DNA of 41,436 nt, taken from positions 1 to 41,436 of the forward strand of contig NZ_CAMTIK010000019.1 of NCBI RefSeq assembly GCF_947072685.1. The letters run 5' to 3'. Under the pieces are notes generated by a model that was not told the origin of the DNA, did not search any database, and saw only the letters and a list, made by a program, of their open reading frames with translations. The stretch comes from an uncultured Cetobacterium sp. (lineage in GTDB: Bacteria; Fusobacteriota; Fusobacteriia; Fusobacteriales; Fusobacteriaceae). How positions within the stretch are numbered: position 1 is the stretch's first letter; the number at the start of each line of letters is the position of its first letter. A program made the translations under genes and the position numbers. Shown in pieces: positions 1 through 41,436 of the stretch.

Positions 1-14
1 GTTGCTTCCGCAAC
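1..14 (-). other. Short hairpin downstream of the tRNA array
   Basis: GTTGC and GCAAC form a 5-bp stem around a 4-base loop, 53 bases downstream of the tRNA-Leu 3' end on the minus strand. It could be part of a terminator or a processing hairpin, but the window ends before any U-tract would show. Bases 15-67 hold nothing I recognise. Confidence 0.25.
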
Positions 15-67
15 TTTCTGACTATTTTCTCTATTCGGTTGTTAATGTCCTTCTGATTAAAATTAAG

Positions 68-150
68 TGGTGCGAGAGGAGGGACTTGAACCCTCACGTC
101 GAAACGCCAGATCCTAAGTCTGGTGCGTCTGCCAATTCCGCCACCCTCGC
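68..150 (-). tRNA. tRNA-Leu (anticodon TAG)
   Basis: Minus-strand cloverleaf of 83 bases including an encoded CCA. The acceptor GCGAGGG pairs with CTCTCGC. The anticodon stem CCAGA/TCTGG encloses loop CTTAGGA, giving anticodon TAG, which reads CUA/CUN leucine codons. The enlarged variable arm fits tRNA-Leu. It is the last of six genes in the array. Confidence 0.95.
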
Positions 151-157
151 TTATTTA

Positions 158-233
<76 letters not shown>

Positions 234-248
234 TTTTTATTAAATTAA

Positions 249-333
249 TGGTGGTGAGAGAAGGATTCGAACCTTCGAAGGCAGAGCCGTCAGATTTACA
301 GTCTGATCCCTTTGGCCGCTCGGGAACCTCACC
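249..333 (-). tRNA. tRNA-Tyr (anticodon GTA)
   Basis: Minus-strand tRNA of 85 bases with encoded CCA (TGG at 249-251). Acceptor GGTGAGG pairs with TCTCACC. The anticodon loop is CTGTAAA, anticodon GTA. The long variable arm is normal for bacterial tRNA-Tyr. Confidence 0.95.
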
Positions 334-351
334 AAATTTTATTAAGTTGTA

Positions 352-426
352 TGGTACCCCGTAGGGGAATCGAACCCCTGTTTATAGAGTGAAAATCTAT
401 TGTCCTAACCGTTGAACGAACGGGGC
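352..426 (-). tRNA. tRNA-Glu (anticodon TTC)
   Basis: Minus-strand tRNA of 75 bases with encoded CCA. It begins GCCCCGT and its anticodon loop gives TTC (GAA/GAG). Third gene of the leftward array. Confidence 0.95.
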
Positions 427-435
427 AAAATATAT

Positions 436-510
436 TGGCTGGGGTGGCTGGATTCGAACCAACGCATGACGGAGTCAAAGTCCGTTGCCTTACCGCTTGG
501 CGACACCCCA
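436..510 (-). tRNA. tRNA-Gln (anticodon TTG)
   Basis: Minus-strand tRNA of 75 bases with encoded CCA. It begins TGGGGTG, with 3' partner CACCCCA and discriminator G. Anticodon loop CTTTGAC gives TTG. The unpaired-type T1:A72 start is typical of bacterial tRNA-Gln. Confidence 0.95.
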
Positions 511-515
511 TTAAA

Positions 516-592
516 TGGTCGGAATAGCAAGATTCGAACTTGCGGCCCCCTGCTCCCAAGGCAGGTGCGCTACCGGACTGCGCTATATTCCG
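516..592 (-). tRNA. tRNA-Pro (anticodon TGG)
   Basis: Minus-strand tRNA of 77 bases with encoded CCA. It begins CGGAATA; the C1-G72 start is characteristic of bacterial tRNA-Pro. Anticodon loop CTTGGGA gives TGG. It is the promoter-proximal gene of the array. Confidence 0.95.
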
Positions 593-596
593 TACT

Positions 597-637
597 CTAT
601 TATTTTTGTCAGTTTTGTCCGCTGACAAAAATAATAG
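597..637. repeat. Perfect 16-bp inverted repeat in the tRNA operon leader
   Basis: CTATTATTTTTGTCAG at 597-612 is repeated exactly inverted at 622-637, with a 9-base spacer. It lies between the tRNA promoter and tRNA-Pro and overlaps the -10 box at 634-639, so its outer arm is near the start of transcription. It may be an operator or a leader hairpin. It has no U-tract placed as in a rho-independent terminator for either strand. Confidence 0.8.
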
Positions 638-662
638 TATCATAAAATTTAAATCGTGTCAA
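634..662 (-). promoter_or_regulatory. Promoter of the leftward tRNA array
   Basis: On the minus strand TTGACA (657-662) is followed, after a 17-base spacer, by TACTAT (634-639). This sigma70-type promoter is 42 bases upstream of tRNA-Pro and no other promoter interrupts the array, so one transcript of six tRNAs is likely. Confidence 0.75.
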
Positions 663-1126
663 TAAGATTTTTTTATTTTTTTATCAATTTTTTTTTATCA
701 ATTTTTTCTTACTTATTATTACTATCATTTTTAAATGAAAACTATATGTTACTTAGAACTTTAGGTTATTTAAATAATTCATAATATATTATTTTTTAAT
801 GTATTCTAAAGAATAAATATTGTTGTCATTATTATTTTACTATAGTGTTTTATCAATTTATTTAATTATTTCTAAGATTTAATAATATATAGATTTAGTG
901 TAATCAAAAGTTTTATAAATTAGAATAGATTGATTTTTAAGATTAAGAAATAAAATCATTTTAATATTGCTAAAATTAATTTTAAATTAAAGATTTATTC
1001 TGTTTATAGTTGTTTTTTTTGTTTATAGTTGTTTTATATTGTTGTCAGAAATAATTTTTTTGGAATTATAGCGTGAAACATTAGAAGAATTAAGTGTTTT
1101 ATATGTGAATAAGGGAAAAATATCAT
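663..1126. other. AT-rich gene-free region, probable origin unwinding region
   Basis: No open reading frame of note. The stretch is almost entirely A/T, with the heptamer TTATCAA at 681-687, 695-701 and 850-856, and a direct repeat TGTTTATAGTTGTTTT at 1001-1016 and 1020-1035. AT-rich repeats beside iterons are what a DNA unwinding element looks like. The assignment is by position and composition only. I found no perfect TTATNCACA DnaA box. Confidence 0.5.
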
Positions 1127-1129
1127 GAC

Positions 1130-1241
1130 CGTAGGTGTTGTATATCTATAGACGTAGGTGTTGTATATCTATAGACGTAGATGCTGTATTTAAAAGACGT
1201 AGGTGTTGTATATCTATAGACGTAGGTGTTGTATTTTAAAA
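1130..1241 (+). repeat. Five tandem iterons of the replication origin
   Basis: Five direct repeats begin with CGTAGGTGTTGTATAT or a close variant at 1130, 1153, 1176, 1198 and 1221, spaced 23, 23, 22 and 23 bases, close to two helical turns. Copies 1, 2 and 4 agree over at least 21 bases. Copy 3 is the most diverged (GATGCTG), and copies 3 and 5 end TTTAAAA or TTTTAAAA instead of ATCTATA. Iterons just upstream of a rep gene are the usual initiator binding sites of theta-replicating plasmids and chromids. Confidence 0.88.
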
Positions 1242-1330
1242 AGTTAAAAAAATATCCTTTAGTGCTGTGCTTTTTTTGAAATATTTACAAGCCAAGTGGT
1301 CAAAAATAGAATTTTAAAAAACAATATTTT

Positions 1331-1424
1331 TTATACAACAGAAGAGTCAAAATAACTTGTTTTTTTCAGAAATTTCATGTAAAATATACAACATATAAGG
1401 GCAGTTGAATTGAAATATACAACA
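1331..1424 (-). promoter_or_regulatory. Inverted iteron-core sites at the rep promoter
   Basis: The iteron core TGTTGTATAT occurs inverted as ATATACAACA at 1384-1393 and 1415-1424, inside a 19-base direct repeat (1382-1400 and 1413-1431). A near match, TTATACAACA, is at 1331-1340. They flank and follow the -10 box of the rep promoter. In other iteron plasmids such inverted half sites bind Rep dimers that repress rep, so autoregulation is inferred. Confidence 0.7.
1357..1385 (+). promoter_or_regulatory. Probable rep promoter
   Basis: TTGTTT (1357-1362) and TAAAAT (1380-1385) are separated by 17 bases, about 55 bases upstream of the rep start. The -10 box directly abuts the first inverted iteron-core site, so bound Rep would cover the start point. 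Confidence 0.5.
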
Positions 1425-1441
1425 TATAAGGACTGGTGAAA

Positions 1442-3433
1442 ATGAAAAAATTAAAAAAATTTGAGATTCCTATGAACCAGATAATAGATACAGGACCTAG
1501 TGAAATTGTTGAAAAATTTTTGGATGTTTCGGAAATTGAAAATGAAAAAAACCACAGTTTAGTTAGAATAGATATAAATATGATAGAATATCCACTTTTT
1601 ACAAAAAGTACAAGTAAAAAGAAAAATCAAATTATAAGATATTTTTTTAATAGATCAAAAGAAGCATATATACAAGTAAATCCTACATCAGGAGACTATA
1701 TACCTGGAGAACTTGAGGAAAGAGTTTTTATAGCATTATTAAAAATAATGAGAGATAAGAGATATAATAGCACTTTTTATACAACAGTTAGCGAAATTCT
1801 GACAAGTATGGGAATTGTACAGGATTCTTTTAAAGGTTTTTATGGAAGAATATCAAAGGCTTTAGTTAGATTATCTCAGACTAGTTACACATTTAAAAAT
1901 TCCTTGTACTCAAATAAAATAAAAGGAATAATAGAGGAGCAAATAAATACGAATATAATGAATATACATATGATTTCGATGAGACAGGCACATGAATCGG
2001 AAAAAGAATTGTTTATAGATAGAAGGATAAAAGAAATTATAAAGGTTTCAATCTCAGAACATTTTTATGATAATATAATAAGAAAAGGGTATCTAGTATA
2101 TGATTCTCAGTTGTTATTAAGTATGGAGAATCCAATAACAAGAGCACTGTATATGCTGATAAATAAATTAAGATTTAATAGGATGTATATAAAAGTACTT
2201 TCAATAAATCTAATAAAAAGAATTCCTTTAAGTGAAAATATTCAGAAAATAGGAAGAACAATTAAAGTGATAGAAAAAAGTTGTGAGGATTTAAAAAAAA
2301 TGAATTTAATCACAGATTATAAAATTATAAAAAATAGTAAATGGATAGAGTCTGAATTTGAATTTTATTTCAATGAAAGTCATAATGCTCTTAAACAAAC
2401 ATATTTTTATGATGATAAAAATCATTTTGATAATCTATTGATAACCCATACAGATAGTGGTGTAGATCTACCAAATGATGGGAATAAACATTTTGAAGCA
2501 GTGAAAGCAGAGACAATAGATAGAATTCCAACAAATGAAAAGTTAGAGGAAATATTAAAAATACTACCCCCAAAAGCGAGGGAATTAAAAACACTGCCTA
2601 AAGTGATTAAAGATAGCATACGTCAATATGGTTTTGAACATATTAGACTAGTGGCCGAATATATGAAGATTCAAAAAGTCGGAAATATAAGAAGCTATAT
2701 GATTCAAGCACTTTTAAAAGGTTGGGCAGATGATTATATAATGCAAAAACAAAAGAATAATACAGCAAAAGCGGGCAAGAATGAAAATTTAAAGTTAATT
2801 GAAGTATTGGAAGAAGATACTAGAGAAGTTGAAATAACAGAATATGATATTGAAATTAAAAACTTTATTGATAGTTTGGACTTAAAAAACAAACAAAATT
2901 TAGAAGACCAAGTATATAAAGATTATATAAAAATGTGTGGTTCAGAAGGCAAAATTCAAAAAATGGCCTTTAGTGCAGCAAAAGATAAATTAATAAAAGA
3001 TTATGTTTCAAAGAATTTCGAGAATATTACAGCAGAAGTGGCAAAAAATAAAAAAGATAGCCTGGAAATAGAAATTATCCCTAAAGAATCAAGCAATATA
3101 AAGAAAATAATAAATACAATAGAAGTGGACATAAACGAAACTCAAGACATAAAACCACTATATATAGAGAAAATAGAAGTTAAAAAACAGATTACAGCAG
3201 AAATGGCTATAAATAGAAATGTAGAAATAAGGAAAATTTATAGGAATATGTCGATGTTTCAACTCGATATACTAGATATTTTAGAGGGAGAAAATATAAA
3301 AGAGGTTAATAAAATAATAAGACTCTTAAATATAACAAAATTTTTTGAGGGAGAATTAGGAAAATTGCATATAATACTAGAATATGATGAAGATGGAGAA
3401 AGTTATATAAAAGTAACTCAGGTAACTGCTTAA
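1442..3433 (+). CDS. Replication initiator protein, RepA/RPA-like
   Basis: Initiator thought to bind the iterons just upstream and open the origin. The N-terminal half (about residues 40-330) follows the plan of the replication initiator A family of Deinococcus-Thermus and proteobacterial megaplasmids: a YPLFTKS-like start, VNPTSGDYIPGELEERVF (near 80), a block predicted as a winged helix, and NPITRALYMLINKLRFNR near 235, matching the family's ARRLYRFLDKR element. The second half is Lys/Glu-rich, repetitive in composition and unassigned; about 660 residues is long for the family. A GTG at 1436 is too close to the AAGGA ribosome site (1428-1432), so the ATG at 1442, nine bases after it, is preferred. 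A strong terminator follows. The family call rests on motif memory, not a search. Confidence 0.8.
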   Translation: MKKLKKFEIPMNQIIDTGPSEIVEKFLDVSEIENEKNHSLVRIDINMIEYPLFTKSTSKKKNQIIRYFFNRSKEAYIQVNPTSGDYIPGELEERVFIALLKIMRDKRYNSTFYTTVSEILTSMGIVQDSFKGFYGRISKALVRLSQTSYTFKNSLYSNKIKGIIEEQINTNIMNIHMISMRQAHESEKELFIDRRIKEIIKVSISEHFYDNIIRKGYLVYDSQLLLSMENPITRALYMLINKLRFNRMYIKVLSINLIKRIPLSENIQKIGRTIKVIEKSCEDLKKMNLITDYKIIKNSKWIESEFEFYFNESHNALKQTYFYDDKNHFDNLLITHTDSGVDLPNDGNKHFEAVKAETIDRIPTNEKLEEILKILPPKARELKTLPKVIKDSIRQYGFEHIRLVAEYMKIQKVGNIRSYMIQALLKGWADDYIMQKQKNNTAKAGKNENLKLIEVLEEDTREVEITEYDIEIKNFIDSLDLKNKQNLEDQVYKDYIKMCGSEGKIQKMAFSAAKDKLIKDYVSKNFENITAEVAKNKKDSLEIEIIPKESSNIKKIINTIEVDINETQDIKPLYIEKIEVKKQITAEMAINRNVEIRKIYRNMSMFQLDILDILEGENIKEVNKIIRLLNITKFFEGELGKLHIILEYDEDGESYIKVTQVTA

Positions 3434-3567
3434 TTTTGGATTATTATAGTTGTGGCCAAAAATAGATAGAACAGGAAAAGGACTTGTGTGCTGTGTGAAC
3501 TATCACCACCCTAACAGAGGAAGAGGTTTTCACAGAGTGTTTTGATAAAAAGTTAGTTATAAAAAAG

Positions 3568-3612
3568 ATAGGAGGTCATTACAACTTATAAAGTGTAATA
3601 ACCTCCTATTTA
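3568..3612. terminator. Bidirectional terminator between rep and the par operon
   Basis: ATAGGAGGT (3568-3576) pairs with ACCTCCTAT (3601-3609), and ATTACA pairs with TGTAAT inside it, with one mismatch between. The rep gene and the leftward par operon converge here. Bases 3434-3567 hold no gene. Confidence 0.75.
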
Positions 3613-3867
3613 TTAGTCAACAAGAGAGTTGATATATTTAATTCTGCTATCAGATAGTTTGTAATCAAATGATTGTGTTGTATCATCTACTTTTACTGTT
3701 ACTAGGTAGATACCTTCTTTAACTTCATCCATAGCTATAATTTCAAAATTTTCAACATCAAGTTTTTCTGAAATTGAGTCGAGAAAGTCATCTTCAAACT
3801 CGAATTCAAAATACTCGTTGTTATGTTCTATAACATAGTTAAAATCAATAAAATTTAATAGTTTCAT
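3613..3867 (-). CDS. Hypothetical acidic 84-residue protein of the par operon
   Basis: I do not recognise a family. The protein is small and acidic, with a run of F/E/D residues (EYFEFEFEDDFLD near residue 18) and alternating beta-type segments in the second half (EGIYLVTVKV). No membrane segment or signal peptide is visible. The ATG at 3867 has a good GGGAAGG ribosome site. It is the last gene of the leftward parA operon, 23 bases after the partner gene, so a role in plasmid maintenance is plausible but only inferred from position. A toxin or antitoxin role has no sequence support. Confidence 0.7.
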   Translation of the reverse strand: MKLLNFIDFNYVIEHNNEYFEFEFEDDFLDSISEKLDVENFEIIAMDEVKEGIYLVTVKVDDTTQSFDYKLSDSRIKYINSLVD

Positions 3868-3890
3868 ATTTAGCCTTCCCTTAATAGTTT

Positions 3891-4631
3891 TTATTTATAT
3901 AAATCAAGGTCTAAAAGAAGAGACTTGATTTCATTGTTTAAAGTTTCAATTTTATTATAAACTGCTTTAGCTTTAATTGAATCCAAAGAGGATGTTTCAA
4001 TTTTATTTTCAATTAAAGTAGAAATATTAGAATTAAGTTTGTTGAATAATTTTTCAATATTATTTAAATTTTGATTGCTATTTTTATTAGACACCAATCC
4101 CTCTTTTAGTGAAATATATTCTTTTCGTGTTTTTATTTGTTTGGATAAAACAGCTTTAACCAAATCTTGATTAGCATTTGGAGAAGAAACTTCATAAGTT
4201 AATGAGAGAGGAAGAGATTCAAAATAAGCTTGATCTTCTAAAGATAGACAATTAGTTTTTAGAAATCTAAAACGATTAATAAGTCTTTCAGCACTTTTTT
4301 TTCCGACTTTAATATGTTCTAGCCAAATTCCGAAAGTACCCGTTTTATTACTTGCATATTTTTCATTAGCCTCTAATAGAATTTCACCAGCTTTAGAATG
4401 ATATTGACTTTTAACAAGATTTAAAAGGGATTCATATTTTATCAAGTCAGATTTCATTTCATCGTCCTGAATATCATCATAATTAAAAAGGAGTTCATTT
4501 GTAGATAGAAAATCATTTTCAATAACTGTGATTTCAAACTCTTTGCTTTCAATAGAATCTTTTAGTTCTTCTTTTTTTTTAAAAGAATCTTTTTTTAACC
4601 TGTCTAAAACACTATTTTTTTTATTAATCAT
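3891..4631 (-). CDS. Probable ParA partner (centromere-binding candidate)
   Basis: A 246-residue, Lys/Glu/Asn-rich protein whose start codon overlaps the end of parA by 8 bases, which implies translational coupling. It lacks the classic ParB N-terminal arginine patch and nuclease-like fold motifs. The centre (about residues 95-135) contains GTFGIWLEHIKVGKKSAERL, resembling the W-L...S-A-x-R signature of DUF3102-type plasmid proteins and possibly a helix-turn-helix. The N-terminus (1-40) is a basic coiled-coil-like stretch and the C-terminus (190-246) is again likely coiled coil. By position it is the parS-binding adaptor for ParA. The family is uncertain and it may be a type not yet named. 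Confidence 0.6.
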   Translation of the reverse strand: MINKKNSVLDRLKKDSFKKKEELKDSIESKEFEITVIENDFLSTNELLFNYDDIQDDEMKSDLIKYESLLNLVKSQYHSKAGEILLEANEKYASNKTGTFGIWLEHIKVGKKSAERLINRFRFLKTNCLSLEDQAYFESLPLSLTYEVSSPNANQDLVKAVLSKQIKTRKEYISLKEGLVSNKNSNQNLNNIEKLFNKLNSNISTLIENKIETSSLDSIKAKAVYNKIETLNNEIKSLLLDLDLYK

Positions 4632-5328
4632 TGATTATTCCCCCAATTATATCTCCATAAAGACCCTGCAATTCTTCAGCTTTTTTTGATTGAGTTTCCC
4701 AAATTGTTTTCCCTTTTTCAGAGAGTTGCTCTTCTATAACACTTTCAGGAATAGGATTAGTTAAAACCACGCCAGTATTATCAAAAAAATCAGTTAAATT
4801 TCTAAAATATTCTTTTGAAATTTTTGTACTTCTATATAAGTTAGGAACAATTTGAGTTATTTTATCTCCTTCAGCTTTTTCAATTAATCTAGTTATACCT
4901 GCTGTACTAAGTTTATCAAGTTTTATAGGAACGATAATTTCATCAGTGATTTCCAGGATAACATCGTTTAATATATTAAAGACAGGTGCACAATCAACAA
5001 CAATGTAGTCATAAGAATCTTTTAGTTGAGTAAAAGTACTTTTTATTTTATTCTTTAAATTGATACCAAAAATATCTGTTTCTACAGGGAAATAATCTAA
5101 ATTTTCTCTGATTTTTATTTTTATTTCATTCCCTGTTTGAACAAAAGATTTGAAACCCTTACCACCTTCGAACCACCCACCCAAAAGAATTAGGCTATCA
5201 TTTTGAGCATCAGAAGTAATTAAAGCAGTTTTAAATTCAAGCATTGCTAATCCATGAGCAATGTTCTTAGAAAGCGTAGATTTTCCAACGCCCCCTTTGT
5301 TGTTTTTAATAGTTATTATTTTCCCCAT
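4624..5328 (-). CDS. parA: ParA-type partition ATPase
   Basis: Walker-type ATPase that segregates the replicon. The deviant Walker A box KNNKGGVGKST lies near residue 10, and the Walker A' / switch region reads DYIVVDCAP near residue 108. With about 234 residues and no N-terminal helix-turn-helix, it fits the short type Ib ParA or a MinD/Soj-like class, which relies on a partner for DNA binding and autoregulation. Three starts are possible: TTG 5334, GTG 5331 and ATG 5328. The ribosome site AGAAGG (5340-5345) is 8 bases from GTG and 11 from ATG; I give the ATG but GTG is nearly as good. An inverted repeat CGTTAC/GTAACG (5335-5340, 5355-5360) overlaps the leader. First gene of a three-gene operon. 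Confidence 0.9.
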   Translation of the reverse strand: MGKIITIKNNKGGVGKSTLSKNIAHGLAMLEFKTALITSDAQNDSLILLGGWFEGGKGFKSFVQTGNEIKIKIRENLDYFPVETDIFGINLKNKIKSTFTQLKDSYDYIVVDCAPVFNILNDVILEITDEIIVPIKLDKLSTAGITRLIEKAEGDKITQIVPNLYRSTKISKEYFRNLTDFFDNTGVVLTNPIPESVIEEQLSEKGKTIWETQSKKAEELQGLYGDIIGGIIND

Positions 5329-5384
5329 CACCAACGTTACCTTCTAAAGTTAAAGTAACGCTTTTCACCTCCTTTTATAGTAAT

Positions 5385-5413
5385 AGTATAAATTAAAAAG
5401 TAGAAATAATCAA
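5385..5413 (-). promoter_or_regulatory. parA promoter
   Basis: On the minus strand TTGATT (5408-5413) and TATACT (5385-5390) are separated by exactly 17 bases, 54 bases upstream of the parA starts. A second ideal ribosome-type sequence, AAAGGAGGTG, lies at about 5367-5376 in the leader but is not followed by an in-frame parA start. Confidence 0.65.
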
Positions 5414-5437
5414 TTTTTTTATCAAGAATTTAGAGGA

Positions 5438-5547
5438 AGAGAAATTAAAAGACGACAATTTGTCGCAATTAAAAGGAGAGAAATTAAAAGACGACAATTT
5501 GTCGCAATTAAAAGGAGAGAAATTAAAAGACGACAATTTGTCGCAAT
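5438..5547. repeat. Three 39-bp tandem repeats with palindromic core (parS candidate)
   Basis: Repeats start at 5438, 5477 and 5516; the first two are complete and the third stops matching after 5547. Each holds the palindrome CGACAATTTGTCG (5453-5465, 5492-5504, 5531-5543) with 6-bp arms around one base. The centres are 39 bases apart. They lie between the parA promoter and the divergent pseudouridine synthase gene, where a centromere is expected. The units abut directly, so this is not a CRISPR. Confidence 0.75.
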
Positions 5548-5560
5548 AAGAAAAGTAATA

Positions 5561-5569
5561 TGATATAAT
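5561..5569 (+). promoter_or_regulatory. Extended -10 promoter of the pseudouridine synthase gene
   Basis: TGATATAAT (5561-5569) is a full extended -10 element 27 bases before the start codon. No good -35 is seen at 17 bases; that region falls in the third palindromic repeat, so a protein bound there could affect this promoter. Confidence 0.5.
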
Positions 5570-5595
5570 AGTAATAAAATTAAAAAGAGGTAAAT

Positions 5596-6465
5596 ATGGA
5601 ATTTAAAGCATTAGAAAAAATAGAATTAATGAAGTTTTTAATTGAAAACTTAAAAAAACAAAGTAGAACTAATATAAAAACTTTATTATCAAAGGAACAA
5701 ATATTAGTTAACGGAAAAGTAGAGAGACAATATAATTATCTTTTATCTAAAGATGATATAGTGACTGTTGATTGGAACAAAAATAGAAATGATAAAACGC
5801 CTAAAGGAATCAGAGTAATTTATGAAGATAAATCTATTATAGTGGTAGAAAAAGAAAGTGGTATATTGTCTATATCTACAGAAAACAAGAAGAATGAAAG
5901 AACAGTATATAAACTGCTTATGGATTATGTTAAGGGAAGAAATGAGAGAGATAGAGTTTTTATTGTTCATAGATTAGATAAGGATACTTCAGGTGTTATG
6001 CTCTTTGCAAAAACAGAAGAAATAAAAACAGAACTTCAAGAAAATTGGAAAGATATTGTAAAAGAGAGAGAGTATGCTGTTATTGTTGAGGGTATTTTAA
6101 AGAGTAAAACAGGACAGGTTAAATCATATTTAAAAGACAATAAAGCATTTGTAACATACTCTGTAAAAGATGATAAAACTGGTGGAAAATTGGCAGTAAC
6201 AAATTATAGAGTAGAAAAAACAAAAGGTAAGTTTACATATTTAAAAGCGTTATTAGAAACAGGAAGAAAAAATCAAATAAGAGTTCATATGAGTGATATT
6301 GGGCATCCAGTTATAGGGGATAAAAAATATGGAGCTCAAACTAATCCAATTAAAAGATTAGGTCTTCATGCTCATACTTTAAAATTCATACATCCTGTAA
6401 CAAAGCAAGAGATGTGTTTTACTTCGGATATTCCTCAAGAGTTTAAAAGAATCATAGGAGAGTAA
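5596..6465 (+). CDS. RluA-family pseudouridine synthase
   Basis: Converts uridine to pseudouridine in rRNA or tRNA. An S4-like RNA-binding domain (about residues 1-65, with [13 protein letters not shown]) precedes the RluA catalytic domain. Motif HRLDKDTSG lies at 125-133, with Asp128 the expected catalytic aspartate, followed by [14 protein letters not shown], the family's motif III. The length of 289 residues is normal for RluC/RluD-type enzymes. The ATG at 5596 is 5 bases after a GAGG ribosome site. The Nudix gene follows by 4 bases, and they probably share a transcript ending at the 6976 terminator. The exact target (RluC, RluD or TruC-like) cannot be told from sequence. Confidence 0.93.
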
Positions 6466-6469
6466 TTTT

Positions 6470-6973
6470 ATGTTGAGATTAGATGATTTGAATTTTTTAA
6501 AAATCAAAATAGAGGAACACCCAACAAAAAAAATGAAATTGGAGTTCTTAGATAAACCTAATGCCATAGCCGCACTAGTTTTAAATGAACAAGAGACAGA
6601 AGTTTTACTGGTAGAACAGTATAGACCTGGAGTGAGAGGAAAATTATTAGAGATACCAGCAGGAATAATTGAGAGTGGTGAGAGTCCTTTGAGCACTCTA
6701 TATAGAGAGATTAGAGAAGAAACAGGCTATGAAAAAGAATGTTACAATATCATATATAGTCCTGAAAAAGGATTGGTTTTATCTCCCGGATATACAACTG
6801 AATCATTGTATATTTTCATAGTTAAGCTGAAATCTGAATTTGAAAAAGTGAAGGATTTGATTTTAGATGAAGGAGAGGATATTGAATGTATTTGGATGGA
6901 TTTAAATAAAGTTCTTGAAAATACAACAGATTTTAAAACTCACTATGCAATAAACCTATATAAAAGTTTATAA
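6470..6973 (+). CDS. Nudix hydrolase, ADP-ribose pyrophosphatase type
   Basis: Probably hydrolyses ADP-ribose or a related nucleoside diphosphate sugar in the cytoplasm. The Nudix box is complete: G-x5-E-x7-REIREETGY spanning about residues 64-86, starting at GIIESGESP. The preceding [20 protein letters not shown] is typical of the NudF/ADP-ribose pyrophosphatase branch. The length of 167 residues is slightly short but usual for bacterial members. The ribosome site GGAGAG sits in the last codons of the upstream gene, so translation is probably coupled. A strong terminator follows at once. Confidence 0.92.
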
Positions 6974-7012
6974 AAAATACCCATCGATCAATTGGTCGAT
7001 GGGTATTTTTTT
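6973..7012 (+). terminator. Strong rho-independent terminator
   Basis: AATACCCATCGA (6976-6987) pairs perfectly with TCGATGGGTATT (6996-7007) around an 8-base loop, followed by T residues. The A-run on the left side gives it some function for the converging MocR gene too. Confidence 0.88.
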
Positions 7013-8421
7013 TAAATATTTAAAAATTGAAAATATTCGATAGCCTCTTTTAAATGACGAATACCTTCGGTTATTTCTTTTTTTGTAATTCTAGAGAAAT
7101 TTAATTTAATATAGTTATCAAATGATTCAGAGTAGTTGTATCCAGGAACAATTCCAACTCCAGAAAGTAAAAGTTTGTTATAAAGAGATTTTGAAGATAT
7201 ATTTTCAGGGAGCTTTATCCAAAGAGAGCATCCACCACAAGGGATCGAAAAATGAATATCATCAATTTTATTTAACTCTTGGATAAGTAAAGCTTGAATA
7301 TTTTTAAAAGATTTTCTTGAGGAGGACATATGTCTTTCAATTAATCCTTCTTTTAATAAATATGCAAAAGCCTTTTGGTATAAAGTTGAAGTATTTGAAT
7401 CAGATAAAATCTTATTATTCAAGAAACTATTTAAAATTTGTTCTGGAATAATGGCAAATCCCAATCTGAACCCAGGCATAAATATCTTTGAAAAACTTTT
7501 AATATAAATGACTCGGTTATTAATATCCAAAGATTTTAAAGAATGTGGAGGATTATTGGAATAATATAAATCTGATGAAGAATCATCTTCAATAATATAA
7601 AAGTTAAAAGTTTTAGCTAAAAGTAATAAAGTTTTACTTTTTTCTAAAGAAAGAGTTATACCAGTGGGGGTTTGAAAATTAGTCATAAGATATAAAAATT
7701 TTATAGGGAATTTTAATAATATCTTTTTTAATTCTATAATATCAATGCCATCTGCTTTTAAAGGAATTTTAATAATATTTAAATTCAATTTTTTAAAAGT
7801 ACTAAGAGCTCCTAAATAAGTTGGGTTTTCTACAATAATATTGTCTTTACTAAATGCCAATGTTTTAGAGATAAGATCTATTCCCTGTTGAGCTCCAGAT
7901 AAAATTTGAATCGAGTTAATATTCGATGTGATATTTTGTTTATATAAATTTTTTTGAATAGTGGTTCTTAATTCAAGATTTCCAAGTGGTCCCTCATTGA
8001 TTAAAGAAAGTTCTAAATCTCGATCTAAAATATAGTTTATAGCTTTTTTGATCTCCTTAACAGGAAGAAAACTGAGATTTGGAGCTGAACTTATGAAGTC
8101 AAAATAAATTTTATTTTGAGTGATTAAATTGAGATCTTCGTGTTCTATAGAATCAAATTTCAGATGAATATTTGAAAAAATAGATTTATTCACAAAAGTT
8201 CCCTTGCCTTTGTAAACCTCTATATAATTAATTTTTTCTAATTCTAGATAGGCTTTAGCTACGGTATTGGAGCTTATATTTAAGAAGCTAGAAACCTTTC
8301 TAATAGATGGTAATTGTTTATAAATTTCTTTTGTTTCAATTTTTTTTTTTAAAAAAGCAAATAATGGTATATATACAAAATTTGGGTCTGTAATTTTAAA
8401 ATCATTAAAAAGTGTTTTCAT
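7012..8421 (-). CDS. MocR-type GntR/aminotransferase transcription regulator
   Basis: A DNA-binding regulator with an aminotransferase-like effector domain. Residues about 1-75 form a GntR winged helix (KQLPSIRKVSSFLNISSNTV). The rest is a fold-type I PLP domain with the aspartate-bearing YIIEDDSSSDLYY and the PLP lysine in SFSKIFMPGFRLG (about Lys312). The ATG at 8421 has a perfect AAAGGAG ribosome site 5 bases upstream, while an upstream in-frame start (8478) has none, so the protein is 469 residues, typical for MocR. It is divergent from the family 5 binding protein gene, which is the likely target. Effectors of such regulators are often amino compounds acting through PLP, so a peptide or amino-acid ligand is possible but inferred. 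Confidence 0.92.
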   Translation of the reverse strand: MKTLFNDFKITDPNFVYIPLFAFLKKKIETKEIYKQLPSIRKVSSFLNISSNTVAKAYLELEKINYIEVYKGKGTFVNKSIFSNIHLKFDSIEHEDLNLITQNKIYFDFISSAPNLSFLPVKEIKKAINYILDRDLELSLINEGPLGNLELRTTIQKNLYKQNITSNINSIQILSGAQQGIDLISKTLAFSKDNIIVENPTYLGALSTFKKLNLNIIKIPLKADGIDIIELKKILLKFPIKFLYLMTNFQTPTGITLSLEKSKTLLLLAKTFNFYIIEDDSSSDLYYSNNPPHSLKSLDINNRVIYIKSFSKIFMPGFRLGFAIIPEQILNSFLNNKILSDSNTSTLYQKAFAYLLKEGLIERHMSSSRKSFKNIQALLIQELNKIDDIHFSIPCGGCSLWIKLPENISSKSLYNKLLLSGVGIVPGYNYSESFDNYIKLNFSRITKKEITEGIRHLKEAIEYFQFLNI

Positions 8422-8441
8422 CAAAGCTCCTTTGTTCAAGT

Positions 8442-8451
8442 GTATTAATAC
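8442..8451. promoter_or_regulatory. Palindrome in the MocR/binding-protein intergenic region
   Basis: GTATTAATAC is a perfect 10-bp palindrome 20 bases upstream of the MocR start. It could be part of the regulator's own binding site, though MocR sites are often direct repeats, so this is weak. Confidence 0.3.
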
Positions 8452-8480
8452 AGTTAGGATTATTAGTTTGAAAAACAAAA

Positions 8481-8509
8481 ATTGATATGTGATACTAGGT
8501 TAATTATAG
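8481..8509 (+). promoter_or_regulatory. Probable promoter of the family 5 binding protein gene
   Basis: TTGATA (8481-8486) and TATAGC (8504-8509) are 17 bases apart, 36 bases before the start codon at 8546. It is the only reasonable sigma70 match in the intergenic space on this strand. Confidence 0.45.
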
Positions 8510-8545
8510 CATATAAATACAAAAAAACTGGGGAGGAAAATAAAA

Positions 8546-10018
8546 ATGATTTTAAAAAAAATAAAAATATTATGTTGTTTTTTAATTTTTGCAACAATTT
8601 TATTTGGTGAAGAGAGAGGTGAGAAAAAAATAAAAATAGGTATAGGATATAGTGGACGATCATATGATCCTCATAAACATACTGATAGTGCCACGTTAGG
8701 AATAACAAAACAAATATATAGTAATTTGTTTTGTTTGAATGAAAATGGAGATATAGAGAATGAACTTGTTGATTCCTATAGTATAAATTCAGCTGGAGAG
8801 ATTCAAATAAAATTAAAAAAAAATATAGTCTTTCATGATGGCGAAGAATTAGATAGTGAAATAGTAAAAAAGAGCTTAGAAAGAAATATGGAAATTCCAA
8901 TAACAAAAGTTTTAGTTGAACCAATAAAAGATATTGTTATATTGGATAAATATAATTTTAAAATTGTATCTAGATATAATCCAAAAATTATATTGAATAA
9001 TTTAACACATTCATCACTCGCAATAGTTAAAGAAATATCAAATAAAAATCTTGTCGGAACAGGACCATTTAAATTAAAAGAATGGAAAAACGGAGAGAAA
9101 GTAATATTATATAAAAATAAAGATTATTTTAAAGGAGAACCTAAGGTAGATGTTTTAGAGTTTGTAACAATTCCTGAAGCATCAAATAGATATATAGCTT
9201 TAGAAACAGGTGAGATTCAAATAGCTTATGACTTGGCTTCGATAGATGTAGCGAGCACAAAAAATAGAAAAGATATAAAGATAGTGAGTAAACTGTCTTA
9301 TGGAACGGATTTCTTATCTATAAATACACAGAGGGCACCTTTGAATAATATAGAGATAAGAAAGGCAATAAAATATGCAATAAATAAAGAAGCAATAAAT
9401 GAGGTTGTTTTTGAAAATACAGCAGAAGTGGCCAAATCTATCTTGACACCGAATACTTATGGCTATTTTAAAAATAAGGAAGAGGCAAAAGATTGTCTGG
9501 AAGAGGCAAGAAATATAATAAAAAACTATGGGGAAGCGGTATCAATTGAATTATGGGTATATGATGATTCTACTAAATATCAAATGGCTCAAGTGATTCA
9601 AGCAAATTTGAAAGATATAGGGATTGATGTAAAAATACAAACATTAGAGCTGTCAACATTTTTACAACTTACAGCTCAAGGAGAGCACGATACTTTGATA
9701 GGATTGTGGTATGCGAGTACAGGAGATGCAGACTATGGATTATATCCATTATTACATGACAGCTCAAAAGGCGCAGTTGGGAATAGAAGTTTTTATAACA
9801 ACAAGGAAGTAAACAAATTGTTAGATGAAGCTAGAATAGAATCATCTCCGAAGGAAAGGTTAGCCAAATATAAAAGAGTTCAAGAGATAGTAGAAGATGA
9901 AAATCCAGTGATACCTTTGGTTCATAAAATGTATCATATAGGATTAAATAATAATATTAAAAATTTTAAATTTAATCCAAATGGCAATCATATTTTAGAA
10001 AATATTCAGGTTAATTAG
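8546..10018 (+). CDS. ABC transporter binding protein, family 5 (oligopeptide/nickel type)
   Basis: Extracytoplasmic solute-binding protein of the DppA/OppA/NikA class. An N-terminal signal peptide (about residues 1-21) lacks a lipobox cysteine at the cleavage point. YDPHKHTDSATLGITKQIYS near 40 and the LVGTGPFKLKEWKNGEKV region near 170 are typical family 5 elements. The 490-residue length is normal. GGGGAGG precedes the ATG. No permease or ATPase gene is adjacent: the next gene is a HAD phosphatase 72 bases on. It must use a transporter encoded elsewhere or act as a sensor. The divergent MocR gene probably controls it. Substrate unknown. Confidence 0.9.
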   Translation: MILKKIKILCCFLIFATILFGEERGEKKIKIGIGYSGRSYDPHKHTDSATLGITKQIYSNLFCLNENGDIENELVDSYSINSAGEIQIKLKKNIVFHDGEELDSEIVKKSLERNMEIPITKVLVEPIKDIVILDKYNFKIVSRYNPKIILNNLTHSSLAIVKEISNKNLVGTGPFKLKEWKNGEKVILYKNKDYFKGEPKVDVLEFVTIPEASNRYIALETGEIQIAYDLASIDVASTKNRKDIKIVSKLSYGTDFLSINTQRAPLNNIEIRKAIKYAINKEAINEVVFENTAEVAKSILTPNTYGYFKNKEEAKDCLEEARNIIKNYGEAVSIELWVYDDSTKYQMAQVIQANLKDIGIDVKIQTLELSTFLQLTAQGEHDTLIGLWYASTGDADYGLYPLLHDSSKGAVGNRSFYNNKEVNKLLDEARIESSPKERLAKYKRVQEIVEDENPVIPLVHKMYHIGLNNNIKNFKFNPNGNHILENIQVN

Positions 10019-10090
10019 AAATTAATTATTCTTCTTTATTTTTTTTAATATTATAGATATAATATTTTAAAGAATGACAAGGGGGATAAA

Positions 10091-10879
10091 ATGATAAAAG
10101 CAATTGCACTGGATTTAGATGGGACATTATTAAACTCTAAAAAAGAGCTTTCAGAGGAAAATAAAAAAATCTTATATAAATTTTATAAAAAGAAATGTGA
10201 AATAATAATAGTTACTGGAAGGTCTTATAATGCTACAAAATTAGTTGTTGAGGAGTTAGGCTTTCCATTAACCGCAATCTGTTATAACGGGGCTAAAATT
10301 ATAGATACAGAAAAAGAAGATGTGATATTTGAAAAACCATTAGATGAGCATATTGTGAAAAAATTAATAAAGTTAAGTAGAGAAACAAAGATACATTTAA
10401 ACCTATATCAAGACGAGAAATGGTATGTGGAAAATATAAAAAATTGGCAGACAGACTATTATAAAAAGGCAACAAAATTGAGTCCAGAAGAAAAAGATTT
10501 CTGTACTTTTGAAACCTATTTAATGACAAAAGCACTTTTTATTGATGAGAATGTGGAGCTGAAAAAATTAGAAAAGTTGATTAAAGAGTACTTAAAACTG
10601 GATGTTTATTTAGCTTTTTCTCAAGAGCGCTACTTAGAAGTATTGGATAAAGAAGTGAATAAAGGTTTAGCTTTAGAAAAAATATTAAAATCTAAAGGAG
10701 TAAGTTTAGATGAGTGTATTGCTTTTGGAGATGCAGGGAATGATATGGAGATGATAAGTATGGTTAAATATGGCGTAGCCATGGGAAATGCTTCACAAGA
10801 ATTAAAGGATAAAGCTTCTTACATAACAGATATAAATGATGAAAATGGAGTTGCTAAATTTTTAGAAAAATTTTTATAG
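10091..10879 (+). CDS. Cof-type HAD-IIB hydrolase (sugar phosphatase-like)
   Basis: Cytoplasmic phosphatase of the HAD superfamily, subclass IIB (Cof/YidA/YwpJ). Motif I DLDGTLLNSKKELS (residues 8-21), motif II in VTGRS near 41, a cap domain in the middle, the invariant Lys in EVNKGLALE and motif III/IV GDAGNDMEM near 218 are all present. The length of 262 is typical. ATG 10091 is preceded by AAGGGGG. These enzymes dephosphorylate sugar phosphates, FMN or similar compounds, and the actual substrate cannot be predicted. A TATAAT at 10058-10063 may be its own -10. Confidence 0.92.
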   Translation: MIKAIALDLDGTLLNSKKELSEENKKILYKFYKKKCEIIIVTGRSYNATKLVVEELGFPLTAICYNGAKIIDTEKEDVIFEKPLDEHIVKKLIKLSRETKIHLNLYQDEKWYVENIKNWQTDYYKKATKLSPEEKDFCTFETYLMTKALFIDENVELKKLEKLIKEYLKLDVYLAFSQERYLEVLDKEVNKGLALEKILKSKGVSLDECIAFGDAGNDMEMISMVKYGVAMGNASQELKDKASYITDINDENGVAKFLEKFL

Positions 10880-10881
10880 AG

Positions 10882-10912
10882 AAGTGGGATTTAAAAACAA
10901 TCCCACTTTTTT
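10882..10912 (+). terminator. Terminator of the HAD hydrolase gene
   Basis: AAGTGGGATT (10882-10891) pairs with AATCCCACTT (10899-10908), followed by T residues. It separates two converging genes. Confidence 0.85.
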
Positions 10913-10913
10913 A

Positions 10914-11324
10914 CTATAGATTTTCAGAAATAGCCCAAGCTATAGAATCTTTCATATTGGCAAAATTTCCAAGTCTTTTGATTTCAACCATTTCTCCAAA
11001 CAATTTAACTTCAAAATTAGGTAGAGAATCAATATTTTCAGCTAAACTAACACTTCTTCTTCCAAAAGTAAGATTTCTTTTTTCTTGTTCACCATCAATA
11101 GAAAGAATTAACATTCCTTTGTTGAAACCAACTATTTGTATTTGTCCAACTTTTTCATAGAAATCATTTTCTAATCTTCTTTCTTTTCTAGATTCGGCAT
11201 TAACCCTCTTATTTTCCGCTCTTCTTCTATCTTCTTTTGATTTTACAATTCTAGCAGCTTTTTTCATATTTTTAAGAGCACTATATTCAGTTCCCTTAGG
11301 CTTCGTTTTACTGATTACTTTCAT
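10914..11324 (-). CDS. Conserved-looking hypothetical protein, 136 residues
   Basis: No family recognised. The first 55 residues are strongly basic with a charged helix (KSKEDRRRAENKRVNAESRK) that could bind nucleic acid or form a coiled coil. The C-terminal half looks like a compact beta-rich domain (VGQIQIVGFNKGMLILSIDG). No signal peptide or membrane segment. The ATG at 11324 is preceded by AAGGATG, a usable ribosome site. It is a single gene, convergent with the HAD hydrolase gene and divergent from the LacI-type regulator. Confidence 0.75.
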   Translation of the reverse strand: MKVISKTKPKGTEYSALKNMKKAARIVKSKEDRRRAENKRVNAESRKERRLENDFYEKVGQIQIVGFNKGMLILSIDGEQEKRNLTFGRRSVSLAENIDSLPNFEVKLFGEMVEIKRLGNFANMKDSIAWAISENL

Positions 11325-11405
11325 ACGTCACATCCTTTAATTTGTTTTTCTATCATTATATTATAAAATCTTTTACACTTTTTTACAAGTTATTTAAAAA
11401 AAAGT

Positions 11406-11461
11406 TTGACAAATACTGAAAAATGTTATAATAATTAATTAACGAACATGTTCACGAGAAC
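11406..11461 (+). promoter_or_regulatory. Promoter and operator of the sialic-acid operon
   Basis: TTGACA (11406-11411) is followed by TATAAT after 15 bases or TAATAA (11429-11434) after 17. Just downstream lies the palindrome GAACATGTTC (11444-11453), followed by ACGA and another GAAC (11458-11461), so half sites GAAC-GTTC-GAAC stand in a row over the transcription start. This suits repression by the LacI-type protein encoded directly after it. Confidence 0.65.
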
Positions 11462-11476
11462 AAAGGTGGGTAAAAA

Positions 11477-12472
11477 ATGATAACACAATCAGAATTAGCT
11501 AAAATTTTAGGAATAACCAGAACTACTGTTGCTAGAGCTTTAAACGGCAGTAAAAATATAAAACCAGAGACTAAAGAAAGTATTTTAAGATTAGCCACAG
11601 AGTTAGGTTATGAAAAAAATTATTTAGGGAGTTCATTGGCTATAAAGGAAAAAAAAGTTATAGTGGCTCTTGTTGTAAAATCAATGAATGAAGAGTACTC
11701 AAAACAATTAAAAAATGGACTTAAGGAGTTCGAAGAGGAAGTAAAAGCATATGGAGTTAAGATAAAGATAATAGAAACAGATATTAGTGATGTAGATGCC
11801 CAAATAGAGGTGTTGAATAAAGTGCTTGAAAAGAAAATTTATGGTTTGATAATAACACCTTTGGATAAGATAAAAATAAGAAAAATATTGCAGCCTTTAA
11901 AAAATGAGATAAGTATAGTTTCCATAGGAAAACAATTATTTGAAGATGGTGTATATATAGATTCAAGATATTATAAGTCTGGAAGAATAGCAGCAGAAGT
12001 ATTGGGGAATATTTCTAAAAAGGATAAAAAAATATTAATTATAGATGGTGGAGATGATAGAGTTTCTTCTAAAAAATATCTGACAGGATTTTGTGAAAAA
12101 ATAGTTGAGTTAAAAAAGAATTTTGTAGGTCCTGTAGAAATAGATGATCTATTAGAAAATAAAAGTAAAATTTTAAATTATCTATCAAATGACATAGACA
12201 GTATATATGTAAATAGATTTGCACCAGAAATAATTGAATATTTAAAATCTATCAATAAAATAGATTTTAAATTTGTAACAAATGGTTTTAATCAAAAAAT
12301 ACGGGGATTAATACAGAGTGGTGAGATAGTAGCGACAATCTCAGAAGATTTTCAGAATCAAGGGTATACTGCTGGAAAAAGAGTATTTGAGTTATTATAT
12401 AAAACAAGTTTAAAAAGACCTCAAGAATATAAAACTAAAATAGATATATTATTTAAAGAAAGTTTATATTAG
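11477..12472 (+). CDS. LacI-family transcription regulator
   Basis: A repressor or activator with an N-terminal LacI helix-turn-helix (residues 1-50: TQSELAKILGITRTTVARAL, then the hinge region) and a periplasmic-binding-protein-like ligand domain (about 60-325). 331 residues is the normal length. A GGTGGG ribosome site precedes ATG 11477. It heads the sialate operon: the TRAP binding protein starts 54 bases later with no terminator between, so it probably controls its own transcript through the GAACATGTTC site at 11444. Known sialate regulators are mostly GntR- or RpiR-type, so a LacI-type one is less usual. The ligand could be sialic acid, ManNAc or a phosphorylated derivative. Confidence 0.9.
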   Translation: MITQSELAKILGITRTTVARALNGSKNIKPETKESILRLATELGYEKNYLGSSLAIKEKKVIVALVVKSMNEEYSKQLKNGLKEFEEEVKAYGVKIKIIETDISDVDAQIEVLNKVLEKKIYGLIITPLDKIKIRKILQPLKNEISIVSIGKQLFEDGVYIDSRYYKSGRIAAEVLGNISKKDKKILIIDGGDDRVSSKKYLTGFCEKIVELKKNFVGPVEIDDLLENKSKILNYLSNDIDSIYVNRFAPEIIEYLKSINKIDFKFVTNGFNQKIRGLIQSGEIVATISEDFQNQGYTAGKRVFELLYKTSLKRPQEYKTKIDILFKESLY

Positions 12473-12481
12473 TTAGTTTGA

Positions 12482-13513
<1,032 letters not shown>

Positions 13514-13544
13514 TGCAATTTAAGTAATAGGAGTTGAATATAGC

Positions 13545-14066
13545 ATGAAGAGAATTTTAGATAACATAGAAGAAATTGTAGGAGCGATACTATTTATAGC
13601 GATGTTTTTTATATTAGTAGCACAAATAGTATCAAGACAACTATTTGATTCTCCATTGGTTTGGAGTGAAGAACTTGCAATATTATTATTCACATATATA
13701 GGAATGTTGGGTGTGAGTATTGGAGTAAAATATAGACAGCATGTTTTTATAGATTTTTTATACAATAAATTTTCAGGAACAGGATTGAAGATTGCCAACA
13801 CGTTTATTCAATCGGTAGTGTTTGTATCGTTAATTTTGATGATACAGATAGGCTACAAATTATTTTTAAGAAAAAGAATATTTGAGTTGGTAGCACTAAA
13901 AATATCAGCAGGATGGATGTATGCATCCTTACCATTGATTTCATTATTGATGTTAATAAGATTTCTAGTGGTTTTAAAAGAAGATTATAAAGATGGAAAG
14001 TTTATAATTACTCCTAAAAGTGACAGAGAAGCAAGTAAAAAAGAGGCGGTGAACGAAAAATGTTAA
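13545..14066 (+). CDS. siaQ: TRAP transporter small permease, SiaQ-like
   Basis: Small membrane subunit of the TRAP transporter. Four hydrophobic helices at about residues 15-35, 48-68, 88-108 and 128-150, with the conserved VWSEELA segment (near 42) of the DctQ family. Length 173 residues. Its stop overlaps the start of the large permease by 7 bases, giving coupled translation. In some bacteria Q and M are fused; here they are separate. Confidence 0.9.
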
Positions 14067-15343
14067 CTTTAATGACATTTCTATCTTGGTTTGGACTTAT
14101 ATTTATAGGTGTACCAGTTGGTTTTTCGCTTGTATTTGCAACACTGTTGTTCTTTGCATTGACTGATTGGAATGTTATTTATTTTGTGGGATCTCTTCTT
14201 GTTGACAGTTTGGATAGCTTTAGCTTATTGAGTGTACCCTTCTTTGTTTTGACAGGAGTATTGATGAATAGTTCTGGAATAACAGAAAGAATTTTTAGAT
14301 TTGCTAAAGCTTTACTCGGACATTACACAGGAGGAATGGGGCATGTAAATATATTTGCAAGTCTTATATTTTCTGGAATGTCTGGATCAGCTCTAGCAGA
14401 TGCTGGAGGACTGGGACAACTGGAGATAAAGGCTATGAGAGATGAGGGATATGACGATGATCTCTGTGGTGGTTTAACTGCGGCATCATGTATAATTGGA
14501 CCGCTTGTACCTCCGAGTATAACTATGATTATATATGGAGTAATTGCAGATCAATCAATAGCTAGATTATTTTTGGGAGGATTTGTTCCTGGGATAATGT
14601 TAACTTTTGCACTTATGATAATGAATTATTTTATATGTAAAAAAAGAGGGTATAAAAGAGCTCCAAAGGCTTCAATGGAAGAGAGATGGATATCTTTTAA
14701 AGAATCCTTTTGGGCACTTTTAACTCCATTTATAATAATAGGTGGAATATTTTCTGGGTATTTTACACCAACAGAGGCCGCAGTTATTGCGACATGTTAT
14801 TCAATGGGATTAGGATTTTTTGTATATAAAGAGTTGACAGTTTCGGGATTTGTCAAGGATGTTATTGAAACGATAAAAATAAGTGGAGTTACTGTTTTAA
14901 TGATTATGGGTGTAACTTTTTTTGGACAAGTTATAGCAAGAGAGCAAATTTCTATGAAAATAGCAGAGGTGTTCTTAACATTTGGAAAATCTCCACTAAT
15001 GGTTCTTATAATGATAAATTTATTATTAATTTTTTTAGGAACATTTATAGAGGCACTAGCCCTTCAAGTACTTGTGTTACCGATGTTAATACCTGTTATT
15101 ATTCAGTTTGGAATAGATCCAGTATTCTTTGGAGTAATAAGTACACTTAATCTAATGATTGGTATATTGACACCACCTATGGGAATGGCCTTGTTTGTGG
15201 TGGCTCGAGTTGGAAAAATTCCAGTCAGTACAATAACTAGAGGAGTGATACCACTTTTAATTCCGATAATATTGACATTAGTTTTATTGACATTATTCCC
15301 ACAGATAGTATTGTTTGTACCAAATTTAATTCTAGGAGCATAG
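14060..15343 (+). CDS. siaM: TRAP transporter large permease, SiaM-like
   Basis: Large Na+-coupled membrane subunit of the TRAP transporter (DctM family), 427 residues with about a dozen hydrophobic segments. Typical signatures are present: [19 protein letters not shown] near 112, [13 protein letters not shown] near 147 and [11 protein letters not shown] near 237. It completes the P-Q-M set and is followed 41 bases later by the lyase gene. Confidence 0.93.
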
Positions 15344-15384
15344 TTTTTAAAAAATAAATTAAAATAAAAAAATTGGAGGCAGAA

Positions 15385-16254
15385 ATGAAAGGGCTTTACT
15401 CAGCATTATTAATCTCATTTGATGAAAAAGGAAACTTAGACGAAAAGGGAACAAGAAATATTGTGAGATACAATATTGATGTAATGAAAGTTGACGGACT
15501 GTATGTTGGTGGAAGTACTGGAGAAAATTTTATGATTTCTACAGATATGAAAAAAAGAATATTTGAAATCGTAAAAGATGAGGCTAAAAACAAGATAAAG
15601 CTTATAGCTCAAGTTGGATCGATTAATTTATATGAGGCAGTAGAACTTGGAAAATATGCAACGGATTTAGGATATGACTCATTATCAGCAGTGACACCAT
15701 TTTACTATAAGTTTGATTTTGAAGAGATTAAAAACTATTATATGACAATAGTTAATGAAACAAATAATAATATGATAATCTACTCAATTCCATTTTTAAC
15801 AGGAGTAAATATGAGCGTTGAGCAATTTGGAGAGTTACTATGTCATGATAAAATAATTGGAATTAAATTTACAGCAGGAGATTTCTATTTATTGGAAAGA
15901 GTTAGAAAAGCGTTTCCTAATAAGCTAATTTATGCAGGTTTTGACGAGATGTTATTACCGGCAGTAGCTTTAGGAGTGGATGGAGCAATAGGAAGTACTT
16001 ACAATATTACAGGAAAAATTGCAAGAGAGGTCTTCGAGGCAACAAAAGCAGGAAATTTAACTCTTGCAAGAGAGAGACAGACTCATTTAAATGATATCAT
16101 AGAAGATATATTAAAAAATGGTTTATATCAAACAATAAAAGAGATTTTAAAATCAAAAGGAGTAGATGCAATAGGATATTGTAGACTACCAATGAAAAAA
16201 ATCTCAGCAGAAAAAGTGGAAATCGCAAAACAGATTGGAACTAAGATAAACTAG
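15385..16254 (+). CDS. nanA: N-acetylneuraminate lyase
   Basis: Splits N-acetylneuraminate into ManNAc and pyruvate by a Schiff-base mechanism. DHDPS/NAL fold. GGSTGEN (residues 42-48) binds the pyruvate carboxylate, Tyr133 in IIYSIP is the acid/base tyrosine, and Lys161 in GIKFTAGDFYLLE is the Schiff-base lysine. The FTAGD form distinguishes sialate lyases from dihydrodipicolinate synthase. ATG 15385 follows GGAGG by 5 bases; an upstream in-frame TTG overlaps that site and is rejected. The protein is 289 residues, normal. Third function of the sialate operon. Confidence 0.95.
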   Translation: MKGLYSALLISFDEKGNLDEKGTRNIVRYNIDVMKVDGLYVGGSTGENFMISTDMKKRIFEIVKDEAKNKIKLIAQVGSINLYEAVELGKYATDLGYDSLSAVTPFYYKFDFEEIKNYYMTIVNETNNNMIIYSIPFLTGVNMSVEQFGELLCHDKIIGIKFTAGDFYLLERVRKAFPNKLIYAGFDEMLLPAVALGVDGAIGSTYNITGKIAREVFEATKAGNLTLARERQTHLNDIIEDILKNGLYQTIKEILKSKGVDAIGYCRLPMKKISAEKVEIAKQIGTKIN

Positions 16255-16263
16255 GAGAGAAAA

Positions 16264-17187
16264 ATGAATATAATAGCCATAGATATAGGTGGAACAGAGA
16301 TAAAATATGGCTTAGTTAATGAAGAGGGGGAGATTTTATTCTCCTCTTCTTTACTAACTGAAGCTTCAAAAGGGGTAGAACAACTTTTAAAAAAGATTGA
16401 TAAAATAATAGAAGAGTTTATATCAACATATTTGATAGCAGGAATAGGGATTTCTGCAACGGGTCAGATAGATGGAAAACAAGGTGTGGTTGTAGGTGGT
16501 ACCAATTTGATTCCAGGTTGGATTGGAACCAAATTGGTAGAGATTTTAGAAGAGAAATACAAAGTTCCTACAATTTTAGAAAATGATGTTAATTGTGCAA
16601 CTTTAGGAGAAATGTGGCTAGGTGCTGCAAAAGGTAAAAAGAATTTTATCTGTTTAACTATAGGAACTGGAATAGGCGGAGGGGTTGTTTTAAATGGGCG
16701 TCTCTTAACAGGGGAAGGAAGTGTTGCAGCGGAGTTTGGACACATCCAAATAGTTAAGGATGGAAAAGAGTGTGGCTGTGGAAATAAAGGCTGTTATCAG
16801 GCTTATGCTTCAACAACAGCTTTATTAAAATTAGTAGAGGAAAAAATGGGAAGAAATTTAAATGGGAAAGAATTCTTTGAAGAAGTACATAAAAATAGTA
16901 TACCATACATAGAAATATTAAATGAATGGGTTGATTATTTTACAGATGGCCTATCTTCTTTGATATATATATTTAATCCATCATTAGTTGTAATAGGGGG
17001 TGGGATTTCCAAACAAGGTGATTTTTTAATGGATATATTTAAAAAAAGTTTAGAAAAAAAAGTTATGAAAAATTATTTGGATATTTTAACAATAAAGATG
17101 GCAGAACGAGGAAATGATGCTGGAATTTTAGGTGCATCGTACTTATTAATCGAAAAAAATAAAAAAACCAATCAAAAAAGTTATTGA
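16264..17187 (+). CDS. nanK: ROK-family kinase, probable N-acetylmannosamine kinase
   Basis: Phosphorylates ManNAc to ManNAc-6-phosphate, inferred from context. ROK fold: phosphate-binding AIDIGGTEIKYG at residues 4-15, catalytic Asp in ENDVNCATLGE near 110, and the zinc motif C-x-C-G-x-x-G-C (CGCGNKGCYQ) near 170 with an upstream GHI histidine. 307 residues. It starts 9 bases after nanA behind AGGAGAG. The operon carries no NanE epimerase, NagA or NagB, so later steps must be encoded elsewhere. ROK kinases also act on glucose and GlcNAc, and only the neighbours point to ManNAc. The promoter of the glycine riboswitch overlaps its last codons. Confidence 0.88.
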   Translation: MNIIAIDIGGTEIKYGLVNEEGEILFSSSLLTEASKGVEQLLKKIDKIIEEFISTYLIAGIGISATGQIDGKQGVVVGGTNLIPGWIGTKLVEILEEKYKVPTILENDVNCATLGEMWLGAAKGKKNFICLTIGTGIGGGVVLNGRLLTGEGSVAAEFGHIQIVKDGKECGCGNKGCYQAYASTTALLKLVEEKMGRNLNGKEFFEEVHKNSIPYIEILNEWVDYFTDGLSSLIYIFNPSLVVIGGGISKQGDFLMDIFKKSLEKKVMKNYLDILTIKMAERGNDAGILGASYLLIEKNKKTNQKSY

Positions 17188-17212
17188 CAAAAATTTATTT
17201 TCATTTTACAAT
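17184..17212 (+). promoter_or_regulatory. Promoter of the glycine riboswitch transcript
   Basis: TTGACA (17184-17189) and TACAAT (17207-17212) with a 17-base spacer. The -35 box overlaps the nanK stop codon (17185-17187). No terminator separates nanK from it, so sialate-operon read-through may also enter the riboswitch. Confidence 0.8.
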
Positions 17213-17249
17213 AGTCCTCATATAAGTAAAATTGAATAAGGGAAATCGG

Positions 17250-17418
17250 ATGAAGGTATAGGGAGAGAGCCAATTTGGCCACCGAAGAAGTAAATCTTTC
17301 AGGTTAGTTTAAAAAACTTGAGGACCTATACTGGACGAGCCTCTGGAGAGACTCTATGAGCACCGAAGGAGCAAAACCAACTATTGTTGGACTAAACTCT
17401 CAGGTAAAAGGACAGAGG
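17250..17418 (+). ncRNA. Tandem glycine riboswitch
   Basis: Two glycine (gcvT-type) aptamers in a row. Aptamer 1 (about 17250-17330) has GGTATAGGGAGAGAGCC, CACCGAAGAAG, TTTCAGGTTAG and the closing GGACCTATACTGG. Aptamer 2 (about 17339-17418) has CTCTGGAGAGACTCTATGAG, CACCGAAGGAGCAAA, CTCTCAGGTAAAAGGACAGA and closes CCTCTG with CAGAGG. The short linker and both conserved cores are intact. It leads an AGCS symporter gene, with a terminator hairpin between. Confidence 0.95.
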
Positions 17419-17476
17419 AATTATGCAGTAAATTTTTATATTTACTATTTTTTGTGTATAATTCTTTTTTAATTCC

Positions 17477-17510
17477 AGAAGGTATTATTTTATAATACCT
17501 TCTTTTTTTA
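17477..17510 (+). terminator. Expression-platform terminator of the glycine riboswitch
   Basis: AGAAGGTATTAT (17477-17488) pairs with ATAATACCTTCT (17492-17503), followed by seven T residues. It lies between the aptamers and the symporter start at 17552, so glycine probably sets read-through. I could not identify a convincing anti-terminator, so whether glycine turns it on or off is open. Confidence 0.85.
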
Positions 17511-17551
17511 TTCAATTCAATATTAACAAGGAAAAAAAAGGAGGAATTACA

Positions 17552-18895
17552 ATGCAGGAGATTGTAACAAGTATCAATAGTTTTTTATGGGGAAATTTTT
17601 TAATTATTTTATTGATGGGGACAGGGATATATTTTACTTTAAAGTTAAATTTTGTTCAAATTAGAAAGTTTAAAGAGGGAGTAAAACATGTAACAGGTTC
17701 AATAAACTTGAACGGAAAGGCAGCAGATAAAAATGGAATGTCATCATTTCAAGCCTTAGCGACTGCAGTGGCAGCTCAAGTTGGAACTGGAAATCTGGCA
17801 GGTGCAGCAACAGCGATAGCATCAGGAGGTCCAGGAGCTATATTTTGGATGTGGGCCAGTGCTTTCTTAGGGATGGCAACAGTTTATGTAGAGGCTATAT
17901 TGGGGCAAATTTTTAAAACAAGAATAGATGGTCAGATAACAGGAGGACCTGCATACTATATAGAAAAAAGTTTAAAAAATAAAAAATCGGCTAAATTTTT
18001 ATCATATTTTTTTGCTGTTGCATGTATTGTGGCATTGGGTTTAATGGGAAATGCAGTTCAATCTAACTCTATATCAGCTGCTTTTGGAAAAGCTTTTGGA
18101 GTTTCACCAGCGATAGTAGGTGTTGTTATATCCATATTATCTGGATTTGTATTTTTCGGTGGAATAAAGAGAATTGCCTCAGTAACAGAAAAAATTGTAC
18201 CAATAATGGCGGGTTTATATATTGTGGCATGTATCATAGTGATAGCGATTAATTACAGAGAAGTAATTCCAGCAATAACTTCAATTTTTTACTCAGCATT
18301 CACTTCACAGGCAGCAATGGGTGGAGCTGTGGGAATAACAGTGAAGCAAGCTGTAAGATATGGAGTTGCAAGAGGACTATTTTCCAATGAGGCAGGAATG
18401 GGATCAACTCCTCATGCACATGCAATAGCAAAAGTAAAACACCCAGGAGAACAGGGGATTGTAGCAATAATAACTGTCTTCATAGATACATTTGTGGTTC
18501 TTACAGGAACGGCATTGGTTATTTTGACATCTAAGGTTCCTTTAGTGAAAGGAGCGGGGATTATTTTAACTCAAGGGGCATTTTCTAAAACATTAGGTGT
18601 ATTTGGAGATTCTTTTATAGCGATATGTTTACTATTTTTCGCCTTTTCAACAATAATAGGATGGTATTTTTTTGGAGAAGCAAATGTTAGATATATATTT
18701 AGAGATAAAAAAGCTATAAATATATACCGAGCTATTGTTATGATAATGATAGTTATTGGTTCCATGATGAAAGTTGAACTGGTTTGGGAATTAGCAGACA
18801 TGTTTAATGGTATGATGGTGATACCAAACCTGATAGCTCTGCTGGCATTAGGAAAATTTGCAAGAACAGCAATGAAGGAATATGATAAATTATAA
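17552..18895 (+). CDS. AGCS-family Na+:alanine/glycine symporter
   Basis: Imports alanine or glycine with sodium across the inner membrane. 447 residues with about ten or eleven hydrophobic helices. Family signatures seen: FQALATAVAAQVGTGNLAGA near 68, GGPGAIFWMWASAFLGMAT near 92, GGPAYYIEK near 133 and GLFSNEAGMGSTPHAHA near 277. GGAGG precedes ATG 17552. The tandem glycine riboswitch upstream shows it responds to glycine and supports glycine as a substrate. It is a single gene; the next gene has its own promoter. Confidence 0.95.
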   Translation: MQEIVTSINSFLWGNFLIILLMGTGIYFTLKLNFVQIRKFKEGVKHVTGSINLNGKAADKNGMSSFQALATAVAAQVGTGNLAGAATAIASGGPGAIFWMWASAFLGMATVYVEAILGQIFKTRIDGQITGGPAYYIEKSLKNKKSAKFLSYFFAVACIVALGLMGNAVQSNSISAAFGKAFGVSPAIVGVVISILSGFVFFGGIKRIASVTEKIVPIMAGLYIVACIIVIAINYREVIPAITSIFYSAFTSQAAMGGAVGITVKQAVRYGVARGLFSNEAGMGSTPHAHAIAKVKHPGEQGIVAIITVFIDTFVVLTGTALVILTSKVPLVKGAGIILTQGAFSKTLGVFGDSFIAICLLFFAFSTIIGWYFFGEANVRYIFRDKKAINIYRAIVMIMIVIGSMMKVELVWELADMFNGMMVIPNLIALLALGKFARTAMKEYDKL

Positions 18896-18935
18896 ATACA
18901 AAATGCGTCTATTTAGTATTGAATGTATTTTTTTA

Positions 18936-18965
18936 TTGACACATTATGGTAGTATACAGTATAAT
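18936..18965 (+). promoter_or_regulatory. Promoter of the FMN-binding protein gene
   Basis: TTGACA (18936-18941) and TATAAT (18960-18965) are consensus boxes with an 18-base spacer, 49 bases upstream of the start at 19014. Confidence 0.8.
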
Positions 18966-19013
18966 TATTATAGAAAAATAACGAATATAATAATAAATAG
19001 AAAGGGGAACATT

Positions 19014-19319
19014 ATGAAGAAATTTTTAATGGTAGCATTAGTTTTATTATCTACAATAGCTTTTGGATCTGAGGTAAAAGAAGGAACTGGGTTGGGATAT
19101 GCAGATGATATAAAAGTAGCTGTAACTATGGAAGGAGATAAAATAGTTGCGATTGAAGTAAAAGAGAGCACTGATACTCCGGGAATAGCAAATCCAGCAA
19201 TTGAGCAATTAACAAAAAAGGTTTTAGAAGCTCAAACATCTAAAGTTGATACAGTAGCAGGGGCAACATATACGTCTGAGGGATTCTTAGAGGCTATAAA
19301 CAACGCAACAGGAAAGTAA
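19014..19319 (+). CDS. Secreted small FMN-binding (flavinylated) protein
   Basis: A 101-residue exported protein consisting of a signal peptide (1-19, ending IAFGS) and one FMN_bind domain. DTVAGATYTS near residue 80 matches the S/T flavinylation motif of RnfG/NqrC-type proteins, where the threonine after GA receives FMN covalently from ApbE. A periplasmic or surface electron-carrier role follows from the family. Start ATG 19014 has an AAAGGGG ribosome site; an upstream in-frame ATG at 18882 lies within the symporter gene and has none. It has its own promoter and terminator. No apbE or cytochrome gene is nearby. Confidence 0.88.
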   Translation: MKKFLMVALVLLSTIAFGSEVKEGTGLGYADDIKVAVTMEGDKIVAIEVKESTDTPGIANPAIEQLTKKVLEAQTSKVDTVAGATYTSEGFLEAINNATGK

Positions 19320-19327
19320 TTAACTAT

Positions 19328-19358
19328 AAAGCTGAGATTTTATCTCAGCTTTTTTTTA
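19328..19358 (+). terminator. Terminator after the FMN-binding protein gene
   Basis: AAAGCTGAGAT pairs with ATCTCAGCTTT around a short T loop, then a T-run. It isolates the gene from the outer-membrane protein gene 24 bases on. Confidence 0.88.
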
Positions 19359-19381
19359 TAAATAAAAAATGGGGAGACATA

Positions 19382-20518
19382 ATGAGAAATAAGTACTTAA
19401 TATTATTGGGATTAATAGCACTATCAAGTTTAAGTTTTGCAAACGAACAAGCAACTAGAAGAAATAAAAGGGGAATGTTACGAAATAGTGACGAATTGGT
19501 AGGGGTAGATACATATAGTTTTCATGAAGAGGAAAGAGCTAAGAAAAAAGGGGCTGTAGGATTGGTTGAAATTGGAATGGATACCATGATGTATGAGAGA
19601 TCTTTAGATGAAAAAAATAGAATAGAGCCGTATTTAAAATTTGAATTATTTCCTTTAGAAAATTCAAACTTTTATATTGATGGAAGAACATCATATAGAC
19701 ATGAATATACAACGACAGAAAAAAGATACAATAAAACTATGGTTGAATTGTATGGAGGTTCAATTTATAGAAATGGTCGATTCTTTTTAAACTACAAATT
19801 TGGGATTAGACATGATGAACTTAGACATACAAAAGTTCAGAACTCAACAACATTAAGATTTATACCAAAAGCGACCTATGATTTTACAGAGAGATTTGGA
19901 TGGTATTTAAAAGGAGCTCTTGGACATGCAAAAGTTCAAGGAGATGAAAGAGATTTGAAAACTAAGGAGTTCAATTTACCTTTTCAAAATTCAGATTATG
20001 TAAATAAGATTGAAACAGGATTGAGTTATAGATTGAATGGAACTAAACTTTCTTTAGGGGTTGTAAACAAATCGGATGAGGAATATGCTGGTGAGAATAT
20101 AAAATGGAGTTATTTAGCTAAAATAGATCATAACCTATATACCACAAATACACTACAAGTAAGACCATATGTTTGGGGATTTTTAAATCCTGAAGTTAAA
20201 ACTGGTGGAAACAACAATAAAACTACAATTCATAATGAATTAGGGGCTATGATTGGAACTAGAGTTATTTGGAACCCTAGAGTAGATTTATCTTTCACAA
20301 CAGATATTGTCTATATCGCACAATATAAAAATGTTTCTAATGATGGTTCTGGCGGAGGAACAGGTGGTGGAAATATTTCTGGCGGAGGTTCAGGAAGTGG
20401 CTCAGGAAATAAACCAAAACCTAAAGTAAATAGTACTCCAAGCTCAGGAAATAATAAGATTAAAAGAGCTGTAGAAGATTCAGTTATTATAAGATTAGGA
20501 TTTAAAAAGTATTTCTAA
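19382..20518 (+). CDS. Outer-membrane beta-barrel protein with Gly/Ser-rich insert
   Basis: 378 residues: signal peptide (1-20, ending LSFA), then alternating strands rich in aromatic residues, ending IRLGFKKYF with the C-terminal Phe typical of barrel proteins. It shares the pattern R-F-x-P-K-x-T/A-Y-x-F...W-Y/L with the barrel gene at 24294, so they are probably paralogs of a fusobacterial family of KdgM-like size. Residues about 322-361 form a Gly/Ser/Lys/Pro insert just before the last strand, probably a surface loop. The underlying DNA repeats TTCTGGCGGAGG at 20347 and 20377, so its length could vary. The two-component genes follow 52 bases later. Confidence 0.8.
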   Translation: MRNKYLILLGLIALSSLSFANEQATRRNKRGMLRNSDELVGVDTYSFHEEERAKKKGAVGLVEIGMDTMMYERSLDEKNRIEPYLKFELFPLENSNFYIDGRTSYRHEYTTTEKRYNKTMVELYGGSIYRNGRFFLNYKFGIRHDELRHTKVQNSTTLRFIPKATYDFTERFGWYLKGALGHAKVQGDERDLKTKEFNLPFQNSDYVNKIETGLSYRLNGTKLSLGVVNKSDEEYAGENIKWSYLAKIDHNLYTTNTLQVRPYVWGFLNPEVKTGGNNNKTTIHNELGAMIGTRVIWNPRVDLSFTTDIVYIAQYKNVSNDGSGGGTGGGNISGGGSGSGSGNKPKPKVNSTPSSGNNKIKRAVEDSVIIRLGFKKYF

Positions 20519-20535
20519 AAAAAAACAGTATTTTT

Positions 20536-20544
20536 TGTTATAAT
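20536..20544 (+). promoter_or_regulatory. Extended -10 promoter of the two-component operon
   Basis: TGTTATAAT (20536-20544) is an extended -10 box 27 bases before the regulator start. No terminator lies between it and the outer-membrane protein gene, so read-through is also possible. Confidence 0.5.
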
Positions 20545-20570
20545 AGCATTATCAAATTTAAGAGGTGCTA

Positions 20571-21230
20571 ATGATGAAGAAAATATTGATAGTTGAAGAT
20601 GAAAAAGAATTGGCTCTCTCTCTGGAGAGCCAATTTTCAGTTTTAGATGTGGAGATAAAAATAGCAAAAGATGGAAAAGAAGCATTGGAGATATTTCATT
20701 GGTACAAACCAGAACTAGTATTACTAGATATAAATCTCCCTAAAAAAACTGGTTGGGAAGTTTGTCAATCTATAAGAAAAGATTCAGATACTAAAATAAT
20801 AATGATGACAGCTAGGGATTCAGAATTAGATGAGATTCACGGACTTGAAATAGGTGCGGATGATTATATAGTAAAGCCATTTAGTATAAATGTTTTAATA
20901 ACTAAGGTGAAAAAAGCTCTAAGATTAAATATACAAAGTATATATAGGTATGAAGAGTTTCAATATTGTTTTAAAGATGGGATTTTAAAAATTTTCGGTG
21001 AGAGAGTGGATCTTTCATCTAGAGAAAAAGATTTATTGGAATATTTTATAAAAAACAAAAATATTCCTTTAAGTAGAGGGAGCATTTTACTTCAAATTTG
21101 GGGAATAGAAAATGATTTTGACGAACGAGCATCGGACACACTTGTAAAAAGATTGAGAAAAAAATTAAAAAATTATGAAACTTTAATTGGAACAGTTAGA
21201 GGAGTGGGGTATATTTTTGAGGAAAAATAA
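20571..21230 (+). CDS. OmpR/PhoB-type response regulator
   Basis: DNA-binding regulator of a two-component system. Receiver domain (about residues 1-115) with acidic VEDEKE, phospho-acceptor Asp53 in LLDINLP, Thr in MMTARD and Lys in IVKPF. A winged-helix trans_reg_C domain follows (about 125-220), with SREKDLLEYF and VGYIFEEK at the end. AGAGG (20561-20565) is 5 bases from ATG 20571; ATG 20574 is an equal alternative, and the GTG at 20565 overlaps the ribosome site. The kinase gene overlaps its end by 14 bases. The target genes are unknown; the outer-membrane protein gene before it is a candidate. Confidence 0.93.
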   Translation: MMKKILIVEDEKELALSLESQFSVLDVEIKIAKDGKEALEIFHWYKPELVLLDINLPKKTGWEVCQSIRKDSDTKIIMMTARDSELDEIHGLEIGADDYIVKPFSINVLITKVKKALRLNIQSIYRYEEFQYCFKDGILKIFGERVDLSSREKDLLEYFIKNKNIPLSRGSILLQIWGIENDFDERASDTLVKRLRKKLKNYETLIGTVRGVGYIFEEK

Positions 21231-22536
21231 AGCAAGTATTTCAAAAAAAATGTTTATTTATTCAGTGGGAATAGTAATAGTTGCGATGTTAGTAAGCTAC
21301 GGGTTCAATATACTTTTTTTAGATTTATATTATAAAAGAGAAATAAAGAAGGATTTTCCTGAAATAGCAATAAAGATAGAAAAATATTTAAAAAAAAATG
21401 AGATAGAAACATTAGAAAAATATATAAAATTACTGAGAGAAAAAAATGGAATAACAGTTTTAATAATGGAAGAAAATGAGAAAAGATGGAATAATTCTAG
21501 AGGTGGATTTGGAAAAGGATTTTCTTTAGAAAATTTAAAAAACGAAGAATTTTTAATAAAAAAACAAAGAGAAACAGAAGCGAAAATAATAGTCTACAAT
21601 AAAAAAATATTGAAAAATCGTTGGATTTCTATAAGAACTTCATTGTCTGTTTTAGATTATTATAAAAATGAGATAGTTTATTTTAATATACTGGGAACAA
21701 TTATAGCTGTATTGATTGCTTTGATATGTAGTAGAATTTTTTCTAAAAAAGTTATAGAGGACATAGATCGATTGAGTAAAAAAGCTGAAGATATATCAAA
21801 TTTAAAATTTGATAAGAATAATTTAGTAAAAAGAGATGATGAATTAGGAAAATTAGGTGAAAATTTAGAAAAGATGAGTTTTAAACTGGAGACAGCTATT
21901 GCGGATTTAGAGTCTTTTGTTTCCAATAGTTCTCATGAATTAAAGACCCCAATTGCGATAATTTCATCCAAAGCTGAACTGTTGATGAAAGAGGTATCTA
22001 AAAATAAAAATTTAGAAGAAAGTTGTACAGTAATATTAAGAGAAAGTTTTTATATGAAAGAGTTGATTTCAAAGTTATTAACACTTTCTAAAATCGGTTC
22101 TTTGACAACATTGGAGAAAAAATCTATAAATTTAGAAGAATTAATAAAAGGGATATTAGAAAGGTATGATTATATAGAGCTTTCTAAAAATTTAGAAATA
22201 GAGTTAAGTGGACTTGATAAAAATATAATTGTAGATAAAGATTTTTTTTCAATTGCCTTAGAAAATATAATTCACAACGCATTAAAATATTCGGAACAAG
22301 ATAGCATAGTTAAGATAAATTATAACAAAAATTTATTAGTAGTTGAAAATGAAACGAAAAATATAGAAAATATAAATCTTATTTTTGAGCCTTTTTCAAG
22401 AGGAGAAAATGGCATAAGGGAAGAGGGAACAGGACTAGGACTTACATTAGTAAAGAAAATTTTAGATATGAATAAAATTAAATATGAAGTAAAGTTAAAT
22501 GAAAAAGTATTTAAATTTATATTGAACGTAAATTAA
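21217..22536 (+). CDS. Sensor histidine kinase
   Basis: Membrane kinase partner of the preceding regulator. Basic N-terminus, TM1 at about 12-37, an extracytoplasmic sensor of about 105 residues (Lys/Glu-rich, no recognised domain), TM2 at about 155-175, a HAMP-like linker, HisKA with SSHELKTPIAI (His240), N box ENIIHNALKYS and G box EEGTGLGLTL. About 439 residues. A TTG at 21217 is chosen because GGAG/GGGG lies 7-10 bases upstream; the next ATG (21250) has no ribosome site and would shorten the basic segment before TM1. The gene overlaps the regulator gene by 14 bases. Confidence 0.9.
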   Translation: MRKNKASISKKMFIYSVGIVIVAMLVSYGFNILFLDLYYKREIKKDFPEIAIKIEKYLKKNEIETLEKYIKLLREKNGITVLIMEENEKRWNNSRGGFGKGFSLENLKNEEFLIKKQRETEAKIIVYNKKILKNRWISIRTSLSVLDYYKNEIVYFNILGTIIAVLIALICSRIFSKKVIEDIDRLSKKAEDISNLKFDKNNLVKRDDELGKLGENLEKMSFKLETAIADLESFVSNSSHELKTPIAIISSKAELLMKEVSKNKNLEESCTVILRESFYMKELISKLLTLSKIGSLTTLEKKSINLEELIKGILERYDYIELSKNLEIELSGLDKNIIVDKDFFSIALENIIHNALKYSEQDSIVKINYNKNLLVVENETKNIENINLIFEPFSRGENGIREEGTGLGLTLVKKILDMNKIKYEVKLNEKVFKFILNVN

Positions 22537-22563
22537 ACTCGAGACACATATCTCGAGTTTTTT
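22535..22563. terminator. Terminator after the histidine kinase gene
   Basis: AAACTCGAGA (22535-22544) pairs with TCTCGAGTTT (22551-22560), with a T-run after it. The leftward EpsG-like gene ends at 22570, so both converging transcripts may use it. Confidence 0.85.
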
Positions 22564-22569
22564 ATATTT

Positions 22570-23595
22570 TCACAGAAATGGTAACCAAGTTGTATAATGG
22601 TGTATGGCATATGCCAAAACTGTATCGTAATATCTCCAGGTTAAATAAAGACAAAATATAGAAAAAGTAGCACACCGAGTATCTTTATTTTTAATTTTTA
22701 TTAAAAGATATGGAATCATAGTAATTACACCAATTCTAAAAAATTCTAAAATTCTTAAAACTATAGCGAATCTATAAAATGTGATGAAAATAAATAGAGC
22801 TAATATATTTATATTAAACATAATATTTTGTTCTTCAGTCAAATTTGAGGATACAAAAATTAGAATGAGAACAAAAATTGAAAGTTCTAAAAATTCATAA
22901 AAATTTCCATGCTCTATAATGTAGGAGTACCTATTTAATCGTTCGCTTAGTCCTAAAAAAGTTATATTTACTGCAAATATTAAGTATGAAAAAGGATTAA
23001 TAATTAAAGCTAGTGCCAAAATTCCTAGAACAGTTTTTTTATCTAATTTTAGATTCAATATAAAGTAAAGAGGGTAAAGAATAAGACTTGTTTTATGGAA
23101 TAAAAAGGCTAAAGTTATCAATCCGAAGTAATAGAAAGGTTTTTTTTCTAAAATATACTTTAAACTAACCCAAAACAAAAGAATTGATATGTAGTTTCTT
23201 ATAATAGTAAAATTATGCCAATAGTAAAATGTTGATAAATATATTAGAAAAGAAAAAGTAGGAAGTTCGCTATATTTAATAAGCAGTTTATAAATAGTAA
23301 AGTTAAAAATAAAGCTGAGTATAAATAAAAAAATATTGTAACTGATTCCAAGCATTTTAAAACTATCTCTTAAAATAACAAATAAAATTTCATATCCATA
23401 GGGATTTTGAGATTGGGGGAGACTATAAAAATATTTATAGACATGATAGTCATATCCACCGACATCTACTCTTGTTCCTGTATAAATTGATAGAATCAAA
23501 ACAGGAAAAATCAGAAGGAATTTTTCATAATAATCCTCTGAAAATAAAAATGTATAAGATAAAAAAATTAGATATATTCCCAAAACAAAGATCAT
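22570..23595 (-). CDS. EpsG/Wzy-like polysaccharide polymerase
   Basis: Integral membrane protein of 341 residues with about ten hydrophobic helices. VLILSIYTGTRVDVGGYDYHVY near residue 35 fits the EpsG family pattern (R-x-x-x-G-x-D-x-x-x-Y), and HNFTIIRNYISILLFWVSL and FLFHKTSLILYPLY match the family's internal conserved R and FHxS motifs. Such proteins polymerise surface-polysaccharide repeat units in the periplasm. Its start overlaps the upstream Wzz-like gene by 4 bases. No glycosyltransferase, flippase or other polysaccharide gene is near, which is unusual. Family call moderately sure, substrate unknown. Confidence 0.78.
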   Translation of the reverse strand: MIFVLGIYLIFLSYTFLFSEDYYEKFLLIFPVLILSIYTGTRVDVGGYDYHVYKYFYSLPQSQNPYGYEILFVILRDSFKMLGISYNIFLFILSFIFNFTIYKLLIKYSELPTFSFLIYLSTFYYWHNFTIIRNYISILLFWVSLKYILEKKPFYYFGLITLAFLFHKTSLILYPLYFILNLKLDKKTVLGILALALIINPFSYLIFAVNITFLGLSERLNRYSYIIEHGNFYEFLELSIFVLILIFVSSNLTEEQNIMFNINILALFIFITFYRFAIVLRILEFFRIGVITMIPYLLIKIKNKDTRCATFSIFCLYLTWRYYDTVLAYAIHHYTTWLPFL

Positions 23596-24191
23596 AAATT
23601 TTCCACCTTTTCCTTAAGAAAAATAGTAGTTATTCCAAAAATAAAAGAGATAATAAAGCCGTAAAAAAGAATTAAGTATCGATTATTTATAACTTCAAAT
23701 GTTTCAGCTTTTATAATTAAAGGAAATGATTTCTTAGGGTTATTTATAAGAGTTTGAATTTGAACTCTTTTCTTGTTTGAAGTCTCTGTAGATAGTTTAT
23801 TAAATAAAAATTCTTGATTGAAAAGAAGTAAAGAATCTAAGAACTCATTGACATCAATAATAGATTGCTCTGAGTTTAAAGAGTTGGCAATTACAGTATA
23901 TGTCCCTTCACCACTATTAAACTTTATACTTACATTATCTTTAGTTATAAATTTAGAAAAGACAATATCTCCGTCTCCAGGTTTAAAATTTTCGTAAGTG
24001 ACGATTCCATTATTATCAAGTTTTGTAGTTTTTATGCTTCCGCCGATACCAACATAACTAAAAGCGCCCTGTGCATAATATTTAATAGGAGTATGGAGAT
24101 ATACACCAAAACTGATAGCAAGTCCAGAACATAAAATTAAAAAAAATAGTTGTGAATGTTTTTTTATAACTCTGAGTATATCATTTGACAT
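23592..24191 (-). CDS. Wzz-like chain-length determinant (polysaccharide co-polymerase)
   Basis: 199 residues with two membrane helices (about 13-33 and 172-192) enclosing a periplasmic domain, the topology of Wzz proteins. IKYYAQGAFSYVGIGGSI after TM1 resembles the Wzz N-terminal beta segment. It is shorter than classic Wzz (about 300) and the usual proline-rich motif before TM2 is weak (PKKSFPLIIKA). AAGGGGGG precedes ATG 24191. The 4-base overlap with the EpsG-like polymerase gene supports a polymerase/co-polymerase pair that sets chain length. Confidence 0.68.
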   Translation of the reverse strand: MSNDILRVIKKHSQLFFLILCSGLAISFGVYLHTPIKYYAQGAFSYVGIGGSIKTTKLDNNGIVTYENFKPGDGDIVFSKFITKDNVSIKFNSGEGTYTVIANSLNSEQSIIDVNEFLDSLLLFNQEFLFNKLSTETSNKKRVQIQTLINNPKKSFPLIIKAETFEVINNRYLILFYGFIISFIFGITTIFLKEKVENL

Positions 24192-24251
24192 ATGCCCCCC
24201 TTTACATAGTTTATTTTGAAGTTCTTCTAATTTAAAAGTACTGTAAAAAAT

Positions 24252-24276
24252 AAAAAAACCTCTTTTTTAGAGGTTT
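24252..24276 (-). terminator. Terminator of the outer-membrane protein gene
   Basis: On the minus strand AAACCTCT pairs with AGAGGTTT, followed by a T-run; 17 bases after the stop of the gene at 24294. Confidence 0.82.
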
Positions 24277-24293
24277 AATTTAAAAGTATTTAA

Positions 24294-25241
24294 TTAAAAT
24301 GAATATTTTAAACCAGCTGAATAAAACCAGTGGTCTTTATTTCCTTCTTCACCATTATCTGTGTTATCATTTCTCCACTCATAGTTAATTTTAGCAATCA
24401 ATTGTAAAGTTTTAGTGAGATTATAATGGGTATTAACTCCTAACATGTCTCTCTGAATTTGTTTTTTCTCTCCATTGGTTGCAATTCTTTCTCCATCAAT
24501 TCCTTTAAAGAAGAAAGGAACAAATTTTAAATTTCTATTTGGTGAGTAGTGATATCTAAATCTAATTTGACTTCCATCTACATCATAATCAAATTTATTA
24601 ACCCCACTTGTATCATCAGCAAAAGCTACTGAAAGTGCATGTCTTCTATTGAAGGTGTATCTAGCTCCACCCTCTAGTCGATGTTTATAACCATATCTAG
24701 ATTCAGATATAATTTGTCCTGTCGCCCAATTTTTTGAAACATACGAATCTTTTAGCTCGGTGTATGCAATAAATCCTCTCGAATAAAGACTCCAATTTCT
24801 ATTAAAAGTATAAGTAAACTTTGGATAGAATCTATATTCTTTAGCTGAATCTAGTTTCATATCGTCGTTATGGAAATCTGTATATTTTAATCCTATTTCA
24901 GGTCTAAACATAAGTTTTCCAAAAGTATAAAGATTTTCAACATAGAACTCCGACATCTCTCTACTTTGCTCTTTTATATTTTTACTAGAATTTTTACTTT
25001 CATTAAAAACTCTATCAGCAAATCCAAATCTGAATGCCAAACCCTTATTTTTATTAGGTTTTAAAGTAAGAGAAACATTTCCTTCTCTAAAATTTCGAGA
25101 AGCACCACCCTCTTCGTAATCCTTAACTTTAAATCCGACCTCGATATCTCCCCCTATTTTACTTGCATCAAATGCGAAAGTAGATGCATTGATTCCTAGA
25201 AAACTGCAAAGAGACATAAAAGAAATAACTCTTCTTTTCAT
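24294..25241 (-). CDS. Outer-membrane beta-barrel protein (KdgM-like size)
   Basis: 315 residues: signal peptide (about 1-23, ending STFAF), then repeated amphipathic strands (FRFGFADRVF, RFYPKFTYTFNRNWSLYSRG, LEGGARYTFNRRHALSVAFA) and the barrel-type ending YSAGLKYSF. It resembles the barrel protein at 19382. ATG 25241 follows AGGGGTGG; the GTG at 25250 lies within that site. The promoter carries four TTGACA-type repeats, pointing to tight regulation. The gene stands alone between two terminators. Solute specificity cannot be told from sequence; oligosaccharide porins have this size. Confidence 0.82.
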   Translation of the reverse strand: MKRRVISFMSLCSFLGINASTFAFDASKIGGDIEVGFKVKDYEEGGASRNFREGNVSLTLKPNKNKGLAFRFGFADRVFNESKNSSKNIKEQSREMSEFYVENLYTFGKLMFRPEIGLKYTDFHNDDMKLDSAKEYRFYPKFTYTFNRNWSLYSRGFIAYTELKDSYVSKNWATGQIISESRYGYKHRLEGGARYTFNRRHALSVAFADDTSGVNKFDYDVDGSQIRFRYHYSPNRNLKFVPFFFKGIDGERIATNGEKKQIQRDMLGVNTHYNLTKTLQLIAKINYEWRNDNTDNGEEGNKDHWFYSAGLKYSF

Positions 25242-25257
25242 TTTTACCACCCCTATA

Positions 25258-25316
25258 TGTCAACATTATGTCAAAATTATACACTATAAAGATGAATTAT
25301 GTCAATATTATGTCAA
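25258..25316 (-). promoter_or_regulatory. Promoter with four TTGACA-type operator repeats
   Basis: On the minus strand TTGACA occurs at 25311-25316, 25300-25305, 25269-25274 and 25258-25263; the first three continue as TTGACATAAT. Within each pair the spacing is 11 bases (one helical turn), and the pairs are 31 bases apart. The second copy is the -35 box and TATAAT (25276-25281) the -10 box, spacer 18. So one pair covers the -35 region and one pair covers the start of transcription, just before the ribosome site. Confidence 0.75.
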
Positions 25317-25342
25317 AAAAAACCAGAGGATTTTCCTCTGGT
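25315..25342 (-). terminator. Terminator of the ECF transporter operon
   Basis: ACCAGAGGA (minus strand, from 25342) pairs with TCCTCTGGT (to 25322), followed by T residues that run straight into the first TTGACA repeat of the next promoter. Confidence 0.88.
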
Positions 25343-25353
25343 AAAATTATCGT

Positions 25354-26184
25354 TTAATTAAAAGGATACCAAAATCCTTTTAAGACATAAAATTTTAAAT
25401 AGATTGTAAAAATTAAAAGAGCAATCATTAAGATTGAAGTAATAAAATCAATTGAAGCATACTTCTGTCCACTGTACCAAGTTCTTTTATTTTTATTTCC
25501 AAATCCTCGAAGATCCATAGCATTAGATATAACTTCCACTCTGTTCAAAGATGAAAGAACCAATGGGAAAAGGATAGTATTGTAATTTTTAAGTCTAGTT
25601 ATTATATTGGCATCCTCTTTTCTAAAAGCTACTCCTCTAGCTTCTTGAGCGTTCATAATATTTTTAAATTCATCTCTGACATCTGGAATATATCTCAACG
25701 CGATATTTATAGCATATGCAACCTTATATGACACTCCAATCTTATTTAAGCTGCTTGCAAACTTGCTTGGGTGAGTAGTAAAAATAAACAGCATCATAAT
25801 AGGAAATACAGCCAGATATTTCATAGAAAGTGTTATGGCAAACCAAACTGTTTCTAAAGACAGTGTTATTCCTTTAACTGTGATCAGTGATGTTGTAGTA
25901 TCTGTCAATGTAGAACCATAGTTAGGAGTTACAACTATTAAAAATATAGAGTTCATAATAGTAAACATAACAATAAAGATAAGCAACGGTTTTATAGATT
26001 TAAATGGTACTTTTGCAACTTTTAAAAGAGATAATCCTACTATAAAAAATCCTAAAAAAACTCTCAAATCATTGAATAAAAAGACGCATGCTGTCCAAAC
26101 TAAAAGAAGAATAAATTTAATGCTCCCATCAATTTTATGAATCGGTGAATTTGTTTCTATATAAAGAGTTCCTGCTCTAGACAT
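25354..26184 (-). CDS. ecfT: ECF transporter transmembrane component (EcfT)
   Basis: Energy-coupling-factor T subunit, which links the S component to the ATPases. 276 residues with five to six membrane helices. The two short coupling motifs are present: NAQEARGVAF near residue 180 and NAMDLRGFG near 220, the second with Leu in place of the usual Ala of ARG. The start codon overlaps the stop of the ATPase gene (TAATG), giving coupled translation, and AGGAGGGG is the ribosome site. The last gene of the operon. Confidence 0.92.
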   Translation of the reverse strand: MSRAGTLYIETNSPIHKIDGSIKFILLLVWTACVFLFNDLRVFLGFFIVGLSLLKVAKVPFKSIKPLLIFIVMFTIMNSIFLIVVTPNYGSTLTDTTTSLITVKGITLSLETVWFAITLSMKYLAVFPIMMLFIFTTHPSKFASSLNKIGVSYKVAYAINIALRYIPDVRDEFKNIMNAQEARGVAFRKEDANIITRLKNYNTILFPLVLSSLNRVEVISNAMDLRGFGNKNKRTWYSGQKYASIDFITSILMIALLIFTIYLKFYVLKGFWYPFN

Positions 26185-27872
26185 TATCTATCCCCTCCTT
26201 GATTTTCAAAATTTATGAAAGAGTTCATAAGGATTTGAGGGTCTAGATGCATAAATTCCGCCATCTGAGAAAGTGAAGTTTCTTTTAAATTAGATTTTTT
26301 CATCAGCTCTTTTTCTCCTAGAATATTTGCAGGTTTATCATTGGCAATGATAGTTCCATCACAAAGAACAATCCCTCTATTTGCATATTCAAGAGCAAGG
26401 TGCATATCATGGGTAATCAAAATAATTCCAACATTTTGAGAGGAAATAGACTTTATAAATTCCATAAACTCTTTATATCTTTTATAATCTTGACCAGCAG
26501 TGGGTTCATCAAGAATCAAAATCTTTGGTTCAAGAGCTAGAATTGCTGCAATTGTAAGCCTTTTCTTTTGTCCATAACTTAAAGATGTAACAGGCCAATA
26601 TCTAAATTCATGAAGCCCACATATTTCTAAGGCTTTTTCAGCTTTTTCAGTATAGTTTTTAACTTTTCTAATTTTTAATCCGAACTCTACCTCCTCTAGA
26701 AGAGTTTCTTGGGTAATCATGTGATTAGGATTTTGCATAACAAAGCCAATATTTTCTCCTCTTCTTCGAATGCTCTCTTTTTTTATGCTTTTTCCAAGAA
26801 GTGAAATATCCCCAGTAGTTTCTTTTTCAATCCCTGTTATAACTTTACAAAGAGTTGATTTCCCAGCACCATTATTTCCTAACAGAGCTAAAATTTCACC
26901 TTTCTCTAAAGAGAAATTGACGTTGTTTAAAATATTTTTATTTTCATCATATGCGAAGGTTAAATTTGAAATATTAAGAATGGTTTCACCAAATTTTTTA
27001 TTTTTAATTTCAATAGATTCACACCAAGTTTTTACTTTTGAAATATTTTGTGGAGTTCCAATTTTTTCAATCGGATAGATAGAGTCTTTTTTAAAATCTA
27101 CACCAGAATATTTTAAAGCTTCTATATATAGAGGCTCTCTAAGTCCATATTTTCTAAAAATATCCTGTCTAAACAGGTCTTCAGGCTTACCATTAGCGAC
27201 AACCTCACCTCTATTTAAAACGATAACCCTATCAAAATTTTGTTCTAAAACGTCTTCGATTCTATGTTCAATAACAATAACAGTTTTCCCTGTTTTACTT
27301 TGAATGTCACAGATCAACTTCATAGCATGTTTCCCGCTGTATGGATCTAAATTTGCGAGAGGTTCATCAAAGAGTAAAATATCTGCTGAGCTTCTCATGA
27401 TTCCAGCAAGTGATACAGATTGTTTTTGTCCACCCGATAATTCTTGAGGACTATGATTTATAAAATTACTCATACCGACATTATTAAGAGCAATCTGAGT
27501 ATTTTTTATCATCTCTTCTTGAGGAACTAAATTATTCTCGTCAATGAAAGACACGTCTTCACCAACACTTAATCCAATAAATTGTCCATCTTGATCTTGT
27601 AAAACAGTCCCAACATGGTTACTAATTTCAAATATACTAGTTTCATAAGGATGAATGCCATTTAAAATAAGGCTTCCTTTAAATCCACCCTCTTTAGAAA
27701 ATGGAACGATACCGTTTAAACAGTTTCCCAGTGTGGATTTTCCACTTCCACTAGGCCCAGCTATCAACACTTTTTCACCTTTTTTTATCTCTAAATTGAT
27801 ATTTTTTAAAGTGGGTTCTAGTTGGTTCATATACTTAAAAGTAAAATCTTTAAATTCTACTACATTAATCAT
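26184..27872 (-). CDS. ECF transporter fused double ATPase (EcfA-EcfA')
   Basis: 562 residues carrying two complete ABC ATPase domains in tandem. Domain 1: Walker A GPSGSGKST near 38, signature LSGGQ near 142, Walker B ILLFDEPLANLDP. Domain 2: Walker A GNNGAGKST near 335, signature LSYGQKKR, Walker B ILILDEPTAGQD. This YkoD-like fusion is the usual ATPase in UPF0397-type ECF systems, where two separate EcfA genes are the more general case. AAAGGAG precedes ATG 27872, 10 bases after the S component gene. Confidence 0.93.
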   Translation of the reverse strand: MINVVEFKDFTFKYMNQLEPTLKNINLEIKKGEKVLIAGPSGSGKSTLGNCLNGIVPFSKEGGFKGSLILNGIHPYETSIFEISNHVGTVLQDQDGQFIGLSVGEDVSFIDENNLVPQEEMIKNTQIALNNVGMSNFINHSPQELSGGQKQSVSLAGIMRSSADILLFDEPLANLDPYSGKHAMKLICDIQSKTGKTVIVIEHRIEDVLEQNFDRVIVLNRGEVVANGKPEDLFRQDIFRKYGLREPLYIEALKYSGVDFKKDSIYPIEKIGTPQNISKVKTWCESIEIKNKKFGETILNISNLTFAYDENKNILNNVNFSLEKGEILALLGNNGAGKSTLCKVITGIEKETTGDISLLGKSIKKESIRRRGENIGFVMQNPNHMITQETLLEEVEFGLKIRKVKNYTEKAEKALEICGLHEFRYWPVTSLSYGQKKRLTIAAILALEPKILILDEPTAGQDYKRYKEFMEFIKSISSQNVGIILITHDMHLALEYANRGIVLCDGTIIANDKPANILGEKELMKKSNLKETSLSQMAEFMHLDPQILMNSFINFENQGGDR

Positions 27873-27882
27873 TTGTTCTCCT

Positions 27883-28482
27883 TTAGTCTTCTATTTTTAG
27901 ATTTGAGTATTTTCTTTTTCTTGCAGCTATTCCAAGTATGATAGGAATTCCTAAACTTGCAGTAACAACAAAATTGGTTGCGGTCGCCAGAGCAATTTGA
28001 ATCCAAACCTTTTGAGCGGGTTCGCCGTAAAAATAAACATCCCCTGTATAAGCTGCAAAACCTGCAAAAATCATACCTAAAATAGCATAGATATACATTT
28101 TAAAAATATGTTTTTTTGTAACATGACCAGTTTCAAGGGAAAAACTTTTATCAAGAGTGATCATTCCACCAAAAAGACCAATAACAGCAGATAAAAACAC
28201 CCAGCTAAACCAAACACTTCCCCACATAATCATGTCGTTTAAAGCATGCCCTACAAAGCCTACAAAAAATCCAACAACTGGACCAAAAATTGCTCCAAAA
28301 ATTGTTAGAAGAGCAACAGCAATTCTAAACGAGGTGTTGGGACCAACTGGAATAGCAACTCCAGAGAGAACACTGTAAAGAGCAGCCCCAATACCGATAG
28401 CTACAACACTTTTAGTCGAGAATAACTCTGTTTTTTTTACGTAATAACGAAATCCTTCATCGTCAGTATATGTTTTATTCAT
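27883..28482 (-). CDS. ECF transporter substrate-binding (S) component, UPF0397-like
   Basis: Integral membrane S component, 199 residues, with about five hydrophobic helices. SVVAIGIGAALYSVLSG near 25 and IFGAIFGPVVGFFVGFVGHA near 57 are the hallmark of the UPF0397 family (COG4720), usually found with a YkoD-like double ATPase and an EcfT as here. Vitamin or vitamin-precursor uptake is the general role; the substrate of this family is not settled. Its start overlaps the metallopeptidase gene by 8 bases. No riboswitch was seen upstream, so regulation offers no clue. Confidence 0.9.
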   Translation of the reverse strand: MNKTYTDDEGFRYYVKKTELFSTKSVVAIGIGAALYSVLSGVAIPVGPNTSFRIAVALLTIFGAIFGPVVGFFVGFVGHALNDMIMWGSVWFSWVFLSAVIGLFGGMITLDKSFSLETGHVTKKHIFKMYIYAILGMIFAGFAAYTGDVYFYGEPAQKVWIQIALATATNFVVTASLGIPIILGIAARKRKYSNLKIED

Positions 28483-29143
28483 TTTTTTCCAACCTTTCTT
28501 TTCTTAATTTCCAATCGGGCATATAAATATGGATAAAATTCCAAAATTCTTTTTTATGATGCGGATATTTTAAATGTGCAACCTCATGAAGAGACACATA
28601 ATCAATACACTCTAGAGGTTTTTTTATGAGTTCTAAATTCAGAGTGATGACTTTTTTTAGATATCGGCATGAACCCCAACGATTTTTCATTTTTCTAATT
28701 TTTAATTCATTGAAATCTTCACCTATAATCTGACTATATTTTTTTAAAGAGTTAAAAAATATAGTAGATGCTTGTTCTCTATACCAGTAATAAAGAAGGT
28801 TTTTTATATTTTTTTCGTCGCTTTCTCTATTGGTTTGGATATATATATAATTTTCAACAAGTTGAACTTGATTTTTTTTATTTTGAAAAATTTTAAGAAT
28901 ATACATTTTTCCAAGATACTCTATATTGTCTCCGTTTTTATAAGATTTGTCAACCTGTTTAGGAGAAAATTTTTTAATTTTTTTTAGAGATTCATCAATC
29001 CAGTTTTCTTTTGATTTTATGAAGGACTCAATGTAATCTTTTGGAGTGGCATAAGGGACAGAGAGCAGTATTTGTCCATCAGCTTTAACTTTTAATATTA
29101 GATTTTTTATTTTTTTTTTGGTGATAATGATATTATATGTCAT
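28475..29143 (-). CDS. YgjP-like zinc metallopeptidase
   Basis: Cytoplasmic protein of 222 residues. The YgjP/DUF45 domain has KNRWGSCRYLKKVITLNLEL near 137 and the zinc-binding HEVAHLKYPHHKKEFW near 182 (HExxH plus a downstream His). No signal peptide. It is the first gene of the leftward ECF operon and overlaps the S component gene by 8 bases, so the two are cotranslated although no functional link is known. The ribosome site AAGGAG is 12 bases from ATG 29143, rather long. Function of YgjP proteins is mostly unknown; some sit near restriction-modification genes, which is not the case here. Confidence 0.88.
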   Translation of the reverse strand: MTYNIIITKKKIKNLILKVKADGQILLSVPYATPKDYIESFIKSKENWIDESLKKIKKFSPKQVDKSYKNGDNIEYLGKMYILKIFQNKKNQVQLVENYIYIQTNRESDEKNIKNLLYYWYREQASTIFFNSLKKYSQIIGEDFNELKIRKMKNRWGSCRYLKKVITLNLELIKKPLECIDYVSLHEVAHLKYPHHKKEFWNFIHIYMPDWKLRKERLEKNE

Positions 29144-29216
29144 AGGTTATATCTTCTCCTTAATCTATCTATTATTAAAATAAGTTTACACTAAAAAAAT
29201 CATAAATAAAAGATAT

Positions 29217-29245
29217 TTGACAAAATATTATGTGCGGTGTATATA
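29217..29245 (+). promoter_or_regulatory. Promoter of the TSCPD protein gene
   Basis: TTGACA (29217-29222) and TATATA (29240-29245) are 17 bases apart, 34 bases upstream of the start codon at 29279, in the intergenic space divergent from the metallopeptidase gene. Confidence 0.7.
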
Positions 29246-29278
29246 TATTATTACAAAGATTAACTTGGGGAGGTTACT

Positions 29279-29728
29279 ATGAAATCAAAATTATTTATGT
29301 TAGCAAGTCTTTTAGCTGTAACAACGGTCGCAAGTGCAGCTGTAAAAAAAGATGTAAAATTTACGGAGGTTCCTTACGGAGCGTGTGCAAAAGAGATGAC
29401 CATAGAGGTTAAAGATGGAAAAATTGCGTCATTTTCAGCAGTAAAAGGATGTCCTGGAAATTTAAATGCAATTTCAAAATTACTTCCTGGAATGGAAGTG
29501 GACAAGGTTATCGCTTTGCTGGATGATAATCCTTGTAGTGGAGCTCCAATAAAGGGATTGAGCTCTTGTATGGACAATATGGTGGAGATGTTAAAATACC
29601 ATGTGAACGGTGAAGGAGAAGGGCATGCTGCTGAATTAAGAAAAAAACAAAAGAATCAAAAGATAGCATTTTCTTATGAGGGGCATATCTGTACAGGGTG
29701 TGGATTGTGTGAGTCTCAATTTTCTTAA
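29279..29728 (+). CDS. Exported TSCPD-domain protein with Cys-rich C-terminus
   Basis: 149 residues. Residues 1-20 look like a signal peptide (MKSKLFMLASLL, then ASAA). The rest matches the TSCPD domain: VPYGACAKEM, GCPGNLNAISKLLPGM near 59, a Cys near 85 and GLSSCMDNM near 94. TSCPD domains are normally cytoplasmic (C-terminus of some ribonucleotide reductases or stand-alone), so export would be new to me. The C-terminus adds CTGCGLCESQ, a C-x-x-C-x-x-C cluster that could bind metal. GGGAGG precedes ATG 29279. It has its own promoter and terminator. Function unknown; metal or redox handling outside the cytoplasm is a guess. Confidence 0.8.
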   Translation: MKSKLFMLASLLAVTTVASAAVKKDVKFTEVPYGACAKEMTIEVKDGKIASFSAVKGCPGNLNAISKLLPGMEVDKVIALLDDNPCSGAPIKGLSSCMDNMVEMLKYHVNGEGEGHAAELRKKQKNQKIAFSYEGHICTGCGLCESQFS

Positions 29729-29743
29729 AAATATAAAATTTTT

Positions 29744-29772
29744 AAAAGTCCAATTTACTTGGGCTTTTTTTA
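29744..29772 (+). terminator. Terminator after the TSCPD protein gene
   Basis: AAGTCCAA (29746-29753) pairs with TTGGGCTT (29759-29766) with one G-T pair, followed by six T residues. Confidence 0.82.
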
Positions 29773-29815
29773 ATGGGTTAAAAAAGGTCTAGGGAACTTT
29801 TTGATATAGCGTTGA

Positions 29816-32827
<3,012 letters not shown>

Positions 32828-32834
32828 AAATTAT

Positions 32835-32864
32835 GACACAGATTTAAATCTGTGTCGTTTTTTT
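32835..32864 (+). terminator. Terminator of lacZ
   Basis: GACACAGAT (32835-32843) pairs perfectly with ATCTGTGTC (32848-32856) around TTAA, then G and seven T residues. Confidence 0.9.
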
Positions 32865-32893
32865 AATTTTTTAATACAAAATTTTGGATTATG

Positions 32894-32902
32894 TGGTATA
32901 AT
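32894..32902 (+). promoter_or_regulatory. Extended -10 promoter of the ABC-F gene
   Basis: TGGTATAAT (32894-32902) is a perfect extended -10 element 38 bases upstream of the start; no good -35 box is seen. Confidence 0.55.
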
Positions 32903-32939
32903 ATCATGTTAAATTTAGATAGAAAGTGGGAGAAAAAAT

Positions 32940-34541
32940 ATGAATATTATTGAGTTTAAAAATGTATCAAAATCATTTTTTACACAGAATTTATATAAAA
33001 AAGTAGAATTAGAGATAAATTCTGAGGATAAAATAGCATTGGTAGGAAATAATGGAACTGGAAAATCAACGTTTATAAAGCTTATAATGGATGAACAGTC
33101 ACCAGATAGAGGAAAAGTAATAAGAAATGAAGAGGCTATCATCTCTTGTTTTGATCAGTTTGGAAAAATAGATTTAAGCAAAAAGGTAGAGGATTTATTG
33201 AATACACCTTTTGAAAAAGTAATATCAGTACAAAAAGAGTTGGAATCAGTATCCACTCAATTTTCAGATAACAGTGAAGAGAATGAAAAATTACTGGAGA
33301 GATATTCTGAGCTTTCAGATGAATTTGAAAGTTTAGGAGGGTATTCATACCTTCATATCCAATCTGAATTTGCGGATATATTTGAACTGACAGATAAATT
33401 AAATAAGACATTCAAAGAACTTAGTGGTGGAGAAAAACAGTATATAAGATTGGCAATGACTTTATTTAGTCATTCAGATTTAATTATTTTAGATGAGCCA
33501 TTATCTTTCTTTGATAAAAAGAAAACTGCTTGGCTATCAAGCTATATTTTAGAAAGCCATAAAGCTTTTTTAGTGATATCACATAATGTTGATTTCATAA
33601 GATCTTTTGCAAATAAAATATTAGATATTGACAATATGAGAATAGAAACTTATAACTGTAACTATCCTGATTATTTAAAAGAGAAAAAAAGAAGAATAGC
33701 TGAAGAGAAAAAGCAAAATCAAGAAACAGAATCTATTATCGAGACAACAGAAGAAGCTGTAGAAAAAAAATTAAAGCTTTTAGAAAGATGTAACAATAAA
33801 CATGCTCATGCTGTTATTTTGAGAAGAATGAGAAAAGAATTGGAAAGATTACAAAAAGAGAGAATTAAATTCTCACCTGACTATCAATACGAGTATTCTA
33901 CTCCACCAAGAGCGGTATTTATATCTGGTAGAGAGATAGATGGACCAATAGCTACTTTGACAAATGTTTCTAAAGAATATCCGGATAAATTACTTTATAA
34001 AGATGCAAACTTAGAGATTGAAAAAGATACAAAGATTTGTATAGTTGGAGAGAATGGTTCTGGAAAATCAACATTATTAAAAATAATCGCAGGTTTAGAA
34101 AAAGCAACGAGTGGAGAAGTTGTTATAAATGAAGATGCAAAAATATCATTTATAGAGCAGGACACTATTTTTGAAAATGAAAAACTATCTGTTAAAGATT
34201 ATTTAAAGGAAAAAACAGGACTATCAGATGACTTTATAGAAGCAGCAATTGATAATCTTTATAACAATGAACTTGAATTTAGAGATAAAAGAATATTTAT
34301 GCTTTCTGGTGGAGAGAAAAAGAGATTAGAAATATTTACAAATACTCTTCTGGAAACAGATCTATTGATAATAGATGAGCCATCAACTTATATGGATGAT
34401 TATTCAAGAGATACGATAGCAAATATGCTTTTAGATTATCCAGGTGCAGTTATTTTAGTAAGTCATGATAAAGTATTGTTGAGAAAAATCAAATTTACAA
34501 CTTATGATATACGTGATAAAAGATTTAGAATAAAAGAGTAA
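32940..34541 (+). CDS. ABC-F family ATPase
   Basis: Soluble, ribosome-associated double ABC ATPase without membrane domains, 533 residues. Domain 1: Walker A GNNGTGKST near 37, signature LSGGE near 160, Walker B LIILDEPLSFFD. A charged linker follows (about 235-325: KEKKRRIAEEKKQNQ). Domain 2: Walker A GENGSGKST near 362, LSGGEKKRLE near 457, Walker B LLIIDEPSTYMDD. Both catalytic Glu residues are present, but the usual DEPTNHLD box of ABC-F proteins is replaced in both halves. It could be a translation factor or an antibiotic-resistance type; sequence alone does not decide. AGTGGGAG precedes ATG 32940. Confidence 0.9.
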   Translation: MNIIEFKNVSKSFFTQNLYKKVELEINSEDKIALVGNNGTGKSTFIKLIMDEQSPDRGKVIRNEEAIISCFDQFGKIDLSKKVEDLLNTPFEKVISVQKELESVSTQFSDNSEENEKLLERYSELSDEFESLGGYSYLHIQSEFADIFELTDKLNKTFKELSGGEKQYIRLAMTLFSHSDLIILDEPLSFFDKKKTAWLSSYILESHKAFLVISHNVDFIRSFANKILDIDNMRIETYNCNYPDYLKEKKRRIAEEKKQNQETESIIETTEEAVEKKLKLLERCNNKHAHAVILRRMRKELERLQKERIKFSPDYQYEYSTPPRAVFISGREIDGPIATLTNVSKEYPDKLLYKDANLEIEKDTKICIVGENGSGKSTLLKIIAGLEKATSGEVVINEDAKISFIEQDTIFENEKLSVKDYLKEKTGLSDDFIEAAIDNLYNNELEFRDKRIFMLSGGEKKRLEIFTNTLLETDLLIIDEPSTYMDDYSRDTIANMLLDYPGAVILVSHDKVLLRKIKFTTYDIRDKRFRIKE

Positions 34542-34553
34542 TAAAAAAACTTC

Positions 34554-34582
34554 TTGACTTGAGCTATAGATTATGGTATAAT
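34554..34582 (+). promoter_or_regulatory. Promoter of the tRNA-Arg/tRNA-Thr pair
   Basis: TTGACT (34554-34559) and TATAAT (34577-34582) with 17-base spacing, and TGG before the -10 box makes it extended as well. It is 37 bases upstream of tRNA-Arg. The leader can fold (GTC...GAC around an imperfect stem, 34590-34613). Confidence 0.88.
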
Positions 34583-34619
34583 TTTTAATGTCCTGAGGGA
34601 ATTCCTTCAAGACGTTAAT

Positions 34620-34696
<77 letters not shown>

Positions 34697-34710
34697 TTTT
34701 TTTATTTAAA

Positions 34711-34786
<76 letters not shown>

Positions 34787-34797
34787 TAAATGAATTT

Positions 34798-34826
34798 TAA
34801 ACCTCTAAGTTTTAGAGGTTTTTTTA
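34798..34826 (+). terminator. Terminator of the tRNA-Arg/Thr operon
   Basis: AAACCTCTAA (34799-34808) pairs with TTAGAGGTTT (34812-34821), followed by T residues. Confidence 0.88.
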
Positions 34827-34847
34827 TTTTCTAAATAAATTCAAGTG

Positions 34848-34873
34848 AAAAAGGTCTTTTACAAGACCTTTTA
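34848..34873 (-). terminator. Terminator of the lipoprotein gene
   Basis: AAAAGGTCTT on the minus strand pairs with AAGACCTTTT, and the stem overlaps the stop codon at 34871-34873. It lies back to back with the tRNA terminator. Confidence 0.75.
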
Positions 34874-35491
34874 AAAATTGGATGGGGTTGCAATATATTG
34901 ACCTGTACTGGAGTCTTCATTCACGTTGACATATACAATTCTATTGGAGTTTGAATTAATATAGTTTGAAATTCCAGAAACTAGATAAGGAAAACTAGTT
35001 CTTAAATCACTATCCTCGCTCTTTAGAGTTCCAACAACTTGCCAAACTGCATTATTTTTCTCGTAAGCAGAAAGTTCTAAACGCTTCACAAAATATGTGG
35101 AAGCACTTATAGAGTTTGTCCACATATCTCCATAGAATCCATTGTAAACACCACCATAAGGACCATTCCACCAAGGATTAACAGGAACAGGATAAGATTC
35201 AAAATTTGTGTAAGGGCCATGTATATTATAGTTGTAAACAATATTATACATTGAATTCTTTGGAGAGAAAGTTCGAGTATACCCTTTTGTTGATAACATA
35301 TTTTGAAGCATAATTTCAAAAGATTGCTGTTGGAGTTGTAAGCCTGGAGTTGTGGTAGAAAGATAGTATGTTCCACCAGACATCTGCATAGTTGAATATG
35401 AGTCAACGGCAACAACTTGACTATTTAATGCACTACACCCTTGAAGTAAAGCCAATGAAAAGCCAGATATAATTAATAATTTTTGATACAT
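34871..35491 (-). CDS. Lipoprotein of unknown function
   Basis: 206 residues. A type II signal peptide with lipobox LLQGC (cleavage before Cys19) predicts a membrane-anchored lipoprotein. The mature part has an aromatic, Gly/Pro-rich segment (PVPVNPWWNGPYGGVYNGFY, about residues 100-120) and a region YFVKRLELSAYEKNNAVWQV that resembles DUF4136-type lipoproteins. AGGAGG precedes ATG 35491. It is a single gene, divergent from the porin gene at 35660. I cannot assign a function. Confidence 0.8.
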   Translation of the reverse strand: MYQKLLIISGFSLALLQGCSALNSQVVAVDSYSTMQMSGGTYYLSTTTPGLQLQQQSFEIMLQNMLSTKGYTRTFSPKNSMYNIVYNYNIHGPYTNFESYPVPVNPWWNGPYGGVYNGFYGDMWTNSISASTYFVKRLELSAYEKNNAVWQVVGTLKSEDSDLRTSFPYLVSGISNYINSNSNRIVYVNVNEDSSTGQYIATPSNF

Positions 35492-35659
35492 AAAAGACCT
35501 CCTAACACTAATCTATATTTAAAACTATATTCAAATAAAAAAAATAAATCCTTTAATGTTGGAGTTATATTTTGAAAACAAAGAAGGAAGAATAAAAAAA
35601 GTGAGTATATAAGAAGTGAAATAGGGATTAAATTTTTTAGTATTAACTGGAGGCTAATT

Positions 35660-36691
35660 ATGAAAAAAATACTATTTAAAGTCTTGGTATCGTCATTGAT
35701 TATATCTGCGTCATCTTTTGCAGAAGATTTTAAACCCAATGGGAGTTTAAATTTTACTCAAACATTTTATGGGAATGCGGGGAAATATAAGACTGCAACA
35801 TCGCATCCATCTGGTGTATTGAATTATAATTTTGCTAAAGAATGGACTTTAAGTTTACAGTGGGATAGAACGTGGAACATGTATAACTATAAAGAAGGTG
35901 CTGAAAATCAGCAAGATAATGATTTTAGTGGTCCTAAAGCAACAGTGAGTTATAATCATGGAGTTTTAGGTGATTCAAAAATAAAATGGACTTCATCTTT
36001 GATGGTTGAAAATGAGAATGAATTTACAGAAACTAGCCAAACATATGTGTTTGCTCAAACAAGCTTTGATTTTTCAGAATATATTCCAAAAGGGGAGTAC
36101 GTTTCAGCAAATCAGTTTGCAGTAAGCCCAATGTATATATACGGTTGGGGAACAGAAGGACCATCTGGACATGTGAATACAGGAATTTTAAGTCTTTTAA
36201 CAAATTGGCAACTTCCTGCAAACTTTACATTTACATTTAATGCATATGCATTTAAAGAGTGGTATAATGGAAGTTTTGCTCTGAGTGGTGAAAATGGGAA
36301 ATCTTATGATGATGCAAGTTACTTTATGGTTTTAGCATGGTTAGAGTACTCTAAAGAGTTATATAAATTTAATGATCAAACAAGTCTTGCATTTAATTTT
36401 GCGGGTGGATTTGATCCTTATATATCTTCTAATAGAAAGGCAGCTTGGGATCCGTTTATAGTTGGGAATCAAATCTATGAGTGGCTAGGACCAGCTGTAG
36501 ATGATGGAAATTATAAAAAAACATACTCAGTTTTTGCACTGCCTCAATTGGAAGTGACATATGATTATAGTGAAGATTTAACTTTTACTGCATTTGCTCA
36601 GGTTAAATATTCAAATCAAGTGTGGGGACAAACAGAAAAGGACTGGAAACTTCAACCTCAAGGAGGATTTGGAGTAGCTTATAATTTTTAG
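35660..36691 (+). CDS. Outer-membrane porin-like protein
   Basis: 343 residues: signal peptide (1-21, ending SSFAE), then strands with many aromatic residues (WTLSLQWDRTWNMYNY, FTFTFNAYAFKEWY) and the ending GGFGVAYNF with C-terminal Phe. It resembles FomA-type fusobacterial porins in general composition; this is by eye. GGAGG precedes ATG 35660. It is upstream of a BMP-type nucleoside-binding protein gene but separated by a terminator, so they are separate units; a shared role in nucleoside uptake is conceivable but not shown. Confidence 0.78.
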   Translation: MKKILFKVLVSSLIISASSFAEDFKPNGSLNFTQTFYGNAGKYKTATSHPSGVLNYNFAKEWTLSLQWDRTWNMYNYKEGAENQQDNDFSGPKATVSYNHGVLGDSKIKWTSSLMVENENEFTETSQTYVFAQTSFDFSEYIPKGEYVSANQFAVSPMYIYGWGTEGPSGHVNTGILSLLTNWQLPANFTFTFNAYAFKEWYNGSFALSGENGKSYDDASYFMVLAWLEYSKELYKFNDQTSLAFNFAGGFDPYISSNRKAAWDPFIVGNQIYEWLGPAVDDGNYKKTYSVFALPQLEVTYDYSEDLTFTAFAQVKYSNQVWGQTEKDWKLQPQGGFGVAYNF

Positions 36692-36701
36692 TGAATTTGA
36701 A

Positions 36702-36730
36702 GGGCTATCATAATATGATAGCTCTTTTTT
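36702..36730 (+). terminator. Terminator of the porin-like gene
   Basis: GGGCTATCAT (36702-36711) pairs with ATGATAGCTC (36715-36724), with one G-T pair, followed by a T-run. Confidence 0.85.
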
Positions 36731-36808
36731 AGTATATATAAATTTTATTATAAATTTATTTCATCTTCGTGTATAATAAATATATAAATTTTTGGGAGGT
36801 AGTTTTGA

Positions 36809-37771
36809 ATGAAAAAGATGAATTTGGTGGGTGTTTTTTTGTTCTTATCTTTAACACTTTTATCAGCACCGATAAAAGTTGGTTTGATTTTAGCCATGGG
36901 GGGACTTGGAGATAAATCTTTTAATGATTCGGCCTATGCGGGACTTTTAAAAGCTAAAAAAGATTTTGATATTGAAGTGAAATATGTAGAACCGAATACT
37001 TGGATGGAAGATGGATTTTTTTTGGAGGAGTATTCTCAAAATGGATTTGATTTAGTTATTGCAACCTCTTATACAGCTCAAGATGCCATGGAGGATATAA
37101 GTTCAAAATTTCCAGACACAAAATATGCAATAGTTGATACAAGAGCTAAAGAGGGAGGAAATATAGCTTCTTTGGTATTTGATGAGGCTGAGGGTTCTTT
37201 TTTGGTTGGAGCAGTGGCAGCAAAGATGAGTAAAACAGGAAAGATTGGGTTTATAGGAGCGGTGGATATTCCCTTAATAAATAGATTTAGAAATGGTTAT
37301 GAACAGGGGGCAAAATATATTAACCCTAACATATCTGTTGTTACAACATATGTAGGTGGAGACGCGCCGTTTAGCGACCCATTAAAAGGAAAAGAGCACG
37401 CGATTTCATTAGCTAATCAAAAAATAGATGTTATATATCATGCATCTGGAAATACAGGAATAGGAATTTTAGAAGGAGTAAGAGAAAAGGGGATTTATGG
37501 AATTGGTGTAGACTGTGATCAGGATGATATAGTTAAGGGACAAGTTTTGACATCAATGTTAAAAAATGTAAATAATGCTATTTATAAGATTATAGAAGAT
37601 ACAGTAAATGGTAAATTTGAAGGAAAAGTTTATAATTTTGGCTTGAAAGAAGATGGAGTTGGAACTACAGACTTTAAATATACTAGAGAAATTGTAGGGG
37701 AAGAAAACATAGCATTGGTACAGAAATTAAAAGAGGATATAATCAGTGGGAAAATAAAGGTGAATGAATAG
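36809..37771 (+). CDS. BMP-family (Med/PnrA-like) substrate-binding protein
   Basis: Periplasmic binding protein of the basic membrane protein family, whose studied members bind purine nucleosides. 320 residues. Signal peptide 1-19 (ending LLSA) without a lipobox cysteine. GLGDKSFNDSAYAGL near 31, VFDEAEGSFLVGAVAA near 122 and VIYHASGNTGIGI near 211 are family hallmarks. GGGAGG precedes ATG 36809, with a TATAAT at 36772. No ABC ATPase or permease genes follow; a flavodoxin-like reductase gene starts 2 bases after its stop. So it is an orphan receptor here, with substrate likely a nucleoside. Confidence 0.88.
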   Translation: MKKMNLVGVFLFLSLTLLSAPIKVGLILAMGGLGDKSFNDSAYAGLLKAKKDFDIEVKYVEPNTWMEDGFFLEEYSQNGFDLVIATSYTAQDAMEDISSKFPDTKYAIVDTRAKEGGNIASLVFDEAEGSFLVGAVAAKMSKTGKIGFIGAVDIPLINRFRNGYEQGAKYINPNISVVTTYVGGDAPFSDPLKGKEHAISLANQKIDVIYHASGNTGIGILEGVREKGIYGIGVDCDQDDIVKGQVLTSMLKNVNNAIYKIIEDTVNGKFEGKVYNFGLKEDGVGTTDFKYTREIVGEENIALVQKLKEDIISGKIKVNE

Positions 37772-37773
37772 TT

Positions 37774-38364
37774 ATGAAAATACTTGTAGTGGTTTCTCAT
37801 CCAGATTTAGAGAATTCAGTTGTAAATAAAAGATGGATTGAGGAATTAAAAAAAGAAGATGATATAAAAATTAGAAATTTAGATGAACTTTATTCAAATA
37901 GAGATATGGATATAGAAATTGAAAAAAAATATTTAGAAGAGGCTGAGAGAGTTGTCTTTCAATTTCCGTTTTATTGGTACAGTATGCCAGGTATTATGAG
38001 GGATTACTTTGATCGAGTATTGGAGTTTAAATGGGCTTATGGTCCAAACGGAGATGCCTTAAAAGGAAAGGAGTTCTTGATTGCTCTTTCTATTGGAGCC
38101 CCAGAATATTCCTATCAAGGTGGAAGCTACAATAATTTTACAATTACGGAGTTATTGAGACCATTAGAAGCAACTGCTAATGCAGTTCAAATGATTTATT
38201 TACCATATTTTGCAGTATTTGATACACCGAGATTAAAAGTGGATGAAGTGGATGAATCTGCTAAAAATTATATAGCTCACATAAAAAATGAAGATTTAAA
38301 TCATAGAAAAGTATTAGAGAGGTTAAAAAAAACAAATCAAGAGAGTAGTTTTGTAGATTTATAG
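37774..38364 (+). CDS. Flavodoxin-like NAD(P)H quinone oxidoreductase
   Basis: 196 residues of the flavodoxin_2 fold (MdaB/YwrO/KefF type), a cytoplasmic FMN or FAD reductase of quinones. VVSHPDLENSVVNKRWIEEL at residues 5-24 forms the flavin phosphate loop, and QFPFYWYSMPGIMRDYFDRV near 65 is the family's central motif; GAPEYSYQGG near 108 lies at the flavin ring. It starts 2 bases after the BMP gene, with no ribosome site of its own other than AAGGTG inside that gene, so translation is coupled. Why it is paired with a binding protein is unclear. Confidence 0.9.
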   Translation: MKILVVVSHPDLENSVVNKRWIEELKKEDDIKIRNLDELYSNRDMDIEIEKKYLEEAERVVFQFPFYWYSMPGIMRDYFDRVLEFKWAYGPNGDALKGKEFLIALSIGAPEYSYQGGSYNNFTITELLRPLEATANAVQMIYLPYFAVFDTPRLKVDEVDESAKNYIAHIKNEDLNHRKVLERLKKTNQESSFVDL

Positions 38365-38372
38365 AGATAAAA

Positions 38373-38416
38373 TAGTTAGAGAGGCAGTAAAATTGGTCTC
38401 TCTAACTATAATTTTT
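38373..38416. terminator. Bidirectional terminator
   Basis: TAGTTAGAGAG (38373-38383) pairs perfectly with CTCTCTAACTA (38398-38408). It lies between the reductase gene and the converging exporter gene, with T-rich sequence on the right side. Confidence 0.75.
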
Positions 38417-38417
38417 C

Positions 38418-39278
38418 TTAACTGCTCTGCTTTTTAGATATGTAAATACCCGTTAAAACAATAATTATTCCAACAATCTCTTGTAAAGATATCTTTTCCT
38501 GAAAAAGAATGAAAGAATATAATGCAGCAACAATTGGTTGACTTAAAACAAGCAACGAAGATAATGTAATTTTTATTTTACCAATGCAATAACTCATAAG
38601 TCCTTGTCCTAAAAGTTGAGAAAAAATAGCCAGTCCTACTAAAGGTATTGCCTCTTGAAGAGTTGTTGGATATTGTATCCCTTCGGTTAAAATCATTGCT
38701 ATAAATAGAGTTACTAAACTTCCAAATCCAGCTACAAACATAATTACTTTTGCTGGAACTCTTTTTCTAGCATTGGAAACAGAGAATAGAAATAGTCCGT
38801 AAAATATAGAAGCTATAAAAGCATACATATCACCTTTAAAGTTTTCAGGGTTCGCAGTAACTTTTCCATTGATCAAAACTATGATTCCAAATGATAAGAC
38901 AATTAAGCCTACAAAAAAACTTTTGCTCAATTTCTCCTTATAAAAAAAATAGGATAAAGGAATAATTGTAATTGGAACTAGATTAACTAATAGATTGGCA
39001 TTTGCCACAGTTGTATAACTAAATGATGTGTTCCAGAAGATTAAATCTAATGCTAAAAAAACTCCTGAAAAAAACATTAAAAGCATATCTGGTAGATAAA
39101 TATTTTTTAAATTTTTTCTTACAAAAGGATACAGCAATGGAAGACTAAAGAGTATTCTGTACAAGCCTGTTGATATTGGGGACAAAGAGCTCAGCTTTAC
39201 AAATATTCCACCTGTTGCTAAAAAACAAATTGCTAAAAATACTAATGATATATATATATTCTCCTTCTTCGAAACCAT
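38418..39278 (-). CDS. DMT-superfamily transporter (EamA family)
   Basis: Inner-membrane exporter-type protein of 286 residues with ten helices formed by two EamA repeats. Typical elements are ATGGIFVKLSSLSPISTGLY in the first repeat and LLVLSQPIVAALYSFILFQEK with GIIIVLTGIYISKK at the end of the second. ATG 39278 is 6 bases after GGAG; the upstream in-frame TTG overlaps this site. It begins 2 bases after the stop of the DeoC-like gene and is surely cotranscribed. EamA proteins move amino acids, nucleotide sugars or small metabolites; nothing fixes the substrate. Confidence 0.9.
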   Translation of the reverse strand: MVSKKENIYISLVFLAICFLATGGIFVKLSSLSPISTGLYRILFSLPLLYPFVRKNLKNIYLPDMLLMFFSGVFLALDLIFWNTSFSYTTVANANLLVNLVPITIIPLSYFFYKEKLSKSFFVGLIVLSFGIIVLINGKVTANPENFKGDMYAFIASIFYGLFLFSVSNARKRVPAKVIMFVAGFGSLVTLFIAMILTEGIQYPTTLQEAIPLVGLAIFSQLLGQGLMSYCIGKIKITLSSLLVLSQPIVAALYSFILFQEKISLQEIVGIIIVLTGIYISKKQSS

Positions 39279-39280
39279 AT

Positions 39281-39931
39281 CTAACTCCAAAACTTATCAT
39301 TATTTTCTTTACTTAACTTGATTCCAGATGCAGTATTAAACTTTTTTATTCCTAAATCAATATATATTTCTAAAGTTGATAAATCTTTAATATTTCCAAC
39401 TAAATTTAAATTTAATTTATTTTTTGTTAGCTCTTGTATTTGTAAAATATCCTCCTTAGATATTTTTCTTTTCAATAGTTCGATACTATCTATATTTAAA
39501 TCTAAGCATAGATTGATCAACATATTTATTTCTTCTAAAGTTAAATATTCAAGTTCTAGTACAACCTTTAAATTGTGTTCTTCAACAGCAATTTTAATTT
39601 CTTCAAGTTCATTTTTTATATATTCAACACTTCCGCTTTTTAACATTCCTAAATTTAAAATCAAACTAATTTCAGAAGCACCATTTTCTATAGCATTTTT
39701 TACTTCAAATATTTTTACTTTTGTTGATGAAGTTCCAAAGGGATAACCAATAACTGTTCCGACTTTAACAGAAGACCCTTGTAGCTCTTTTGATGCTAGA
39801 TTTACATAGATTTCATTGACATATACTGAAGCGAACTTTTGATCTTTAGCTTCATTGCACAATACCTTAATCTGTTGTGGCTCCAATGCAGTTCCTAATG
39901 ACATGTGATTGATAAAGTTATTAATATTCAT
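39281..39931 (-). CDS. DeoC-like protein lacking catalytic residues
   Basis: 216 residues that follow the deoxyribose-phosphate aldolase fold from end to end: VYVNEIYVNLA, VKVGTVIGYPFGTSSTKVK and LNLGMLKSG match DeoC. The catalytic sites do not. The motif EIDMVIN is EISLILN (Asp102 of E. coli lost), FVKTSTG is SIELLKR (Schiff-base Lys167 replaced by Glu), and VKASGG is LNLVGN (Lys201 lost). Alignment is from memory of the family. It is thus probably not an aldolase; a binding or regulatory role is possible. GGAGG precedes ATG 39931. It forms an operon with an EamA transporter gene, which may export or import its ligand. Confidence 0.82.
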   Translation of the reverse strand: MNINNFINHMSLGTALEPQQIKVLCNEAKDQKFASVYVNEIYVNLASKELQGSSVKVGTVIGYPFGTSSTKVKIFEVKNAIENGASEISLILNLGMLKSGSVEYIKNELEEIKIAVEEHNLKVVLELEYLTLEEINMLINLCLDLNIDSIELLKRKISKEDILQIQELTKNKLNLNLVGNIKDLSTLEIYIDLGIKKFNTASGIKLSKENNDKFWS

Positions 39932-39983
39932 AATTATCCTCCTAGAAATTCTTTATAGTTCATCTTTATTTAGATACTCTTAT

Positions 39984-40013
39984 ATTATATTAAAAATATG
40001 GCCATAGTATGGC
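39984..40013 (-). promoter_or_regulatory. Palindrome and -10 box upstream of the DeoC-like gene
   Basis: On the minus strand TATAAT (39984-39989) has no -35 box; at that place lies the palindrome GCCATAGTATGGC (40001-40013), 6-bp arms around one base. A regulator bound there could replace or block the -35 contact. Confidence 0.45.
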
Positions 40014-40085
40014 ATGTTCAAAAAACATTGAAATTATTGAATAGTTAATAGGTGTAGGGAGTATTGGTATATATAAATGTAGGAA

Positions 40086-40116
40086 ATAAAAAATGACCTA
40101 AAAAGGTCATTTTTTA
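40086..40116 (-). terminator. Terminator of the small lipoprotein gene
   Basis: AAAAAATGACC pairs with GGTCATTTTTT around a 6-base loop; on the minus strand it ends in T residues, 22 bases after the stop codon. Confidence 0.85.
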
Positions 40117-40138
40117 TAAATTTAAAATCTGCAACGAA

Positions 40139-40300
40139 TTATTTGTCTAACATAGGTTTTGGCATGATTTCTTTTCCCATTTCAACTGGCTCAATGATAA
40201 TAGCCTTTTCCACAACAACAGGCTCTTCTTTTGGCTCAGAACTAGAGCAACCAACAAAAAACAAACTAAAAAAAAGACTAGCTAAAAATAAATTTTTCAT
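40139..40300 (-). CDS. Small lipoprotein, 53 residues
   Basis: A short gene with clear signals. The protein starts MKNLFLASLFFSLFF, followed by the lipobox FVGC (Cys18), so it is a predicted lipoprotein with a mature part of only 36 residues, SSSEPKEEPVVV and then KEIMPKPMLDK. The ATG at 40300 has AAAGGAGG nine bases upstream, and a good terminator follows. The mature peptide is acidic and Pro-rich, without a fold I know; such peptides may act as spacers or modulators at the membrane. It is a monocistronic unit between the DeoC-like operon and dinB. Confidence 0.82.
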   Translation of the reverse strand: MKNLFLASLFFSLFFVGCSSSEPKEEPVVVEKAIIIEPVEMGKEIMPKPMLDK

Positions 40301-40372
40301 AATAATAAGCCTCCTTTATATAACTTGAATTGCTTACTTATACAAGTAGAATTTATAATTTCTTTTAAAAAT

Positions 40373-41428
40373 TTAATAAAGTTTTTCAAATGAAAGCTGG
40401 CGATTTGAACGACTCTCTAAATTTCCAAAAGATACTCCTAAGAGTTTAACATCTTTTTTAAATTCAACAGATGTAAAAATTTCGTCCAACATCCCTTTTA
40501 AAATCTCTTTATTGTCGGTGGGAGTAGAGCGAGTCTTAGAACGGGTGATTGTTTCTCTGTCTTGAAACCTAATTTTTAAAGTTAATGTTTTAGTTAACAT
40601 TTGTTTTCGAATAAGCCGGGTATATGACCAGTTAAAGAGGTCTTCAATCTCTCTTGAAATCTCTATCTCTGAATCTATTGGAATTCTAAAGGTGTTTTCG
40701 TTTCCTATTGAATGGGTAGACCGACTAAAATCAATCTCTCTAAAATCAATTCCTCTGCTATATGTATAAAGAAGTTCTCCGCGAGAAGTACCGTATTTTG
40801 AGGTCAATTCTTTCAGAGAGAATTTAAAGATATCATCAACTAAAAATATATTATTTTTAGTTAAAAGTTGTTCAAATTTTACACCGACTCCAGGAAGTTT
40901 TCGTATTTTTTTATGCCGAATAAATTCAATAAATTCCTCTTCACTATTAAAAATATATTGTCCACCTGGTTTATGAATATCACTGGCGATTTTAGCAGTA
41001 AGTTTATTGATTCCAATTCCAACAGAGCATGAGAGTCCAGTGATTTCAAAAATTCTTTTTCTAAAAATATTTCCAAAAGCTTCCTTAGAAGAAAATTTAT
41101 GGACTATGTGAGTTATATCAAGAAACCCCTCATCAAGAGCTATAAATTCAGCTTTATGTGTTATTTTTAAGACCAATTCTTGGATAATTTTAGATTCTTC
41201 CAGATATTTATCTTTATTTACTGGAACGACAATGAGCTTAGGACAAAGTTTTTTAGCTTCCGTTGTGGTCATAGCTGAGTGAACACCAAATTTTCGTGCT
41301 TCGTAATTGGCTGTTGTTACAACACCACCTGCAACAACAATAGGTTTATTCAGATATTTTTTATTATCTCTCATCTCAATAGAAGCATAAAATGCGTCCA
41401 TATCGTAGTGCATGATAATTCTATTCAT
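40373..41428 (-). CDS. dinB: DNA polymerase IV (Y family)
   Basis: Error-prone translesion polymerase. 351 residues, normal for DinB. Catalytic acids are in HYDMDAFYASIE (Asp9) and ALDEGFLD (Asp99-Glu100), and the steric-gate/nucleotide region reads TANYEARKFGVHSAM. The little-finger domain is complete, and the C-terminal RQLSFEKLY is a plausible beta-clamp-binding peptide. The ALDEGFLD form has Ala and Gly where SIDEAYLD is usual. ATG 41428 is 4 bases after GAGGT. The window ends 8 bases upstream, so its promoter and any damage-response box are not visible. Confidence 0.95.
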   Translation of the reverse strand: MNRIIMHYDMDAFYASIEMRDNKKYLNKPIVVAGGVVTTANYEARKFGVHSAMTTTEAKKLCPKLIVVPVNKDKYLEESKIIQELVLKITHKAEFIALDEGFLDITHIVHKFSSKEAFGNIFRKRIFEITGLSCSVGIGINKLTAKIASDIHKPGGQYIFNSEEEFIEFIRHKKIRKLPGVGVKFEQLLTKNNIFLVDDIFKFSLKELTSKYGTSRGELLYTYSRGIDFREIDFSRSTHSIGNENTFRIPIDSEIEISREIEDLFNWSYTRLIRKQMLTKTLTLKIRFQDRETITRSKTRSTPTDNKEILKGMLDEIFTSVEFKKDVKLLGVSFGNLESRSNRQLSFEKLY

Positions 41429-41436
41429 TTTACCTC

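What the first reader, a model, noticed from the sequence alone, without database searches (positions are those of the whole stretch)
1130..1431. Iteron origin with inverted iteron cores over the rep promoter
Five 22-23 bp iterons upstream of rep share the 10-mer TGTTGTATAT. The same 10-mer occurs inverted exactly at 1384-1393 and 1415-1424, inside a 19-base direct repeat around the rep promoter, and with one mismatch at 1331-1340. In other iteron plasmids, inverted half sites let Rep dimers shut off rep while monomers fire the origin. Here both sets are visible in 300 bases, beside an RPA-type initiator in a probable fusobacterium, where such control is little described to my knowledge.
Basis: partly seen in the sequence, partly recalled or inferred. 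Interest (0 to 1): 0.72.

Follow-up and report, generated by a model that had tools for sequence, protein, structure and literature searches.

The report
Chromid origin with self-repressing initiator sites
This is the replication start of a second, chromosome-like replicon in a Cetobacterium, where copies of the initiator's own binding site sit backwards over the initiator gene's promoter; it matters mainly because this whole bacterial family appears to have lost DnaA, the near-universal bacterial start protein, and to start even its main chromosome with a related plasmid-type initiator.

Summary
It is exact and inverted at 1384-1393 and 1415-1424. Genome-wide it is otherwise scattered (18 other sites in 2.15 Mb). 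The window carries the origin of a conserved 0.46-0.70 Mb Cetobacterium chromid; in a complete relative the GC skew flips at the rep locus. The inverted sites are whole iterons in register, head-to-tail, 31 bp apart, over the -10/start and over the ribosome-binding site. An inverted copy of each replicon's own, different iteron lies just upstream of rep in all 48 distinct Fusobacteriaceae replicons that could be tested. That co-variation makes a Rep-bound autorepressor operator the best reading. Rep folds like RctB (Vibrio chromosome 2) and RepE. Further inverted iteron-like sites lie inside the rep gene. Following the initiator outward gave the larger result: all 61 Fusobacteriaceae genomes held lack DnaA. 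Almost all carry an RPA/Rep-type protein, in the dnaA slot where context was read, at the skew origin in both chromosomes sampled, with iterons upstream. Binding and repression remain untested.

The parts
1002..1045 (+). candidate DNA-unwinding element: AT-rich, TTG-phased 9-10-mer repeats GTTTATAGTTGTTTTTTTTGTTTATAGTTGTTTTATATTGTTGT
   Evidence: Among the best conserved intergenic stretches in 7 aligned orthologues; related TTGTTATATTGTTATGTAC elements upstream of iterons in plasmid paralogues and of the chromosomal rpa gene. Unwinding itself not tested.
1128..1150 (+). iteron 1
1151..1173 (+). iteron 2
1174..1195 (+). iteron 3 (degenerate core TGCTGTATTT)
1196..1218 (+). iteron 4
1219..1241 (+). 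iteron 5 (core TGTTGTATTT)
1331..1348 (-). inverted iteron A, upstream of the -35, 53 bp from site B (spacing 52-53 bp in orthologues)
1357..1362 (+). rep promoter -35 (TTGTTT; TTGAAA in most orthologues)
   Evidence: invariant TTG in alignment of 11 orthologues; inferred, not reported by the consensus scan
1380..1385 (+). rep promoter -10 (TAAAAT), 17-bp spacer
   Evidence: inferred
1384..1401 (-). inverted iteron B (operator) overlapping -10 and predicted start site
1415..1432 (-). inverted iteron C (operator) in the 5' leader, overlapping the Shine-Dalgarno AAGGA 1428-1432
   Evidence: kept in 10 of 11 orthologues
1442..3433 (+). rep: replication initiator, 663 aa, ATG 1442 (GTG 1436 in frame upstream)
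   Evidence: AF2 residues 42-317 match RctB domains 2-3 and RepE
2758..2775 (-). intragenic inverted iteron-like site 1
3025..3042 (-). intragenic inverted iteron-like site 2
3112..3129 (-). intragenic inverted iteron-like site 3
3190..3207 (-). intragenic inverted iteron-like site 4
4624..5334 (-). ParA-family partition ATPase
   Evidence: Pfam AAA_31 85 bits; NCBIfam ParA_partition below its cut-off
3891..4631 (-). probable ParA partner (centromere-binding / ParB role by position; no family match)
   Evidence: synteny in C. somerae
68..592 (-). tRNA cluster (6 tRNAs); in orthologous replicons followed by an rRNA operon

Best explanation
Window 1002-3433 is the origin and initiator gene of a Cetobacterium chromid. 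Rep, a 663-aa two-winged-helix initiator of RctB/RepE fold, binds five direct iterons (1128-1241) beside an AT-rich element (1002-1045) and opens the origin. Rep also binds inverted full-length copies of the same iteron at 1384-1401 (over the -10 and start site) and 1415-1432 (over the leader and Shine-Dalgarno), helped by a third at 1331-1348. This blocks RNA polymerase and holds Rep at a low level by negative feedback. Shown here: the sites, their conservation and co-variation with each replicon's own iteron, the fold, and the skew switch at the orthologous locus. Inferred: Rep binding, repression, the start site, strand opening. The oligomeric form on each site is open; the sites form no dyad, so the classical dimer operator is not indicated. 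Initiation must proceed without canonical DnaA, because the host encodes none.
For: Own-iteron matrix finds an inverted copy within 175 bp upstream of rep in 27/27 replicons (Markov-shuffle p<=0.045 each, 25 of 27 at <=0.0075). The same holds in 10/10 further Fusobacteriaceae replicons with clear arrays, p<=0.02, and in 12 more, p<=0.01, one a duplicate: 48 distinct. Cross-test of 17 paralogues: own matrix ranks first in 13, otherwise second or third behind a similar iteron. Footprint of 11 orthologues: invariant TTG and TGTAAWAT-type promoter, site B core invariant, site C in 10/11. GC skew of the complete orthologous replicon (704,842 bp) flips between 571 and 603 kb, with rep at 597 kb. Fold: RctB domains 2-3 Z 15.8, RepE-iteron Z 10.9. 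DnaA absent from the genome and family.
Against: No binding or expression data exist. The replicons share ancestry, so 48 is not 48 independent events. In the window species the operators match the genus iteron model less well (about 15.5 bits) than the iterons do (25-28 bits). Two Leptotrichiaceae relatives have arrays but no inverted copy, and the chromosomal homologue uses only direct copies near its promoter. Four relatives' loci had no usable array and could not be tested. One orthologue (G010) lacks site C.
Confidence: 0.85

Rival explanations
1. Classical dimer operator (F, R6K, pSC101 style): Rep dimers bind paired inverted half sites at the promoter while monomers bind the iterons.
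For: The fold matches RepE monomer-iteron and RepE dimer-operator structures; F-plasmid RepE dimers are described as binding two inverted repeats at the repE promoter (PMC13028717).
Against: Sites B and C are head-to-tail, 29-31 bp apart, with no dyad between them; both keep the outer CC element in register, so they are whole iterons.
Confidence: 0.2
2. The inverted sites are mainly copy-number (inc/handcuffing) elements that pair with or titrate Rep from the iterons; effects on transcription are secondary.
For: Opposite orientation to the iterons; further inverted iteron-like sites inside the rep gene in 9 of 9 orthologues scanned, none on the other strand; the 29-mer in the V. cholerae rctB promoter does both jobs (PMC6090056).
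Against: Position is fixed on the -10 and leader in orthologues and on the leader in paralogues, as expected of an operator; intragenic sites are largely absent from plasmid paralogues that keep the promoter site.
Confidence: 0.35
3. Another regulator (for example the ParA partner protein) binds the 19-base promoter repeat, and its resemblance to the iteron is incidental.
For: The two promoter copies are identical to each other over 19 nt and resemble the local iterons only in core and CC element.
Against: In paralogous replicons the promoter site changes in step with that replicon's own iteron; chance of two exact minus-strand cores in 60 bp about 3e-8.
Confidence: 0.05

Closest known systems
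Vibrio cholerae chromosome 2 origin (ori2 / RctB)
   Same: Large secondary replicon; initiator of similar size and closest fold (5tbf Z 15.8); head-to-tail iterons, AT-rich element, initiator site overlapping the initiator promoter, extra inhibitory sites (PMC6090056).
   Different: RctB's promoter 29-mer is unrelated in sequence to its iterons; here the operator is the iteron itself, inverted. No GATC in the iterons, no functional DnaA box expected, no DnaA in the host; crtS-type control not examined.
F plasmid oriS / RepE
   Same: Direct iterons, AT-rich region, two-winged-helix Rep (1rep Z 10.9), Rep sites at the rep promoter, further iterons beyond (PMC13028717).
   Different: F's operator is an inverted repeat bound by dimers and oriS has two DnaA boxes; here no dyad and no DnaA. 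The extra sites lie inside the gene, not downstream.
Psychrilyobacter haliotis putative chromid
   Same: Fusobacteriaceae secondary replicon with rRNA genes and parAB (PMC10580919).
   Different: I found no description of its initiator or origin in the passages read.

Membership tests
Iteron-type (Rep-dependent) origin | tandem ~20-23 bp direct repeats beside a rep gene | tested here: met
   five iterons, spacing 23,23,22,23
Iteron-type (Rep-dependent) origin | Rep initiator with tandem winged-helix domains | tested here: met
   AF2 residues 42-317 against RctB and RepE; sequence-level Rep3_N only in paralogues, L014 22.9 bits over 22.4
Iteron-type (Rep-dependent) origin | locus is where replication starts | tested here: met
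   skew switch 571-603 kb in the complete orthologous replicon, rep at 597 kb; not tested on the draft window contig
Iteron-type (Rep-dependent) origin | Rep binds iterons and opens the AT-rich element | not testable with these tools
   needs protein work
F/R6K/pSC101-style dimer operator | inverted repeat (dyad) of half iterons at the rep promoter | tested here: not met
   sites head-to-tail, full length
ori2/RctB system | initiator fold of RctB | tested here: met
   Z 15.8 over 235 residues
ori2/RctB system | 12-mer iterons with GATC and distinct 29/39-mer sites | tested here: not met
   22-23 bp iterons without GATC; operator equals iteron
Pfam RPA (PF10134) | profile match of the window Rep | tested here: not met
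   no hit at E<=0.1; chromosomal homologues do match, up to 32.1 bits over 27; profiles related at 97.7%
Chromid | large secondary replicon with core genes and plasmid-type replication | tested here: met
   orthologous locus on 459-705 kb replicons beside an rRNA operon and tRNAs; window itself is a 41-kb draft contig

The most novel reading that the evidence does not exclude
In Fusobacteriaceae DnaA has been displaced at the main chromosomal origin by an RPA/Rep-type, plasmid-like initiator with its own iterons, so that chromosome, chromid and plasmids all start from iteron origins run by related initiators without DnaA; the window's origin belongs to that regime.
Probability: 0.82. Interest if true: 0.92.

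Novelty: new variant of a known kind. Interest (0 to 1): 0.74.

Why it matters
DnaA is treated as the universal bacterial initiator. A 2020 paper states that, outside cyanobacteria, no free-living species without dnaA had been reported (PMC7198777). A family-wide replacement by a plasmid-type initiator would give a natural experiment on what DnaA is needed for. For the locus itself, 48 replicons with diverging iterons and matching inverted operators form a ready-made series for testing how initiators recognise an origin and a promoter with one protein, and what changes when a plasmid origin becomes a chromid origin (extra sites inside the gene).

Tried and rejected
Palindromic operator: rejected, sites are same-orientation. 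Operator as degenerate half site with a 1-nt shift (my first reading): rejected after register comparison with sister-species iterons, where CC-N5-TGTTGTAT holds. Upstream ORF in the leader: not conserved. Incompatibility test (co-resident replicons avoiding shared iterons): 2/76 against 35/659 pairs, Fisher p 0.41, not significant. DnaA boxes: one exact match (TTATTCACA, minus strand, about 1104-1112), not seen in orthologues. PDB sequence search: no hit. NCBIfam: no useful hit for Rep. Consensus promoter scan did not report the conserved promoter because its -35 scores 3 of 6. DnaA hidden at the recF locus of the window's genome: not found; S4-protein, recF, DciA-like, gyrB with a transporter upstream.

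Full report
What is there. The window is contig 19 of a 2.15-Mb, 51-contig genome. Its rep gene has 78% identical orthologues on 664-705-kb circular replicons of Cetobacterium somerae, filed as plasmids. The same order follows: rep, small ORF, ParA partner, ParA, RluA-type synthase, NUDIX. An rRNA operon and tRNAs lie upstream. These are chromid-type replicons. The finding's sites are real; the 10-mer is exact in three of five iterons and twice inverted at the promoter. Elsewhere in the genome it occurs at background frequency.

The sites are conserved and co-vary. In 11 orthologues the alignment shows an invariant TTG of the -35, a 17-bp spacer, TGTAAWAT, the site-B core, and site C in ten of eleven. 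Spacing of the five iterons is 23, 23, 22, 23 in the orthologues where all five were called. Site A to site B is 52-53 bp; B to C is 29-31 bp. The strongest test uses other replicons. Cetobacterium carries many paralogous replicons, about 40% identical in Rep, each with its own iteron sequence. A matrix built only from each replicon's direct iterons finds an inverted copy just upstream of that replicon's rep in 27 of 27. On loci fetched afterwards it does so in 10 of 10 Fusobacteriaceae replicons with clear arrays, and in 12 more. One is a duplicate, giving 48 distinct replicons. Two Leptotrichiaceae relatives have arrays but no inverted copy. Four loci (L068, L072, L076, L078) had no usable array and were not counted. 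An earlier count gave 11 and 49; the correct counts are 10 and 48.

How it most likely works. The AF2 model (mean pLDDT 72.6) has a double winged-helix module at residues 42-317. It matches RctB domains 2-3 (Z 15.8) and RepE bound to an iteron (Z 10.9). Rep should therefore bind iterons directly. Sites B and C cover the -10/start and the Shine-Dalgarno, so Rep bound there should block transcription. The sites are whole iterons in register and head-to-tail, which does not fit the paired half-site dimer operator. In plasmid paralogues a direct iteron often lies on the upstream side of the promoter and the inverted one on the leader. In the chromosomal homologue two direct iterons 52-54 bp apart lie close upstream of the gene in the Cetobacterium genomes examined. 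I infer a shared design of Rep sites bracketing the rep promoter, with orientation free to vary.

Origin evidence. Twenty 20-kb samples of a complete 704,842-bp orthologous replicon show GC skew flipping from minus to plus within 571-603 kb, with rep at 597 kb, and back about half way round. Finer sampling is noisier but consistent. That supports bidirectional replication from this locus.

Sites inside the gene. The genus iteron matrix finds two to five iteron-like sites within rep in each of nine orthologues. All are inverted, none direct, against about 0.1 expected after codon shuffling. In three relatives they reach near-iteron strength; in the window they are weak (9-12.5 bits). Most fall in or near low-confidence linker segments of the model. 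Plasmid paralogues mostly lack them. They read as a repeated peptide in one frame, so selection on protein rather than DNA is not excluded. They resemble the extra control sites of V. cholerae ori2.

DnaA. Profiles for DnaA (TIGR00362 and the DnaA C-terminal domain PF08299) find no DnaA in any of 61 Fusobacteriaceae genomes, but find it in 36 of 37 genomes of other fusobacterial families; the exception is 82% complete. Instead 59 of 61 have a match to a conserved protein of about 600 aa with an RPA domain; in a few draft genomes the match is only a fragment. It lies between the yidC/rnpA region and recF-dciA-gyrB, the usual place of dnaA, in the loci where that context was read. In two complete chromosomes the skew flips there. 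In 17 of 17 genomes examined there are three to seven direct TTATTNNNNATATACA sites upstream, often about 105 bp apart, against about 0.1 expected. The window's genome has its copy on contig 11, though not next to recF. The chromid Rep and this protein are related by profile comparison (97.7%). [quoted passage not shown] A sister family with DnaA has the same protein on a second replicon (G062:C2). That suggests a secondary-replicon initiator took over the chromosome. The open-access library showed no prior report, but subscription journals are not covered.

Verdict. The finding is a sound, conserved iteron origin with an inverted-iteron operator: a new variant of a known kind. Its greatest value is the DnaA-less setting it exposed.

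Noticed in passing
G000:C11:44673-46493 (L127) and L105-L134: All 61 Fusobacteriaceae genomes lack DnaA; 59 have a match to an RPA-domain protein, found in the dnaA slot in the loci read, with direct iterons upstream and at the GC-skew origin in two sampled chromosomes.
   Followed up: partly
window 2758-2775, 3025-3042, 3112-3129, 3190-3207 (-): Inverted iteron-like sites inside the rep coding sequence, conserved at similar places in chromid orthologues and mostly absent from plasmid paralogues.
   Followed up: partly
G062:C2:22-1629: A sister family that keeps DnaA carries a homologue of the chromosomal RPA protein at the start of its second replicon, a possible source of the replacement.
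   Followed up: no
window 9415-9432 (-): An isolated iteron-like site (17.9 bits, better than the operators) inside a substrate-binding-protein gene; may be chance.
   Followed up: no
G001, G003: Single Cetobacterium genomes carry up to nine replicons with related initiators and different iterons.
   Followed up: partly
L054 (G000:C35): In the window's genome the S4-protein, recF, DciA-like, gyrB block has no initiator gene beside it; the RPA-type gene is on another contig.
   Followed up: partly
window 17333-17425 (+): Glycine riboswitch aptamer upstream of an alanine/glycine:cation symporter-type gene.
   Followed up: no
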